Shown piece after piece: positions 1-64,000 of a stretch of 64,000 nucleotides of DNA. A program made the translations under genes and the position numbers. The stretch is from positions 1,240,001 to 1,304,000 of the forward strand of contig NZ_CP051261.1 in assembly GCF_014236855.1 (NCBI RefSeq), in the 5' to 3' direction. A model generated the notes under the pieces. That model saw nothing but the letters and a program-made list of their open reading frames with translations. It was not told the DNA's origin and made no database searches. Every line of letters begins with the position of its first letter. Within the stretch, counting starts at the first letter, position 1. The stretch comes from Xanthomonas sp. SI. GTDB taxonomy: Bacteria > Pseudomonadota > Gammaproteobacteria > Xanthomonadales > Xanthomonadaceae.

Positions 1-1088
1 TGTTGCCGTCGTCGCTGGCGCAGCAGGGCGTGGTGCTGGTCACCGTGCAATACCGGTTGGGCGTGTTCGGCTTCCTGTCGCTGCCCGAGCTGAGCGCCGA
101 GTCCGCACGCCATGCCTCCGGCAACTACGCCCTGCTCGACCAGATCGCGGCGCTGCGCTGGGTGCGCGACAACATCGCCCGCTTCGGCGGCGACCCGGCG
201 CAGGTGACCATCTTCGGCCAATCGGCCGGCGCACAGAACGTGGGCCTGCTGCAGCTGTCGCCGCTGTCGAAAGGGCTGTTCCGCGCGGCGATCGAACAGA
301 GCGGCACCGCCGGCTTCGGCCTGCCGGCGCGCAGCCTGGGCGAGAACGAGGCGCTCGGCGCGGCGATCGCGCAGCGTGCCGGGATCGGCGCGACGCAGCG
401 CCTGCCGGCATTGCGGCGCTTGCCGTTCGCGCAGTTGTTGAAGGCGGCGCAGGGCGTCGACGTGCCGGCATTGGACGACGACGGCTACATCTGGCTGCAG
501 GCGATCGTCGATGGCCAGGTGCTGCCGCGCGCACCGGCGGCGCTGCTGGCCGACGGCGCGCAGCAGCGGGTGCCGCTGCTGCTCGGCAGCGTGGCGCAGG
601 AACTGACCTATGGCGGCGCTGATGGCGCCGAGGCGCGGCTGCGTCGCGATTATCCAGCCCGTGCCGCGCAGGTGCTGGCGCCGTATCGCGACGCGGCGGC
701 CGAGCCCGATCCGCGCTATGGCGATGCGGCGGTGCGGTTGGCCACCGACCTGACCTTCCGCTGCCCAGCGCTGGCGGTGGCGCGCGCGCAGGCGCGGCAG
801 GGCGTGCCGGTGTGGCACTACGAGTTCGACCTGGCCGCGCCCGGCGGCCGCGTGACCCACAGTGCCGAGCTGCCGTTCGTGTTCAAGGGCCTGCCGATCG
901 GCCAGCCGCCGCTGAACCTGCAGCGCTACTGGGCCGCGTTCGCGCGCAGCGGCGATCCGAACGTCGCCGGCCTGCCGCGCTGGCCGGCGTTCGCGCCGAC
1001 CCAGGCATCGCTGCGCTTCGACCAGGACGGCGCGCAGGCAGTGACAGGTTTGCGTAGCGAGGTGTGCGCGCTGCTCGATCTGCCGTAG
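1..1088 (+). CDS. Type B carboxylesterase / lipase family, 5' end outside window
   Basis: This is the C-terminal 361 or so residues of an alpha/beta-hydrolase of the carboxylesterase type B family, which hydrolyses carboxylic esters and is usually exported in this group. The nucleophile elbow FGQSAG is visible near base 220 and the catalytic-histidine region THSAELPFVF near base 860. The block VQYRLGVFGFLS just before the oxyanion region is also typical. The reading frame is open to the left edge, so the true start and any signal peptide lie outside the window; family members are usually about 500 residues, so roughly a quarter is missing. The family is clear, the substrate is not. Confidence 0.9.
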   Translation, partial: LPSSLAQQGVVLVTVQYRLGVFGFLSLPELSAESARHASGNYALLDQIAALRWVRDNIARFGGDPAQVTIFGQSAGAQNVGLLQLSPLSKGLFRAAIEQSGTAGFGLPARSLGENEALGAAIAQRAGIGATQRLPALRRLPFAQLLKAAQGVDVPALDDDGYIWLQAIVDGQVLPRAPAALLADGAQQRVPLLLGSVAQELTYGGADGAEARLRRDYPARAAQVLAPYRDAAAEPDPRYGDAAVRLATDLTFRCPALAVARAQARQGVPVWHYEFDLAAPGGRVTHSAELPFVFKGLPIGQPPLNLQRYWAAFARSGDPNVAGLPRWPAFAPTQASLRFDQDGAQAVTGLRSEVCALLDLP

Positions 1089-1330
1089 GCGAGATTGCCG
1101 CTGCTGCTCATAGCGGCTTGCCGTCGGGGCGGTCCGCCGTGGCCCTTTAATGCGGGTTGCGGCGCCGTGGCCCGATCGCGATGCGTGCGGATCAGATGCA
1201 GTTGGATCGCTGCACAACTGGAGTCGACTGTGCCTTGAGCATTTTCGACCCGGATATTCGCAGTCGACCGAATCTTGTGAGCGACGTCAGTCGCGACGAG
1301 CGAAGCGGTGGAGGTGCCGCGACCGGACAG

Positions 1331-1518
1331 TGTCGGGACTGAAGTCCCTCCCACAGTGCACCCAGCGGGCGTCCCGCAAGGTCCTGTAGGAGCGGCTTCA
1401 GCCGCGACCAACGAAGTCGGGAACCCTGGCGGTTTTGCTTTTCTGTCGCGGCTGAAGCCGCTCCTACAGTGCACCCTGTGAGCAATCCGCAAGTTTGTTG
1501 TGGGACTTCAGTCGCGAC
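1331..1518. repeat. Cluster of four REP-like palindromes
   Basis: The 527-base gap between the carboxylesterase and the LacI-type gene holds four copies of the window's main palindrome, at about 1331-1355, 1385-1408, 1444-1468 and 1498-1518. The core is GCGGCTTCAGCCGC with compensating changes (GGGACTGAAGTCCC), so pairing is kept while sequence varies. Copies lie in alternating orientation, as in REP/BIME clusters. I see no gene in this gap. Confidence 0.8.
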
Positions 1519-1615
1519 GGGCTTTACCAGGAAAGCGCATCGCGACTGATGGCCCGAAGCCACCTGCCGTCGCGCCTACGACGTGCGTCGCCTTTAAACA
1601 CAGCGAAGAAAAGCG

Positions 1616-2686
1616 CTAGCCCGCCGCCTGCGGCAATGCCGGGTCCGCCGGCGGCGCGGTCGAGCCGCGGGTCACCAGCGTGTACTTCATCACCTGGTGG
1701 ATGCCGCGGTTGGGCAGGCCGTCGCGGCGTTGGCGGATCTCGCCGAGCAGCAACGCGACCGCGGCGCGGCCCATTGCGGTGACGGGCTGGTGGATGGTGG
1801 TCAGCTCGGGCCAGATCGTGGTCGCCACCGGGGTGTCGTCGAAGCCGGCGATCGACAGGTCCTCGGGCACGCGCAGGCGCAGGCCGTAGGCGATGGCGAC
1901 CGCGGCGGCGGCCATGTCGTCGTTGCTGCACAGCAGCGCGGTCGGGCGCGGCGCGGCGTGCAGCAGCGCGGTCGCGGCGACCAGCCCGGAGCGATAGGTG
2001 AACAGGCCTTCGGCCACGCGCGTGTCGGCGACCGGCAGTCCGGCCGCGGCCATGGTGTCGAAGAACGCGCGGCTGCGCAGCGCGCTCGGGGTGTGCTTGG
2101 GATCGCCGCTGATGAAGCCGATGTCGCGATGGCCGAGTTCGATCAGGTGCCGGGTGATCGCGCAGGCGGCCTGGTAGTCGTCGATGCGCACCGAACTGAC
2201 GCCCTGCATCGGCGTGCCGGTGGCCACGGCCACGACCGGGATGCCGCGCGCGTCCAGTTCCTCGATGGTCTGCCGCGAATCGCACAGCGGCGGCGGCAGG
2301 ATCACCCCGTCCACGCCGGCGTCGAGCAGGCGCTCGGTGGCGGCGCGCTGGCTGCCCATGTCGTCGCTTTTTTCCACCAGCACCTGGCTGCCGTCCAGGC
2401 TGCTCTGCTCGAGGATGCCGAGCATGAACTGGTTGAGATAGGCCGCGCTGGGATTGCTGTACAGCACGCCGATCCGCGCCAGGCTGGCGGTGCGCAGCGA
2501 ACGCCCGGCCAGGTTGGGACGGTAGCCGAGCGTCTTGATCGAGGCCTCGACGCGCTCGCGCATCGCCGCGCCCACGCGCGGGTGGCGGTTGATCACGCGT
2601 GAGGCGGTCATCGGCGAGACGCCCGCGTGCCGCGCCACATCCAGCAGCGTCACCGCGGAGCCTGCACGACCTTGCCGTTTGCCCAT
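1616..2686 (-). CDS. LacI/GalR-family transcriptional regulator
   Basis: DNA-binding repressor of about 356 residues. The N-terminal helix-turn-helix reads TLLDVARHAGVSPMTASRVI (from about residue 12) and is followed by the hinge region and a periplasmic-binding-protein-like effector domain (IGVLYSNPS..., DGVILPPP, TALLCSNDDMAAAA, GFDDTPVATTIWPELTT). I chose the ATG at 2686 because AGGA lies at a good distance upstream; an in-frame ATG at 2731 would add 15 poorly conserved-looking residues. It is the last gene of a leftward run after the M28 peptidase, 66 bases away. No sugar operon is adjacent, so the effector and targets cannot be inferred. Confidence 0.9.
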   Translation of the reverse strand: MGKRQGRAGSAVTLLDVARHAGVSPMTASRVINRHPRVGAAMRERVEASIKTLGYRPNLAGRSLRTASLARIGVLYSNPSAAYLNQFMLGILEQSSLDGSQVLVEKSDDMGSQRAATERLLDAGVDGVILPPPLCDSRQTIEELDARGIPVVAVATGTPMQGVSSVRIDDYQAACAITRHLIELGHRDIGFISGDPKHTPSALRSRAFFDTMAAAGLPVADTRVAEGLFTYRSGLVAATALLHAAPRPTALLCSNDDMAAAAVAIAYGLRLRVPEDLSIAGFDDTPVATTIWPELTTIHQPVTAMGRAAVALLLGEIRQRRDGLPNRGIHQVMKYTLVTRGSTAPPADPALPQAAG

Positions 2687-2752
2687 CGTGGGTCCTGGCG
2701 ATGCTGCGAAAGAGGGAAAGCCTGCGCGCATCCCCGCGGCAGGCCAGCCAGC

Positions 2753-4165
2753 TTACTCCTTGGGCGGTTCCACTGTCTTGGCCTGGCTGCCGAAGCCGCC
2801 GTCGGCCTCCGCGGCCAGGTAGGCGAACACCGCGTAGGCGGCGACGTTCTGCGCCAGCGCCTTGGGGTCGATCTTGTCCAGGGTGTCATCGGCGGTGTGG
2901 TGCAGATCGAAGTAGTCGCTGCCGTCCTGCGCCAGCCACGCCCAGGCGGCGCCCTTGGCCGCGAGCGGGCCCACGTCGGGGCCGGGGCCGCCGGTGTCGG
3001 GCGCGTAGGCGATGCCGAGCGGCGCCAGCGCCTCGGCGATCTGCCGGGTCGCCTCGCGCGAGCCCGCCGCATCGCCCGAGCCGGTGTTGAACGCATAGAT
3101 GCGGCCGGCGCCGAAGTCGCTCTCGGCGGCGATCTGGTGCAGCGCCACGTCCTTGGCATGCGCCTGCGCATAGGCCTTGCCGCCGTACAGCCCCTGCTCC
3201 TCGTTGGCGAAGGCCACCACGCGGATCGTGCGCTTGGGCGCGCGCTTGAGCTGGCCGATCAGGTGCCCGGCGGCCATGCTGATGCCGACGCCGGCCCCGT
3301 CGTCGATCGCCCCAGTGCCCAGGTCCCACGAATCCAGGTGGCCGCCGATCACCACCACTTCCTTGGGCTTGCTGCGCCCGGTGATCTCGCCGATCACGTT
3401 GTACGAGGTGGCCTGGCCGTCCCAGCCGCAGTCCAGCGCCAGGCGCAGCCGCACCGGGCCGCGCGCGACCAGCCGCGCCAGCTGGTTGGCGTCGGGCACC
3501 GCCAGCGCCGCCGCCGGCACCGGGGTCAGGCCCTCGTCGAACCGGGTGATGCCGGTATGCGGCACGCGGTGCGAATCGGTGCCGGCCGAGCGCATCACGA
3601 AGCCGATCGCGCCCTTGCGGATCGCCTCCGATGGCCCCTTGCTGCGCACCGCGCCGCCGTTGCCGTAGTCCTTGCCATCGCGCGCCTTGACCATCTGGTA
3701 ATCGACGAAGGCGATCTTGCCGCGCAGCGAACCGGCGGGTGCGGCCTGCAGCGCGGCCAGATCGGCGAAGCGCACCACGTCGGCCTCGACCGTGCCGGCC
3801 GGGCTGCCGCCCAGCGCAGTGACGCTCAGCGGCTGCGCATTGGCGCCGAGCACTTGCGCGTGTTCGCTGCGCCGCTCCCATTTCGGGAACGTCACCGGCT
3901 CGGTCCACACCTTGTCGAAGCCCAGCGCCTTGAACTTGGCGGTGGCCCACGCGACCGCGCGCGCATCGGCCTCGCTGCCGGCCATGCGCGGGCCGACTTC
4001 GGTGGTCAGCGATTCGACCACCTTCCAACCGGTGTCGTCGGCCAGCGCCTGCTCGCGCAGCGTGGCGGCGGTGGACAGCGCCGCATCCGGGATGCGGGTG
4101 GTCTCGGCCGCGGCGGCGGACGCGGCAGCGAGCATGGCGGCGATGACGACGGCAAGACGGCGCAT
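2753..4165 (-). CDS. Exported M28-family metallopeptidase
   Basis: Zinc aminopeptidase or carboxypeptidase of the M28 family, 470 residues from the chosen start. The first 20 residues (MRRLAVVIAAMLAAASAAAA) are a signal peptide, so it should act in the periplasm or outside. Metal-binding and catalytic motifs are complete: GGHLDSWDLGTGAIDDGAG, NEEQGLYGG, ESDFGAG and the late DLHHTADD histidine. A protease-associated-type insert (SLRGKIAFVDYQM...) precedes the catalytic domain, as in carboxypeptidase Q-like members. The ATG at 4165 has GGAG just upstream; the longer ORF start at 4228 would bury the signal peptide. Lies 63 bases downstream of mscL. Confidence 0.92.
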   Translation of the reverse strand: MRRLAVVIAAMLAAASAAAAETTRIPDAALSTAATLREQALADDTGWKVVESLTTEVGPRMAGSEADARAVAWATAKFKALGFDKVWTEPVTFPKWERRSEHAQVLGANAQPLSVTALGGSPAGTVEADVVRFADLAALQAAPAGSLRGKIAFVDYQMVKARDGKDYGNGGAVRSKGPSEAIRKGAIGFVMRSAGTDSHRVPHTGITRFDEGLTPVPAAALAVPDANQLARLVARGPVRLRLALDCGWDGQATSYNVIGEITGRSKPKEVVVIGGHLDSWDLGTGAIDDGAGVGISMAAGHLIGQLKRAPKRTIRVVAFANEEQGLYGGKAYAQAHAKDVALHQIAAESDFGAGRIYAFNTGSGDAAGSREATRQIAEALAPLGIAYAPDTGGPGPDVGPLAAKGAAWAWLAQDGSDYFDLHHTADDTLDKIDPKALAQNVAAYAVFAYLAAEADGGFGSQAKTVEPPKE

Positions 4166-4228
4166 GGAGGACTCCGCGACAGGGGGAACCACGAGCTTAG
4201 CAGCGCGTGGCGCGCCTGCGCACGGCAC

Positions 4229-4648
4229 TTACTGCGGGGTGGCGTCGTTCTTCAACGCATCGCGGATCTCGCGCAGCAGCAGCACTTCCTCGCTCGGCGC
4301 CTTGGGCGCAGGCGGTTCCTTGCGCGCGATGCGGTTGATCGCCTTGACCACCATGAAGATGGCAAAGGCCACGATCACGAACTGGAGGATGGTGTTGAGG
4401 AAATCGCCGACGCCGATCACCACCGGCGGCACTTCCTTGCCGGCCGCGTCCACCGTCGCCGCCTTCAGCGTCCACGCCCAGCGCGAGAAATCCACGCCGC
4501 CGGCAAGCATGCCGATCGGCGGCATGATGATCTTCTCCACCAGCGCGGTGACGATCTTGCCGAACGCGGCGCCGAGCACCACGCCGACCGCCAGGTCCAG
4601 CACGTTGCCGCGCATGGCGAATTCCTTGAACTCGCGGATCATGCCCAT
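4229..4648 (-). CDS. mscL: Large-conductance mechanosensitive channel MscL
   Basis: Inner-membrane pentameric channel that opens under membrane tension to release solutes during hypo-osmotic shock. The 139-residue length and the N-terminal [20 protein letters not shown] followed by the gating helix [14 protein letters not shown] are diagnostic. The second membrane helix ([22 protein letters not shown]) and charged C-terminal helix ([13 protein letters not shown]) are present. An unusually alanine/tryptophan-containing periplasmic loop ([20 protein letters not shown]) lies between them. Monocistronic-looking, between the FAH-family gene and the M28 peptidase gene. Confidence 0.97.
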
Positions 4649-4750
4649 TGGAGCTTCCTCGAACGTTGCGCGGGCCTGTCGCCGCGGTGCAAGCCTAGCG
4701 CAATCGCCGTCGTCCGCGGATCACGCTGCGCAACGCAGCCGCGCGTTCGC

Positions 4751-5458
4751 TCACGCGACGATCGTGCCGTGGCGCTCGGCGACGTTCTCCAGCCGCGCGC
4801 TGAAACGATCGCCGGGTTGCAGTGCGGCCACGCCGGCCGGCGTGCCCATGAACACCAGGTCGCCGGCGCGCAGCGCGAACAGCTTGGACAGTTCGTGCAG
4901 GATCTCCGGCACGTTCCAGATCATCTGGTCGAGCAGCGATTGCTGGCGCACCTGGCCGTTGACCTCCAGCGACAGGTTCAACGCCTCCAGCGCGCCGACT
5001 TCGCCGGCCGGGATCAGTTCGCTGATCGGCGCGGAATGGTCGAAGCCCTTGGCGATGTCCCACGGCAGGCCCTTGGCCTTGGCCGCGGCCTGCAGATCGC
5101 GGCGGGTCAGGTCCAGGCCGACGCCATAGGCCAGCACCAGCGACGCCGCATCCTCGACGCCGAGCACGCCGGCCGGCGCATCCTGGCCGAGCGCTACCAC
5201 CAGCTCCACTTCGTGGTGCAGGTCCTGGGTCGCGGACGGGTAGGGAATGGATTCGCTGCCGATCACCAGCGCATCGGCCGGCTTCATGAAGAACGTCGGC
5301 TGGCCGCGCTCGGCCTTGGAGGCCGGAGCGCTGGCACCCATCTCGCGTGCATGGTCGGCGAAATTGCGACCCACGCAATAGATGCGATGCACCGGAAACA
5401 GCCCCAGCCCACGCACGGGCACGCGCGGAGCTTCGGCAGCGGCGAAAAGGTCTTTCAT
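4751..5458 (-). CDS. Fumarylacetoacetate hydrolase (FAH) family protein
   Basis: Cytosolic metal-dependent enzyme of the FAH/FAHD1 fold, about 235 residues. Typical landmarks are IYCVGRNFADHAREMG, FFMKPADALV, the metal-ligand stretch LHHEVELVVALG and the late VFMGTPAGVAALQPGD. The compact single-domain form resembles acylpyruvase/oxaloacetate-tautomerase members rather than true fumarylacetoacetase. The ATG at 5458 (MKDLF) is preferred; an in-frame GTG six bases upstream would add two residues. Substrate is not decided by sequence. Confidence 0.9.
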   Translation of the reverse strand: MKDLFAAAEAPRVPVRGLGLFPVHRIYCVGRNFADHAREMGASAPASKAERGQPTFFMKPADALVIGSESIPYPSATQDLHHEVELVVALGQDAPAGVLGVEDAASLVLAYGVGLDLTRRDLQAAAKAKGLPWDIAKGFDHSAPISELIPAGEVGALEALNLSLEVNGQVRQQSLLDQMIWNVPEILHELSKLFALRAGDLVFMGTPAGVAALQPGDRFSARLENVAERHGTIVA

Positions 5459-5546
5459 GGGCACGCATCCAGAGAAGAACGGGATGCGGCAGTTTAGCGC
5501 GTCAGGTTCGACCCGACTCCGGCAGGCGTGCGGATGTCGCTTTCAC

Positions 5547-5578
5547 GAATCCCCAATCCCAACTCCCCAATCCCGGCT
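5547..5578. repeat. GGGAAT-type repeat at a gene end
   Basis: Tandem units of the form GAATCCCCAATCCC, ending exactly at the stop codon of the leftward small membrane gene. It is one of several copies of a second repeat family in this window (see 8271, 8360, 37638 and 49619). Confidence 0.6.
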
Positions 5579-5851
5579 TTACAACGGCAACGCCGGCTTG
5601 CGCAACACGCGGTACTCGCCATCGACCACATGCTGGCGCGCCGCGGACGGGCGCTTGCCGCGCTGGCTCAGCAGCTTCATCGCGATGCCGCCGAGGATCA
5701 TCGCCGCACCGACGAACACGCTGACGAACACCAGCCCGGCGAGGATCGCCAGGCCCAGCAAGCCGACGGCCAGTTTCACCAGCGGATGGCGCGGCTTGCG
5801 CGGCGCGAAGACATGCCGGAACTGATCGAAATTGAAAGCGCGTACACGCAT
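5579..5851 (-). CDS. Small predicted membrane protein
   Basis: A 90-residue protein of unknown function. One long or two short hydrophobic segments are visible (HPLVKLAVGLLGLAILAGLV then FVSVFVGAAMILGGIAMKLL), flanked by a basic N-terminus (MRVRAFNFDQF) and a basic C-terminal tail ending RVLRKPALPL. The ATG at 5851 is chosen; the open frame runs further upstream to 6061 but those residues are low-complexity and overlap the probable promoter of the Rieske gene. No recognised domain. Its C-terminal codons abut a GGGAAT-type repeat. Confidence 0.65.
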   Translation of the reverse strand: MRVRAFNFDQFRHVFAPRKPRHPLVKLAVGLLGLAILAGLVFVSVFVGAAMILGGIAMKLLSQRGKRPSAARQHVVDGEYRVLRKPALPL

Positions 5852-6048
5852 GGCAGAAGTCTGTGTCAGTTGGAACCGAGGGCGCAGTATCGACGCAGTC
5901 TTCTGTGACGGAGTGAAAAGTTCGTTAAGCGAAAAATTAACACTTGCCCGGTCAATGTGTTGCATGTCGTCGCCAGGTGAAGCGCGATGCGGGCGCGAAC
6001 CGCGGACATGCAAGAATGGCGGCCCTTTCCGCGTTGCCGCCGTTTCCC

Positions 6049-6390
6049 ATGACCGAGTCATCTTCCGCCGTGCTGGCGCAACTGGAGCAGATCGAGTCTG
6101 GCAGCCTGATCGAAGCCGAGGCCTCGATTGGCGGCGAGATCGAATCGCTGCTGCTGTACCGCGACGGCGACGGCGTGCGCGCCTGGTTGAACGTGTGCCC
6201 GCATGCGGGACGGCGGCTCGACTGGGCGCCGGGGCAGTTCCTGAAGAGCCGCGAAGGGCACGTGGTCTGCGCCGCGCACGGCGCCACGTTCGAATTGCAG
6301 CACGGCAGCTGCGTGTCCGGGCCGTGCCGCGGCCAGAGCCTGCTCGCGGTGCCGGTAGCGGTGCGCGAGGGTCAGGTGTTCCTGGCGTGA
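6049..6390 (+). CDS. Rieske [2Fe-2S] domain protein
   Basis: A single-domain Rieske ferredoxin-like protein of 113 residues. The cluster ligands are in CPHAGRRLD (C, H) and CAAHGATF (C, H), separated by 16 residues, the usual Rieske spacing; the loop then closes with GSCVSGPCRGQSL. There is no membrane anchor, so it is a soluble electron carrier like the small NirD or biphenyl-dioxygenase type ferredoxins. The start at 6049 (MTESSSAV) follows GC-rich sequence without a strong ribosome site. It converges with the SLC13 gene with only 7 bases between stop codons. No partner oxygenase is nearby. Confidence 0.9.
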   Translation: MTESSSAVLAQLEQIESGSLIEAEASIGGEIESLLLYRDGDGVRAWLNVCPHAGRRLDWAPGQFLKSREGHVVCAAHGATFELQHGSCVSGPCRGQSLLAVPVAVREGQVFLA

Positions 6391-6397
6391 GTGGTGC

Positions 6398-8266
6398 CTA
6401 GAACGCGCCCCACCAGGCCATCGACATCAGGTTGACCATCAGCACCACCACTGAGGTGTAGATCAGCGACAGCGGCGCGCCAACGCGCCACAGTTCGCGC
6501 GGCTGGTAGTTGGCCGGGCCGGTGATCATCGAGATCACCGGGTTGGACGCGGTCATCAGGTTGTTGGACGCCGACAGCGCCACGATCAGCGCGAACGCGG
6601 TGGGATTGCCGCCGGCGGCCAGCGCCAGGTTGACCGCGATCGGCACCATCACGATGGTCGCGCCGACGTGGCTGATGACCAGCGAGAACGCGGTGGTCAG
6701 CAGCGCCAGCGCGATCTCCAGCGCCCACACCGGCACGCCCTCGGGCAGCCGCGCGATGGTGTGGCCGGCGACCCAGGCCGCCGCGCCGCTGCTGTCCATC
6801 GCCCAGCCCAGCGGGATCAGCCCGGCCATCATGAAGATGGTCTTCCAGTTGATCGAGGCGTAGGCCTCGTCCATGCGCAGCACGCCGGTCAGCAGCATGC
6901 CGGCCACGCCGGTCATCAGGGTCAGCGCCACCGGCAGCTTGCTGGTCAGCGCGATCAGGATGGTCAGGGCGAAGATCGTCATCGCGATCTTGAACTTGTG
7001 CGGGCGGTGTTCGCCCTTCGGATAGTCGGTGACGACGACGAAGTCGCGGCTCTCCGAGGCCTGCGCCAGGTCCTGCCAGATGCTGTGGAACACCAGCATG
7101 TCGCCGGCGCGCAGCGGCACCTTGCGTACGTCCTCGCGGATCACCTGCTTGTCGCGGTTGATCGCCAGCAGGCTGATCCCGGCCTGCTTGCGCAGGCGCA
7201 GCTCGGCCGCGCTCTTGCCGATGAAGCGCGAGGTCGGCGGGATCACCGCCTCGGAGATGCCGGCGCGGCTGGGATTGAACAGGTCGCCGAGGTTGCGCAG
7301 CCGCGAGGACAGGCGCAGGAACTGGTTCTGCGCGAAATCGGCCACCTGCTGCCGCGCGCCCATCACCCCGAGCACGCTGCCGACCCAGATGCGCATGTCC
7401 GCCGGCGGCGCCAGGCGGGTGTCGTTGCCGGTCTTCAGGGCCAGCAGCAGCGGCGCGTCGTGCACCGTCTCGGCCTCGCCCAGGGTCATGCCGACCAGCG
7501 GGCTGTCGGCGCTGACGATCAGCTCGAACACGTCGCCTTCGATGCCGTAGGTGCGCGCGAAGTAGCTCTCGGTGCGCGCCGGGGTGACCCCGTTGTTGAT
7601 CAGCTGTTCTTCTTCCATCAGCGTGCGGTCGCCGCGCACGCGGAAGTAGATCAGCGAGGCCAGCAGCAGCGCCACGCCGATCGGCAGCGGCGCGAACATG
7701 CGCAGCGGCTCGATCGTGGCCATGCCCGAGGGCAGGTTGTTGTTGGCCGACTGCAGCAGGTCGTTGAGCAGGATCAGCGGCGAGTTGCCGACCATGGTCA
7801 GCGCGCCGCCCATCACGATCGCCGCGGCGATCGGCAGCAGCAGCCGCTGCAGGGTCAGCCCGGTGCGCGCGGCCAGGCGCGAGGCCACCGGCAGGTACAG
7901 CGCCATCACCGAGGGGTTCTGCATGAACGAGGAATTGAGCCCGGCGATGCCGGTGGTCAGCAGCATCAGCCGCTCTTCCACGCCGTGCGCGCGGCGCAGC
8001 AGCCACGACGCCAGCCGGTTCAGCGCGCCGGTGCGCTCCAGCCCGGCGCCGAGGATGGTGGTGGCGATGATGCTCATCACCGCGTTGCCGGAGAAGCCGC
8101 TGAACAGCTCTTCCGGGGCGATCAGCCCGGTGACGCCGAGCACCACCAGCACCACCAGCGCGACCACGTCGGCGCGGATGCGCTCGAACACGAACATCGC
8201 CATCGTGAAGCCGACCAGCCCGAGCACGAGCTTCATATCGGTGGTCAGCGTCAGCGCGGTGTCCAT
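6398..8266 (-). CDS. SLC13/DASS-type permease with two RCK-C (TrkA-C) domains
   Basis: Inner-membrane ion-coupled transporter of 622 residues, related to sodium/dicarboxylate or sulfate symporters. The N-terminal half holds about five membrane helices with the family signature FSGNAVMSIIATTILG and the re-entrant GLNSSFMQNPSVMALYLPV. The middle, about residues 210-380, is a soluble pair of TrkA-C-like domains (DSPLVGMTLGEAE and FIGKSAAELRLRKQAGIS), which often bind small regulatory ligands such as cyclic di-AMP or nucleotides. The C-terminal half repeats the fold and ends near VMVNLMSMAWWGAF. Substrate unknown. Confidence 0.88.
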   Translation of the reverse strand: MDTALTLTTDMKLVLGLVGFTMAMFVFERIRADVVALVVLVVLGVTGLIAPEELFSGFSGNAVMSIIATTILGAGLERTGALNRLASWLLRRAHGVEERLMLLTTGIAGLNSSFMQNPSVMALYLPVASRLAARTGLTLQRLLLPIAAAIVMGGALTMVGNSPLILLNDLLQSANNNLPSGMATIEPLRMFAPLPIGVALLLASLIYFRVRGDRTLMEEEQLINNGVTPARTESYFARTYGIEGDVFELIVSADSPLVGMTLGEAETVHDAPLLLALKTGNDTRLAPPADMRIWVGSVLGVMGARQQVADFAQNQFLRLSSRLRNLGDLFNPSRAGISEAVIPPTSRFIGKSAAELRLRKQAGISLLAINRDKQVIREDVRKVPLRAGDMLVFHSIWQDLAQASESRDFVVVTDYPKGEHRPHKFKIAMTIFALTILIALTSKLPVALTLMTGVAGMLLTGVLRMDEAYASINWKTIFMMAGLIPLGWAMDSSGAAAWVAGHTIARLPEGVPVWALEIALALLTTAFSLVISHVGATIVMVPIAVNLALAAGGNPTAFALIVALSASNNLMTASNPVISMITGPANYQPRELWRVGAPLSLIYTSVVVLMVNLMSMAWWGAF

Positions 8267-8270
8267 GCGG

Positions 8271-8306
8271 GGCCGGGAATGGGGAATCGAGAATGGAGAA
8301 TGGCAG
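8271..8306. repeat. GGGAAT-type repeat, left arm of an inverted pair
   Basis: Reads GGCCGGGAATGGGGAATCG and further GAATGGAGAATGG units directly upstream of the SLC13 start codon. It pairs with the complementary copy at 8360-8393, so the 66 bases between trmB and the SLC13 gene plus the end of trmB lie inside one large inverted repeat. Confidence 0.6.
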
Positions 8307-8332
8307 AAGCGATGGTCTGACGCAGGCTGGCG

Positions 8333-9118
8333 CTACGCGGATGCCGGGGGCGGTTGCTGTTCCGATTCCCGATTCCCCGTTCCCGATTCCCGGTCGTAAA
8401 GCAAATCCCACACCCCATGGCCCAGCTTCTGGCCGCGGGTCTCGAAATGGGTCTGCGGGCGCCAGTCCGGGCGCGGCACATGGCCGCGCGGACCGGCGCG
8501 GTTGACCAGGCCGGTGGTGGCATCGAGCACGTCCCACATCTGCTCGGCGTAGTCGGCCCAGTCGGTGGCCGCGTGCAGGCGGCCGCCGTCGCGCAGCTTG
8601 CGCACCAGCAGCGCGGCGAAGGCCGGCTGCAGCAGGCGGCGCTTGTTGTGGCGTTTCTTGTGCCACGGGTCGGGGAAATAGATGCGCACTTCGTCGAGCG
8701 CGCCGTCGGCGATCTCGTGCTCCAGCACTTCCACCGCGTCGTGGTGGTACAGGCGCACGTGCTCGCTGCCGTCGGCGGCCAGCGCGTTCAACACGCGACC
8801 CACGCCGGGCGCATGCACTTCGATGCCGATGTAGTCGCGGGCCGGATCGTGGCGCGCGGCGAAGCGCAGCGCCTCGCCGTTGCCGAAGCCGATCTCCAGC
8901 ACCTTGCGCGCGGCGCGGCCGAAGGTGGCGTCGAGATCGCGCGGCTGGCCGCTGTAGTCCAGGCCGAAGCGCGGCCACAGCTCGTCGAACGCGCGCTGCT
9001 GGGCAGGCGTGAAGCGGCCCTGGCGCAGCACGAAGCTGCGTACCTGGCGGCGGCCTTCCTCGATGGTGAAGGGCTTGGGCGGGGTCTTGGCACCGGCGCT
9101 GGAGAACGGATCGGTCAT
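8333..9118 (-). CDS. trmB: tRNA (guanine-N7-)-methyltransferase TrmB
   Basis: SAM-dependent enzyme that methylates G46 in the variable loop of tRNA. It is 261 residues long, slightly longer than the usual 220-240. The SAM-binding motif [14 protein letters not shown] and the family signature [16 protein letters not shown] are present, with the late [11 protein letters not shown] block. It is the third gene of thiS-thiG-trmB, ten bases after thiG. The last 20 or so residues ([14 protein letters not shown]...) are not enzyme: they are the translation of a GGGAAT-type repeat that has entered the 3' end of the gene (8360-8393) and moved the stop codon. Confidence 0.95.
8360..8393. repeat. GGGAAT-type repeat inside the 3' end of trmB
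   Basis: Four units of the form CCGATTCCC/GATTCCCCG, the reverse complement of the copy at 8271-8306. It is in frame with trmB and encodes the odd [10 protein letters not shown] tail of that protein. Confidence 0.6.
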
Positions 9119-9128
9119 GCGCGCGGCC

Positions 9129-9923
9129 TCAGCCGATCAGCCCGTCGACCGGCGACGACGCGCTGGCGTAGCGCTTGCGCGGGATGCGCCCGGCCAGGAA
9201 TGCCTCGCGCCCGGCCTCGACCGCCTTGCGCATCGCGCTGGCCATCAGCACCGGGTTGCGCGCGCCGGCGATGGCGGTGTTCATCAGCACGCCGTCGCAG
9301 CCCAGTTCCATCGCGATCGCCGCGTCCGAGGCGGTGCCGACGCCGGCGTCGACGATGATCGGCACCTTGGCGTTGTCGATGATCTCCAGCAGGTTGTAGC
9401 GGTTCTGGATGCCCAACCCGGAGCCGATCGGCGCGGCCAGCGGCATCACCGCCACGCAGCCGATCTCTTCCAGGCGCTTGGCCAGGATCGGGTCGTCGCT
9501 GGTATAGACCATCACCTCGAAGCCGTCGGCGACCAGGATCTCGGCGGCCTTCAGGGTCTGCACCACGTCCGGGAACAGGGTGCGCTGGTCGCCCAGCACT
9601 TCCAGCTTGGTCAGGTTGTGGCCGTCGAGCAGCTCGCGCGCCAGGCGGCAGGTGCGCACCGCGTCCTCGGCGCTGTAGCAGCCGGCGGTGTTGGGCAGGA
9701 TGGTGTAGCGCTGCGGCGGCAGCACGTCGAGCAGGTTGGGTTCGCCCGGGTTCTGGCCGATGTTGGAGCGGCGGATCGCCACGGTGACGATTTCGGCGCC
9801 GGCGGCCTCGGTGGCCTGCCGGGTCTGTTCCAGATCGGCGAACTTGCCGGTGCCGGTGAGCAGGCGCGAACGGTAGGGCTTGCCGGCGATCACCAGCGCG
9901 TCGTGGGGGGCGTGAGCGTTCAT
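9129..9923 (-). CDS. thiG: Thiazole synthase ThiG
   Basis: Builds the thiazole phosphate of thiamine from deoxyxylulose phosphate, dehydroglycine and the sulfur carried by ThiS thiocarboxylate. The 264-residue TIM barrel has the expected blocks: [36 protein letters not shown], the phosphate-binding [12 protein letters not shown] and [12 protein letters not shown], and [11 protein letters not shown]. The start at 9923 ([14 protein letters not shown]) removes 40 poorly structured residues of the longer open frame. It lies 55 bases after thiS and 10 before trmB. I looked for a thiamine-pyrophosphate riboswitch upstream and did not see one. Confidence 0.97.
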
Positions 9924-9978
9924 CGCCGGATTATCGCCCATCGCACCCGGCGCTGCCGAGTCGGACGCCGCGCGGAAT

Positions 9979-10179
9979 TCAGCCGCCGCCCAGCGCGTGC
10001 ACGATCTCGACCCGGTCGCCGTCGCGCAGCGCGTGCTCGGCATGCGCGCCGCGCGGCACGATCGCGCCGTTGACCTCGACCGCGACGCGGCGCTGCGCCA
10101 GCCCTTCCTCGAGCAGCAGGGCGGCGACGGTGGTGTGGGGCTGCAGCGGGCGGACCTGACCGTTCAATTCGATGTTCAT
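9979..10179 (-). CDS. thiS: Sulfur carrier protein ThiS
   Basis: A 66-residue ubiquitin-fold sulfur carrier. Its C-terminal glycines are adenylated by ThiF and converted to a thiocarboxylate that donates sulfur to ThiG. The start [13 protein letters not shown] and the end [10 protein letters not shown] show the fold and the required Gly-Gly terminus, with one extra glycine. First gene of the thiS-thiG-trmB run; divergent from the GDSL esterase gene with about 150 bases between them. Confidence 0.94.
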
Positions 10180-10333
10180 GTCATCATTGTGCAGTGCGTG
10201 CCGTCTGGCGCGCGATGTATTGCGGCAGTGCAACGTGAGCGTGAGGGGCAGAGGTGAAATCATGCCTGCCATGCGGCTGCGTATGTTCTGGCCGTGCCCC
10301 GAGTCACCTTCATTATCGCCCGGGAGGGCATCC

Positions 10334-12154
10334 ATGACTTCGTCCATCCGTCCACTCCGCTCGCTGCTGGCCGCCGCGATCGTGCTCGCCGCTGCGCCCG
10401 CGTTCGCGCAACAGACCTATAGCCGCACCGTGTTCTTCGGCGACAGCCTGACCGACGCCGGCTACTACCGGCCGCTGCTGCCGGCCTCGGCGCAGGCGGT
10501 GACCGGCCAGTTCACGACCAATCCGGACTGGGTCTGGGCGCAGTACATCGCCGACTACTACCACACCGACGGCCACGCCAACGGCAACGGCCAGATCGGC
10601 GACAACTACGCGGCCGGCAATGCCCGCGTCGGCGTGGCCAACCCCAGCGCGCTGGGCGTGGCGCCGTCGCTGGCGACGCAGACCAGCAACTACCTGTCCG
10701 CCAACGGCGGCAAGGCCGACCCGAACGCGCTGTACAGCGTGTGGGGCGGCGCCAACGACCTGCTCGCGGTCGCGGCCGGCGCACCGGCTCAGGCCACGAT
10801 CGGCAACTCGGTGGCCGCGCAGGTGGGCATCGTCGCCAACCTGCAGAACGCCGGCGCACGCTACGTCATGGTCACCACCATTCCCGATGTCGGCCTCACC
10901 CCGCGCTTCCGCGCCGGCGGCGCCACGACGATGGCACAGGGCACCGCGCTGGCCGGCAGCTACAACAGCGCGCTGTTCGCCGGGCTGAAGAGCGCCGGGC
11001 TGCAGGTGATTCCAGTGGATACCTTCCACCTGTTGCAGGAAGTGATCGCCAGCCCGTCCACCTACGGTTTCAGCAACTCCACCGGCACCGCCTGCCAGCC
11101 GCAGATCACCGCGCAGTCGCTGACCTGCAACCCGACCAGCTACGTCAGCGCCGACGCCGCCGACAGCTACGTGTTCGCCGATGGCATCCATCCCACCGGC
11201 CGCACTCACGAGCTGCTCGCGCAGTACGCGCTGTCGATCCTGGAAGGCCCGCGCCTGCAGCAGGTGCTGAGCCACTCGGCCGAGGTCACCGGCCGCTCGC
11301 GCGCCGACCAGGTCGCCTGGCACGTCGATGGCCGCCCGGAAGCGGACGGCATGCGTTGGTGGGGCAACCTGCGCGGCGACATGCAGCGCTATTCGCACGG
11401 CGACCTGTACGACGGCCTGGCCCCGGCCGGCCTGTTCGGCGTGGACTGGTCGCGCGGCGAGTGGGTGTTCGGCGGCTTCGGCGGCTTCGGCCGCGTGGAT
11501 GCCGACTTCGGCAACCGCGGCGGCGACTACACCCAGGACGACAGCACCCTGGGCGGCTTCGCCGGCTGGTATGGCGAGCACGCCTGGGTCAACGCGCAGG
11601 TCAGCTACAGCTGGCTGAGCTACGACGTCAAGCGCAAGGTCAATCTGGCGGCGGCCACCATCGAGCACAACGGCTCGCCGGACGGCAGCAACCTGACCGC
11701 GGCACTGCAGGGCGGCTACGAGTTCGGCGAGGGCGCGTTCAAGCACGGCCCGGTGGCCGCGGCGATCTGGCAGAAGGTCAAGCTCGACGGCTACACCGAG
11801 AGCAACCCGAACTCCAGCGCGCTGGGCTATTACGACCAGGACGTCGAGTCGCTGGTCGGCCGCGTCGGCTGGAAGGCCAGCCTCGACGCCGGCGCGGTGA
11901 AGCCGTACCTGCAGGCGACCTACGACCACGAGTTCAAGAAGGGCGAGCAGGCCACCGCGTGGCTGCAGACCATGCCCGACCTGGGCGCCTACGCGGTGCC
12001 GGGCCTGGCCATCGACCGCAACTACGCCTCGGTGGTGCTGGGCGCGCGGACCAAGGTGTGGGGCCTGGAGAGCAATGTCGGCATCGCCGCCACCACCGGC
12101 CAGAGCCGCGCGCACGACACCTCGCTGTTCGTGAACTTCGGCGGCAGCTTCTAA
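10334..12154 (+). CDS. GDSL esterase/lipase autotransporter (EstA-like)
   Basis: Outer-membrane esterase of 606 residues. A signal peptide (about residues 1-25, cleaved near AFAQQ) is followed by a GDSL hydrolase passenger with the nucleophile in FFGDSLTDAG (Ser38), the Asn-containing block GGANDLL, and the catalytic DGIHPTG (Asp283, His286). The C-terminal 270 residues form an autotransporter beta-barrel with alternating aromatic strands (WWGNLRGDMQRYSHGDLYDG onwards) ending in the sorting signal FVNFGGSF. The ATG at 10334 has GGGAGGG directly upstream, overriding an earlier in-frame ATG at 10172. Related proteins anchor the esterase at the cell surface. Confidence 0.95.
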   Translation: MTSSIRPLRSLLAAAIVLAAAPAFAQQTYSRTVFFGDSLTDAGYYRPLLPASAQAVTGQFTTNPDWVWAQYIADYYHTDGHANGNGQIGDNYAAGNARVGVANPSALGVAPSLATQTSNYLSANGGKADPNALYSVWGGANDLLAVAAGAPAQATIGNSVAAQVGIVANLQNAGARYVMVTTIPDVGLTPRFRAGGATTMAQGTALAGSYNSALFAGLKSAGLQVIPVDTFHLLQEVIASPSTYGFSNSTGTACQPQITAQSLTCNPTSYVSADAADSYVFADGIHPTGRTHELLAQYALSILEGPRLQQVLSHSAEVTGRSRADQVAWHVDGRPEADGMRWWGNLRGDMQRYSHGDLYDGLAPAGLFGVDWSRGEWVFGGFGGFGRVDADFGNRGGDYTQDDSTLGGFAGWYGEHAWVNAQVSYSWLSYDVKRKVNLAAATIEHNGSPDGSNLTAALQGGYEFGEGAFKHGPVAAAIWQKVKLDGYTESNPNSSALGYYDQDVESLVGRVGWKASLDAGAVKPYLQATYDHEFKKGEQATAWLQTMPDLGAYAVPGLAIDRNYASVVLGARTKVWGLESNVGIAATTGQSRAHDTSLFVNFGGSF

Positions 12155-12174
12155 GCACGGCATCGCTGCTGCCT

Positions 12175-12203
12175 GTCGTGCCCGGCCATGCGCCGGGCAC
12201 GAC
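12175..12203 (+). terminator. Perfect 12-bp hairpin after the GDSL gene
   Basis: GTCGTGCCCGGC and GCCGGGCACGAC pair perfectly around a five-base loop, 20 bases after the stop codon. There is no T-run behind it, so it may be a factor-dependent or mRNA-stabilising hairpin rather than a classic intrinsic terminator. Confidence 0.5.
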
Positions 12204-12240
12204 GGGGACAGCACACCCAGCGACATCGAAAACGCCGCAC

Positions 12241-12304
12241 TGTAGGAGCGGCTTCAGCCGCGACGCTTTACCGATAAGGCGTCGTGGCTGAAGCCGCTCC
12301 CACA
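12241..12304. repeat. Inverted pair of REP-like palindromes
   Basis: TGTAGGAGCGGCTTCAGCCG at 12241 and its inverted partner GTGGCTGAAGCCGCTCCCAC ending at 12304, fifteen bases apart. A typical head-to-head REP pair between the GDSL gene and the tRNA. Confidence 0.75.
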
Positions 12305-12384
12305 AAAATCCCATCTGCAAGTATCGGCATTGCGATAGCGTGGGTGCTGGTGCACCATCGCTGCCGCTGGGTCACACCGATTTC

Positions 12385-12414
12385 TTGCGCAACCGCCGGC
12401 CCACCGAATAGACT
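12385..12414 (+). promoter_or_regulatory. Possible sigma-70 promoter for tRNA-Gly
   Basis: TTGCGC (12385-12390) and TAGACT (12409-12414) are 18 bases apart, and the -10 ends 11 bases before the mature tRNA. Hexamer matches are moderate, so the call rests partly on position. Confidence 0.35.
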
Positions 12415-12425
12415 GCACCGGCGAC

Positions 12426-12499
12426 GCGGGCGTAGCTCAATGGTAGAGCTGTAGCTTCCCAAGCTACTGACGAGGGTTCGATTCCCTTCGCCCGCTCCA
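12426..12499 (+). tRNA. tRNA-Gly (anticodon CCC)
   Basis: A 74-base cloverleaf with encoded CCA. The acceptor arms GCGGGCG and CGCCCGC pair fully; the anticodon stem GTAGC/GCTAC encloses the loop TTCCCAA with anticodon CCC at 12458-12460, reading GGG codons. The T arm GAGGGTTCGATTCCCTT has the standard TTCGATT loop. The first base is G and the discriminator is T, as for bacterial tRNA-Gly. Confidence 0.97.
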
Positions 12500-12908
12500 G
12501 TCGTTGCAAGGCACTCGGCAAATCTGCGCGCTCCGCAATTCGCTGCCAGGCGCGCCCTTGGAACCTAACTTCGTTTCGCACTCGGATCTCGGTCGTATTG
12601 ATCGATGAATGCCTGCGCTGGGCCTGCGCATCGCGCATGTCTTGAGCCGAATCCGCTTGTTCGTGCCCGATCTTCCCAGTGGGCAGCCCGGCTTGGCCGC
12701 GAGAAGCTGGCGGCTTGAGCGTTTTCCTGGTCTGGCTGCGTGCCGCATCGATTACGGGCCTCGAATACGTCGTCAATGGCGGCACAGTGCCAGCGCCCAC
12801 CGCCTCGTGCTTTCGAAGGCGTTCTCGATCACAGGAAGCCGGCCTGCATTCCACACTGGTGCTCCGGCGTGTCGCGGGATGCGCGCCGCAACTGGCGAGC
12901 GCTCGCGC
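12500..12908. other. Gene-free stretch after the tRNA
   Basis: About 400 bases with no open frame I can support. Codon statistics and similarity to known families suggest nothing coding, and the reverse-strand frames that cross the tRNA are classic spurious translations. No direct repeat of the tRNA 3' end and no integrase remnant were seen, so I do not call an attachment site. Confidence 0.5.
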
Positions 12909-14000
12909 TCAGGACTGCGTAGCGATCGCGAACTCGTCGAGCTGGCGCTGCGACATGCTGCTGTTGTTGAGGATCACCACCGTTTCGCGCGTGTCCAGGC
13001 GGTGCGCGAGCAGCGAGCGATAGCCGGCGGTGTTGCCGGTTTCCCAGGCATAGGTGCGGCGCTTGCCCTGTAGCGTCAGCGTCTTCACTCGGCCGCCGAG
13101 CGCATATTCCTCCGGCATTTCCACCGTGTTGAGTTGGTGCAGCGACGCTGGCGACAGAAAGCCCTTGTCGTAGACGCGGTGCGCGGCCTGCATCAGGTCC
13201 TGTGCATTGCTGAAATACCCGCCCGCCGCGGCGATGAAGCCTGGCCGGTCGTAGGTGCGACGCTCGGGCGGCGACAGCGTCCGATAGGAGGGCACCGTGG
13301 TCGGCGCGGTCGCGATCGCCGCGCCGGTGCCGGTATTACGCAGCTCCAGCGGGTTCAGGACCAGGCTGCGGATCGCGTCCGCGAAGGGCATGTCGGCGAT
13401 CGCTTCGACGATGGCGTAGACGACGATCCAGTTGGCGAAGATGTAGTCGAACTTCGCGCCCGGCTCGAACGCGAGGTCGGCACTGGCGAACCGGCGTACC
13501 GCCTCGGCGGCCGGCAGCTCGAGCGTCATCAGCGATGGATCGGCCTTGGCGGCTGGGCCGTACTGCTCGGTCAGGCCGCTGCTGTTGGACAGCAGGCGCC
13601 GCAGGTTGATGCGGGCGCCGGTGTCGGCACGATAGCCTGGCAGCCAGGCGGTGATCGGCCGGTCGAGGTCGAGCCTGCGCCGTTCGACCAGGCGCAGCAC
13701 CGCCAGCGTCGTGAGCCATTTGGAGATCGAGGCGATGCCGTAGACGTCGTCGAGCTTCGCCGGCCGCTGCGCTTCCACGTCCACGATGCCGAAGGGCCGC
13801 GCGTAGGCGACCTTGCCGCCGCGGGCGAGCAGGACCACGCCCTGGAAGGCGTTCGCCTTCGCCCACGTGTCGATGATGGCGGGCGCGTCCTTCGCGGCCG
13901 CCGATGCGCGGCCAGGCAACGCGGCCAGCAGCAGCGCCGCACCGGAAGCGGCCAGGAAGGATCGCCGCGGTATCGGCGCAATGATGGGGGCATCGCTCAT
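12909..14000 (-). CDS. Exported serine hydrolase, class C beta-lactamase/PBP4-like fold
   Basis: A 363-residue member of the beta-lactamase-related family that includes esterases, D-aminopeptidases and penicillin-binding proteins. The N-terminus PRRSFLAASGAALLLAALPG is a twin-arginine-like signal. The active-site SxxK is SISK (Ser91, Lys94), and a candidate second motif Y-x-x-x-N (YIFAN) lies near residue 185 in place of a clean YxN. The C-terminal part has no strict KTG; TAGYRSLLAH occupies the place of the HxG/KTG strand. The start ATG at 14000 overlaps the stop of a small upstream ORF as ATGA. Substrate not determined; antibiotic resistance should not be assumed. Confidence 0.85.
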   Translation of the reverse strand: MSDAPIIAPIPRRSFLAASGAALLLAALPGRASAAAKDAPAIIDTWAKANAFQGVVLLARGGKVAYARPFGIVDVEAQRPAKLDDVYGIASISKWLTTLAVLRLVERRRLDLDRPITAWLPGYRADTGARINLRRLLSNSSGLTEQYGPAAKADPSLMTLELPAAEAVRRFASADLAFEPGAKFDYIFANWIVVYAIVEAIADMPFADAIRSLVLNPLELRNTGTGAAIATAPTTVPSYRTLSPPERRTYDRPGFIAAAGGYFSNAQDLMQAAHRVYDKGFLSPASLHQLNTVEMPEEYALGGRVKTLTLQGKRRTYAWETGNTAGYRSLLAHRLDTRETVVILNNSSMSQRQLDEFAIATQS

Positions 14001-14152
14001 GGCATCGTCTCCGGATGATCGGTGCCGGCGAAGCACGCTGCGCCGGACGCGACAGTTACTGGCGTCCATGGCGCCAATCGCGCTGCTGCGAGCGGCGCTG
14101 TCAGCCAGGCGATGGCGCCAAACATGATGGCAGTACGGGCACCCACTTCCAT
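13997..14152 (-). CDS. Putative 51-residue leader or membrane peptide coupled to the serine hydrolase
   Basis: A short open frame (MEVGARTAIMFGAIAWLTAPL...) with one hydrophobic segment at residues 7-25, ending in TGA that overlaps the ATG of the serine hydrolase as ATGA. A strong ribosome site (GAGGGG) stands six bases before its ATG, while the hydrolase itself has no comparable site, which argues for translational coupling. I know no family for it. It may be a small membrane protein or only a translated leader. Confidence 0.4.
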   Translation of the reverse strand: MEVGARTAIMFGAIAWLTAPLAAARLAPWTPVTVASGAACFAGTDHPETMP

Positions 14153-14343
14153 TCGGTTCCCCTCATCCGGTCTCGGTCCAGCGCAGTAAGCCGACGATGC
14201 GCCGATGGCCAAGAGCATAACCGGACCATGGCGCGCGTCGTTGCCCTGCGCGTCCGCCGCGGCGCGGCCTGTCAAACCCGCTTCATCTGCGGCGCCTACG
14301 CTGGCCGGTCAGTGAGCGCATGCTCGTCGCCGGTTTCTCCCCC

Positions 14344-16431
14344 ATGGTCGAACACAGTCGTCGCCGTTTCCTCGCCAGTGCATCGCTGGCCCTCGGCGCG
14401 GGGGCGGTCATGCCGCTGCTGCCCGGCGCCATCCGCAGCGCGCTGGCGGTGCCGCCAGCGCGGGTCACCGGCACCGTGCAGGACGTGCAGCACGTGGTGA
14501 TCCTGATGCAGGAGAACCGCTCGTTCGACCACTACTTCGGCTGCCTGCGCGGGGTGCGCGGCTTCGACGATCCAAGACCGCTGCAGCTACCCAGTGGGCG
14601 CCCGGTCTGGTACCAGCCCGAGGCTGGCGCCGGCGATCGCTACGTGTTGCCGTTCCGCCTGAACGGCAATACCAGCAGCGCGCAGTCGATGGAGGGCCTC
14701 GACCACCACTGGAAGGGCTCGCACGAGACCTGGAAGCACCACGACGCGTGGATCGCGCAGAAGACGGCGATGACCATGGGGCATTTCCAGCGCGAGGACC
14801 TGCCGTTCTACTACGCGCTGGCCGACGCCTTCACCATCTGCGACGGCTACCACGCCTCGCTGTTCGGCCCCACCAATCCCAATCGCATGTACATGTTCAC
14901 CGGCACCAGCGGCCTGAGCGTCGGCAACGATGGCGAGCAGGCGGTGAACAACCTCGACGACGGCAACTGGACCGCCGACATGGCGCGCGACAACCCGGCG
15001 TTTCCCGGCTACACGTGGACCACTTATTCCGAACGTCTGCAGCAGGCCGGGGTCAGCTGGCAGGTCTACCAGGAATTCGACAACTACGGCGACAACAGCC
15101 ACCCATACTTCGCCAATTTCCGCAATCTCGACCGCAACTCGCCCTTGTACCGGCGCGGCCGCGCGATCGTGCCGGGTTCCACCGCGGACAACGCCAAGGC
15201 CTCGCGCGGCGAGCACCTGATCGCGGCGTTCGAACGCGACGTGCGCAGCGGCAACCTGCCGCAGGTGTCGTGGATCGTGGCGCCGTACCTGCTCAGCGAG
15301 CATCCCCAGGGCACGCCGGCGTATGGCGAATCGCTGAGCGCGCGCCTGCTGGAGACGCTGGCGGCCTCGCCGGAGGTCTGGTCCAAGACCGTGTTCCTGA
15401 TCAACTACGACGAGAACGACGGTTTCTTCGATCACGTGCCGCCGGCGCTGCCGGCGACCGATCCGGCCATCGGCGCCAGCAATGTGGATCTGCGCGGCGA
15501 GGACTACCGCGGCGTTCCGGTCGGCCTCGGTCCGCGCGTGCCGATGCTGGTGGTGTCGCCGTGGAGCCGCGGCGGCTGGGTCGATTCGCAAGTGTTCGAC
15601 CACACCTCGGTGATCCGTTTCCTGGAGCGCCGCTTCGGCGTCGCCGAGCCCAACATCGGTCCGTGGCGCCGCGCGATCGCCGGCGACCTGACTTCGGCGC
15701 TGGATTTCGCCGGGCACGACGACGCCCGCGTCGCCTTGCCGGACACCCGCGACTTCATCGCCCGGGTCGACGCGACCGCGGCCTTGCCGGTGCCGAAGCG
15801 ACCCGAGCAGCAGGCCTTGCCGGTGCAAGAGCCGGGCCAGCGCCCGGCGCGCGCGCTGCCCTACGATTTCGACGTGCGCTTGCAGGCGGGCCCGCAGCAA
15901 TCGACGTTGCGCATGGTCAACCGCAGCAGCGTCGGCGTCGCGCTGAACGCCTATGCCGATGGCGGCAGCGCCGGCCCGTGGTTCTACACGATCGCGGCGG
16001 GCAGCGAGTTGCAGGATGCGCGCGACTGGCGCGGCGCGGCTACCGATCCCGGTTACGCGTTGCGCGTGCATGGCCCCAATGGGTTCCTGCGCGAGTTTCA
16101 TGGCGATGGCGTGAACGATGTGGGGCTGCAGGCCGATGCCGACTACGACGCCGCTAGCCAATGCCTGCTGTTGGAGCTGCGCAATGCCGGTGCGCAGGCG
16201 TGCCGGCTGCAGATCCGCGATGGCTATCGCGATAGGGCGGAGCAGGCGCTTCAACTCGCGGCTGGCGCACGTCAGCTGCTGCGTTTTCCCTTGGCGGCGC
16301 AGCATCATTGGTACGACCTGGAGATCGCGAGCGCGTCCATGCCGCAGTGGCGGCGGCGCCTGGCCGGGCATATCGAGACCGGCCGTCCGAGCATGAGTGA
16401 TCCGGCGATCGGCCGCGCTGTCGCCGGTTAG
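14344..16431 (+). CDS. Phosphocholine-specific phospholipase C (Tat-exported)
   Basis: Secreted phospholipase C of the acid-phosphatase-like PLC/PlcN family, 695 residues, which cleaves phosphatidylcholine to diacylglycerol and phosphocholine. Residues 5-14 carry the twin-arginine signal SRRRFLASAS. The catalytic domain shows MQENRSFDHYFG, FGPTNPNRMYMFTG, DENDGFFDHVPP and the late FDHTSVIRFLERRFG. Two C-terminal DUF756-type beta domains follow from about residue 490. The ATG at 14344 places the Arg pair at the normal distance; an in-frame ATG at 14320 is an alternative. Divergent from the serine hydrolase pair. Its last 140 coding bases are duplicated downstream. Confidence 0.95.
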   Translation: MVEHSRRRFLASASLALGAGAVMPLLPGAIRSALAVPPARVTGTVQDVQHVVILMQENRSFDHYFGCLRGVRGFDDPRPLQLPSGRPVWYQPEAGAGDRYVLPFRLNGNTSSAQSMEGLDHHWKGSHETWKHHDAWIAQKTAMTMGHFQREDLPFYYALADAFTICDGYHASLFGPTNPNRMYMFTGTSGLSVGNDGEQAVNNLDDGNWTADMARDNPAFPGYTWTTYSERLQQAGVSWQVYQEFDNYGDNSHPYFANFRNLDRNSPLYRRGRAIVPGSTADNAKASRGEHLIAAFERDVRSGNLPQVSWIVAPYLLSEHPQGTPAYGESLSARLLETLAASPEVWSKTVFLINYDENDGFFDHVPPALPATDPAIGASNVDLRGEDYRGVPVGLGPRVPMLVVSPWSRGGWVDSQVFDHTSVIRFLERRFGVAEPNIGPWRRAIAGDLTSALDFAGHDDARVALPDTRDFIARVDATAALPVPKRPEQQALPVQEPGQRPARALPYDFDVRLQAGPQQSTLRMVNRSSVGVALNAYADGGSAGPWFYTIAAGSELQDARDWRGAATDPGYALRVHGPNGFLREFHGDGVNDVGLQADADYDAASQCLLLELRNAGAQACRLQIRDGYRDRAEQALQLAAGARQLLRFPLAAQHHWYDLEIASASMPQWRRRLAGHIETGRPSMSDPAIGRAVAG

Positions 16432-16512
16432 CTGTCGGTCCAATCAATAAGAAGGTGGCGGCCAGGCCGTGTGTCGCGGCTGAAGCCGCTCCTACAAGAG
16501 CGCGCAGTGCCG
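16275..16512. repeat. Tandem duplication, copy 1 (3' end of phospholipase C gene plus REP)
   Basis: This segment, which includes the last 150 or so coding bases of the phospholipase gene, its stop codon and one REP palindrome (16471-16496), recurs 248 bases downstream at about 16523-16760. The two copies match at most positions with scattered substitutions. Confidence 0.85.
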
Positions 16513-16522
16513 AGTTCTTGTG

Positions 16523-16697
16523 GGTGCTGCGCCTGCCTTTGGCGGCGCAGCATCACTAGTACGACCTGGAGATCGCGAGCGCGTCCCTGCCGCAGTGGCG
16601 GCGGCGCCTGGCCGGACATATCGAGACGGGCCGTCCGAGCATGAGCGATCCGGCGATCGGCCGCGCTGTCGTCGGTTAGCTGTCGGTCCCTTCAATA
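16523..16697 (+). pseudogene. Remnant of a phospholipase C 3' end (tandem copy 2)
   Basis: Reads as the C-terminal 50 codons of the phospholipase upstream: LAAQHH then a stop where copy 1 has Trp (TGG to TAG at about 16557), then YDLEIASASLPQWRRRLAGH and so on to a second VG stop. It has no start, ribosome site or promoter of its own. It is followed by copies of the same GTTAGCTGTCGGTC and REP sequence found after the intact gene. It is either a partial tandem duplication or what is left of a second full phospholipase gene after a deletion. Confidence 0.75.
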
Positions 16698-16716
16698 AGA
16701 CGGCGCTTCAAACCTT

Positions 16717-16790
16717 GTGTCGCGGCTGAAGCCGCTCCTACAAGAACGCGCGGTGCGTGGGCTCTTGTAGGAGCGGCTTCAGCCGCGACC
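16717..16790. repeat. Two REP-like palindromes
   Basis: GTCGCGGCTGAAGCCGCTCC at about 16717-16741 belongs to the second tandem copy; an inverted copy, TTGTAGGAGCGGCTTCAGCC, follows at 16765-16790. Confidence 0.75.
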
Positions 16791-16832
16791 GATGTCGCCG
16801 TCGGCGCGACCTCCAACATCACCACGCACAAT

Positions 16833-16858
16833 CGAAAAAGCCGCCAGATGGCGGCTTC
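16833..16858 (-). terminator. Intrinsic terminator of the TonB-dependent receptor gene
   Basis: On the minus strand AAGCCGCCATCTGGCGGC forms a hairpin followed by a T-run (AAAAA on the plus strand at 16835-16839). It lies about 90 bases after the receptor's stop codon. Confidence 0.75.
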
Positions 16859-16947
16859 ATGCGTGCGATTTTGCGGCGCTCAAACGCAAGGCGCCGCCGC
16901 TGCTTCCGCAACGGCGGCGCGATCGCCTTCCCTGGCGAGGCGTCAAC

Positions 16948-19245
16948 TCAGAACTTGCCGCTGAAGGTGACGAAGAACTGCCGTGGCGCGCCGGCCATCA
17001 GCGTCTGGTTGTAGCCGTTCGGATCGGAGACCACATAGCCGTTGGTGCCGACGGTGGCGAAGTAGCGCTTGTCGAGCAGATTGGTGACGTTGGCGCTCAG
17101 GCCCAGGTTCTGGAACATGCCGACTTCGCCGAAGTCGTAGCCCGCGCTCAGGTCGAAGCGCCAGTAGCTCGGCACCGACGAGTCGTTGAGGTAGCTGATG
17201 TAACGGCGGCCGGTGTACTTGCCGTCCAGCGCCGCGTGCCAGCCGGCGTTTTCGTAGGCCAGGCTGCTGGAGAACATCCATTCCGGAATGCCGACCACGC
17301 GCTTGCCCGAGGTGGCAACCACGCCGCCGCTGAGGTAGTCGTCCTGGTAGGTGGAGTCGTCGTAGGACAGCGAGTTGAGCCAGCGCAGCTGCGCGATCGG
17401 ACGCCACATCACCGCCAGATCGGCGCCCTGGCTACGTACCGAGCCGACGTTGTTGAGCGTGGCCGCGCAGGTCTGGATCGCGGTGCACGGCGAAGTCACC
17501 AGCAGGCGGTCGTCGAAGGTGGTGTGGTACAGCGCCAGCGATGCCTCGATGGCGTCGCCGCGCACGCGGTAGCCCAGTTCGTAGGTCTGCGCGGTCTCCG
17601 GCTCCAGCGAGCTCTTGATCGCATCGAACGCCGCCTGCGATTCCTGGAACGGAGTGAAGCCGAAGCCGGCCATGTTCTTGTTGTAGGACGCGTAGATTTC
17701 CTGGTGCTCGTCGAGCTTGTAGTTCACGCCCACCTGCGGCAGCAGATCCGAATCGGCCTTGATCTCGCCGACCGCGTACGAGGTGGTCGGCACCAGCGAC
17801 TGCGAGGTGGTGTCCACCTGCAGCTTCTTGGCGCCGAAGTTCACGGTCAGGCGGTCGTCGAGCAGGCGCAGCGTGTCCTGCGCGTAGAACATGCGCGTGT
17901 CGGTTTCGTAGTGCTGGGAGAAACCGCGCTCGAACCGGGTGCCGGCCTTGTTGAAGTAGAACAGATCGGTGAACGGGCCATCGAGCAGGAAGTAATTGCG
18001 CTCCTGCACGGTCTTGGCGTTCTGGTACCAGCCGCCGATCTCGATCTCGTTGCCGGCGACGGTGAAGTTCAGCGACGCGGTGACGCCATGCCGGTTGAGG
18101 CGATAGTCGGTGGTGCGCATCGACAGCGGTACCGTGGCCGAGGACGCCAGGTACGGCGTGGTCCATTGACCTTCGCCATTGTTGTCGTGGTAGTAGCCGG
18201 CCAGGTTCAGCGTGGCGTTGCCGCCCAGGTTGAACGCGCCGCTGAGCGCGGCCAGGTTGTCGTCGCGCAGGCCGGCGCCGGAGTAGTAGGTGGCGTCGGC
18301 CTTGCCGTAGTCGGCGGGCAGGGCGTTCAACGACGCCGGGTAGCTGCCGTTGCCGTTGAGCGCGTTGGCGATCTGCACCGCGCTGTTCCAGTCCGGCATC
18401 AGGTAGTCCCAGTTCCAACCCAGCGCTTTCTGCGAGGTCAGCGACAGGTCCATGATGTCGTATTCCTTGCGCTTGGAGCTGTCCAGGAACAGGCTGACGC
18501 GGTTGCCGTCGCCCCACTGGTACAGCGCCTTGACGTTGGCCTGGTTGTACTCGTTGTTGCCGTAGCCTTTCCACTTGTCCACTTCGCCGTGCACGATCGA
18601 GGTGTACATCGAGAAGCCGTTGATGTCGCCGATGTCGCCGCGCAGGTAGGTGCGGCGGGTGGAATCGGAGCCGAAGGTCTGGCTGAAGCGGATGCCCGGC
18701 GTGGCGTCCGGATCGTCGGAGTAGTAGCGCACGGTGCCGCCGAGGTTGCTGCTCGAGGCGGTGCCCAGTGCGCCGGCACCCTGCGACAGCTCCACCGAGC
18801 CGACATTCTCGGAGATGATCGCGCGGGTCACCTGCAGGCCGTCGCTGACGCCGTAGTTCATGGTGCCCAGCGGCACGCCGTCCAGGGTGAAGCCGAGGCG
18901 GCTCTGGTCGAAACCGTGCAGGGTGATCGCGGTCGACCACTCGTAGGAACCCCACGCATCGGCCGACTGGAACTGCACGCCGGGCAGCTTGTCCAGCACC
19001 TTCAGCGCACTGGTGCCGGGCGCGGTGATGCCGATGTCCTCGCGGGTGATGCGCTGCACCTGGCGGGTGGTGCCGGTGGACACCACGGTGATCGCATCGA
19101 GCATCGTCGCGTCGCTGCTGCCGTTGGTGGCCGTGGCATCGGCGTCGGCCGATGCGGTCTCGGCCAGCGCGGCGAAGGCCGGCAGCGCGGACGCGACGGC
19201 GAGCACCAGCGCATGCAGGCGCAAGGATCTGGAGGTGGGGGTCAT
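16948..19245 (-). CDS. TonB-dependent outer-membrane receptor (FecA-like)
   Basis: Outer-membrane import receptor of 765 residues. It has a signal peptide (about 1-29, ending AFAALAE), a TonB-box-like DAITVVSTG near residue 50, a plug domain (ALKVLDKLPGVQF, FTLDGVPLGTMNYG, VELSQGAGALGTASSSNLGG) and a 22-strand barrel ending in the C-terminal signal RQFFVTFSGKF. The plug resembles siderophore or iron-citrate receptors, but no anti-sigma/sigma pair is adjacent and the ligand is unknown. Single gene, with an intrinsic terminator downstream and a 294-base divergent gap to rimK upstream. Confidence 0.95.
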   Translation of the reverse strand: MTPTSRSLRLHALVLAVASALPAFAALAETASADADATATNGSSDATMLDAITVVSTGTTRQVQRITREDIGITAPGTSALKVLDKLPGVQFQSADAWGSYEWSTAITLHGFDQSRLGFTLDGVPLGTMNYGVSDGLQVTRAIISENVGSVELSQGAGALGTASSSNLGGTVRYYSDDPDATPGIRFSQTFGSDSTRRTYLRGDIGDINGFSMYTSIVHGEVDKWKGYGNNEYNQANVKALYQWGDGNRVSLFLDSSKRKEYDIMDLSLTSQKALGWNWDYLMPDWNSAVQIANALNGNGSYPASLNALPADYGKADATYYSGAGLRDDNLAALSGAFNLGGNATLNLAGYYHDNNGEGQWTTPYLASSATVPLSMRTTDYRLNRHGVTASLNFTVAGNEIEIGGWYQNAKTVQERNYFLLDGPFTDLFYFNKAGTRFERGFSQHYETDTRMFYAQDTLRLLDDRLTVNFGAKKLQVDTTSQSLVPTTSYAVGEIKADSDLLPQVGVNYKLDEHQEIYASYNKNMAGFGFTPFQESQAAFDAIKSSLEPETAQTYELGYRVRGDAIEASLALYHTTFDDRLLVTSPCTAIQTCAATLNNVGSVRSQGADLAVMWRPIAQLRWLNSLSYDDSTYQDDYLSGGVVATSGKRVVGIPEWMFSSSLAYENAGWHAALDGKYTGRRYISYLNDSSVPSYWRFDLSAGYDFGEVGMFQNLGLSANVTNLLDKRYFATVGTNGYVVSDPNGYNQTLMAGAPRQFFVTFSGKF

Positions 19246-19539
19246 CGAAATTCACCAATAAAATGGGGGGAGGCGTTGGGGCCGGCGTGCGATGCGTGAC
19301 AGCCAACACACGGCCTTGCGGCCCGCTCGCCACGATGCAACGGTTTTGTGAACGTTTCGGGGCGGTTCCGTGTCGTCTGTGGGACAGCGTGTCTGCAGAT
19401 GCCGACGGCCGAGCGGGCATGCCAACGCCGGTCACGCGCCGCCGCCACGTTCGCGCGCGAGCTATCCGGCATGGCGCCGGCCCCGCAGCGCCGACGGCGC
19501 AACGTATGATGCCGAGCCAGCCACCGCCGTCGCGCCTCG

Positions 19540-20433
19540 ATGAAGCTCGCCATCCTGTCCCGCAACACCAAGCTGTATTCGACGCGGCGCCTGGTCGAGG
19601 CCGGCCGCGAGCGCGGGCATACGGTGCGCGTGCTCGACCCGCTGCGCTGCTACATGCGCATCGCCGCCGGCGCCTTCACCATGCACTACAAGGGCAAGCC
19701 GATCACCGGCTACGACGCGGTGATCCCGCGCATCGGCAACTCCGTCACCCGTTACGGCACCGCGGTGCTGCGCCAGCTGGAGATGATGGGCGTACGTACG
19801 CCCAACCCGTCCGACGCGATCCTGCGCGCCCGCGACAAGCTGCGCGCGCACCAGTTGCTGGCGGCCAAGGGCATCGACATGCCGATGACCGTGTTCGGCG
19901 ACAACCCCGACGACACCGGCGATCTGCTGTCGATGCTGGGCCCGCCGCCGCATGTGGTGAAGTTGAACGAAGGCACCCAGGGCACCGGCGTGATCCTCAC
20001 CGAGAAGACCAGCGCCTCGCGCGGGGTGGTCGAGGCGTTGCGCGGCCTGTATGCCAATTTCCTGGTGCAGGAGTTCATCGGCGAGGCCGAAGGGGCCGAC
20101 CTGCGCTGCTTCGTGGTCGGCAATCAGGTGGTCGCGGCGATGCGCCGGCAGGCGCCGGAAGGGGACTTCCGCTCCAACCTGCATGTCGGCGGCAGCGCGC
20201 AGTTGGCGGTCGCCAGCCGCGGCGAGCAGGAGGTGGCGGTGCGCTCGGCCAAGGCCCTGGGCCTGGGCGTGGCTGGGGTCGACCTGATCCGCTCGCGGCG
20301 CGGCCCGCTGGTGCTGGAAGTCAACTCCACCCCCGGCCTGGAAGGGATCGAGGCGGTCTGCGGGCTGGACATCGCCGGCAAGGTCATCGAGCATCTCGAA
20401 GCCAGTCTGATTCGAAAGAAATCAGCAACTTAG
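19540..20433 (+). CDS. rimK: Ribosomal protein S6-L-glutamate ligase RimK
   Basis: ATP-grasp ligase of 297 residues that adds glutamates to the C-terminus of ribosomal protein S6; related enzymes make poly-glutamate. Typical blocks are [20 protein letters not shown], the [13 protein letters not shown] segment, [12 protein letters not shown] (ATP-grasp loop), [18 protein letters not shown] and the metal-binding [15 protein letters not shown]. The start has no strong ribosome site but the N-terminal motif fixes it. Monocistronic, with an intrinsic terminator at 20551. Confidence 0.96.
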
Positions 20434-20550
20434 GGCGATGTTCCGCTCTCCGTTCTGGCTTAACACGGGTTTAATTCCTGCCTGCGTATGCTTCTTCGGA
20501 CCGCAGCTCTGCCCTCCTCAGCAGGAACGGTAATCGGGATATATCTTTCG

Positions 20551-20582
20551 GCCCAAGCGGCCTTGCCGCTTGGGTCTTTTTC
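20551..20582 (+). terminator. Intrinsic terminator after rimK
   Basis: CCCAAGCGG and CCGCTTGGG pair around the loop CCTTG and are followed by TCTTTTTCTTT. It is 118 bases after the rimK stop, so it may end the rimK mRNA or a short transcript starting in the gap. Confidence 0.85.
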
Positions 20583-20698
20583 TTTGCGCGGGGCATTGCT
20601 GTCGGCACAACCCCGAGCCTGCGTCGTACGCAACTTGCGGCCCCGTTCGCGGGGCGGCTACATTGTGATTCACACCACCAATCGCATAGGGGACGGGG

Positions 20699-21157
20699 AT
20701 GAAGAAGGTGATCGGTTTGATGCTGGGGATGGCGCTTGCGTGCAGTGCGGCGGCGGCACCGAAAGGTGAGGCGCCCATGAACGTGAAGAAATCGTTCGCA
20801 CAGCAACTCAGTACAATTCGCCAGCAGTTGGACGATGGCAAGACCTACTCCGAACTCAGTGCAGAAAATCGCAGCAAGGTGGAAGCCGCGCTGTCGCGCA
20901 TGGCGACGGTGCTCAATTCCCATCCCGACGTCGATACGCTGCGCGAGGAAGACAAGGTAGTGCTGTTCAACGATCAGGAAACGGTCAATACGCTGCTGTC
21001 CAAGGCGTCGTCGGACAGCCGGATGATCTGCAGGCGCGAAGCGGTCCTCGGATCGCTGCGTACCACAACGCAATGCAAGACCGTGGCGGAACGCCGCCGC
21101 GACAACGAGGATGCGCAGGAATTGATGCGGCGCAATCCAACTGGCAAGTACGACTGA
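20699..21157 (+). CDS. Small exported protein of unknown function, upstream of a two-component system
   Basis: A 152-residue protein with a clear signal peptide (MKKVIGLMLGMALACSAAAA). The mature part is charged and mostly helical, with a QLSTIRQQLDDGKTYSELS segment and two cysteines (MICRREA and TTQCKTV) that could form a disulfide. The GGGGACGGGG ribosome site fixes the start. The stop codon is 8 bases before the response-regulator gene, so it is probably co-transcribed and may be an accessory periplasmic partner of the sensor kinase. I do not recognise a named family. Confidence 0.8.
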   Translation: MKKVIGLMLGMALACSAAAAPKGEAPMNVKKSFAQQLSTIRQQLDDGKTYSELSAENRSKVEAALSRMATVLNSHPDVDTLREEDKVVLFNDQETVNTLLSKASSDSRMICRREAVLGSLRTTTQCKTVAERRRDNEDAQELMRRNPTGKYD

Positions 21158-21165
21158 CGGGGTAA

Positions 21166-21849
21166 ATGTTGGTGCGAATTCTAGTGATCGAAGACAACAG
21201 CGATATCGCTGCCAACCTGGGCGACTACCTCGAAGACCGCGGGCACACGGTGGATTTCGCCGCCGATGGCGTCACCGGCCTGCATTTGGCGGTAGTGCAC
21301 GAATTCGATGCCATCGTGCTCGACCTCAACCTGCCGGGCATGGACGGCATCGAAGTGTGCCGCAAGCTGCGCAACGAAGCGCGCAAGCAGACCCCGGTGC
21401 TGATGCTCACTGCCCGCGACTCTCTGGACAACAAGTTGGCAGGCTTCGATTCTGGTGCCGACGACTACCTGATCAAGCCGTTCGCGCTGCAGGAAGTGGA
21501 AGTGCGGCTCAACGCGCTGTCGCGCCGCGGCAAGGGCGTGCACACCCGCGTGCTGGAGACCGGCGATCTGGAATACAACCTGGACACGCTGGAAGTGCGG
21601 CGCCAGGGCAAGCTGCTGCAGCTCAACCCGACGGCGCTGAAGATCCTGCAGGCGCTGATGGAGGCCTCGCCCGCGGTGGTGACCCGGCAGGAACTGGAAA
21701 CCCGCGTGTGGGGCGAAGAGCTGCCGGATTCGGACTCGTTGCGCGTGCATATCCACGGCCTGCGCGCGGTGGTCGACAAGCCGTTCGAGGTGCCGATGAT
21801 CCAGACTCGCCACGGCATCGGCTACCGCATCGCCGCGCCCGATGCCTGA
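21166..21849 (+). CDS. OmpR/PhoB-type response regulator
   Basis: A 227-residue transcription factor. The receiver domain has the acidic pair (EDN, residues 9-11), phosphoacceptor Asp53 in VLDLNLPG, Thr in MLTARDS and Lys in LIKPF. The C-terminal winged helix shows LNPTALKILQALM, RQELETRVWGEE, SLRVHIHGLRAVVDK and TRHGIGYRI. It overlaps the kinase gene by 8 bases (ATGCCTGA). From memory it closely resembles the Xanthomonas ColR/VgrR regulators, which have been linked to iron and stress responses; that identity is an inference from recalled sequence and not a search result. Confidence 0.93.
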   Translation: MLVRILVIEDNSDIAANLGDYLEDRGHTVDFAADGVTGLHLAVVHEFDAIVLDLNLPGMDGIEVCRKLRNEARKQTPVLMLTARDSLDNKLAGFDSGADDYLIKPFALQEVEVRLNALSRRGKGVHTRVLETGDLEYNLDTLEVRRQGKLLQLNPTALKILQALMEASPAVVTRQELETRVWGEELPDSDSLRVHIHGLRAVVDKPFEVPMIQTRHGIGYRIAAPDA

Positions 21850-23182
21850 AGCTGGAGAGTTGCCGCGGGCGGTGCGGCGGCGCGGACGCTACCGCCGCCG
21901 CCTGCGCAGCCGCATCATCCTGTCCTTCGTGCTGTTGGGTTTCGGCCTGACCGCACTGTTCGCGTTCGCCACCAACTGGGCGCGCGCGCGGGTGGAGAAT
22001 CAGCTCGTCGAAGTGGTGTTGAACCGCAACATCGACGAGTATTCGCGCCGGTATTTTTCCGAGCCGTCGAAGAATCCCGACATGCCGGTGCAGCAGATGG
22101 TCGGGCGGGTGGTCAAGAGCGACCGCTTCGAGGCGCTCAAGCGCGAGCAGCCGGAGTGGTACAACTTCTCCGACGGCATCCACACCGTCTCCGGGCGCGA
22201 CGAATCGGGCAAGCCGTTTTCCTACAAGGTCGCGGTGCGCAAGACCCCGGACGTCTGGTTCTTCCTCGCCTACGACATGACCCAGACCATCCAGGGCGAG
22301 GTGCAGCTCAACCGCACCCTGATCCTGTCGGTACTGGTGTTCAGCGCGTTGTCGCTGGTGATCGGCTGGTGGTCGGCGTCGCGGGTGATGCGCCCGGTCT
22401 CCGATCTGGCTGCGCGGCTGCGCGCCTACCGCGGCAGCAGCGATCCCAAGCCGCTGGCGCCGCATTTTCCCGACGACGAAGTCGGCCAGCTGGCCGAGGC
22501 GCTGGACGACTATTCGGGCCGGCTCACCGAAGTCGTGCAGCGCGACCGCGAGTTCAACGCCGACGTCAGCCACGAACTGCGCACGCCGCTGGCGGTGATC
22601 CGCGGCGCCACCGAACTGCTGCTGACCCGTCCCAATCTCGACGAGAAGGTGTTGCAGCGCCTGCAGCGCATCCAGCGCGCCGAACAGCAATGCAGCGACC
22701 TGATCGGCTCGCTGCTGCTGCTGTCGCGCAACGAGCGTGGGCAGGGCAGCAGCAACGTGGCCAAGGTCGCCGAGCAGCTGATCGAATCGCACCGCGCGCA
22801 GCTGGGCGGCAAGCCGTTGCAACTGTTGCTGGAAGGCGAGCGCAACCTGACCATCGACGCACCGGAGTCGGCGCTGTCGGTGGCGCTGGGCAACCTGATC
22901 GGCAACGCGGTCAAGTACACCCAGGAAGGCCAGGTGGTGGTGCGGGTGCTGAGCGATGCTGTGCAGGTGATCGACTCCGGCCCCGGCCTGAGCGCGGAAG
23001 ACGCGGCCAAACTGTTCCAGCGCGGCTATCGCGGTACTCACGCCGGACACTCGCAGGGCGGCGGCATCGGCCTGTCGATCGTCAGCCGCCTGTGCGATCT
23101 GTACGGCTGGCAGGTCAACGTGCGCCCGGGCGTGTCCAAGGGCGTGGTGGCGACGCTGTGGTTCAGGCCGGCGGCGGGGTGA
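21842..23182 (+). CDS. Sensor histidine kinase, partner of the upstream regulator
   Basis: Inner-membrane kinase of 446 residues. A basic N-terminus precedes membrane helix 1 (about 24-44), a periplasmic domain of about 110 residues, helix 2 (about 158-178), a HAMP-like linker and the catalytic core. His244 lies in DVSHELRTPLAVIRGATELL; the N box (GNLIGNAVKYTQEG), D-x-G (VIDSGPGLS) and G box (GGGIGLSIV) are complete. The periplasmic domain contains REQPEWY (E102-x-x-E105). An ExxE iron-binding motif is known from the Xanthomonas kinase VgrS; whether this one serves that role is untested. Confidence 0.93.
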   Translation: MPEAGELPRAVRRRGRYRRRLRSRIILSFVLLGFGLTALFAFATNWARARVENQLVEVVLNRNIDEYSRRYFSEPSKNPDMPVQQMVGRVVKSDRFEALKREQPEWYNFSDGIHTVSGRDESGKPFSYKVAVRKTPDVWFFLAYDMTQTIQGEVQLNRTLILSVLVFSALSLVIGWWSASRVMRPVSDLAARLRAYRGSSDPKPLAPHFPDDEVGQLAEALDDYSGRLTEVVQRDREFNADVSHELRTPLAVIRGATELLLTRPNLDEKVLQRLQRIQRAEQQCSDLIGSLLLLSRNERGQGSSNVAKVAEQLIESHRAQLGGKPLQLLLEGERNLTIDAPESALSVALGNLIGNAVKYTQEGQVVVRVLSDAVQVIDSGPGLSAEDAAKLFQRGYRGTHAGHSQGGGIGLSIVSRLCDLYGWQVNVRPGVSKGVVATLWFRPAAG

Positions 23183-23324
23183 GGTAGGCTTCGCAGGACC
23201 AGTCCGCGGCGTGCTTGGGGGCTTGCTGCCGCCGCACTTGATGCAGATAGATCTAAGGACTCCGATTGGCCTTGGGGTATCAGCTCCGACTTTGTCCGAA
23301 GCCGTCGGGTAGACCGCTTCGCTC

Positions 23325-23401
23325 GTCGCGACTGAAGTCGCTCCCAAAAGCGCTCGCGGTCATCTCGCTGGATGCACTGTGGGAGGGGCTTCAGCCCCGA
23401 C
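23325..23401. repeat. Pair of REP-like palindromes
   Basis: GTCGCGACTGAAGTCGCTCC at 23325-23346 and GGAGGGGCTTCAGCCCCGAC ending at 23401, in opposite orientation, in the convergent gap between the kinase gene and coaE. Confidence 0.75.
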
Positions 23402-23429
23402 GCTCGCAAGGCCTACCGATCGGAACGGC

Positions 23430-24050
23430 CTAAGCGATCTTCGCCGCCGCCAATGCGCGATAACGCCGATCCACCGCATCCACCGCATCCTGCAGCCGCT
23501 CGGCGTCGCCATCGTTCACCACCACATCGTCGGCGATCGCCAGCCGCGCCGCGCGCGTGGCCTGCGCCGCGATCATCCGCTGCGCCAGTTCGGCAGTGAT
23601 GCCGTCGCGCTGCATCAGGCGCGCATGCTGCAGCGCCTCGGGCGCATCGACCACCACGATCCGGTCCAGCCACGGATACGCGGCGCGCGCGCCGACTTCG
23701 GCCAACAGCGGGATCGCCGCCACGGCATAGGGGCTGGCGGCCTCGCGGCACGCCTGCTGCATCAGCGTACGAATCGCCGGGTGCGTGATCGCTTCCAGGT
23801 CGCGACGCGCCACGGGATCTTCGAAGATGCGCTGGCGCAGCGCGGCGCGATCGAGGCTGCCATCCTCGCGCAGGATCTGCGCACCGAAACGGATCACGAT
23901 CTGCGCCAGCGCCGGATGCCCGGGCGCGACCACCGCGCGCGCGGTCACGTCGGCGTCGGCCACGACGATACCCTTGGCCTCGAAGCGCCGGCTCAGTTCG
24001 CTCTTGCCGGAGGCCACGCCGCCGGTGAGGCCGACGATGAAGTCGCTCAA
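23430..24050 (-). CDS. coaE: Dephospho-CoA kinase CoaE
   Basis: Last enzyme of coenzyme A synthesis: phosphorylates the 3'-hydroxyl of dephospho-CoA. The 206-residue P-loop kinase has GLTGGVASGKS at residues 6-16, the DADVTARAVVAPG block and the HPAIR motif. No ATG fits; the start is TTG at 24050, giving MSDFIVGLTGG, with GGAG nine bases upstream. The longer open frame to 24218 would overlap pilD and add unrelated residues. Third gene of pilC-pilD-coaE, a conserved arrangement in this lineage and in pseudomonads. Confidence 0.95.
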   Translation of the reverse strand: MSDFIVGLTGGVASGKSELSRRFEAKGIVVADADVTARAVVAPGHPALAQIVIRFGAQILREDGSLDRAALRQRIFEDPVARRDLEAITHPAIRTLMQQACREAASPYAVAAIPLLAEVGARAAYPWLDRIVVVDAPEALQHARLMQRDGITAELAQRMIAAQATRAARLAIADDVVVNDGDAERLQDAVDAVDRRYRALAAAKIA

Positions 24051-24063
24051 GACGTGGCTCCGC

Positions 24064-24927
24064 TCAGCGCAGCCCGGACCAGCGCATGTAGGTGTCGATG
24101 ATTTCCGTGCCCCAGAAGAACACGATCCAGCCGGCGATGGCCAGATACGGCCCGAACGGAATGGGCGTGGCCCGGTCGCGACCCTTGGCCGCCAGCCAGA
24201 TCGAGCCGAGCACCGCACCGACCAGCGAGGAGATCAGGATCGTCGGCAGGATGCCTTTCAGCCCGCACCAGGCGCCGATGGCCGCCAGCAGCTTGAAGTC
24301 GCCATGGCCCATGCCTTCCTTGCCGGTGATCTGCTTGAACAGCCACCACACCGACCACAGCGACACATAGCCGACCGCTGCGCCGAGCAGCGCCGGCTTG
24401 GCCGGCATGTACAGATTGTCCATGCTGCCGACCAGGCCCAGCCACATCAGCGGTAGGGTCAGCTGGTCCGGCAACAAGCGGGTGCGCAGGTCGATCCCAG
24501 ACATCGCGACCAGGAAACAACTGAACACGATCGCGCCGAACCCCTGCCAACCGAAGCCGAAGCGCCAGACGCTGGCGACCACCAGCAGGCTGGTCAGCAT
24601 CTCCACCAGCGGGTACTGGATCGAGATCGGTGCATGGCAATGCCGGCACTTGCCGCGCAGCGCCAGCCAACTGAACAGCGGGATGTTCTCGTACCAGGAC
24701 AGCTTGTGCTTGCAGTGCGGGCAGTGCGACGGCTCGACCACGATCCCGGGCGGCGGCGGATCGTAGATGTCCGGCAACTCCAGGATCTCGCGCGAATCGC
24801 GCTTCCACTGCCACTCCATGCGCTTGGGCAGGCGCAGGATCACCACGTTGAGGAAACTGCCTACCAGCAAGCCCAGCCCCGCCGCGGCGGGAAAGCCGAG
24901 GCCGGGGTGTTGATCGAGAAATGCCAT
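24064..24927 (-). CDS. pilD: Prepilin peptidase and N-methyltransferase PilD
   Basis: Inner-membrane aspartyl protease that cleaves type IV prepilin and type II pseudopilin leaders and methylates the new N-terminal Phe. It has 287 residues and multiple membrane helices. The cytoplasmic zinc loop has CPHC (C69, C72) and CRHC (C94, C97). Catalytic aspartates are in SGIDLRTRLLPD (Asp146) and in GHGDFKLLAA (Asp210). It sits 6 bases after pilC and 13 before coaE. Both pilins encoded in this window carry the leader sequence it would cut. Confidence 0.97.
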   Translation of the reverse strand: MAFLDQHPGLGFPAAAGLGLLVGSFLNVVILRLPKRMEWQWKRDSREILELPDIYDPPPPGIVVEPSHCPHCKHKLSWYENIPLFSWLALRGKCRHCHAPISIQYPLVEMLTSLLVVASVWRFGFGWQGFGAIVFSCFLVAMSGIDLRTRLLPDQLTLPLMWLGLVGSMDNLYMPAKPALLGAAVGYVSLWSVWWLFKQITGKEGMGHGDFKLLAAIGAWCGLKGILPTILISSLVGAVLGSIWLAAKGRDRATPIPFGPYLAIAGWIVFFWGTEIIDTYMRWSGLR

Positions 24928-24933
24928 TAATGC

Positions 24934-26193
24934 TTATCCAACGACGGAGGCCAGCTTGAAGATGGGCAGATACATGCCGATCACCATGCCGCCGACGATG
25001 GTACCAATGAACACCATGATCAGCGGCTCGATCAGGCTGCTCAACGCATCCACCGCATTGTTCACTTCCTGCTCGAAGTACTCGGCCACCTTGAACAGCA
25101 TCGCATCCAGCGCACCGGCCTCTTCGCCGATCGCGGTCATCTGGATGACCATGTGCGGAAACAGGTTGGTTTGCTTCATCGCTACGTTGACCGGGTAGCC
25201 TACCGAGACGTCGTCTCGCATGCGCAACACCGCTTTCTCGTAGACGCTGTTGCCGGTGGCGCCGGCGACGATGTCCAAGGCCTCCACCAACGGAACGCCG
25301 GCGCGGAAGGTCACGCCCAGAGTCCGCGAGAAGCGCGCTACGGAGCTGTTATGCATGATCTGGCCGATGATCGGCACTTTCAGGATCAGCCGGTCCATGC
25401 CGTGCTGCATCGACGGCGAGCGCTTGTAGGCGAAGATGAAGCCGACGATAGTGCCTATCAGCACGAGCAACAGCATCCACCAATAGGCGACCATGAAGCG
25501 CGACGCGGCCACGATCATTTGGGTAAACGCGGGCAACTCTGCGCCAAAGCCCTTGAAAACGTCCTCGAACTGCGGCACTACCCAGACTAGCAGGATCGAA
25601 CTCACAAGCAGCGCCACCGCCATGACCATGGCCGGATAGAACAGCGCCTTCTTGATCTTGCCCTTCAGCGCTTCGATGTTTTCCTTATAGGTCGCCACCG
25701 TCTCCAGCACGGTCTCCAGCACGCCGGCGCCTTCGCCGGCCTTGACCAGATTGCGGTAAAGCTCGTCGAACTGGATCGGGTGCTTGCTGATCGCTTCATA
25801 GAGCGACGAGCCACCCTCGATGTCGGTGCGGACCTGATCCACCATCTTCTTCATGCGCGGGTTCTTGTGCCCGCTGCCGATGATTTCCAGCGACCCCACG
25901 ATGGGAACGCCCGACTTCATCATCGTCGCCATCTGGCGGCTGAAAAAGGCGATGTCCTTTGCGCTGATCTTGCTGCCGGCTGAGCCGAACAGCGGCTTGG
26001 GCTTGGGCTTGACCACCGAGGGCGTGATGCCCTGGCGGCGCAGCTCGGCGCGCAGCAGGTTGGCGTTCTTGGCGGTCTGCTCGCCCTTCATCTTGACGCC
26101 GCGCTTGTCCGTCCCTTCCCAGACGAACGGCAACTGCTGGCTGGTATTGCGTGCGACGGGCTCTTTGGGTACTGCGCTACGAGTTGCGGACAT
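24934..26193 (-). CDS. pilC: Type IV pilus inner-membrane platform protein PilC
   Basis: Polytopic platform protein of the GspF/PilC family, 419 residues, which couples the PilB motor to the growing pilin helix. Two homologous cytoplasmic halves ([20 protein letters not shown] and [20 protein letters not shown]) are each followed by membrane segments, and the C-terminus has [20 protein letters not shown]. The ATG at 26193 ([10 protein letters not shown]) has GGGGAGCAC upstream; the open frame extends to 26277 but lacks a site there. Divergent from pilA. Confidence 0.97.
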
Positions 26194-26321
26194 CAGGTGT
26201 GCTCCCCGTCCAGCCATCCCCAGGCGGACATGCCAGGCATGGTATCGGTTTCCGTGGCGTCTGGCATCAGCGCTCAATGGACAGTCGAGCTCCGGGCGCA
26301 GAGGATCAAGGTTTCGGCGGT

Positions 26322-26338
26322 GTGACGCTGTGCGTCAC
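26322..26338. promoter_or_regulatory. Palindrome upstream of pilA, possible regulator site
   Basis: GTGACG and CGTCAC flank a five-base centre (CTGTG), followed by another GTGAC half-site at about 26342. It lies about 120 bases upstream of the sigma-54 promoter of pilA, a usual distance for an enhancer-bound activator. Binding by PilR is only a guess. Confidence 0.35.
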
Positions 26339-26456
26339 TTTGTGACCCATCCTGGCAGAGAGGAAAGCCCGTCGCAAATTCTTTCTTTGCCCATACCGGA
26401 CGGCATTCAATGGGGCATCATGGCTCCTGGGGAACATAAGGCGCGCGTGGGGAAGT

Positions 26457-26473
26457 TGGCACGCGGCCTGCTT
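26457..26473 (+). promoter_or_regulatory. Sigma-54 promoter of pilA
   Basis: TGGCACGCGGCCTGCTT matches the sigma-54 consensus TGGCACG-N4-TTGCW at nearly every position, and the invariant GG (26458-26459) and GC (26470-26471) are exactly ten bases apart. Transcription should begin near 26483, leaving a leader of about 90 bases before pilA. pilS and pilR, the matching sensor and activator, are encoded at 37.7-40.8 kb. Confidence 0.85.
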
Positions 26474-26575
26474 GTATCACCCGCACGTGGCGCTCTGCCG
26501 CGCGGCGCTCGAGGGGTAGCAAGCTCCGCGGGCCGAGTGTCTGCCAACTTACACACCATCTCTAGGGGATTCACC

Positions 26576-26980
26576 ATGAAGAAGCAGCAGGGCTTTACCC
26601 TGATCGAACTGATGATCGTCGTCGCGATCATCGCCATCCTGGCCGCCATCGCGCTGCCGGCCTACCAGAACTACGTGCGCAAGTCGCAGGTCACCGCGGC
26701 CCTGTCCGACATCACCCCGGGCAAGACGCAGTTCGAAGTCAAGATCAACGAAGGCAGCGGTTTTGGCACCACGGGCAGCGCCGTTGGTCTGCAGAACACC
26801 ACCAGCCGTTGTTCCGCGATCACTGTCAGCCCGAGCGACACCGGCAACATCACCTGCACCATGATTGGTGGCGCCGGTGTGGGCGGCACCACGATTGCCT
26901 GGACGCGTAACGCTTCCGGCAACTGGACCTGTTCCACCACTGCGGATGCTAAGTACCGTCCCAGCACCTGCGCGCAGTAA
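26576..26980 (+). CDS. pilA: Type IV major pilin PilA
   Basis: Structural pilin of 134 residues. The leader MKKQQG is cut before Phe1 of [20 protein letters not shown], with Glu5 and Pro22 conserved. Four cysteines in the globular domain (SRCSA, ITCTM, WTCST, STCAQ) can form two disulfides, and the chain ends AQ. The ATG at 26576 follows TCTAGGGGATTCACC. It is expressed from a sigma-54 promoter and ended by a strong terminator at 26993, so it can be made in excess of the second pilin downstream. Confidence 0.97.
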
Positions 26981-26992
26981 TAATTGTTGCCT

Positions 26993-27026
26993 AAAAAGGC
27001 CCCGCCGTGGCGGGGCCTTTTTTTTT
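26993..27026 (+). terminator. Strong intrinsic terminator after pilA
   Basis: AAAGGCCCCGCC and GGCGGGGCCTTT form a GC-rich hairpin followed by eight or more Ts. It separates pilA from the second pilin gene and the island. Confidence 0.92.
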
Positions 27027-27062
27027 ACCGATAAGCCGTCATCGAGCCTAGGGGGGAGCGAG

Positions 27063-27485
27063 ATGGGCGTTTCAAAAGAAAAAATACATGGTTTCACTCT
27101 GGTGGAACTTATGATTGTTGTCGCTATCGTCGCGATCTTGGCCGCCATCGCGTTGCAGGGGTACGCAATGTATGTGAGCAGATCGCAAGTTGTGGCAGGG
27201 CTCGACGAAATCAGGGGTGGAAAAATGGGCGTCGAGTTGGCGCTCAATGAAGGACACGCTGCAGACGTGGATGCCGCTTATATCGGGTTGCAAGCATCCA
27301 CACCGCGCTGCTCTACGACAACGGCCTTGCTTTCGGCGACTGGCGAGGGATCGATATCGTGCACTTTGCGCGGCAACGATGGAGTCGCAGGCAGAGACAT
27401 CAGGTTGCTGCGTAGTGCCTCTGGATATTGGGCTTGTGATGCCGGCGGATTGCCAGCAAGCTATCGGCCCGATGGTTGCAGCTAA
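27063..27485 (+). CDS. Second type IV pilin-like protein (Pro22 replaced by Gln)
   Basis: A 140-residue pilin. The leader MGVSKEKIHG precedes [20 protein letters not shown], with Glu5 present. The usual Pro22 is Gln (LQGYAMYV where PilA has LPAYQNYV). Four cysteines occupy the same relative positions as in PilA (PRCST, ISCTL, WACDA, DGCS), so the folds are probably alike, and the C-terminal residue is Ser. The ribosome site GGGGGGAG precedes the ATG. Base composition drops from here onward, marking the left side of the island. It may be an alternative major pilin or a minor subunit. Confidence 0.92.
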   Translation: MGVSKEKIHGFTLVELMIVVAIVAILAAIALQGYAMYVSRSQVVAGLDEIRGGKMGVELALNEGHAADVDAAYIGLQASTPRCSTTTALLSATGEGSISCTLRGNDGVAGRDIRLLRSASGYWACDAGGLPASYRPDGCS

Positions 27486-27528
27486 CGTGGCTCACTCGCG
27501 CGTCGAAATGGTTCTGGATAGGTAAATA

Positions 27529-29433
27529 ATGCCTAAAATAATTCTTGAAAAGAGTGGTTCTGGATGGCTTTTTTGGCCGATGGGCGTGATCGTTGCATTG
27601 GCAGCCATGCTTGTGTACTGGCCAGGTCTTTCTGGCCCTTTTGTTTTTGATGACTACTCGAATATTGTAACCAATGCCAGAATTCACGCGCAGCGTTTGG
27701 ATTTGTCGAGTTTGATCGAGGCAGCCAAGGCGTACGAGCCAGGGAAAATAGGCAGGCCGCTAGCTACTGTGAGTTTTGCAATAAATTACTATTTCTCTGG
27801 CGATGACCCCTGGGCCTACAAGCTAACCGGAGTGGTCATTCACGGCATTAATGCGCTTTTAGTGTTTGCTTTACTTTTGAGCCTCGTGAAGGCCCGGTCG
27901 CTAAGTCGACATAATAGTGTTGTGTTTTGCGCGGTAGTGGCTATTTTTTGGGCAATACATCCGCTGCAGGTGTCGACTGTTCTCTACGTCGTGCAGCGAA
28001 TGGAAATTCTTTCGCTTACATTCGTGCTTGCCGGATTGATATTGTACGTTGCTGGCCGTCGCCGGCAGATTGAAGGTGGGAGCGGTAGCTGGTTTGTATT
28101 GCTTTCGGCCATGGTCGCCGGAGTAGGTTTGGCCTCAAAAGAGACGGCTGCACTTTTTCCCTTGTACGTGCTCGCGCTGGAGTTGACTGTCTTGTGCTTT
28201 GATGCACAGGACGCGCGAATAACCCGGTTCTACAAGCTATTCTATCTTCTGGTCGCGACGCTTGGCGCTATCGTGTTTTTTGCGTGGATAATTCCGTCCG
28301 CGATCGCGGATGGGGCCTTCAGCAATCGTAGCTTCAGCTTGATCGAGCGTCTGCTGAGTCAGCTTAGAATAATCCCAATGTATCTCGGGCAAATAGTGCT
28401 GCCGATTCCTTCGCGGCTGCCCTTTTACTATGATGCATATCCGAAGTCCACGGGTCTATTCTCTCCCGCAACGACTGCGCTGGGTGGTGCCCTGCTTCTC
28501 AGCCTTTTGGCCGCCGCTTGGATTGTTCGAAAAAAAATGCCGCTTTTCTCGCTCGGCATTCTTTGGTTCTTTTCTGCGCATTTCTTGACAAGCAATGTAC
28601 TCAATCTAGAGTTGGCATTTGAACATCGCAACTATTTCGCTATTCTGGGGGTCTTGCTGGCAATCGGTGATCTGGTCAGCAGAATCCGGCTTCGAGATGG
28701 TCCCGCACTCAAGTACGTCGCTTTGGGGGCGGTACTAATAACGGTGACGTGCCTTTCTTTGATCCGCTCAGCGACTTGGGGCAACGAGCTCTTGCTGCGT
28801 AATGAACTGGTTGACATAAATCCGAACTCCCCTCGTGCTGGGAGCGATCTTGCTGCGCTGCTAGTCGCCATGGCCAATGGTGATCCGACCTCGCCGTTTT
28901 ACAGCATGGGTAGGCAGCAGTTTGAGCGCGTTGCGAGCTTGCCTGGGTCCTCGCCTCTGGCCGAGCAGGGCTTGATCTTAATGGCGGCTGTGCACGGGCA
29001 GCCAGTGGAAGATGCTTGGTGGGAGACTCTGACTCGGAAAGTAAGGAGTCGGCCGCTCTCGCCTGAAGAACTGATGGCGGTAAGTGGATTGCTGAAGCAG
29101 CGATATGAGGGCGTGCAGCTCGACGACTCTAAATTGTCCAGTGCATATATGGCATTGTTGGACAGAAAGCCAGAACAAGCGTTTCTATATGCCCAGTTCG
29201 GGGACTATGCGTTGAGATATCTGCGAGATGAGAATCTGGCAGACAGGATGTTTGTCGAGGCGTTAAATCATTCGACGAACGACAAGGCTTATGCACATAT
29301 CGTCCTTTCGGGATTGTTGAAAGATGGGCACGTGCGGCAAGCTGAGAAAGTCTTCTTGCGTGGTAGACAGCTTGGGCTCTTTGAAGCGGGTGAGTTGCCT
29401 GTTGGCAAGTCGCCGTCGACAACGGCGCAATAA
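27529..29433 (+). CDS. GT-C-like polytopic membrane protein, candidate pilin glycosyltransferase
   Basis: A 634-residue protein with about ten membrane helices in its first 400 residues and a soluble C-terminal helical region with TPR-like repeats (FLYAQFGDYALRYL, ADRMFVEALNHS, AEKVFLRGRQLGLF). The first periplasmic loop carries VFDDYSNIV near residue 36, the paired-acid motif expected of GT-C glycosyltransferases such as the TMTC and PMT families, and ASKETAALFPLYVLALE resembles the same group. It starts 43 bases after the second pilin. In P. aeruginosa, genes beside pilA (tfpO, tfpW) encode pilin glycosyltransferases; by position and fold I infer a similar role. Low GC relative to the flanks. 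Confidence 0.7.
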   Translation: MPKIILEKSGSGWLFWPMGVIVALAAMLVYWPGLSGPFVFDDYSNIVTNARIHAQRLDLSSLIEAAKAYEPGKIGRPLATVSFAINYYFSGDDPWAYKLTGVVIHGINALLVFALLLSLVKARSLSRHNSVVFCAVVAIFWAIHPLQVSTVLYVVQRMEILSLTFVLAGLILYVAGRRRQIEGGSGSWFVLLSAMVAGVGLASKETAALFPLYVLALELTVLCFDAQDARITRFYKLFYLLVATLGAIVFFAWIIPSAIADGAFSNRSFSLIERLLSQLRIIPMYLGQIVLPIPSRLPFYYDAYPKSTGLFSPATTALGGALLLSLLAAAWIVRKKMPLFSLGILWFFSAHFLTSNVLNLELAFEHRNYFAILGVLLAIGDLVSRIRLRDGPALKYVALGAVLITVTCLSLIRSATWGNELLLRNELVDINPNSPRAGSDLAALLVAMANGDPTSPFYSMGRQQFERVASLPGSSPLAEQGLILMAAVHGQPVEDAWWETLTRKVRSRPLSPEELMAVSGLLKQRYEGVQLDDSKLSSAYMALLDRKPEQAFLYAQFGDYALRYLRDENLADRMFVEALNHSTNDKAYAHIVLSGLLKDGHVRQAEKVFLRGRQLGLFEAGELPVGKSPSTTAQ

Positions 29434-29523
29434 AATGAAGTAACTTTTCCCAAGTAACTAGGGACGTGCGGCCAAGGCCAAGCGTATGAGTGTCGCGCTT
29501 AATCACGCAGTTGAGATGATAAA

Positions 29524-30684
29524 ATGACAGCGGCGAATGATTTTCTCGTTTTTGGGTCTCCCCTAATCCAAGAGGAAGAGATTGAGGAGGTTGTTGCTTG
29601 CATGAAGTCGAGCTGGCTTGGAACCGGCCCCCGGGTTGCTCGCTTCGAATCCGAATTCTCGTTCTATAAAGGAGTCGATGCTTCTCATGTGGCGGCGGTT
29701 AACTCATGCACTGCGGCACTGCATGTCAGCATGATTGCGGCTGGCTTGGAGCCAGGGGCAGAGGTGATAACTACGCCATTGACTTTTTGCGCCACTGTCA
29801 ACGCGATAATCCATGCGGGGCTCACTCCGGTGCTTGCGGATGTAGACCTGCGGACGCAGTGCATTTCCCCTGAGGCTATTGAACGTGCGATTACCTCAAG
29901 AACGCGCGCTATCCTGATTGTTCATTTTGCCGGCAGGCCTTGCGAGATGGATGAGGTCATGAAAGTCGCTGAAAGGCATGGGTTAATAGTGATAGAGGAC
30001 TGCGCTCACGCCATCGAAACGGAATTCCATGGCCGGAAAGCCGGTACCTTTGGTGACTTTGGTTGCTTCAGTTTTTACGCGACAAAGAATATTACCACTG
30101 GCGAAGGCGGGATGGTTATTGGAAAGAACGAAAGTGCCATTTCTAGGGTGCGCGTTCTAGCGTTGCATGGGATGAGTAAAGATGCTTGGCATCGATTTGG
30201 TGATGATGGGTACAAACACTATCAAGTAGTGGAGGCCGGCTTTAAGTACAACATGATGGATTTGCAGGCTGCCATTGGAGTTCATCAGTTGGCAAGGGTG
30301 GCGCCCAGCTGGCGACTCCGACAGTTAATTTGGAGCCGATACATGGAGGAGCTTTCGGATCTGCCGATCACTTTGCCGCTTCCACCTGCGCTGAATACGG
30401 TGCACGGTTATCATCTCTTTACGGTGATGATCGATCCGAAAAAATGCGGAATATCTCGGGATGCATTCCTGGGGGAAATGAACGCTAGAAGAATTGGCAC
30501 TGGCGTGCATTATCTTTCGGTTCCTGAGCACCCATATTATCAGGGGCGATTTGGTTGGAAGCCTGAGGCGTGGCCGAACGCCATGGAGATAGGGCGCAAT
30601 ACTGTCAGTCTTCCCCTTTCTCCAAAGCTTACGCATGGGGATGTTGGTCGTGTTATTGACGCAGTGCATTCTATTTTGATGTAG
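29524..30684 (+). CDS. DegT/DnrJ/EryC1/StrS-family aminotransferase
   Basis: PLP enzyme of 386 residues that aminates keto-sugars during synthesis of amino sugars for surface glycans. The cofactor Lys188 lies in SFYATKNITTGEGG, and Asp159 in VIEDCAHAIE would contact the pyridine nitrogen. SSWLGTGPRVARFE and SCTAALHVSM are standard. It follows the GT-C-like gene by 90 bases on the same strand. Its end overlaps the end of the convergent ATP-grasp gene by 14 bases. No sugar dehydratase or epimerase is in the island, so its keto-sugar must come from elsewhere. Confidence 0.93.
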   Translation: MTAANDFLVFGSPLIQEEEIEEVVACMKSSWLGTGPRVARFESEFSFYKGVDASHVAAVNSCTAALHVSMIAAGLEPGAEVITTPLTFCATVNAIIHAGLTPVLADVDLRTQCISPEAIERAITSRTRAILIVHFAGRPCEMDEVMKVAERHGLIVIEDCAHAIETEFHGRKAGTFGDFGCFSFYATKNITTGEGGMVIGKNESAISRVRVLALHGMSKDAWHRFGDDGYKHYQVVEAGFKYNMMDLQAAIGVHQLARVAPSWRLRQLIWSRYMEELSDLPITLPLPPALNTVHGYHLFTVMIDPKKCGISRDAFLGEMNARRIGTGVHYLSVPEHPYYQGRFGWKPEAWPNAMEIGRNTVSLPLSPKLTHGDVGRVIDAVHSILM

Positions 30685-31903
30685 TTCTGAAGATCCTGCG
30701 AAGATGGCCTCGGATCAGTCGTTGTTTTATTCCGGGAGATGAGGTTCCAAAGCCGGCTATTGTGGTTGACGCTTTGGTGAGCGAGCCTAGGATCTGTAAT
30801 GCGAGCGCCGGTGGGCAACTTCCGGTAATGAGTGCCATTAGAAATCGTTCAATTTGGACCCATTGATGATTCTTGGCGGAAGTTGATTCTTTCGGTAAGC
30901 TTTTTCCGCGCAAAGCCAAGATTGCTTTGTCCAAAATCGGAACTCCGGCACTTTCAATCAGGCCGATTTGTAGCCATGGCCTGGTGTTTAACTCAATCAT
31001 ATGCGGTTTCCCGCTCCCGTCTGGTAGATGCGCGAGCTCGCAGATACCTACTATTTCCAGTGCTTCCATAAGATTGCTTGCCGGGGAAAGAAGATCTGTC
31101 GTTTCTTCGGTGGAGACCCAATAAGCCGTTCCCCCCATTGCGGGATGCTTGGCCTTTTCAACTACTTGGTTGGCGTGGACGTAACCATTGGTATCACGAA
31201 CTGCGCAGACGCTTCGCTCTTGACTTGACCCTGTGACGAGACGAGGTTGTGCAATCCAACGTTCGCTAACTGACCATGCTCTGGTGAGGCGATTGACTAT
31301 AGAAGACGCATTTTCCTTGTGGTCTTGCCTTGTAACTACTTTCGTACCGCCTCCGCCAAGCGGAGACAAGTCCATGTGTATAGGCTTTAAGGCCGGCTTG
31401 AAGATGGCGTCCGGCCCGAGTTTTTCTAGGGCAAGGATCGCCTGCTCGGGGCCATCCAGCACGATTGAAGTGGCGAGATAGTCGCTTGCGCAATGCTTCA
31501 GTGAAAATTCGACTAGTTCTGCTTTGTCGAGTCCTCCCATTTTTAGGGCTCGAGCTCGCGAAAACTCGCCATATCTCAGGACATCATCTCGGCATTCGTT
31601 TAGCAGGCGAAGTCCGCCATCTTCCGTAGGAAAGATGGGTAGCTTTTCTCCCGCCAGAGCGGTTGCGTGCATTAGCGCCTTAAGGAAACCGTCTTGGAGT
31701 GCGTTCCAGTCTTCTAACAGAGGCGAGAGGTCCATGAAGTCGATACAGCCAGGCGCATTTTTTAATAGGCTGTGAGGCACTAGAGAGAAAACCGCATAGT
31801 TTCTCCCTGCGATATGGGCTGCTTCAGCCAAGGCTAGCCCAACAATCTCTGATCCTCCACTTATAATCAGAAGTTCGGGCACGGGGAGATCACGATTTTT
31901 CAT
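30671..31903 (-). CDS. ATP-grasp ligase, island operon
   Basis: A 410-residue carboxylate-amine ligase-like protein. The N-terminal Rossmann-like lobe (ELLIISGGSEIVGLALAEAA) resembles carbamoyl-phosphate-synthase-like and D-aspartate-ligase proteins. Central segments PDAIFKPALKP and GGGGTKVVTRQ correspond to the ATP-grasp lid, and HMIELNTRPWLQIGL holds the metal-binding E-x-N. Its start overlaps the methyltransferase stop by 14 bases. It is the last gene of the leftward operon. A role in joining an amino acid or acid to an amino sugar is plausible; the substrate is unknown. Confidence 0.8.
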   Translation of the reverse strand: MKNRDLPVPELLIISGGSEIVGLALAEAAHIAGRNYAVFSLVPHSLLKNAPGCIDFMDLSPLLEDWNALQDGFLKALMHATALAGEKLPIFPTEDGGLRLLNECRDDVLRYGEFSRARALKMGGLDKAELVEFSLKHCASDYLATSIVLDGPEQAILALEKLGPDAIFKPALKPIHMDLSPLGGGGTKVVTRQDHKENASSIVNRLTRAWSVSERWIAQPRLVTGSSQERSVCAVRDTNGYVHANQVVEKAKHPAMGGTAYWVSTEETTDLLSPASNLMEALEIVGICELAHLPDGSGKPHMIELNTRPWLQIGLIESAGVPILDKAILALRGKSLPKESTSAKNHQWVQIERFLMALITGSCPPALALQILGSLTKASTTIAGFGTSSPGIKQRLIRGHLRRIFRTTSK

Positions 31904-32588
31904 AGATGAAAAGATAATTGTAGTAACTAAGCCGAGATGGCATGCGCTTCTTTGCCATGCGCTTCAATTCCCACTCTGCGATCGCCGCAAGCCAATGTGT
32001 TGGGATGAGCCCATATCGAATTAGATAGACTACCGGCCATCGGCTATTGCGGATCGGTAGCTTTAGCACTCTTCGCAGCCCGTTACGAGCAAAGGTCTCG
32101 TCGAACCATGGCTCTTGGAGGTAGCGCCCATCACCAACCTTAAGGTTGTCAATGACCGCCAACTGTCCTCCAGGCTTGACCAATCTGGGGGCGCTGCGGC
32201 AGATATCAGCCTTGCCTAAAAGGAGCGTCATGCGCGCGACTCCAAAAAGGCAGACCAAATCGAATGATTCGTCACGGAACGGAAGCTGAGGAAGCGAGGC
32301 ATTGAGGATCCCTGCATATCTTGATTTCTCAGGCATCGCACGGAGTATGCGTAAAGATGGATCTAGGCCAACTACGCTGTAGCCGATTCTTCCCAGGGCT
32401 TCACCCATCCGGCCTAGTCCGCACCCTACGTCCAACGCGTAGCCAGTTCCAGGCTTCAAATACTTCTCAAGTGCCCGCTGCTGTAATAGTTGAATGTAGT
32501 CACTTTTTCTTCCGAGTCGATCATGGGGGTCTGCTAAGTTGTTCCCATGGTCGTCAAACGCTGGGACGTTTGCACGGTCGGCACTCAT
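31890..32588 (-). CDS. SAM-dependent methyltransferase, island operon
   Basis: Class I methyltransferase of 232 residues. The SAM-binding loop is ALDVGCGLGRMGEALGRIG (from residue 51), then VVGLDPSLRIL, LPFRDESFDLVCLFGVARM and LVKPGGQLAVIDNL. The start at 32588 overlaps the stop of the upstream flippase-like gene as ATGA. The C-terminal part is basic (LKRMAKKRMPSRLSYYNYLF) and could contact the membrane. It may methylate a sugar or lipid-linked intermediate, given its neighbours. Confidence 0.88.
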   Translation of the reverse strand: MSADRANVPAFDDHGNNLADPHDRLGRKSDYIQLLQQRALEKYLKPGTGYALDVGCGLGRMGEALGRIGYSVVGLDPSLRILRAMPEKSRYAGILNASLPQLPFRDESFDLVCLFGVARMTLLLGKADICRSAPRLVKPGGQLAVIDNLKVGDGRYLQEPWFDETFARNGLRRVLKLPIRNSRWPVVYLIRYGLIPTHWLAAIAEWELKRMAKKRMPSRLSYYNYLFIYEKS

Positions 32589-33505
32589 GAGCGCACCCGA
32601 TACGGCGCGAAGATCAATCCGAGTGAAATGTCTGCTATCAATAGTGATATCCGCCCTAGGACAGCTAGGCCAGCGACCGCATCGGAAGGGAAGTGACTGG
32701 CCATCAGCACGAACATCAGTTCTCGAACGCCAATTCCAGAGGGAGTTATCAGGCTGATGTACCCGACGAACCATGCGGCAGTATATATGCCGCACAACCA
32801 TATTCCATCGACGGCGGTTAGACCGGGCCAAGCGACACCATAGGCAGACCACGCCAACAAATAGACTAGCCAGCTTGCAGTGAGCCAGGCCCAAACCTCC
32901 CCTTTTAGCCGCGCAGAGGCTGTAGCGAACGGCCTTAGTGCATCGCATAGGCGGGCTACGGCTCGGCTCGGTATTCGTCTTGCTAGATCAAGTGCCGCAT
33001 TAATGGGGCGGGGATGCCAGCAGTACGCATATATAACCGACCCTGTGCCGAGCAACGCGAGTCCAAGCCACCAATGGAGCATCGTGCCGACTACCGTAAT
33101 AGAGATCCATATAGCGAAAGCTGTAGTTAATGCCATGTAGGTCGCGTTGACACTGATCCACTCCGCAAGAGTGGCTGATGTTCCTGTGCCCGATTGATAG
33201 GCGATACCCCAGACGCGTCCGGGGAGGTGCTTCATCAGTTGGCCGGTAAAGTAGAGATGTGCCAACGTCGTACGCTTATAGAGATTTTGTCGCATCTCCC
33301 TGAACAGAGTGTGGAATCCCTCGAATGCCAAATAGCTGGATATTGGCACTCCTATCAATGCTAGGGACAGCCAGCCGATTCGCAGGCGCGGAATGCTCTT
33401 GCTCAGCGATGGAAGTGAATCCCATAGCAGCCAGCCAGCCCACATCATTGAGGCAAGTGCGAGCGGAGCAAATAGCCATCGCCAGCGGCTGCGTCGATCA
33501 GTCAT
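32585..33505 (-). CDS. Flippase-like membrane protein, lysylphosphatidylglycerol-synthase TM (UPF0104) family
   Basis: A 306-residue protein with about eight membrane helices. The block HLPGRVWGIAYQ resembles the KxLPGxxG motif of this family, and LITPSGIGVREL matches the conserved (T/P)SGIGVRE loop. Members occur in glycan clusters beside glycosyltransferases, where they are thought to move or handle lipid-linked substrates. It shares ATGA overlaps or near-overlaps with both neighbours, so all of the leftward island genes form one operon. Confidence 0.85.
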   Translation of the reverse strand: MTDRRSRWRWLFAPLALASMMWAGWLLWDSLPSLSKSIPRLRIGWLSLALIGVPISSYLAFEGFHTLFREMRQNLYKRTTLAHLYFTGQLMKHLPGRVWGIAYQSGTGTSATLAEWISVNATYMALTTAFAIWISITVVGTMLHWWLGLALLGTGSVIYAYCWHPRPINAALDLARRIPSRAVARLCDALRPFATASARLKGEVWAWLTASWLVYLLAWSAYGVAWPGLTAVDGIWLCGIYTAAWFVGYISLITPSGIGVRELMFVLMASHFPSDAVAGLAVLGRISLLIADISLGLIFAPYRVRS

Positions 33506-34646
33506 TAGTCACCAGCGAACTGTACACTTTCGCGGCAATGTCGGAGATGTCGAATTGGGCCGCGAGTTCCCGAATTCCAGACGAAAGATCATAAGGGGAT
33601 GAAAGCAATGCAGCTTCCATGGCCTTATGGAAAGACTTTGCGCTCAGATCCTTGGCAACCACCCCGCCAGTTTTGCCCTGCAAAAGAGCAGGGAGATCGC
33701 CTACGGGTGTGGCTATTACTGGACATTTTAGTTTCATTGCATCGGAAAAGACCACTGGAATGCTCTCTATTCTTGATGGGATGAGTAGCCAGTCAGCATC
33801 GATTATTGCCTCCTCTGCTGACTCGCGATCAAGGAAGCCGCTCAGAAGCACGGGCCGGCCTGCTTCGCTCAGCCTCCTTATGTTGGATTCGACTTCCCTT
33901 TGCAGGGGGCCTCCACCGCAAATCCGAATTTTTTTGATTCTCTTCCATTGATTCTCGGTCAATAGGTCAATGGCTTCAAAAAGAAGGTCGATTCCCTTGT
34001 TGGGATGCCAGCGGCCTAGGAAAAGCAGGCTGTATGGCGGGCATTCGCTAAGTGGCTGGTTACGGCTACGAGAGGTGCGCCGTGTGCTGGGCAATAGGTG
34101 AACTTCTCGCCCAGCTATGGCTTCGGTATCGTGAGCCAGTTTCAATCCGTCAGACCAACAGTGTTTGGCGTTTCTGAGTACTTTGCGCAGGAAAGATCTA
34201 ACTATTGGTATACGTCCCAGGCTCCATATGTCACTTCCCAGCGTCCATACAGAGTAGTTGACTCCGTATTTTTGCGCGCAGGATCTGGCCCATTCTCCAC
34301 AAGGCAGCGCCCAAAGCGCTAGAATATGTTGCACACATCCCTCATCCAATGCCGCCTCGGTCGCCAAATATCCAGCACGCATCACATTTGCAATCCTCCA
34401 TGCGTCAGCGGGATTCAATGGGTTGAGGGTTGATAGAGGACGCTCGGGGGTGGGGTAACGAAAGATTTCGATACTTTCGCACCATAGTTCTTTGGTTTTT
34501 TTGGGGCCTGGTGCTACGACGCGCACGTTCACTAACTTGCCTAGTTCAATGGCGAAGTCAGCAACAAATGCGCCGGCTGCTTCGCTTCCGTCACCCGAAG
34601 TCGGAAAGGATGAGGTGATGATCACGACGGTGCAGGGTTTTGTCAT
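33498..34646 (-). CDS. Glycosyltransferase family 4 (GT-B)
   Basis: A 382-residue cytosolic or membrane-associated GT-B enzyme. The N-terminal domain starts TVVIITSSFPTSGDGSEAAG; the nucleotide-sugar domain has LLFLGRWHPNKGIDLLFEA, GGGPLQREVE, LLSGFLDRE and the donor-binding loop SRIESIPVVFSDAMKLKCPV, where Glu-x7-Glu is reduced to E-x7-D. The stop overlaps the flippase-like gene by 8 bases; the start overlaps the 80-residue ORF stop as ATGA. Confidence 0.92.
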   Translation of the reverse strand: MTKPCTVVIITSSFPTSGDGSEAAGAFVADFAIELGKLVNVRVVAPGPKKTKELWCESIEIFRYPTPERPLSTLNPLNPADAWRIANVMRAGYLATEAALDEGCVQHILALWALPCGEWARSCAQKYGVNYSVWTLGSDIWSLGRIPIVRSFLRKVLRNAKHCWSDGLKLAHDTEAIAGREVHLLPSTRRTSRSRNQPLSECPPYSLLFLGRWHPNKGIDLLFEAIDLLTENQWKRIKKIRICGGGPLQREVESNIRRLSEAGRPVLLSGFLDRESAEEAIIDADWLLIPSRIESIPVVFSDAMKLKCPVIATPVGDLPALLQGKTGGVVAKDLSAKSFHKAMEAALLSSPYDLSSGIRELAAQFDISDIAAKVYSSLVTND

Positions 34647-34885
34647 GGTCGGTAGGCCTTAAGACCATCCTTCGGAGCTGGCGGTGCGCAAATGTCCATC
34701 TGGCGGGTTGGCGCATCTGCAGCAGCAATGTTCACCCTTCTCGGTCGGTACAACATGTCTAGCGCCAGGGCGTGTGCATGCTGCCAATCTATATTCCTAG
34801 GCTCGAATTGCCGAGCAGTCGTTGCCGATGAAAAGGGATCTATGAAAGGCGTTTCAACCATAGGCAAAAAGCACTGCGAGTGCAT
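34643..34885 (-). CDS. Hypothetical 80-residue protein inside the island operon
   Basis: A short open frame fitting exactly between the two glycosyltransferase genes: two bases after the GT2 stop and overlapping the GT4 start as ATGA. No hydrophobic segment and no known motif; two Cys, several His and many Pro residues. The tight packing supports translation, but the composition could equally be a gene remnant kept in frame for coupling. Confidence 0.45.
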   Translation of the reverse strand: MHSQCFLPMVETPFIDPFSSATTARQFEPRNIDWQHAHALALDMLYRPRRVNIAAADAPTRQMDICAPPAPKDGLKAYRP

Positions 34886-34887
34886 GC

Positions 34888-35745
34888 TCAGGCGTCGCGT
34901 CTATACGTCAGATTGGTAATCTGCTCGGAAATTAGGCCGATCAGAAAAATGATCACCGCCGCACTGAACAACAGGGTGCTCATATTGGTGAATCGGTGCA
35001 TCGTCGCGAAGGTGTAGCCATAGTAGGTGAGTCCAAGGGCGAAGAACGCCATCGAGACCGGGACGAACAGCTTCAGCGGCGAATACAGCGTGGCGATCTT
35101 GAAGATGATCAGCAGGAAGCGGATGCCGTCCTTCATGGGGCGGATATGACTGCCGTTACCGACGCGCTTCGCGACGGGGATCGGCACGTAGGCGACCGGA
35201 TAGGCGCTTCGAAAGAACGCCATCGTGCTGGTGGTGGGGTAACTGAACCCATTCGGGAGCAGGTGCAGGAATTCGCGAAACCTGTCAGCGCGGACGGCGC
35301 GAAAGCCTGAGGTGAGGTCCTTCACTTCGAAGCCGGTCATGCGGCTCGCCAGCCAGTTGTAGAAGCGGTTGGCGAGGCCGCGATGCACGCTGGCCTGGCC
35401 GCTGCTGTCGCGTGCGCCGACGACCATGTCGTAGCCCTGGCCAAGCACAGCGAGCAGTTTCTGGATATCGCCGGGATCGTGTTGGCCGTCAGCATCCATG
35501 AACACGAGGATGTTGCCGGTAGCGGCCCGTGCGCCGCGTTTGATCGCAGCGCCGTTACCCATCGAGTAGGGGCTGCCGATGACCCGGGCGCCCTGGTCGC
35601 GCGCCACCTGCGCGGTCGCATCGGTAGAGCCGTCGTCGACCACGATGATCTCGGCATCCGGCATTTCCTCACGCAGCCGGGGCAGCGTACGCGACAGGCC
35701 GGCCACCTCGTTCTTGGCCGGCAGGATGATGCTGATCTTGTCCAA
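34888..35745 (-). CDS. Glycosyltransferase family 2, polyprenyl-phosphate type (DPM1/ArnC-like)
   Basis: A 285-residue GT-A enzyme with two C-terminal membrane helices (about 222-245 and 255-277). The nucleotide-binding DDGS (residues 37-40) and metal-binding DADGQHD (84-90) are complete, and SGFRAVRADRFREFL is typical of dolichol/undecaprenyl-phosphate transferases. It probably loads a sugar onto a polyprenyl phosphate carrier for use by the membrane-bound GT-C protein. First gene of the leftward operon. GC is intermediate between the island and pilB, which begins 150 bases away in the opposite direction. Confidence 0.92.
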   Translation of the reverse strand: MDKISIILPAKNEVAGLSRTLPRLREEMPDAEIIVVDDGSTDATAQVARDQGARVIGSPYSMGNGAAIKRGARAATGNILVFMDADGQHDPGDIQKLLAVLGQGYDMVVGARDSSGQASVHRGLANRFYNWLASRMTGFEVKDLTSGFRAVRADRFREFLHLLPNGFSYPTTSTMAFFRSAYPVAYVPIPVAKRVGNGSHIRPMKDGIRFLLIIFKIATLYSPLKLFVPVSMAFFALGLTYYGYTFATMHRFTNMSTLLFSAAVIIFLIGLISEQITNLTYRRDA

Positions 35746-35895
35746 AGGTCGACCCCTAGTTCCCCGTTCGCTATGTTAATCGCAGTCGCGGCCGGATTCA
35801 TGGCGTGTGGCGGCAACGCCGGCTGTGTAGCTGCGCCAGAGGCGGTTGCGTTGGAATTGAAGTATCTTTGGTCGGTAAGAATGGGGGCTTTTCAC

Positions 35896-37635
<1,740 letters not shown>

Positions 37636-37637
37636 AA

Positions 37638-37726
37638 GGCCGGGAATAGGGAATCGGGACTAGGGAATGGGAGAAGCGCAGGCAGGCTTTTCCGATTCTC
37701 CATTCCCCATTCTCTATTCCCGGCTT
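37638..37726. repeat. GGGAAT-type inverted repeat between pilB and pilR
   Basis: GGCCGGGAATAGGGAATCGG and following units on the left are mirrored by CATTCCCCATTCTCTATTCC and CGGCTT on the right around a 20-base centre. It fills almost the whole convergent gap and ends three bases before the pilR stop. It could fold into a long hairpin in either transcript. Confidence 0.75.
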
Positions 37727-37728
37727 CC

Positions 37729-39117
<1,389 letters not shown>

Positions 39118-39190
39118 GTGCGGAAAAGATAGCCCAGGTGCGGGGGTAGCGCCAAATTATCGACGCGGCAGGGTCTCGGCGACGTGCGTC

Positions 39191-40804
39191 TCAACCGGAG
39201 AGCATGGTGTGCGGACCAGGCAGGACTACGCGGAAGCAGGCGCCGCCGGCCGGCACCGGGACGTATTCCAGGCGCGCCTGGTTGGCCCGGCACAGTTCGC
39301 GGGCGATATACAGGCCCAGCCCGGTGCCGTGCTCGGAGGTGGTGAAGAACGGGCGGAACAGCTGCGCGGCGACCGTCTCGGGAATGCCGGGGCCGCGGTC
39401 CATGACATCGACGATGGCGTTGCGTTCCTGCATCGCCACGCGCAGCCGCACCCGCGCCGGTTCCTCCATCACCCGGCCGTACTTGAGCGCGTTGTGCACC
39501 AGCGCGCTGAGGATCTGGTGCAGGTGCTTGGGATCGACCAGCGCGTGCACCGGCTGCGGGGCGAGGATCGCTTCCAGGCTGTCGGTCTCGATCGACAGGG
39601 TCTGCCGGTATTCGAGGACGAAGCGGCGCACGAACACGCCCAGATCCAGGTTCTCCGGATTGGAGCGCTCGCGCCGGGCCAGCCCCAGCACGCTCTCGAC
39701 GATGCCGTTGGTGCGCTGGCACTGCATGTGGATGATCTGCAGCAGGCGGCGGTCGGCATCGCCGATCGCCGGCGACTCCTCGAGCAGCTGCGAGGCGTAG
39801 CTGATCGCGGCCAGCGGGTTGCGGATCTCGTGCGCCAGGCTGGCCGAGAAGCGGCCCAGCGCCGACAGGGTCAGCGATTCGGCGCGCCGCGACACCACCG
39901 TCGCATCGTCCAGGAACACCAGGGTCAGGTCGCCTTCCATCAGCAGCCGGGCGAAGCGCGGCTGCACCTCGGGCTGGTCCGGCGACAGCTGCAGCGGGGT
40001 CTCTTCCTGGTTCCAGCCGTTGCGCCAGCGTTGCAGCCGCCTGCCCAGCTCCGGCGCGGCGCTGAGCAGGTCCAGGCGGCCGCTGGCGCTGTTGCCGTCG
40101 GCATCGCCGAGCAGGGCCGAGGCGGCCTCGTTGGCCAGGGTGACGCGGTTCTGCGCGTCCACCACCAGCACCCCGGTGCGCATGCGGCGGATGATCAACT
40201 CGTTGATTTCGTAGAGATTTGCCACTTCGGCGCCGCGCCGGTCGGCCAGCGTCTGGCTGCTGCGCGCGCGCTGCCCGATCTGGTAGCAGATGTAGGACAC
40301 CGCCAGGTAGCTGGTGGCGAACATGGCCAGTTCGGCCAGGCTGCGGGTGCTCTCGCCGCCGTCCAGCGAGGTCCACAGGTACTCCAGCAGGGTCGCCGCG
40401 GCCGCGGTCAGGGCGACGCCGAAGCCGTAGCGCAACGGCAGCAGCATCGCCGCGGCGGCGACATTGAACAGCAGCATCATCGCGATGCCGGCGCTGGCCG
40501 CCGGCAGCGCGTGCGCGGCCAGGGTGGCCGCGGCGATGTCCGCGGTCGCGCTGCAGAACACGATCGGGATCAGGTGGCGTTCGTTGCGGCCCCACAGCAG
40601 GAGCAGCAGCGCCACCAGCAGGTAGGCGCCGGCCAGCCCGACCGCCAATTGCGGGAAGCGCGGCGCGCCGACCAGCACGCTCAACGGGCTGAACACCAGC
40701 GCGGCGATCAGTCCGGCCACCAGCACCCGGTACAGCGCGAAGAAATACAGCTCGCGGCGCGGGATGGATTCGATGCGGTCGATGAGCGAGGCGCTTGTGG
40801 GCAA
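39191..40804 (-). CDS. pilS: Sensor histidine kinase PilS
   Basis: Membrane sensor of 537 residues that controls PilR; in P. aeruginosa it responds to pilin level in the inner membrane. Six N-terminal membrane helices (about 20-190) are followed by a PAS-like domain (RRMRTGVLVVDAQNRVTLAN) and a kinase core with FSASLAHEIRNPLAAISYAS, the N box LVHNALKYG and VDVMDRGPGIPE. No ATG fits the N-terminus; the start is TTG at 40804 with GGAG eight bases upstream. Both this gene and coaE use TTG. Confidence 0.95.
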   Translation of the reverse strand: MPTSASLIDRIESIPRRELYFFALYRVLVAGLIAALVFSPLSVLVGAPRFPQLAVGLAGAYLLVALLLLLWGRNERHLIPIVFCSATADIAAATLAAHALPAASAGIAMMLLFNVAAAAMLLPLRYGFGVALTAAAATLLEYLWTSLDGGESTRSLAELAMFATSYLAVSYICYQIGQRARSSQTLADRRGAEVANLYEINELIIRRMRTGVLVVDAQNRVTLANEAASALLGDADGNSASGRLDLLSAAPELGRRLQRWRNGWNQEETPLQLSPDQPEVQPRFARLLMEGDLTLVFLDDATVVSRRAESLTLSALGRFSASLAHEIRNPLAAISYASQLLEESPAIGDADRRLLQIIHMQCQRTNGIVESVLGLARRERSNPENLDLGVFVRRFVLEYRQTLSIETDSLEAILAPQPVHALVDPKHLHQILSALVHNALKYGRVMEEPARVRLRVAMQERNAIVDVMDRGPGIPETVAAQLFRPFFTTSEHGTGLGLYIARELCRANQARLEYVPVPAGGACFRVVLPGPHTMLSG

Positions 40805-41103
40805 GCCGGACTCCAGCCAGGCGACGGACGGCGCGAGTATAGGCGTCGCGCCGGGGAATGCGATGGCAGGGGCGCGCCGGTGGCGGCCGGCGCATGGCCG
40901 GGGACGGGCTGCTAACTACCGCCCGAGCCGTGTTGCGACCTCGCCGGGCCAGGTCCGCAGGGCCGTCCGCGGCGGCGCCCGGACCGGCGCTTTTGCGCCG
41001 CCGCCCAGGGTCAGCCACAATATGCGGCCCGTCCGTACCATTCCGGCTGCCCTTCCAGGCCCGGATCGCTGCGGGACGGTCGTTCCTCTTCCCACGGTGA
41101 CGC

Positions 41104-42267
<1,164 letters not shown>

Positions 42268-42290
42268 ACCCACGAGACTAGGAAGAATTC

Positions 42291-43163
42291 ATGTCTGTTT
42301 TGATCAACAAGAATACTAAGGTCATCGTGCAGGGCTTCACCGGCCAGCAGGGGACTTTCCACGCGACCCAGATGGTCGAGTACGGCACCCAGGTGGTCGG
42401 CGGCGTGACCCCGGGCAAGGGCGGCACCACCCACATCAACCTGCCGGTGTTCAACACCGTGCGCGAAGCGGTCGACGCCACCGGCGCCGACGCGTCGGTG
42501 ATCTACGTGCCGCCGCCGTTCGCGGCCGACGCGATCCTGGAAGCGGCCTCGGCCGGCATCAAGGTCATCGTCTGCATCACCGAAGGCATCCCGGTGCTGG
42601 ACATGCTGCGGGTCAAGAACGTGCTGAAGTCGCACCCGGACGTGACCCTGATCGGGCCGAACTGCCCCGGCGTGATCACCCCGGGCGAGTGCAAGATCGG
42701 CATCATGCCGGGCCACATCCACATGCCGGGCAAGATCGGCATCGTGTCGCGCTCGGGCACGCTGACCTATGAAGCCGTGAAGCAGACCACCGCTGCCGGC
42801 CTGGGCCAGTCCACCGTCATCGGCATCGGCGGCGATCCGATCAACGGCCTGAACTTCGTCGACTGCCTCAAGCTGTTCAACGAAGACCCGCAGACCCAGG
42901 GCATCATCATGGTCGGCGAGATCGGCGGCGACGCCGAGGAAGCCGGTGCCGAGTACATCAAGGCCCACGTCAAGAAGCCGGTGGTCGGTTTCATCGCCGG
43001 CGCCTCGGCCCCTCCGGGCAAGCGCATGGGCCACGCCGGTGCGATCGCCTCGGGCGGTTCGGGCACCGCTGCCGGCAAGTTCGCGGCGATGGAAGCCGCT
43101 GGCGTCAAGACCGTCCGCTCGCCGGGCGACCTGGGCGCGGCGATCGCTTCGCTGGTGAAGTAA
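42291..43163 (+). CDS. sucD: Succinyl-CoA ligase alpha subunit SucD
   Basis: CoA-binding subunit of 290 residues. It has the N-terminal CoA site ([20 protein letters not shown]), the [20 protein letters not shown] block and the phospho-histidine loop [14 protein letters not shown]. Forms the alpha-2 beta-2 enzyme with SucC, converting succinyl-CoA to succinate with ATP formation. Ended by a terminator at 43187. Confidence 0.98.
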
Positions 43164-43186
43164 TTCGAAGTCTGGATGTAGCAGTC

Positions 43187-43215
43187 AGAAGGCCCGCCCT
43201 CGTGCGGGCCTTCTT
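43187..43215 (+). terminator. Intrinsic terminator of sucCD
   Basis: AGAAGGCCCGC and GCGGGCCTTCT pair around a short loop (CCTCGT). The descending arm ends one base before an ATG (43216) that is in frame with the next gene. Confidence 0.85.
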
Positions 43216-43245
43216 ATGTCCGGAGTCAAAAGGGGGCGGGCAGGG

Positions 43246-45153
43246 GTGAGGTTCCGTAACGAGATCGAAGGTCTACGCGGCATCGCGGTGCTGATGGTGG
43301 TGCTGGCCCACGCCAAGCTTCTCTTTCTGCCTGGCGGCTACGTGGGCGTGGATGTCTTCTTCGTCATCTCCGGCTTTCTCATCACCGGCTTGTTGCAGCA
43401 GGAATCGCAGGCGACCGGCAGCATTGATGTCCGGCAGTTCTATGCACGCCGCATCAGACGGTTGCTTCCGGCATTCGGCGTCATGCTTCTGGCGAGTGCG
43501 GCGCTTGCGCTCTGGTTGCTGCCTAGGAGCAGTTGGGGTGCGCAAGCCGAAGCCGCGCGCTGGGCCGCACTGTGGGCGTCGAACATATTTTTCGCGGGTG
43601 CCGATTCCGGCTATTTCGATCAAGGGACCGAAGCCAATCTCTATCTGCATACCTGGTCGCTGAGCGCCGAGGAGCAGTTCTACCTGATCTGGCCCGCGCT
43701 CATCGGCCTTGCCTGGAAGCTCGGACGCTGGCGTGGCGCGACGACGCTGGTCTGGACGCTGGTGGTGCTGGGTTTCGTGTTGACGGTAGCGGCTACCGCG
43801 CTGGCGCCGTTGCATGCCTATTACCAGATGCCGTGTCGCCTTTGGCAATTGGCGTTGGGTGCGGGAGTCCAGCTTTCTGTCGGCCAGGCGCGTCTTTCGC
43901 TGCGGCGGATCCATGCCGCTCGTGCCGTCGGCTGCATGCTGCTGGTCGTTGCCGCACTCTGGCTGGCACCGGATCGGATCTCGTATCCGGGGGCGTGGGC
44001 GCTGTTGCCCACGGTGGCCGCTGCGTTGCTGTTGCTGAACGGCCCGGAAGGCTGGCGGGACGCTTGGCTGGACGTGAAACCGCTGCGATTCCTCGGTCGT
44101 TTGTCGTACAGCTGGTATCTCTGGCACTGGCCTGTTCTGGTCCTGGGATTTTCGTTGGTCGGCCGCACTCCATCGGTCGGGCTCGCAGCCGCGGCGCTGT
44201 CGCTGGTTCCCGCCTGGCTTAGTTGGAGATTCGTCGAACAGCGCGTTCGCATGATGGAACGAGGCCAGGGAACCACTTGGGTGCTGGCGGGCTTGCTGGT
44301 ATCGGCACTGTTGGCCTATGCGACGATGGTGTGGGAGCAGGCGGCGTTCGTGCCTGAGCAACCGGATACGCGGAACCAGGCCTTGCTGACGACCCTCACC
44401 ACACCGGCGCTGTACCGACAGCCCGGCTGTGACGAATGGTTCCATGCCGACCGCCTCGTCCCTTGCTCCCTGGTTCGTGCCACGTCCGAAGACGCTCCGG
44501 TCGTGGTGCTGGCGGGCGACAGCGTAGCGGCGCAATGGTCGACCGCGTTGGAGAGCATCGCCCGTGCGCGCGGCTGGAACCTCGTAGTTCTGACCAAGTC
44601 GTCGTGTCCGATGATCGATCACCCATTTGTCTATCCTCGGATCAACCGACGCTACATCGAGTGCGAGCGTTGGCGGGATCGCGTGGTGGCGTATCTGCAC
44701 GAGCGGCAGCCGACATTGCTGGTGCTGGGCTCTTCGGCTGCCTATGCGATCGATCCGGCGGATTGGGAGCGCGGGACGCGCCGGTTCCTGACGCGGATCG
44801 AGGGCGCTTCGGAGCGCACCATCCTGCTCGCGCCGACGCCGCTTTTGCCGTTCGACGGCCCGCAGTGCGCATTGGCGCATCGCGGAGAGCACGGGAACTT
44901 GGCGCAGGAATGCAGCGTGCCGTTGCGGCAGGCTCGGCCGAGCGCGCTCATCGCGCGGCTGCAGGCCGCTGTCGCAGGCCATCCAGCGGTGCGACTGGTC
45001 GATCTGGGAGACGCGGTCTGCCCAGTGCAGACCTGCTCGGCCGAGCGCAACGGCTTGCTGTTGTATCGGGATGGCCAACATCTCAACGCGAACTATGTTC
45101 TGCAACTGGCGCCAGTACTGGAGGCTGCACTGGATCCGCCCTCTGTCCATTGA
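43246..45153 (+). CDS. Acyltransferase-3 / SGNH-hydrolase fusion (OafA-like O-acyltransferase)
   Basis: Inner-membrane O-acyltransferase of 635 residues that modifies surface polysaccharide or peptidoglycan. The N-terminal domain has about ten helices and the AT3 motif R-x10-H in RGIAVLMVVLAHA, plus FFVISGFLIT and SAEEQFYLIWP. The periplasmic C-terminal SGNH domain has LAGDSVAAQW (nucleophile near residue 426) and the DGQHLN motif near 615. I prefer the GTG at 43246 (MRFRNEIEGLRG) with AGGGGGCGGG upstream; the ATG at 43216 abuts the sucD terminator hairpin. The acyl acceptor is unknown. Confidence 0.92.
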   Translation: MRFRNEIEGLRGIAVLMVVLAHAKLLFLPGGYVGVDVFFVISGFLITGLLQQESQATGSIDVRQFYARRIRRLLPAFGVMLLASAALALWLLPRSSWGAQAEAARWAALWASNIFFAGADSGYFDQGTEANLYLHTWSLSAEEQFYLIWPALIGLAWKLGRWRGATTLVWTLVVLGFVLTVAATALAPLHAYYQMPCRLWQLALGAGVQLSVGQARLSLRRIHAARAVGCMLLVVAALWLAPDRISYPGAWALLPTVAAALLLLNGPEGWRDAWLDVKPLRFLGRLSYSWYLWHWPVLVLGFSLVGRTPSVGLAAAALSLVPAWLSWRFVEQRVRMMERGQGTTWVLAGLLVSALLAYATMVWEQAAFVPEQPDTRNQALLTTLTTPALYRQPGCDEWFHADRLVPCSLVRATSEDAPVVVLAGDSVAAQWSTALESIARARGWNLVVLTKSSCPMIDHPFVYPRINRRYIECERWRDRVVAYLHERQPTLLVLGSSAAYAIDPADWERGTRRFLTRIEGASERTILLAPTPLLPFDGPQCALAHRGEHGNLAQECSVPLRQARPSALIARLQAAVAGHPAVRLVDLGDAVCPVQTCSAERNGLLLYRDGQHLNANYVLQLAPVLEAALDPPSVH

Positions 45154-45473
45154 AGGTGGCCGGCGTGATACACGGCCTGGCGTCGGACCGACGCACCATG
45201 GCGTGCGATGGGCTCCATGAGCTGCCCTAGCCTGCGATCCTGGCCGTGGACGAAGCAACCGCACCGTCACTTCTGTTTCGAACCCCGGCCGGTAAGCAGC
45301 GGTCGGATCGTGGCCGCCGGCGCGCGTGAGTCGAGTACCCGGTCTTTCCGCCTTGCCATTCGTCCCTGCCGGGCCACCACCGGTCACCGGGACGACCCGG
45401 GTGCTCCCTCTGCCGCTGCGGACGAGCGGGTGTTGCCGATACTGCTCGGCACTTCGGATGCGACGGGAACGGC
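45154..45473. other. Gene-free stretch before the quinoprotein gene
   Basis: About 320 GC-rich bases with short overlapping frames on both strands that look like chance. No REP palindrome, terminator or convincing promoter was seen. Confidence 0.4.
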
Positions 45474-47576
45474 ATGGTGATCAGCGGATGGCGAACGGCA
45501 GTGTGTGGGGCGGGACTGGCGCTCGGCGTCGGCGGGATCTGTGCGGCGGCGCCGGGCGACTGGCCCAGCTATGCCGGCGCGCCCGGCGGCGGCCAGCATT
45601 CGCCGCTGACCCAGATCACCCCGGACAACGTGGGACGGCTGCGCATCGCCTGGTCGTTCCGCACCGGCGAACTCGGCGCGGGCCTGCCGGATCCGGAACG
45701 GCGCCGCTTCGAGGCCAATCCGCTGGTGCTGGACGGGCGCATGTACCTGGTCACCGGCACCGGCATCGCCTTCGCGCTGGATGCGGCCAGCGGCCGCGAA
45801 CTGTGGTCGTTCGACGCCAAGGTGTCGCGCGGCAAGCACTACAGCGATCCGGCCTCGCGCGGGGTGAGTTTCTGGCGCGACACGCAGGCCGCGTCACGGG
45901 CGTGCCGCGAGCGCATCGTGTTCGGCACCCTGGATGCGCGGCTGATCGCGCTGGACGCGGTCGACGGCCGGCCTTGCGCCGGGTTTGGCAGTGGCGGGAC
46001 GATCGACCTGCACACCGGGATCGACGTGCACGATGCGCCCGGCGACGCCTGGGCCAACTATGCGGTGACCTCGCCGCCGGTGGTGGCCGGCGACGTGCTG
46101 GTGGTGGGCAGCTCGATTGGCGACAACCGCGGGCATGCGCTGGAGCAGGGCGTGGTGCGCGGCTACGACGCGCGCAGCGGCCGCGAACTGTGGCGCTGGG
46201 ATCCGGTGCCGCGCGATCCGGCCGCCGCGGCCGCGGCCGGCTGGCAGCCGCAGCAGGCCGCCACGGTCGGTGGCGGCAATGCCTGGGCGCCGCTGGCGGT
46301 GGATCCGACGCTGGGGCTGGTGTACGTGCCGACCGGCTCGGCCAGTCCCGACTACTACGGCGGCGAGCGGCTCGGCGACAACCGCGATGCGAATTCGCTG
46401 GTGGCGCTGGACCTGCACAGCGGCCGCCGGGTGTGGGCGCAGCAACTGGTGCATCACGACCTGTGGGACTACGACCTGGCCTCGCAGCCGGTACTGACCA
46501 CGGTGCAGACCGCGCAGGGGCCGCGCGAGGCGGTGCTGCAGGCGACCAAGACCGGTTTCCTGTTCGCCTTTGACCGCCGCGACGGCAGCCCGGTGTTCCC
46601 GATCAGCGAAGTGCCGGTGCCGGCCACCGACGTGCCTGGCGAGCGCATCTCGCCGACCCAGCCGATGCCCGAGCCGGCGCTGCGCCTGGCCCGGCACACG
46701 CCGTTGACCGCCGCCGATGCCTGGGGGGCGACACCGGGCGCGCGCCGCGAGTGCGAGGCGCTGATCGCCGGGCTGCGTTCGGAAGGTCTGTTCACCCCGC
46801 CCAGCGTGCGCGGCACGATCGCGCTGCCGGGCTGGGCTGGCGGGGTGAACTGGGGCGGCATCGCGGTGGACCCGCAGCGCCAGCTGGCGATCATGCCGGT
46901 GTCGGACCTGCCGATGCAGGTGGCGCTGATCCCGCGCGAACGTTTCAGCGAGGCCGATCACGCGCGGCATCCCGACCAGCAGTTCAACGACATGCAAGGC
47001 ACGCCGTACTACATGCGCCGCGGCATGCTGGCCTCGTCGCGCGGCATTCCCTGCGTCAAGCCGCCGTGGGGGCGGCTGGTCGCGGTGGACCTGCGCACGC
47101 GCAAGATCGCCTGGGAACGCCCGCTCGGCACGCTGGAAGAGAAGTTGCCGTGGTTGCCGCTGGACGTGGGCACGCCACTGCTCGGCGGCGCGGTGACCAC
47201 CGCCAGCGGCCTGACCTTCATCGCCGCGGCCGCCGACTCGCGCCTGCGCGCGCTCGACAGCGCCAGCGGCAATACCCTGTGGGATGCCAAGCTGCCGGCC
47301 GGCGGCCAGGCCACACCGTCGGTCTATGCGGTGGGCGGCAAACAGTACGTGGTGATCGCCGCCGGCGGCCGCGAGGGCATGGGCACGATGGGCGATTACG
47401 TGGTCGCCTATACGCTCGACGGCGAGGGCAAAGAGGTGGTGTTCCAGCACGGCGTGGCCGCGCGCATGGCGACCCTGGGCATCGTCGCGCTGGCGCTGCT
47501 CGCGAGCGTGGTGGCGCTATGGCGGCGTTGGCGCCGGCGGCGCCGTGCGCGGGCTGGCAGTCGCGGCAACGGATGA
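45474..47576 (+). CDS. PQQ-dependent dehydrogenase with C-terminal membrane anchor
   Basis: Quinoprotein of 700 residues with an eight-bladed propeller. A signal peptide (about 1-25, ending CAAAPGDW) leads into WPSYAGAPGGGQHSPLTQI. Further quinoprotein features are LVVGSSIGDNRG, GGGNAWAPLAVDP, LVHHDLWDYDLASQPVL and the late GKQYVVIAAGGREGMGTMGD. It resembles the periplasmic catalytic part of membrane glucose/quinate dehydrogenases but lacks their N-terminal membrane helices. Instead one helix follows the propeller (MATLGIVALALLASVVAL) with an Arg-rich tail. Substrate unknown. A related gene is cut by the right edge of the window. Confidence 0.9.
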   Translation: MVISGWRTAVCGAGLALGVGGICAAAPGDWPSYAGAPGGGQHSPLTQITPDNVGRLRIAWSFRTGELGAGLPDPERRRFEANPLVLDGRMYLVTGTGIAFALDAASGRELWSFDAKVSRGKHYSDPASRGVSFWRDTQAASRACRERIVFGTLDARLIALDAVDGRPCAGFGSGGTIDLHTGIDVHDAPGDAWANYAVTSPPVVAGDVLVVGSSIGDNRGHALEQGVVRGYDARSGRELWRWDPVPRDPAAAAAAGWQPQQAATVGGGNAWAPLAVDPTLGLVYVPTGSASPDYYGGERLGDNRDANSLVALDLHSGRRVWAQQLVHHDLWDYDLASQPVLTTVQTAQGPREAVLQATKTGFLFAFDRRDGSPVFPISEVPVPATDVPGERISPTQPMPEPALRLARHTPLTAADAWGATPGARRECEALIAGLRSEGLFTPPSVRGTIALPGWAGGVNWGGIAVDPQRQLAIMPVSDLPMQVALIPRERFSEADHARHPDQQFNDMQGTPYYMRRGMLASSRGIPCVKPPWGRLVAVDLRTRKIAWERPLGTLEEKLPWLPLDVGTPLLGGAVTTASGLTFIAAAADSRLRALDSASGNTLWDAKLPAGGQATPSVYAVGGKQYVVIAAGGREGMGTMGDYVVAYTLDGEGKEVVFQHGVAARMATLGIVALALLASVVALWRRWRRRRRARAGSRGNG

Positions 47577-47600
47577 GGCAATGCGCGACATGCCGCTCCT

Positions 47601-47680
47601 TGTGGGAGCGACTTCAGTCGCGACGCGGAGTCTGTCAGCGGCAGGCTTCGGAGCCAGTCGGGACTGAAATCCCTCCCGCA
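47601..47680. repeat. Two REP-like palindromes
   Basis: GGGAGCGACTTCAGTCGCGAC (47604-47624) and AGTCGGGACTGAAATCCCTC (47656-47675), the second with one mismatch in its stem, in the 291-base gap before nadE. Nothing else is visible in this gap. Confidence 0.7.
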
Positions 47681-47867
47681 GCGCACCCCTCCGGCGAAGG
47701 GCATAGCGTGAGATGGGCGAGCCGGATCGTCGGCCGCGGTGCGGCGCTACACTGCGCATGCCGTCGTGCGCATGTGTCGGCTCCGCTGCTGCTGGCGCTG
47801 CGCCGTCGGCGGCTGGCATCGGCGCGACCGCCGCGCTTTTCCCCCTCCCGCTTCTGCAAGGTTGCCC

Positions 47868-49505
47868 ATGTCTTCTTCCCTTCGCATCGCCATGGCCCAG
47901 TTCGATTTTCCGGTCGGCGCCGTGGCCCAGAACACCGATCGCATCATCGCGATGATCGACGAAGCGCGCGACGAGTACGGCGCCGACATCGTGCTGTTTC
48001 CGGAGCTGGCAGTCAGCGGCTATCCGCCGGAGGACCTGTTGCTGCGGCCCGGCTTCCTTGCCGATTGCGAACTGGCGGTGCAGCGCATCGCGGTGCGCGT
48101 GCACGGCATCGTGGCGGTGGTCGGCTGGCCGCAGAGCGCCGGCAGCGTGGTCTACAACGCGGCCAGCGTGCTGCGCGGCGGGCAGATCGAAACCACCTAC
48201 CGCAAGCGCGAACTGCCCAACTACGCGGTGTTCGACGAGCGCCGCTATTTCGATGTCGATCCGGACGGCGGCAGCTGCGTGTTCGAGGTCAAGGGCACCC
48301 AGGTCGGCCTGGTGATCTGCGAGGACCTGTGGTTCCCCGAGCCGCTGGCCGATACCGCACGCCACGGCGCCGAACTGGTGCTGGTGCCCAACGCCTCCCC
48401 CTACGAGCGCGGCAAGCATGCGCAGCGCGACGCGCTGCTGGCCGAGCGCACCCGCGAGACCGGCGTGGCGCTGGCCTATCTCAACGTCGTTGGCGGCCAG
48501 GATGCGCTGGTGTTCGACGGCGCCTCGGTGGTCGCCGACGGCGACGGCAGCGTGCATCCGGCCGCGGCGGCGTTCACCGACCAATGGCTGGTGGTGGACT
48601 ACGCGACGCAGACGCGTGCGTTCACTCCCTTGCGCTGGATCGACGACGGCGACGAGAGCATGGACGCGCTGGCCTGGCGCGCGGTGGTGCGTGGGCTGCG
48701 CGACTACTGCGGCAAGAACCGCTTTTCCAAGGTGTGGCTGGGCCTGTCCGGCGGCATCGATTCGGCGCTGGTGCTGGCGATGGCGGTGGACGCGCTGGGC
48801 GCGGACAACGTCACCGCGGTGCGGCTGCCGTCGCGCTACACGGCGGACATGTCCAACGACCTGGCCGACGAGCAGTGCCGCGCGCTGGGGGTGAAGCTGG
48901 AGACGGTGGCGATCGAGCCGGCGTTCGAGGGCCTGCTGCAGGCGCTGGGTCCGTTGTTCGCAGGCACCCAGCCCGATGTCACCGAAGAGAACCTGCAGTC
49001 GCGCAGCCGCGGCGTGATCCTGATGGCGCTGGCCAACAAGTTCGGCGGGCTGCTGCTGACCACCGGCAACAAGAGCGAGTACGCGGTCGGCTACGCCACT
49101 ATCTACGGCGACATGTGCGGCGGCTATGCGCCGCTGAAGGACCTGTACAAGACCGAGGTGTTCGGGCTGGCGAAATGGCGCAACACGGTCGGCGGCGCGC
49201 CGGTGATCCCGCCGGCGGTGATCGCGCGGCCGCCGTCGGCGGAACTGCGCGCCAACCAGACCGACCAGGATTCGCTGCCGCCGTACGACGTGCTCGACGG
49301 CATCCTGTATCGCTATGTCGACCAGGAGGAATCGCGCGACGAGATCGTCGCCGCCGGCTACGCCGCGGAGGTGGTCGATCACGTGGTGCGGCTGGTGCGC
49401 ATCACCGAATGGAAGCGGCACCAGGCCGCGCCGGGACCGAAGGTGTCGCGCCGCGCGTTCGGCCGCGAACGGCGTTATCCGATCACCAATGGGTATCAGG
49501 CGTAG
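47868..49505 (+). CDS. nadE: Glutamine-dependent NAD+ synthetase NadE
   Basis: Two-domain enzyme of 545 residues that converts nicotinate adenine dinucleotide to NAD+ with ammonia from glutamine. The N-terminal nitrilase-type glutaminase has Glu46 (LFPELAVSG), Lys113 (YRKRELPNY) and Cys151 (VICEDLWFP). The C-terminal synthetase domain has the P-loop LGLSGGIDSALVLAMAVDAL, then TTGNKSEYAVGYATIYGDM. The ATG at 47868 (MSSSLRIAMAQFDFP) fixes the glutaminase domain; the longer frame upstream is noise. Convergent with egtD. Confidence 0.96.
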   Translation: MSSSLRIAMAQFDFPVGAVAQNTDRIIAMIDEARDEYGADIVLFPELAVSGYPPEDLLLRPGFLADCELAVQRIAVRVHGIVAVVGWPQSAGSVVYNAASVLRGGQIETTYRKRELPNYAVFDERRYFDVDPDGGSCVFEVKGTQVGLVICEDLWFPEPLADTARHGAELVLVPNASPYERGKHAQRDALLAERTRETGVALAYLNVVGGQDALVFDGASVVADGDGSVHPAAAAFTDQWLVVDYATQTRAFTPLRWIDDGDESMDALAWRAVVRGLRDYCGKNRFSKVWLGLSGGIDSALVLAMAVDALGADNVTAVRLPSRYTADMSNDLADEQCRALGVKLETVAIEPAFEGLLQALGPLFAGTQPDVTEENLQSRSRGVILMALANKFGGLLLTTGNKSEYAVGYATIYGDMCGGYAPLKDLYKTEVFGLAKWRNTVGGAPVIPPAVIARPPSAELRANQTDQDSLPPYDVLDGILYRYVDQEESRDEIVAAGYAAEVVDHVVRLVRITEWKRHQAAPGPKVSRRAFGRERRYPITNGYQA

Positions 49506-49568
49506 GCGGAGGACGACGTCGCGGTCTTGCGGCGCTGCGTTGCAGTTTCCAGGATGGATGGGTGTGGG

Positions 49569-49591
49569 TCGCGGCTGAAGCCGCTCCTACA
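49569..49591. repeat. REP-like palindrome
   Basis: GTCGCGGCTGAAGCCGCTCC, single copy in the convergent gap between nadE and egtD. Confidence 0.7.
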
Positions 49592-49618
49592 GGAGCGGGC
49601 CGCGGCAGCATCCGCATC

Positions 49619-49654
49619 TGGGATTCGCCGCTTTCCGAGTCCCCAGTCCCGGCT
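49619..49654. repeat. GGGAAT-type repeat at the end of egtD
   Basis: Degenerate units (GGGATTCG, CCGAGTCCCCAGTCCC, CGGCTTTAA) directly after the egtD stop codon, the same position relative to the gene as at 5547 and 37638. Confidence 0.5.
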
Positions 49655-49658
49655 TTAA

Positions 49659-50642
49659 TCACACCGCCTGCAACAACCGCAACCCGAACGCATCGTCCTG
49701 CGCGTTCCAGCCGTGGCTGACGCGCAGGCCGGCGGCTGCGGCCATTTCGCCGAAGCTCTGGTCGCTGTACTTGTGGCTGTATTCGACCTGCATCGCTTCG
49801 CCGGCGGCGAAGTCGAAGCGGTGCCCGGCCACGTGCACCTGTTGCGCGCGCTGGCTGACCAGGAAGGTCTCGATGCGCTGGCGCTCGCGCGCATACACCG
49901 CGCGGTGGCGGAACTGCGCCAGGTCGAAATCGCTGCCGATCTCGCGGTTGAGGCGGCGCAGCAGATTCAAGGTGAACTCGGCGGTGACGCCGGCCGCATC
50001 GTTGTAGGCCGCTTCCAACACCGCAGGATCCTTGTCCAGATCGATGCCGATCAGCGCGCAGCCGTCGTGGTGCATGGTCTCGCGCATCGAGCGCAGCAGC
50101 TGGATGCCGTCGTCGCGGGTGAAGTTGCCCAGCGTGGAGCCGGGGAAGAACACCAGGGTGCGGCGCGCGCTGCGCTGCGGCGCCGGCAGCGCCACCGGCG
50201 CGGTGAAGTCGGCGCAGACCGGCAGCATCTGGATGCGCGGGAAGCGCTCGGCCAGGCGCGCAGTGCTGGACATCAGCATGTCGCGCGAGATCTCGATCGG
50301 GGTGTAGGCCACCGGCTCGCGCAGGCCTTCCAGCAGCAATTCGGTCTTGCGCCCGCTGCCGCTGCCCAGCTCCACCACGTGCGCGCCGGACCCCACCGCT
50401 TGCGCGATCGACGGCATCCGCGCTTCCAGCAGGGCCAGCTCGGTGCGGGTCAGGTAGTACTCGGGCTGGCGGGTGATCGCTTCGAACAGGCGCGAGCCTT
50501 CGGCGTCGTAGAAATATTTGGACGGCAATTGCTTCGGGCTGCGCGACAGCCCGGCGATCGCGTCGGCGGCGATGTCGTCGGGCTGCGGATGCAGGTCGGT
50601 GAGCGCGGCTTCGGTCAGTGCGCGGGCGGTCGCAGCGTTCAT
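49659..50642 (-). CDS. egtD: L-histidine N-alpha-methyltransferase EgtD
   Basis: SAM-dependent enzyme that trimethylates histidine to hercynine, the first step of ergothioneine synthesis, 327 residues. The N-terminal PKQLPSKYFYDAEGSRLFEA and YYLTRTELALL are family signatures; the SAM loop is ELGSGSGRKT (91-100), followed by FFPGSTLGNF, and MQVEYSHKYS holds histidine-binding residues. The ATG overlaps the egtB stop as ATGA, so the two are translationally coupled, with egtB first. The longer frame to 51176 is only a frame shadow within egtB. Confidence 0.95.
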   Translation of the reverse strand: MNAATARALTEAALTDLHPQPDDIAADAIAGLSRSPKQLPSKYFYDAEGSRLFEAITRQPEYYLTRTELALLEARMPSIAQAVGSGAHVVELGSGSGRKTELLLEGLREPVAYTPIEISRDMLMSSTARLAERFPRIQMLPVCADFTAPVALPAPQRSARRTLVFFPGSTLGNFTRDDGIQLLRSMRETMHHDGCALIGIDLDKDPAVLEAAYNDAAGVTAEFTLNLLRRLNREIGSDFDLAQFRHRAVYARERQRIETFLVSQRAQQVHVAGHRFDFAAGEAMQVEYSHKYSDQSFGEMAAAAGLRVSHGWNAQDDAFGLRLLQAV

Positions 50643-51928
50643 GCGGGATCCTTGGCCAGGCGGACGCCGGCGAATTGCCAGCGCGCATCGGAGGGAAAGA
50701 AGTTGCGGTAGCTGGCGCGGATGTGGTCGTGCGGCGTCGCGCAGCTGCCGCCACGCAACACCCACTGCGCGTTCATGAATTTGCCGTTGTATTCGCCCAG
50801 CGCGCCCGACCACGGGCGGAAGCCGGGGTAGGCCAGATAGGCGCTGCCGGTCCATTCCCAGACATCGCCGAACAACTGCTGCAGGCCGGCCTCGCCCTGC
50901 GCGGCGGACTGCGGATGCAGCGCGTCGGCATCGACGAAATTGCCGTCGATGGCCACGCCGGTAGCGGCCTGTTCCCATTCGGCTTCGGTCGGCAGCCGGG
51001 CGCCGGCCCAGCGTGCGTAGGCGTCGGCTTCGAACAGGCTGATGTGGCAGACCGGCGCATGCGGATCGCGCTCGCGCCAGCCGCCCAGGGTGAACTCGCG
51101 CACGCCGTCGGCATGCCAGTACAGCGGCCGCTGCCAGTCCTCGGCGTTGCGCCGCGCCCAGCCATCGCTGAGCCACAGGGCGACGTTGCGGTAGCCGCCG
51201 TCAGCGATGAACTGCGCGTACTCGGCATTGCTCACCGGACGGCTGGCCAGCGCATGCGCCGGCACCAGCACGCGGTGCCGCGGAGACTCGTTGTCATAGG
51301 CGAAGGCCGCGTGCGCCGGCCAGCCGGGCGCGCCGATCTCGCACAGCTGCTCGTCGCGCTGGATCCAGCGCAGGGTTCGCGCCGGCGCCTGCGCCATGGC
51401 CAGGTCGTCGCGATAGGCCGGGGCCAGCGGATTGCTCCAGAACGCGTGCTTGATGTCGGTCAGCAGCAGCTCCTGATGCTGCTGCTCGTGGTGCAGGCCC
51501 AGTTCCAGCACCTGCAGCGTCTGCGCCGACAGGTCGCCGGCCTGCAGCCGCGCCAGCACCCGCGCCTCGACCTCGGCGCGGTAGTCGCGTACCTGCGCCA
51601 TGGACGGGCGCGACAGCACGCCGCGGCGCGGCCGCGCATGCATCGGGCCGACGCTCTGGTAGTAGCTGTTGAACAGATAGTCCCACTGCGGATCGATCGC
51701 GCGGTAGCCGGCGTCGGCGGCCAGCACGAAGCGTTCGAAGAACCAGGTGGTATGCGCCAGATGCCATTTCGCCGGACTGGCGTCGTCCATGCTCTGCACC
51801 ATCGCGTCTTCCTCGCTCAGCGGCGCGGCGAGCAGGCTGGTGCGCTGGCGCACGCTGCGGAAACGCGTCGCCAGCGGCACGCTGGACGCTGCGGGCGAGG
51901 GGGATGCCGCCGAGGAGGTCGCTTGCAT
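50639..51928 (-). CDS. egtB: Ergothioneine sulfoxide synthase EgtB
   Basis: Non-haem iron enzyme of 429 residues that joins a thiol donor to hercynine with oxygen. The N-terminal DinB-like domain carries the iron ligands: His59 in KWHLAHTTWFFE and the HX3HXE motif at His147 and His151 (HHEQQHQE). The C-terminal formylglycine-generating-like domain has RLPTEAEWEQAA, GDVWEWTGSAY and VLRGGSCATP. No EgtA or EgtC gene is nearby, so this may be a type that uses cysteine directly rather than gamma-glutamylcysteine; residues alone do not prove that. Confidence 0.94.
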   Translation of the reverse strand: MQATSSAASPSPAASSVPLATRFRSVRQRTSLLAAPLSEEDAMVQSMDDASPAKWHLAHTTWFFERFVLAADAGYRAIDPQWDYLFNSYYQSVGPMHARPRRGVLSRPSMAQVRDYRAEVEARVLARLQAGDLSAQTLQVLELGLHHEQQHQELLLTDIKHAFWSNPLAPAYRDDLAMAQAPARTLRWIQRDEQLCEIGAPGWPAHAAFAYDNESPRHRVLVPAHALASRPVSNAEYAQFIADGGYRNVALWLSDGWARRNAEDWQRPLYWHADGVREFTLGGWRERDPHAPVCHISLFEADAYARWAGARLPTEAEWEQAATGVAIDGNFVDADALHPQSAAQGEAGLQQLFGDVWEWTGSAYLAYPGFRPWSGALGEYNGKFMNAQWVLRGGSCATPHDHIRASYRNFFPSDARWQFAGVRLAKDPA

Positions 51929-52052
51929 CGGGCAAGCTTAGGGGAAGACCGTGAACATGCCGTCATGCGTAGTGGAACGTCGCGTTACGCTAGCGCCTGT
52001 TCATGCGATGGGAGCCTCCTTCTCCCGATCGCGCCAACCGGCCCGACCGCAC

Positions 52053-53279
52053 ATGTCCACGCCAGACCCATCCCACGCATTCATGCCAGCATCCGTGGCC
52101 GGCGCCGCCGCGCCGGCCGGCGTGCTCGATCTTGCCGAGGCGGCGCACGCCTTCGTTCTCCCCGAGGGAGTGCGCTATCTGGATACCGCCAGCAAGGGCC
52201 CGCGGCTGGCCAGCGTGCTTGCCGCCGGACAGGCGGCGCTGGCCGATTCGATCGCGCCGTGGACGCTGTCCTTCGACGCTTGGCGCGGGCAGATCGAGAC
52301 CCTGCGCGGCCTGGCCGCCGCCACGCTGTTCGAAGGCGACGTCGACGGCGTGGCGATGCTGCCCTCGGCCGCCTACGGCCTGGCCACCGCAGCGCGGCAA
52401 TTGCCGTTGGCCGCCGGCGAGGCGGTGCTGCTGCTCGACGGCCAGTTCCCGTCGAACCTGTTGCTGTGGCAGCAGCGCTGCGCCGAGACCGGGGCGCACC
52501 TGGCGGTGGTGCGGCGCGGGCCGCAACAGGACTGGACCGAAGCGGTGCTGGCGGCCTTGGACGCGGAGCCGCGGGTGCGCATTGCGACACTGCCCAATGC
52601 CTACTGGCGCGACGGCGCGCTGCTGGACCTGGACCGCATCGCCGCGCGCGTGCATGCGGCGGGTGCGGCGCTGGTGCTGGACCTGAGCCAGAGCCTGGGC
52701 GTGCTGCCGGCGCGGCTGGCGGCGTGGCGGCCGGATTTCGTGGTGGCGGTCGGGCACAAGTGGCTGCTGGGGCCGATGGGGCTGGCTTGGTTGTGGGCGG
52801 CGCCGCACTGGCGCGCGCACGGCGTGCCGATCGAACACCATTGGCAGGCCCGCGATCCCGGCGCCGACTGGAATTTCCCGGTCGAGGCGCCGCCGCCGTT
52901 CCGCACCGGCGCGCGCCGCTTCGATGCCGGCGGCGTGGCCGAGCCGCTGCGGCTGGCGATGGCCACTGCGGCGCTGCAGCAGCTGCAGCACTGGCAGCCG
53001 GCGCGGATCGCGGCGCGGCTGGGCGAACTCGGCGCGGCGTTCGAGGATGAGTTGCAGGCGCAGGGTGCTGGCGATTGGACCGTGCCTGGGCATGCGCCGC
53101 ACCTTGGCGCGCTGCGTCCGCCTGCAGCGGCAATGCAGGGGTTGCTGCCCTGGCTGCAGCGCGCGCAGGTGATCTGTACGCATCGCCACGGTGCGTTGCG
53201 CATCGCGCCGTACCTGCAGCTGACGCCGGAGGCGATGCGTGGGCTGGCGCGGGAGATGGTTGCTGCGGCGCGCGGGTGA
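52053..53279 (+). CDS. Class V PLP-dependent aminotransferase/lyase (possible EgtE function)
   Basis: A 408-residue member of the aminotransferase class V superfamily (cysteine desulfurase, kynureninase, EgtE). The cofactor lysine is Lys236 in VAVGHKWLLGPMGL, preceded by LVLDLSQSLGVLP with the pyridine-contact Asp. Start uncertain: several in-frame ATGs exist (51951, 52008, 52053, 52083) without a good ribosome site; 52053 is chosen. It is transcribed away from egtB-egtD with about 120 bases between. That position suggests it could cleave hercynylcysteine sulfoxide to ergothioneine, but other C-S lyase or desulfurase roles fit equally. Confidence 0.82.
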   Translation: MSTPDPSHAFMPASVAGAAAPAGVLDLAEAAHAFVLPEGVRYLDTASKGPRLASVLAAGQAALADSIAPWTLSFDAWRGQIETLRGLAAATLFEGDVDGVAMLPSAAYGLATAARQLPLAAGEAVLLLDGQFPSNLLLWQQRCAETGAHLAVVRRGPQQDWTEAVLAALDAEPRVRIATLPNAYWRDGALLDLDRIAARVHAAGAALVLDLSQSLGVLPARLAAWRPDFVVAVGHKWLLGPMGLAWLWAAPHWRAHGVPIEHHWQARDPGADWNFPVEAPPPFRTGARRFDAGGVAEPLRLAMATAALQQLQHWQPARIAARLGELGAAFEDELQAQGAGDWTVPGHAPHLGALRPPAAAMQGLLPWLQRAQVICTHRHGALRIAPYLQLTPEAMRGLAREMVAAARG

Positions 53280-53331
53280 GCGGTGGCTTGATCGTTCCTG
53301 GAAGAACTTTTGGCTAGCCTGCTGGGTGCAC

Positions 53332-53914
53332 TGTAGGAGGGGCTTCAGCCCCGACAGATAGCCGAAACCACGCGAGTTCCGACTTCGTTCGTCGCGACTG
53401 AAGTCGCTCCCACAGGGAGTTTGCGGTGGGCTTGTTGGGTTGCACTGGGGTGAAGGTTTTTCAGCCCCGACAGTGACCGGCCTGGGCAGGTCTGTCACTT
53501 CGTTCGTCGCGGCTGAAGCCGCTCCTACAGGGACTGCGGTGCCTGATGATGCACTTGTAGGAGGGGCTTCAGCCCCGACAGATAGCCGAAACCACGCGGG
53601 TTCCGACTTCGCTCGTCGCGACTGAAGTCGCTCCCACAGGGAGTTTGCGGTGGGCTTGCTGGGGTGCACTGGGGGGAGGTTTTTCAGCCCCGACAGTGAC
53701 CGGCCTGGGCAGGTCTGTCACTTCGTTCGTCGCGGCTGAAGCCGCTCCTACAGGGACTGCGGTGCCTGATGATGCACTTGTAGGAGGGGCTTCAGCCCCG
53801 ACAGATAGCCAAAACCACACGGGTTCCAACTTCGTTCGTTGCGGCTGAAGCCGCTCCTACAGGAACTTGCGACTAGTCGGGTGGGTGCACTGTGGGAGGG
53901 ACTTTAGTCCCGAC
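53332..53914. repeat. Tandem macro-repeat of REP palindromes (about 224-base unit, 2.4 copies)
   Basis: The unit starting TGTAGGAGGGGCTTCAGCCC at 53332 recurs at 53556 and 53779. Each full unit holds four palindromes in alternating orientation, with cores GGGGCTTCAGCCCC, GCGACTGAAGTCGC, a decayed TTTTTCAGCCCC and GCGGCTGAAGCCGC, separated by shared spacers such as ACTTCGTTCGTCGC and CCTGATGATGCACT. The third unit is truncated and joined to one more palindrome with core GGGACTTTAGTCCC (53891-53914). The 740-base gap 53280-54019 contains no gene. Confidence 0.92.
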
Positions 53915-54019
53915 GGGTTCCGAAGCCGAGCGTTGGCCGGCACCGCGGTGCGATCGATGGGCTGAGCGCAGATCGCTTGCCCTGCCGCGCCGATGAGCGG
54001 CGGCCTGGACGCGCCGGCT

Positions 54020-55516
54020 TCAGCGGCGCGCCGCCAGGCGCAGACCGCGCGGGGTCAGCCAGCGCTCCAGGCCCTCGAACAACGCCTGCACCAGCAGCGC
54101 CAGCGCCGCCGCCGGCACCGCGCCTTCCAGGATCAGGCCGATATCGTCCAGGCGGATGCCGGTGAGGATGGGCTGGCCGTAGCCGCCGGCGCCGATCAGC
54201 GCGCCCAGGGTGGCGGTGCCGACGTTGATCACTGCCGCGGTCTTGATCCCGGCCAGGATGGTGCGCAAGGCCAGCGGCAACTCGATCCGCCACAGCCGGG
54301 TGCCCGGCGGCAGGCCGATCGCTGCGGCGGTCTCGCGCAACTCGCGGGCGATGCCGGTCAGGCCGGCATGGGTGTTGCGCACGATCGGCAGCAGGCTGTA
54401 CAGGAACAGCGCGGCGATCGCCGGTTTGGCGCCGATGCCGAACAGCGGGATCATGAACACGAACACCGCCAGCGACGGCAGCGTCTGCAATACCCCGGTC
54501 AACGACAGCACGACCTGGCCGAGCCGCGGCCGATACGCCGCCACGATGCCCAGCGGCAGCGCCACCAGCAGGGCCAGGCCCAGCGACAGGCCGACCAGCG
54601 CCAGGTGTTCGCGCGTGCGTTGCAGCAGGCGCGTCAGCCTGGTGTCCTGCGCCGGCGCGGCGATGCCCAGCCAGTGCGCGGCGATCGCGCTTTCGGCACG
54701 CTTGTCCAGCTTCGCCTCGGCATTGAGCCGCTGCATCGTCGCCGCGTCGATGCGTCCGCCCAGGCCATCCAGCGCCTGCACGAACCGCGGCGCGCGCTGC
54801 GCCAAGTCGCTGCGATACAGGAACACCGCGGCGTAGCGCGGAAAGTAGCGGCGGTCGTCCTGCAGCACCAGCAGGTCGTGTGCCGGAATCTCGGCGTCGG
54901 TGCTGTACAGGTCGGTGAGGTCGATCGCGCCGCTGTCCAGCGCGCGGTAGGCCAGGTCGTGGTCCAGCCCAGTCGGCGTCTGCGATAGCCGATAGGCATC
55001 GCGCACCCCCGGCCAGCCGTCGGCGCGCGACACGAACTCGTTGCTGAGCCCGAACTTCAGCGACGGATGCGCGGCCAGGTCGGAAATGCGGACGATGCCC
55101 AGCGCCTGCGCGCGCTGCCGGCGCATGCCGAACGCGTAGGTATTGTCGAAGCCCAGCGGTGCGCTCATCGCCAGGCCGCGCTGGGCCAGGGCGCGGCGCA
55201 GCGCGGCATCGTCGGCATCGGGCAGTTGCAGCAATTCGGTCGCCAGGGTGCCGGTGTATTCGGCATAGGCGTCGATCGAACCCTGCTCCAGCGCGCGCCA
55301 CAGGATGCGGGTGCCGCCGAGCTGGCGCCGGTGTTCGACCTCCACCCCGGCCTGACGTCCGGCGCCAGCGGCGATCTCGCCGAGCACCACCGCCTCGGTG
55401 AAGTTCTTCGAGCCAACCACCACCTTCTCCGGCGCCGCCGCAGCGCTGCCGGCGAGCAGGGCGAGCGCCGCCGCGAGCACGAGCAGCGCGGCAACGCGGC
55501 GCCGCACCGATGCCAT
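54020..55516 (-). CDS. Fused substrate-binding/permease protein of an OpuF/EgtU-like ABC importer
   Basis: A 498-residue fusion. Residues 1-28 are a signal peptide or first membrane helix. Residues 30-280 are a ProX/OpuBC-type binding domain (VVGSKNFTEAVVLGEI, AYAEYTGTLATELL, DLTDLYSTDAEIPAHDL). From about residue 300 to the end is a ProW-type permease with five or so helices and the EAA-like loop GLTGIARELRETAAAIGLPPG. Such transporters take up glycine betaine, choline or carnitine; the EgtU branch takes ergothioneine. Here the binding domain comes before the permease, opposite to the usual fusion. Its start overlaps the ATPase stop as TGATG. Confidence 0.88.
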   Translation of the reverse strand: MASVRRRVAALLVLAAALALLAGSAAAAPEKVVVGSKNFTEAVVLGEIAAGAGRQAGVEVEHRRQLGGTRILWRALEQGSIDAYAEYTGTLATELLQLPDADDAALRRALAQRGLAMSAPLGFDNTYAFGMRRQRAQALGIVRISDLAAHPSLKFGLSNEFVSRADGWPGVRDAYRLSQTPTGLDHDLAYRALDSGAIDLTDLYSTDAEIPAHDLLVLQDDRRYFPRYAAVFLYRSDLAQRAPRFVQALDGLGGRIDAATMQRLNAEAKLDKRAESAIAAHWLGIAAPAQDTRLTRLLQRTREHLALVGLSLGLALLVALPLGIVAAYRPRLGQVVLSLTGVLQTLPSLAVFVFMIPLFGIGAKPAIAALFLYSLLPIVRNTHAGLTGIARELRETAAAIGLPPGTRLWRIELPLALRTILAGIKTAAVINVGTATLGALIGAGGYGQPILTGIRLDDIGLILEGAVPAAALALLVQALFEGLERWLTPRGLRLAARR

Positions 55517-56253
55517 CACCGCGCATCCTCCAGCGTGCGCTGCGCGTGCAGGAACTGGCCGACGAACGGCTCCGCGGGCGCATCCAGCAGCTCGCGCACG
55601 CTGCCTTCCTGCACGACGCGGCCGTTGCGCATCAGCACCAGAGTGTCGCCCAGGTAGGCGGCCTCTGCGACGTCGTGGGTCACCAGCACCACGGTCTTGC
55701 CGAGCAGCGCGAACAGTTCGCGCATCTGCGTCTGCAGTTCGTGGCGCACGATCGGGTCGAGCGCGCCCAGCGGTTCGTCCAGCAGCAGCACCGGCGGGTC
55801 CAGCAGCAGCGCGCGGATCAGGCCCACGCGCTGGCGCTGGCCGCCTGACAGTTCGGCCGGATAGCGCGCCAGCAAGGCCTCGGGCAGGCGGCACAGCGAG
55901 GCCAGCTCGTGCAGCCGCGCGTCGATCCGCGGCCGCGCCCAGCCCAGGGTCTGCGCAAGCAGGGCGGCGTTGTCGCGCGCGCTCAGGTGCGGGAACAGCC
56001 CGCCTTCCTGGATCACGTAGCCGATGCGGCGGCGCTGCGCCAACAAGGTGTCCCGGCGCAGCGGTTCGCCTTGGAAGCGCACCTCGCCGGTGTCCGGCCA
56101 TTCCAGCCCGAGCAGCATGCGCAACACGCTGGACTTGCCGGCGCCGCTGGGCCCGATCAGCGCGGTGGTGCGGCCCGGGGCGATGCGCAGATCGACCCGG
56201 TCCAGCGCAAGTGCGTCGCCGTAGCGGCGGGTGACCCGATGCAGTTCGAACAT
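55516..56253 (-). CDS. ABC transporter ATP-binding protein of the OpuF/EgtV-like importer
   Basis: A 245-residue ATPase. Walker A is GPSGAGKSSVLRM, the Q loop is VIQEGGLFPHLS, the signature is LSGGQRQRVGLIRAL, Walker B is PPVLLLDEPLGALDP and the switch His is in VLVTHDVAEA. The C-terminal tail lacks the CBS domains found in OpuCA and ProV, as in EgtV and other short osmoprotectant ATPases. The ATG at 56253 (MFELHRVTRRYG) is preferred over ATGs at 56265 and 56283. First gene of a two-gene operon with the fused permease. Confidence 0.92.
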   Translation of the reverse strand: MFELHRVTRRYGDALALDRVDLRIAPGRTTALIGPSGAGKSSVLRMLLGLEWPDTGEVRFQGEPLRRDTLLAQRRRIGYVIQEGGLFPHLSARDNAALLAQTLGWARPRIDARLHELASLCRLPEALLARYPAELSGGQRQRVGLIRALLLDPPVLLLDEPLGALDPIVRHELQTQMRELFALLGKTVVLVTHDVAEAAYLGDTLVLMRNGRVVQEGSVRELLDAPAEPFVGQFLHAQRTLEDAR

Positions 56254-56314
56254 GCGCCCAAGCATAGCCGGGCCGCGGCGCATGGCGCGCGAAGGCAGCG
56301 CGCGGCTGGCGCGC

Positions 56315-57277
56315 TCAATCGGCGAAATCGGTCAGCAGCTGCAACGTCGGCTTCGGCCGCGCCAGGTCGTACATCAGCCCGAAGTGGCTTTCCACGCCCT
56401 GCAGATTGGTCTGGTCGAGCAGTTCGTAGAGATTGATCTCGGCGACCACGTCGGCGTAGTCGCTCTGCAGCGTGCGCACGATCTGCGCCACGCTGTCGTA
56501 GCAGGCGCCGTCGCCGGCATGGCCGCCGTCGCTGTTGCCGGCGTAGACCTCGGCGCAGTTGACCTCGTTGAAGAACACCTTGCCGCCGTACTTCTGCGCC
56601 GCGCTGCGCATCTGCCCCAGGTACAGGTCCATCCAGTAACCGCGATCGTGGTGGAACGGGTAGTAGTGGAAGCTGATGTGGTCGAAATCGAAACCCGAGG
56701 CCTTGGCCATGTCCAGGAACCACAGCGAGCCGCGGCGGTCGCCGGGGCAGCGCGCGGTCGCCGAATGGTCGTCGCTGTTGCAGGCGGTGATGTTGATGGT
56801 GAATTCCAGGCCGGCGCCGAGTTCGTCGGAGGCCTGTTTCATGCCGCGGTACATCGCGGTCATCGCATCGATGCGCGCCTGCGCGCCGTCGCGGCTGTAG
56901 TCCTGCTCGTTGCCGATCTCCCACAGCTTGATGTCGGCGGCATAGCGCCGCGCCAGCTGGTAGCCGATCTCGCGCGACATCGGGTACACCATCGGCCGCA
57001 AGGCGATGCGGTACTGGCGCGACAGCGCCACCAGCCGGTCGAGCACGGCGAAGTTGCGCGGGTCCACGTCGAAGCGGTAGCTGCGCAGATTGCGCCGGTC
57101 GAGCAACTGGAACACCGCCTCGGCTTGGCTCAGCGGATAGGCGGGGCGGTCGTCGTGGCCGTTGATCCCGAACACGATGGCCGGCGCGGCGGCGCTGCGC
57201 TCGGCGGCGCCGGCGGGCAGGGCGCCGGCGGCGAGTGCGACTAACAGGAGTAGCAGTGGGGCGGACAAGCGGGGCAT
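56315..57277 (-). CDS. Secreted (beta/alpha)8-barrel glycosidase-like protein
   Basis: A 320-residue exported protein with a signal peptide (MPRLSAPLLLLLVALAAGAL). The barrel has KLWEIGNEQDYSRDG with the Asn-Glu pair of clan GH-A acid/base sites near residue 130, and VFFNEVNCAEVYAG with a Glu placed as the nucleophile near residue 230. HISFHYYPFHHDRGYWMD supplies barrel aromatics. It resembles GH39/GH5-like or related hydrolases, but I cannot assign the family or substrate. AGGAGA precedes the ATG at 57277. Single gene between the ABC operon and bamD. Confidence 0.75.
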   Translation of the reverse strand: MPRLSAPLLLLLVALAAGALPAGAAERSAAAPAIVFGINGHDDRPAYPLSQAEAVFQLLDRRNLRSYRFDVDPRNFAVLDRLVALSRQYRIALRPMVYPMSREIGYQLARRYAADIKLWEIGNEQDYSRDGAQARIDAMTAMYRGMKQASDELGAGLEFTINITACNSDDHSATARCPGDRRGSLWFLDMAKASGFDFDHISFHYYPFHHDRGYWMDLYLGQMRSAAQKYGGKVFFNEVNCAEVYAGNSDGGHAGDGACYDSVAQIVRTLQSDYADVVAEINLYELLDQTNLQGVESHFGLMYDLARPKPTLQLLTDFAD

Positions 57278-57566
57278 GGCGCGTCTCCTGGCAGGGCCGG
57301 CGAGCGCTGTGGCGACGGGCGGTGCCGTGGGGACACAGCGGCGGCGGGTGGGTCGGTCGAGCCTAGCAAGCGGCGGTTGCGCTCGGCGCGCAGCGGCTGG
57401 GCGCTGCACCACAGATCGCGCCACTGGTGTCGGCCTGCGCCAGTGGCCGGGGGCGCATGTCCAGGCCGCTGTCGCTGGCGGCTGCCCGGACAGCCGCGGT
57501 CCTGCCTGGACGCAGGCGGCGCAGCCGGGCCGGCGACCGCGCGCCGGCATGCCTTGGCGGCCAAAC
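57278..57566. other. Gene-free stretch
   Basis: GC-rich sequence without a supported gene. It should hold the promoter of the glycosidase-like gene; I cannot point to clear hexamers. Confidence 0.4.
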
Positions 57567-57594
57567 GAAAAAGGGGCCTCACGGCCCCTGTTTT
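57567..57594 (-). terminator. Intrinsic terminator of bamD
   Basis: On the minus strand AGGGGCCGTGAGGCCCC folds into a hairpin followed by TTTTT. A shorter T-run on the other side (TTTT at 57591) makes it partly bidirectional. Confidence 0.85.
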
Positions 57595-57614
57595 CTTGCA
57601 CCCGGCAGGCTGGC

Positions 57615-58493
57615 TCAGTTGGCCATCTGCGAGTTGGACTGCCCGGTGGAGGCGGACTTCTCGCCGGCGAACGGGTTCAGCTTGCGGATCATCCACGGGT
57701 ACTTCGGCCAATGGCCGGTCAGCCACGGATGCTTGGGATCGTTGAGTTCCAGCACCCGGCGCGCGTCGTCGGCCAGCGGCTTGTTGCCCAGGTGGGTGTA
57801 GGCGTCGGCCAGCACCGCCACCGCGTCGTACTGGTAGGCGCTCTGCGGGTAGGTTTCCAGCAGGTAGGTGGCGCGGCCGGCGGCCGACACCCAGGCGTTG
57901 CGGCGCAGGTAGTACAGCGCGTTGTCCAGCTCGTGCTGGGCGAACACGTTGCGCAGCGCGATCATGCGCTGGCGCGCGTCGGCGGCGTAGCGGCTGTTCG
58001 GATAGCGCTCGGCGACGATGTTGAAGTCGGCGTAGGCCTGCTGCGGCGTGGACAGGTCGCGGCGGCTCGGGTCCAGCGACCACACCCGGCGCAGGAACAC
58101 CGTGTCGCGGTTGGAGTTGGACAACCCGCGCAGGTAGTACATGTAGGAGATGTTGCGGTGGGTCGGGTAGGTGCGGATGAAGCGGTCGATGCTGGACACC
58201 GCGTCGTCGTGCTTGCCGGCCTTGTACTGGGCGTAGGCGGACTCGATCATCGCCTGTTCGGTGTACTGGCCGTAGGGGTACTGCGCGATCAGGCGCTTGA
58301 AGCTGCCCTCGGCGCCGGCCCAGTTGCCGGTCTGCATCTGCGTGTGCGCCTTCTGGTACAGCTGTTCCACCGGCATCCCTTCTTCGGGATTCTTGTTCTT
58401 CTGGCGGTGGCAACCCGTTGCCACGACGACCATGACCAGCATCAGGGCGATGAAACGGACGTGCGCGGAGAGCGGGACGGAGCGTCGGATCAT
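57615..58493 (-). CDS. bamD: Outer-membrane protein assembly factor BamD
   Basis: Essential lipoprotein of the BAM complex, 292 residues. The lipobox VVATGC puts the acylated Cys at residue 28. Five TPR units follow (EQLYQKAHTQMQTGNWAGAE, FKRLIAQYPYGQYTEQA, AVSSIDRFIRTYPTHRN, FNIVAERYPNSRYAAD and so on), with RDTVFLRRVWSLDPSRRDL typical of the family. Divergent from rluD with about 115 bases between starts. Confidence 0.97.
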   Translation of the reverse strand: MIRRSVPLSAHVRFIALMLVMVVVATGCHRQKNKNPEEGMPVEQLYQKAHTQMQTGNWAGAEGSFKRLIAQYPYGQYTEQAMIESAYAQYKAGKHDDAVSSIDRFIRTYPTHRNISYMYYLRGLSNSNRDTVFLRRVWSLDPSRRDLSTPQQAYADFNIVAERYPNSRYAADARQRMIALRNVFAQHELDNALYYLRRNAWVSAAGRATYLLETYPQSAYQYDAVAVLADAYTHLGNKPLADDARRVLELNDPKHPWLTGHWPKYPWMIRKLNPFAGEKSASTGQSNSQMAN

Positions 58494-58608
58494 GGGTTCG
58501 GGCAGGACACGTCAGGAATACGAAGGGGCGATGATAGCCTAGTGGCCTGTCCGGCGACTGACTATGGCCGCCGTGACCCTCCCTTTCCGACGTAGCCGTG
58601 CCCTTTTC

Positions 58609-59616
58609 ATGCCCAATACCCTCCCGGACACCCCTGAGGACGCCGTCTCCGACGGCCCGCGCCAGGCGCGCGTGCCCGATCACGCCGCCGGCCGCCGCTT
58701 CGACGCGGTCCTGGCCGAGCTGTTTCCCGAATTCTCGCGTTCGCGCCTGGCCGAATGGATCAAGTCCGGCGACGCGCTGCTGGACGGCGCCCAGGCGCGG
58801 CCGCGCGACGCCCTGCGCGGCGGTGAGATCGCCAGCCTGCATGCGGTGCTGGAGACCCAGACCCATGCGCTGCCGGAGGACATCCCGCTGGAGGTGCTGT
58901 ACGAGGACGACCAGGTCATCGTGCTGAACAAGCCGGCCGGGCTGGTCGTACATCCGGGCGCCGGCAACCCCAGCGGCACCCTGGTCAACGCCCTGCTGTA
59001 CTTCGATCCGTCGCTGGCGTCGCTGCCGCGCGCCGGCATCGTGCACCGCCTGGACAAGGACACCAGCGGCGCCATGGTGGTGGCGCGGACCCTGCCGGCG
59101 CACACCTCGCTGGTGGCGCAGCTGTCGGCGCGCGACGTGCACCGCCAGTACCTGGCGGTGGTGGCCGGGCCGCTGGTCTCCGGCGGCACCGCCAATGCGC
59201 CGATCGACCGCCACCCGCGCGACCGCCTGCGCATGGCGGTGCGCGAGGACGGCCGCGACGCGGTCACCCATTACCGGCTGCGCGAGCGCTTCCGCGCGCA
59301 TACCGCGCTGGAATGCCGCCTGGAGACCGGACGTACCCACCAGATCCGCGTGCACATGGCGCACCTGAAACACCCGATCATCGGCGATCCGCTGTACGGC
59401 GGCCCGCTGAAGCTGCCCAAGGGCGCGACCGAGGAGCTGATCGCCGAATTGCGCGGTTTCAAGCGCCAGGCGCTGCATGCCGAGACGCTGGAGTTCAAGC
59501 ACCCCACCCATGGCGAGCTGGTGCGCGCCACCGCCGCGGTGCCGGCCGACCTGCTGCGCCTGCTGGCCGCGCTGCGCGTCGATTCGCGGCTGGCCGCCGA
59601 GCAGGCGCGGCGCTGA
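58609..59616 (+). CDS. rluD: 23S rRNA pseudouridine(1911/1915/1917) synthase RluD
   Basis: A 335-residue enzyme with an N-terminal S4 domain ([24 protein letters not shown]) and a RluA-type catalytic domain. The catalytic Asp149 is in [32 protein letters not shown] and [12 protein letters not shown] are signatures. bamD-rluD divergence followed by pgeF is the conserved gene order in many proteobacteria. The start at 58609 (MPNTLPD) is chosen over 58564; neither has a clear ribosome site. Confidence 0.95.
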
Positions 59617-59854
59617 GCATGGCGCCGGTAGGCGAGGGCAGGCCGGACGCCTTGCAGCCATTCCCGAGCGGACCTGCGCGGGAATGGGCGACACGGCTTC
59701 GCTTGCCGGTGCAGGCGGCGCGGACGCGCGGCCGGCGTAGTGGTTTCCGCTACGCCCGCGCGGCGGTCGCAGCCTGGGCTGTCGCCGCCGGAAGCGCAAT
59801 GCTGCGCCTGATCGCGGCGTTTGCCGGCGCTGCTCCGACACGGTCCGAATGCGC

Positions 59855-60628
59855 ATGACCAACTTCGCCCTCGCCGCCGACTGGCCGGCATCGCCGCGGG
59901 TGCGCGCGCTGACCACGCTGCGCACCGGCGCCGGGACATCCTCGCCGCCGTTCGACCGGTTCAACCTGGGCAACCGCAGCGCGGCCGACGGCGACGATCC
60001 GGTCACGGTGCAGCGCAACCGCGACGAACTCGCCGCGCGCCTGGCGCTGCCGTCGCCGCCGCACTGGCTGCGGCAGGTGCACGGGGTGCAGGTGCTGCGC
60101 TTCGAGCGGCCGCCCGCCGCGGCCGGCATCGACGCCGAGCCGACCGCCGACGCAGCGGTCACCGCGGTGCCCGGCGTGGTGCTGGCGATCCTGACCGCCG
60201 ATTGCCTGCCGGTGACCTTCGCCGCCCGCGACGGCAGCGAAGTCGGCGCCGCGCATGCCGGCTGGCAGGGCCTGGCTGGCGGCGTGCTGGAAGCCACCGT
60301 CGCCGCCCTGCGCACGCCGCCGACGCAGTTGCAGGCCTGGCTGGGCCCGGCCGCCGGGCCGCAGGCGTACGAGATCGGCGAGAACGTGCGCGATGCCTTC
60401 CTCGGCCACGATCCGGCCGCGGCCAGCGCCTTCGTCGCCACCCGCCCCGGACACTGGCGGGTGGACCTGTATGCGCTGGCGCGGCAGCGCCTGGCCGCCG
60501 CGGGGATCGACCCGGCGCAGGTGCACGGCGGCGGCCTGTGCACGATTTCCGACCCGCAGCGCTTCTTTTCCTATCGGCGCGACCGCCGCAGCGGGCGCAT
60601 GGCGACGCTGGCGTGGATCGCGCACTGA
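59855..60628 (+). CDS. pgeF: Laccase-domain purine nucleoside phosphorylase / peptidoglycan editing factor PgeF (YfiH)
   Basis: Cytosolic zinc or copper enzyme of 257 residues. Metal ligands are in QVHGVQVL (His), TADCLPV (Cys) and AAHAGWQG (His); GLCTISDPQRFFSYRRD is the C-terminal signature. Homologues cleave adenosine and correct amino-acid errors in peptidoglycan precursors. The ATG at 59855 (MTNFALAADW) is preferred; one at 59849 adds two residues. The downstream DUF4166 gene overlaps its end by 16 bases. Confidence 0.92.
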   Translation: MTNFALAADWPASPRVRALTTLRTGAGTSSPPFDRFNLGNRSAADGDDPVTVQRNRDELAARLALPSPPHWLRQVHGVQVLRFERPPAAAGIDAEPTADAAVTAVPGVVLAILTADCLPVTFAARDGSEVGAAHAGWQGLAGGVLEATVAALRTPPTQLQAWLGPAAGPQAYEIGENVRDAFLGHDPAAASAFVATRPGHWRVDLYALARQRLAAAGIDPAQVHGGGLCTISDPQRFFSYRRDRRSGRMATLAWIAH

Positions 60629-61155
60629 GTACGCCGCTGTTCGCGCAGCTGCTGGGGCCGGCGTTCGCGCGGCTGCCGCCGGCGCTGCGCACGTTGCATT
60701 CGGTGCCGCAGCGGCAGCGCTACCGCGGCCAGGCCGACGTGCGCCGCGGCCGGCATCCGTTGCTACCGCTGTGCGCGTGGTTGGCGCGCCTGCCGCCGGC
60801 CAGCGCCACGCTGCCGATCGAGGTGACCTTCAGCGCCGACGCGCAGGGCGAGCGCTGGCAGCGCCGTTTCGGCACGCACGCGATGCCGTCGCGGCTATGG
60901 CTGCAGGACGGCCGGCTGCGCGAGCGCTTGGGCGCGGTCGAATTCGAGTTCGCGCTGCGCGTGGACGGGGCCGCGATCGTCTGGAGCGCCGCGCGCGCCT
61001 GGGCGTTCGGCGTGTTGCCGCTGCCGCGGCGCTGGCTGGCCGGCGTGCATTGCCGCGAAAGCGAGCGCGACGGCCGCTATGCGTTTCTGGTCGAGGTGGC
61101 GCTGCCGTGGATCGGTCCATTCATCCGTTACAAGGGCTGGCTTGAACCGGCCTGA
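60613..61155 (+). CDS. DUF4166 domain protein
   Basis: A 180-residue protein of unknown function. It matches the DUF4166 pattern: a conserved start region (PLFAQLLGPAFARLPPALR), WQRRFGTHAMPSRLW in the middle and a C-terminal EVALPWIGPFIRYKGWL. The start is probably GTG at 60613, giving MDRALSTPLFAQ, which overlaps the pgeF stop. No signal peptide. Translationally linked to pgeF upstream and to the DCC gene downstream. Confidence 0.8.
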   Translation: MDRALSTPLFAQLLGPAFARLPPALRTLHSVPQRQRYRGQADVRRGRHPLLPLCAWLARLPPASATLPIEVTFSADAQGERWQRRFGTHAMPSRLWLQDGRLRERLGAVEFEFALRVDGAAIVWSAARAWAFGVLPLPRRWLAGVHCRESERDGRYAFLVEVALPWIGPFIRYKGWLEPA

Positions 61156-61585
61156 CCCCGCGCGCGGCGCAGTGCCCGCGGCGGGCGCCGACAGCGCGAT
61201 CGTGGTGTTCGACGGGGTATGCCTGCTGTGCAGCCGCTGGGTGCGTTTCCTGCTGCGCTTCGACCGCCGCGGCCGCTACCGGTTCGCGTCGATCCAATCG
61301 GCCAGCGGCCGCGCCTTGCTGGTCGGCCACGGGCTGGATCCGGACGACCCGCTGTCGTTCCTGCTGCTGACGCCGCAGCGTGCGTTGACCGATTCGGACG
61401 CGGCGATCGGCGTGATCGCCGGCCTCGGCGGCGCATGGCGTGTCGCGACGGTGTTGCTTCTGTTGCCGCGACGCTGGCGCGATGCCGGCTATCGGGTGCT
61501 GGCGCGCAACCGCTACCGCTGGTTCGGCACTTCGACGCAGTGTTTCCTGCCCGATCCGCAGCAGCGCTCGCGCTTTCTGGAGTGA
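61142..61585 (+). CDS. DCC-family thiol-disulfide oxidoreductase-like protein (DUF393)
   Basis: A 147-residue protein with the family motif DGVCLLC (Asp24, Cys27, Cys30) near the N-terminus and RYRFASIQSASGRALL after it; ARNRYRWFG is the usual C-terminal block. Function unknown; the CxxC suggests redox chemistry. The start is TTG at 61142 with AAGGGC upstream, overlapping the DUF4166 stop by 14 bases. Third gene of pgeF-DUF4166-DCC. Confidence 0.85.
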   Translation: MNRPDPARGAVPAAGADSAIVVFDGVCLLCSRWVRFLLRFDRRGRYRFASIQSASGRALLVGHGLDPDDPLSFLLLTPQRALTDSDAAIGVIAGLGGAWRVATVLLLLPRRWRDAGYRVLARNRYRWFGTSTQCFLPDPQQRSRFLE

Positions 61586-61601
61586 GCGGCGTGCGGCCGC
61601 T

Positions 61602-61637
61602 GCGGGTCTAGCTGCGCGACGTCGCGTCTGGACCCGC
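61602..61637. terminator. Possible bidirectional hairpin between convergent genes
   Basis: GCGGGTC and GACCCGC flank an inner palindrome (GCGACGTCGC). No T-run, so an intrinsic terminator is uncertain; it lies between the DCC gene and the chemoreceptor gene, which converge. Confidence 0.35.
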
Positions 61638-61656
61638 TTGCCGCATACGCCCCAGC

Positions 61657-63513
61657 TCAGCGGGCGCCGCGCAGCAGCGGGGTGACCTTGCCGCTGCCCG
61701 GCTGCGCGCGATTGGCTTCGATCCGGAACACCGCCACCGCGGTGGCCAGGCCGCCGGCCTGTTCTTCCATGCTGCGCGCTGCGGCGGTGGCTTCTTCCAC
61801 CAACGCGGCATTGCGCTGGGTCACTTCGTCCAGTTGCATCACCGTGCGGTTGACCTGCTCGATGCCGCTGGATTGCTCGGCGCTGGCGGCGCTGATCTCG
61901 CCGATCAGCCCGGTCACGCGCTGCACCGAGCCGACGATCTCGTGCATGGTGGCGCCGGCGCGGTTCACCAGCCCCGAGCCCAGCGTCACCTTGTTCGTGG
62001 AGTCCTCGATCAGATGCTTGATCTCCTTGGCCGCATCCGCCGAGCGCTGCGCCAGCGAGCGCACTTCCGAGGCGACCACGGCGAAACCGCGGCCCTGCTC
62101 GCCGGCGCGCGCGGCCTCGACCGCGGCGTTGAGCGCGAGGATGTTGGTCTGGAACGCGATCCCGTCGATGACGCTGATGATCTCGCCGATGCGCCGCGAC
62201 GAGGTGCTGATCGCGCTCATCGTGGCGACGACCTCGTCCATCACCTTGCCGCCGGACTGGGCGATCTCGCCGGTGCCGTGCACCAGGCCGTTGGCCTGCT
62301 GCGCGTTGTCGGCGTTCTGCTTCACCGCCGAGGTCAGTTCCTCCATCGAACTGGCGGCTTCCTCCAGGCTGGCCGCCTGCTGCTCGGTGCGGTCGGACAG
62401 GTCGGTGTTGCCGGCGGCGATTTCCATCGCCGCGCGGCGGATCGCCTCGACCGCGCCCTGGATGCCGACGATGATCTCGGTCAGCTTGGCCACGGTGCGG
62501 TTGGTGTCCTCGCGCAGCCGCGCGAACACGCCCTGCGCGTCGCCGTCGACGCGATGGGTGAGGTCGCCTTCGGCCAGCGCCGCCAGCGCACTGGCCAGCG
62601 CCGCCAGGTTGCTCTCCACCGAATCGGAGATGCGGTTGACGCCCTCGGCCAATGACTTGAGCACGCCGTCCATCGACGCGGTATCCAGGCGGCGGCTGAA
62701 ATCGCCATGCGCGGCGGCGTCGATCACCGCGGTCAGTGCCTGCTCGGCATTGACCTGCGCGGTCACTTCCTCCCACTGCGCGATGGTGCCCAGGCGTACG
62801 CCGTCGGCGCCGGTGATCGGGCTGTAGACGAAGTCGATCTGGCGGCCGAAGAACGGCGCGCGCACGCGCTTGGAACCGGTCAGCGCGCGCATGCGGTCGA
62901 TCGCGGCTTGGCTGTCCGGATAGATGTCGCCGATGCTGCCGCCGACGAACTGCTCGGCGCTGAATTCGGGGCGGAAGCTCTGCACGTCGGGCTCGATCGC
63001 GCGCAGCATCTGCAGCAGCTTGCGGTTGGCGAAATGCACGCGGCCGTCGTCGTCGGCGATGCGGACCATGGTGTCCAGGTCGTCCAGCGCCTGGAGCACG
63101 AAGCGGCCGCGGCGCAGTTCGGCCTCGGTCTCGGCCTGGCGTGCGGCCAGCCGCGCCTGCGCCGTCTGTATCACGCGCAGCAGCGCGGCGTCGGCCGCAT
63201 CGCCGGCGGGATCGAGGCGTTGCTCGAAGCGGCCTTCGCCCAGCGCCTGCACCGCCTGCAGCGCGCGCTGCGACGGCGCCGCGCGCCGCGTGCCGGCCCA
63301 GGACAGCGCCGCCACCAGCAGCGCCGCGGCGGCCAGCGCCGGCGCCAGCCGCGCCAGCGCCGGCCCGTTCGGCCCGAGCTGGCGGCCGAGGTGCAACGCG
63401 TACAACGCCATTGCCAACAGGCCCAGCGCATAGGCCAGGGCGAACAGCAAGGCGCGCGGGGGCAGGCGCGAGCCGCCGATTGGGCGAGGGGATGCGGCGT
63501 CTGGCAAGGTCAT
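61657..63513 (-). CDS. Methyl-accepting chemotaxis protein with PAS domain
   Basis: A 618-residue chemoreceptor. Two membrane helices close together (about 24-44 and 55-77) leave almost no periplasmic domain. Next come a HAMP-like linker, a PAS domain (about 150-290; [20 protein letters not shown]), a second HAMP-like stretch and the signalling domain with the canonical tip [20 protein letters not shown]. It therefore senses a cytosolic cue such as redox state or energy status rather than an external ligand. The ATG at 63513 (MTLPDAASP) is preferred to the longer frame starting at 63774. No che genes are adjacent. Confidence 0.92.
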
Positions 63514-63773
63514 GGCGGCTACCGGCTGGAGAGATCGGCGCAATTCGTGCGCGTCGAAAAATAGATGAATGTGCCTTCCAGTATCGGCCGGCAGGGTCTC
63601 GGGCTTGACCGCGGTAAAGACCGCTCGTCGGAAATATCGCGCCTGAATAGGCGAGATAGGTCGCTGAAAACACTGTATTTTTTGCTGCAGTGCAATAGAC
63701 CGCCCGGCGACGGCTGCGCCCGCAACGCGGACATGCGCGAACGCGCCGCCGCTGGCTGGCAGCGCTCCGGGCA

Positions 63774-63803
63774 CAAAAAACCGGCCGTCTTACGACGGCC
63801 GGT
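63774..63803 (-). terminator. Intrinsic terminator of the right-edge quinoprotein gene
   Basis: On the minus strand GACCGGCCGTCGTAAGACGG forms the hairpin CCGGCCGTC/GACGGCCGG followed by TTTTTT. It lies 26 bases after the stop of the leftward gene. Confidence 0.88.
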
Positions 63804-63828
63804 CGGGTCCAGCGGAAGCGGGCCGGCG

Positions 63829-64000
63829 TTACTTCGCCGGCGCGGCGTCCGGCAGGGTCCAGGCGATCACGCTGTCGCCGGGCTTGGTTTCCATGCGGTC
63901 GTGGCCGCCGATCGCGGCGACGATGTACTGCTTGCCGTTCGCCGTATAGCTCAGCGGCGCGGCCTGCGGGCCGGCCGGCACCCGCACTTCCCACAGCAGC
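63829..64000 (-). CDS. PQQ-dependent dehydrogenase, C-terminus only (5' part outside window)
   Basis: I translated this stretch by hand from the stop at 63829. It reads ...VPAGPQAAPLSYTANGKQYI, VAAIGGHDRMETKPGDSV and IAWTLPDAAPAK. This is the last propeller blade of a glucose/quinate-type quinoprotein dehydrogenase, and it aligns by eye with the C-terminal LPAGGQATPSVYAVGGKQYV and GGREGMGTMGDYVVAYTL region of the gene at 45.5-47.6 kb. Unlike that gene, it ends without a membrane helix. About 90% of the gene lies to the right of the window. Confidence 0.85.
   Translation of the reverse strand, partial: LLWEVRVPAGPQAAPLSYTANGKQYIVAAIGGHDRMETKPGDSVIAWTLPDAAPAK

Follow-up and report, generated by a model that had tools for sequence, protein, structure and literature searches.

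A probable locus for pilin glycosylation in Xanthomonas, flanked by core pilus genes and variable in gene content

In a Xanthomonas-group chromosome, the stretch from pilA to pilB was found to contain a block of low GC in which two chains of genes face each other. This block is in our judgement probably a locus for pilin glycosylation whose gene content can be exchanged. Its genes most likely build an unusual sugar, perhaps capped with an amino acid, which is attached to a pilus protein. The gene set between the two core pilus genes is imported and exchangeable, with relatives carrying differently stocked versions at the same site. The features of the locus are given in Table 1, where positions refer to the window, the whole stretch of 64,000 nucleotides that was analysed.

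Table 1. Features of the pilC-pilB interval in the window.
Feature	Position	Strand	Basis
pilC, left border of the variable interval	24934..26193	-	tblastn anchor in 20/20 genus loci; start picked by eye at MSATRS
pilA, first pilin	26576..26980	+	Pfam PF00114 and PF07963 above cut-off; prepilin motif
Terminator-like hairpin and T-run between pilA and second pilin	26997..27028	+	direct reading, folding
Second pilin, candidate acceptor	27063..27485	+	PF00114 69.1 bits, cut-off 22
GT-C-fold membrane protein with helical-repeat tail; presumed pilin glycosyltransferase/oligosaccharyltransferase	27529..29433	+	
DegT/ArnB-like sugar aminotransferase	29524..30684	+	PF01041 400.6 bits
ATP-grasp-like ligase, presumed N-acylation (amino-acid) ligase	30671..31903	-	AF2, Foldseek
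SAM methyltransferase	31890..32591	-	PF08241 55 bits; start by L017 comparison
UPF0104/LPG_synthase_TM-like membrane protein, presumed flippase	32585..33505	-	PF03706 21.4 bits, cut-off 33.4
GT4 glycosyltransferase	33498..34646	-	PF13692 72.7 bits
80-aa orphan ORF	34643..34885	-	codon score
GT2, presumed polyprenyl-phosphate sugar transferase, constant part	34888..35745	-	PF00535 112.3 bits
pilB, right border	35896..37635	+	present in 20/20 genus genomes; start read from sequence

GC content is approximately 0.60-0.72 in the flanks and 0.50-0.55 across about 27-35 kb of the window. The preliminary description had placed a sharp drop after pilA, which is borne out, and a recovery by pilB; the right edge of the low-GC block proper lies near 34885. 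GT2 (GC 0.62, GC3 0.82) resembles pilA, pilC and pilB (GC3 0.83-0.91) whereas the remaining island genes have GC3 values of 0.49-0.57. The ORFs of the two facing operons and their order were as that description claimed, as was the pilA terminator, which we observed by direct reading and folding; the consensus terminator scanner did not list this hairpin. A hairpin with a T-run is present in eight of the nine genus cassette loci and the ninth (L027) has a hairpin without a T-run. Carriage on plasmids was dropped from consideration after a megablast comparison of the 8.7-kb block with 72,556 plasmid records yielded no match.

Comparison of the interval across the genus, as had been suggested, located a relative of the GT-C gene in 9 of 20 genomes, always with GT2 in the same pilC-pilB interval (9/9), while the other 11 intervals contain neither gene. 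In the family, GT-C was observed in 75 of 149 genomes and 34 of 54 genera; 74 of the 75 carriers have it no more than 30 kb from pilB, and 101 of the 104 copies are upstream of pilB and on the same strand. Of 78 named loci that could be evaluated, 74 have a pilin gene upstream of the first GT-C at a distance of at most 900 bp. The link of the locus to the type IV pilus is well supported and the earlier reading as a pilin-modification system is supported in part, the glycan and the acceptor being presumed.

This distribution bears on the reading that an O-antigen or exopolysaccharide cluster came to sit in the pilA-pilB interval by chance. Surface polysaccharide clusters typically contain genes of the GT4, methyltransferase, DegT and flippase-like kinds, and a type B Wzx-like protein scored 26.3 bits against PF01943 (cut-off 28.2). 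However, the near-exclusive pilus linkage of GT-C extends over 34 genera, a pilin directly precedes it in nearly all evaluable loci, ATP-grasp lies inside the interval in all six genomes where it was found, and no polymerase or O-antigen ligase family was recognised among the window proteins and 30 scanned proteins of other loci. We regard this reading as very improbable. The preliminary description had named the same genes far from pilins, in an O-antigen cluster, as the finding that would speak against it; for the two genes checked, the positions observed are by the pilus genes, in 74 of 75 genomes for GT-C and in 6 of 6 for ATP-grasp.

Two pilins were observed in all nine genus GT-C intervals (eight by motif and L017 by reading). 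The second pilin is not peculiar to the cassette because the cassette-free intervals L015 and L024 also contain two. In the window, the glycosyltransferase gene is directly downstream of a pilin gene (27063-29433). A C-terminal pilin serine was considered as the glycosylation site and rejected as it is inconsistent across loci. The predicted structure of the window GT-C shows a GT-C membrane fold, acidic residues occupy the first periplasmic loop, and the model resembles STT3 and PMT. It gave no Pfam match at E<=0.1 and thus no Wzy_C or PglL domain. A relation to eukaryotic TMTC enzymes, suggested by a resemblance in motifs, was abandoned as no Pfam model matched and a literature search also gave no paper on it.

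Co-variation with GT-C was seen for each of the two upstream pilins and was stronger for the nearer one (Mantel r 0.77 for 21 loci and 0.53 for 33 loci, nearer pilin), which diverges together with GT-C as one module. GT2 is 87-98% identical among the nine genus cassette loci and diverges along with pilB (Mantel 0.59) and not with GT-C (0.14 controlling for pilB, p 0.105); the 33-locus comparison retains one GT2 identity of 0.00, which must be a bad translation or alignment. Enzymes related to GT-C such as the PMTs act on many targets, and the resemblance of the model to STT3 and PMT would suit a general periplasmic O-glycosylation system in which pilin is just one of many target proteins. The co-variation of GT-C with the neighbouring pilin, the non-significant link to GT2 given pilB and the absence of GT-C from about half of the family genomes searched all argue against such a system, which we consider unlikely.

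The divergence of GT2 with pilB rather than GT-C also favours a two-branch arrangement, where GT2 and GT-C would place a single lipid-monophosphate sugar on pilin and the GT4/DegT/ATP-grasp sugar would be assembled on another carrier or joined in a separate step. Lipid-phosphate monosaccharides serve as donors for GT-Cs of the ArnT and PMT types, which is consistent with this. On the other hand, the ATP-grasp/methyltransferase/UPF0104-like/GT4 block remains between pilC and pilB despite rearrangement in L145, and the window cassette contains no recognisable second glycosyltransferase acting on proteins. The two-branch arrangement is doubtful but deserves some weight. The single cassette proposed in the preliminary description was not borne out: the locus acts more like three units, namely a pilin with its GT-C, an interior open to exchange, and a GT2 linked in its evolution to pilB.

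Genes between pilin/GT-C and GT2/pilB are exchanged among relatives. A close DegT and GT4a were found together in 11 of 85 loci, GT4a only in 3, DegT only in 3 and neither in 68; Stenotrophomonas terrae (L073) and Lysobacter aestuarii (L064) have cassettes with a close DegT. The nearest solved relatives of DegT are ArnB, and its scores against the curated NCBIfam models are 346.7 of 631 for ArnB and 324.8 of 423.5 for PseC; with neither cut-off reached, the name ArnB was not adopted. The rmlB gene (TIGR01181) scored over cut-off in all six genomes searched and dTDP-4-keto-6-deoxyglucose should thus be available, making it our preferred candidate for the DegT substrate. For the UPF0104-like protein, the type C counterpart reaches 62.8 bits against PF03706.

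The predicted model of the ATP-grasp protein (AF2, pLDDT 94.5) has biotin carboxylase and PurK as its top Foldseek matches (E 5.5e-19 and below 1e-16, TM approximately 0.6). Residues E304, N306 and R308 are invariant across 42 ATP-grasp sequences and form an E-x-N-x-R pattern that we take to be the metal/ATP motif of ATP-grasp ligases. The gene was found in six of the 149 family genomes, in each case between GT-C and pilB; the G109 match has a stop codon inside and the G131 match is partial. Beyond the family, the only match among 369 class genomes at E<=1e-30 was the window's own, and a separate listing contains 81 related proteins, whose names include Roseateles and Comamonas. Only two glutamate racemases in the 149 family genomes scored over cut-off and both adjoin ATP-grasp. 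One of these genomes (G046) is without a close DegT, its best being 32% identical and on another contig.

ATP-grasp may thus N-acylate an amino sugar, with glutamate as the probable acyl group in the two racemase-bearing relatives. The amino-acid cap proposed earlier gains support from these racemases, but glutamate is only an extrapolation for the window because no racemase is found by its cassette and none is over cut-off. The amino sugar itself is favoured by the replacement of ATP-grasp with other possible N-acylation enzymes in sister cassettes. Against our reading, 4 of the 14 loci (of 85) with a DegT of at least 60% identity (L099, L100, L122 and L128) show no ATP-grasp, GNAT or hexapeptide match. 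Three other loci have such a match without a close DegT (at least 60% identity).

The true methyltransferase start is probably near 32591, as in the L017 counterpart, giving a protein of approximately 233 aa; the ORF as listed runs on to 32948, which is not the start. Several sister cassettes have a methyltransferase of about 240 aa where the window has the 80-aa ORF, and this methyltransferase is likewise absent at the ATP-grasp loci L145 and L146. The 80-aa ORF has a codon score of 0.06 per codon, whereas the five alternative frames score -0.26 to -0.01, and a search for relatives matched only itself. A remnant of the sister methyltransferase was rejected as its origin, there being no significant similarity and no relatives. 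This orphan ORF and the stop codon in the G109 match would fit a decaying island of no present function. All other ORFs of the block are uninterrupted, however, with coupling overlaps of 4-14 bp among the leftward ORFs (the convergent DegT and ATP-grasp ORFs overlap by 14 bp), and ATP-grasp, methyltransferase, UPF0104-like and GT4 genes co-recur in five further genomes. We give decay hardly any credence.

For the favoured reading, pilin glycosylation, we infer the catalytic steps, their order, the lipid carrier and the acceptor as follows. GT2, which matches ArnC and dolichol-phosphate mannose synthase, would place the first sugar onto polyprenyl phosphate. DegT would aminate a nucleotide 4-keto sugar, ATP-grasp would acylate the resulting amino group, possibly using an amino acid, and the methyltransferase would methylate. 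GT4 would attach the completed sugar to the one already on the lipid. The product would then be flipped by the UPF0104-like protein, and GT-C, with its helical-repeat tail, would transfer it to the pilin encoded just upstream. A more specific version is put forward only tentatively: a whole oligosaccharide built on polyprenyl monophosphate by the constant GT2 and exchangeable GT4s, capped by a glutamate-N-linked amino sugar (D-glutamate where the cassette includes a racemase) and transferred as a unit to pilin by the pilin-coinherited GT-C.

Pili are phage receptors and organs of host contact. The benefit would most likely be an altered pilus surface toward phages or hosts, perhaps phage escape. 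A pilin paired with its own transferase while the sugar genes are swapped would be a natural experiment on surface variation in a large bacterial family, and the locus family offers many GT-C enzymes that presumably all act on one type of acceptor. The racemases are difficult to explain by a routine role in the cell wall and point to what an uncharacterised ATP-grasp family uses as its substrate.

The haloarchaeal AglJ-type pathway uses a polyprenyl-monophosphate carrier. The proposed scheme is alike in that more transferases would extend a lipid-monophosphate sugar before GT-C transfer. It differs as the Xanthomonas locus is bacterial, its pilin linkage is presumed and the best NCBIfam match of GT2, AglJ (TIGR04182, E 9.1e-36), reaches 123.7 bits against a cut-off of 325.

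For TfpW of Pseudomonas, genes elsewhere in the genome supply the donor sugar. Unlike the TfpO/TfpW cassettes, the Xanthomonas locus contains GT2, tailoring, GT4 and flippase-like genes and has two pilins before the transferase. The arrangement is otherwise similar, as passages of PMC11841053 on P. aeruginosa describe an accessory glycosyltransferase gene adjoining the pilin, a terminator between them and a cassette that varies with pilin type; the pilin receives O-antigen units from TfpO and D-arabinofuranose from TfpW. In X. vesicatoria BNM 214/216, the same chromosomal site has a pilin and glycosyltransferases, but the gene set differs from that of the window (EamA and two gtf genes in the pilB-pilC interval), with no function proposed in the relevant portion of PMC10333488. 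No description of the pilC-pilB locus as a pilin glycosylation system was found in the portions of the open-licence PMC literature consulted, and Xanthomonas is not mentioned in the excerpted text of the PglL paper (PMC3643930). The viosamine island of Pseudomonas syringae, in the sections of PMC3927599 available, differs in that its target is flagellin, N-acylation is carried out by vioB and acyl-carrier genes, and the seven tabled genes include no ATP-grasp, GT-C or lipid-carrier gene. It nevertheless combines an aminotransferase, N-acylation, a methyltransferase and a sugar transferase to place an N-acylated, O-methylated 4-amino sugar on a surface filament, much as is proposed here for the pilus.

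The pilC-pilB place is a variable locus. Twenty genomes of the genus were searched and the interval was retrieved from the nineteen other than the window's; pilB was present in all twenty and GT-C, the predicted membrane glycosyltransferase presumed to glycosylate pilin, in nine. The interval spans 7.1-12.0 kb where the cassette is present (n=9) but 0.9-2.9 kb in the other eleven, and this comparison, which the preliminary description had proposed, placed GT-C together with GT2, the presumed polyprenyl-phosphate sugar transferase, in 9/9 long intervals and 0/11 short ones. The genes between pilin/GT-C and GT2, scanned with one representative per protein cluster, sort into four types. Type A (window, L017) holds DegT, ATP-grasp, methyltransferase, UPF0104-like and GT4 genes; type B (L011, L025, L026) several GT4s, FkbM-type and other methyltransferases and a Wzx-like protein; type C (L016, L020, L021) GT4, UPF0104 and methyltransferase; and type D (L027) GT4s, a methyltransferase and an asparagine-synthase-like protein, possibly another amide-forming step. 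The 2.9-kb interval of one genome without the cassette (L014, from G005) contains an ORF which we take, by its N-terminal motif, to have the look of a REP-associated transposase.

In the window, part of a 5.25-Mb single-contig genome, GC content was observed to fall to 0.50-0.55 from pilC/pilA to pilB, and ORF reading recovered the two facing gene chains as described before. The rightward genes encode a second pilin, a 634-aa membrane protein and a DegT aminotransferase, while GT2, an 80-aa ORF, a GT4, a UPF0104-like protein, a methyltransferase and an ATP-grasp protein follow one another leftward, their genes overlapping by 4-14 bp except for a single 2-bp gap. The island had been drawn at 27063..35745; codon-position GC shows an imported part of about 27063-34885 only, and GT2 resembles the pil genes. 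The 80-aa ORF is an orphan overlapping the GT4 gene by 4 bp. Its place is occupied by a ~240-aa methyltransferase in L017, L064, L072, L073, L147 and L148, which is absent there from L145 and L146.

Across the family the block goes with the pilus genes rather than being a polysaccharide cluster placed there by chance, in agreement with the link to pilin drawn earlier. The GT-C profile matched 75/149 genomes (104 copies, 34/54 genera); 74 of these genomes have one or more copies no further than 30 kb from pilB, the remaining one having it on a different contig, and 101/104 copies are upstream of pilB on the same strand. Among the named loci, the best 80 of at least 476 relatives and thus biased to close relatives, 78 had enough upstream DNA for a pilin search; a pilin was found within 900 bp upstream of the leading GT-C in 74 of these, and 53 named loci hold two or more pilins. 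GT2 directly precedes pilB on the opposite strand in 29 of the 38 named loci holding pilB. The presence of Pseudomonas toyotomiensis, P. chengduensis, Roseateles and Solimonas among the named loci suggests spread between genera. Furthermore, 41/80 named loci (Rhodanobacter, Dyella, Luteibacter, Lysobacter and other relatives) have more than one GT-C gene, usually arranged as tandem copies behind the pilins (for example L083, L094-L096 and L103-L108; three copies in L138), and a division of labour among the GT-Cs is possible. A contig labelled MAG Rhizobium sp. (L075) has a xanthomonad-like pilin, GT-C, GT2, pilB, pilC and pilD block, possibly mis-binned or transferred.

The block had been read as a single cassette; in Mantel comparisons of distances between loci it behaves as separate parts. 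Nearer-pilin distances correlate with those of GT-C (r 0.77, 21 loci; r 0.53, 33 loci), hardly altered by control for pilB, but GT2 follows pilB (r 0.59, 33-locus set) and does not significantly track GT-C once pilB is controlled (r 0.14, p 0.105). Because pilin tracks GT-C while GT2 tracks pilB, these sequence distances point to two modules, in which transferase and pilin move as a pair and GT2 remains with the backbone, the interior being swapped; a caveat is that neighbouring genes also co-transfer with no functional need for it.

A Pfam scan gave only a sub-threshold hint of ATP-grasp, and the confident structure model (pLDDT 94.5) matches biotin carboxylase and PurK. The protein was found in 6/149 family genomes including the window's, strongly in five, and always between GT-C and pilB. 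Sister cassettes with a close DegT (at least 60% identical to the window's) carry a GNAT protein with a flavoprotein (L064, L065, L073, L115), a GNAT protein without a recognised flavoprotein (L087, L120) or a hexapeptide acyltransferase (L072); no ATP-grasp, GNAT or hexapeptide protein was seen in 4/14 close-DegT loci. The GNAT protein or hexapeptide acyltransferase may take the part of ATP-grasp there, and ATP-grasp is read as the N-acylation step because amine acylation is plausible for all the exchanged enzymes. In L099, L100 and L122 the close DegT lies between GT2 and pilB, not beside GT-C, and has no partner of the window's GT4 type.

In G116 and G046 the ATP-grasp gene has a glutamate racemase gene next to it in the same orientation, either overlapping or abutting. 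No other racemase in the 149 family genomes exceeds the curated cut-off (Fisher p 0.0014 for finding it together with ATP-grasp). The most natural reading is that both serve the cassette, since the other 147 genomes have none over that cut-off; several genera of this group make cell-wall D-glutamate via MurD2/MurL, with no D-Glu-forming genes (PMC8788868). From this gene neighbourhood we infer glutamate as the probable ATP-grasp substrate in G116 and G046. Counting against glutamate, G046 lacks a close DegT and the window has no glutamate racemase over the cut-off.

Coordinates of features in the window and in counterpart loci
Feature	Position	Strand	Basis
80-aa ORF	window:34643-34885	(-)	ORF reading
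Glutamate racemase gene in pilus cassette, directly beside ATP-grasp	L148:7336-8130	(-)	over curated cut-off
Glutamate racemase gene in pilus cassette, directly beside ATP-grasp	L146:3615-4505	(-)	over curated cut-off
Asparagine-synthase-like protein	L027:11126-13027	(-)	family scan of type D interior

Excerpts of earlier papers report that pilA varies in Xanthomonas (PMC4235730, PMC5217246, PMC4584326) and, in X. vesicatoria, place glycosyltransferase genes at this position with function unstated (PMC10333488). Within the portions of open-licence PMC text covered, no paper was found to describe a glycosylation system at this locus. The novel but less probable case would be en bloc transfer by a monophosphate route, with a glutamate cap; the rest follows a known kind of system. 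The chemistry proposed here is similar to that of the P. syringae flagellin viosamine cap (PMC3927599). The pilin-accessory glycosyltransferases of P. aeruginosa follow the same logic as this locus, and the terminator-like element observed 3' of pilA in 8/9 genus cassette loci resembles the one described after the pilin in those cassettes (PMC11841053).
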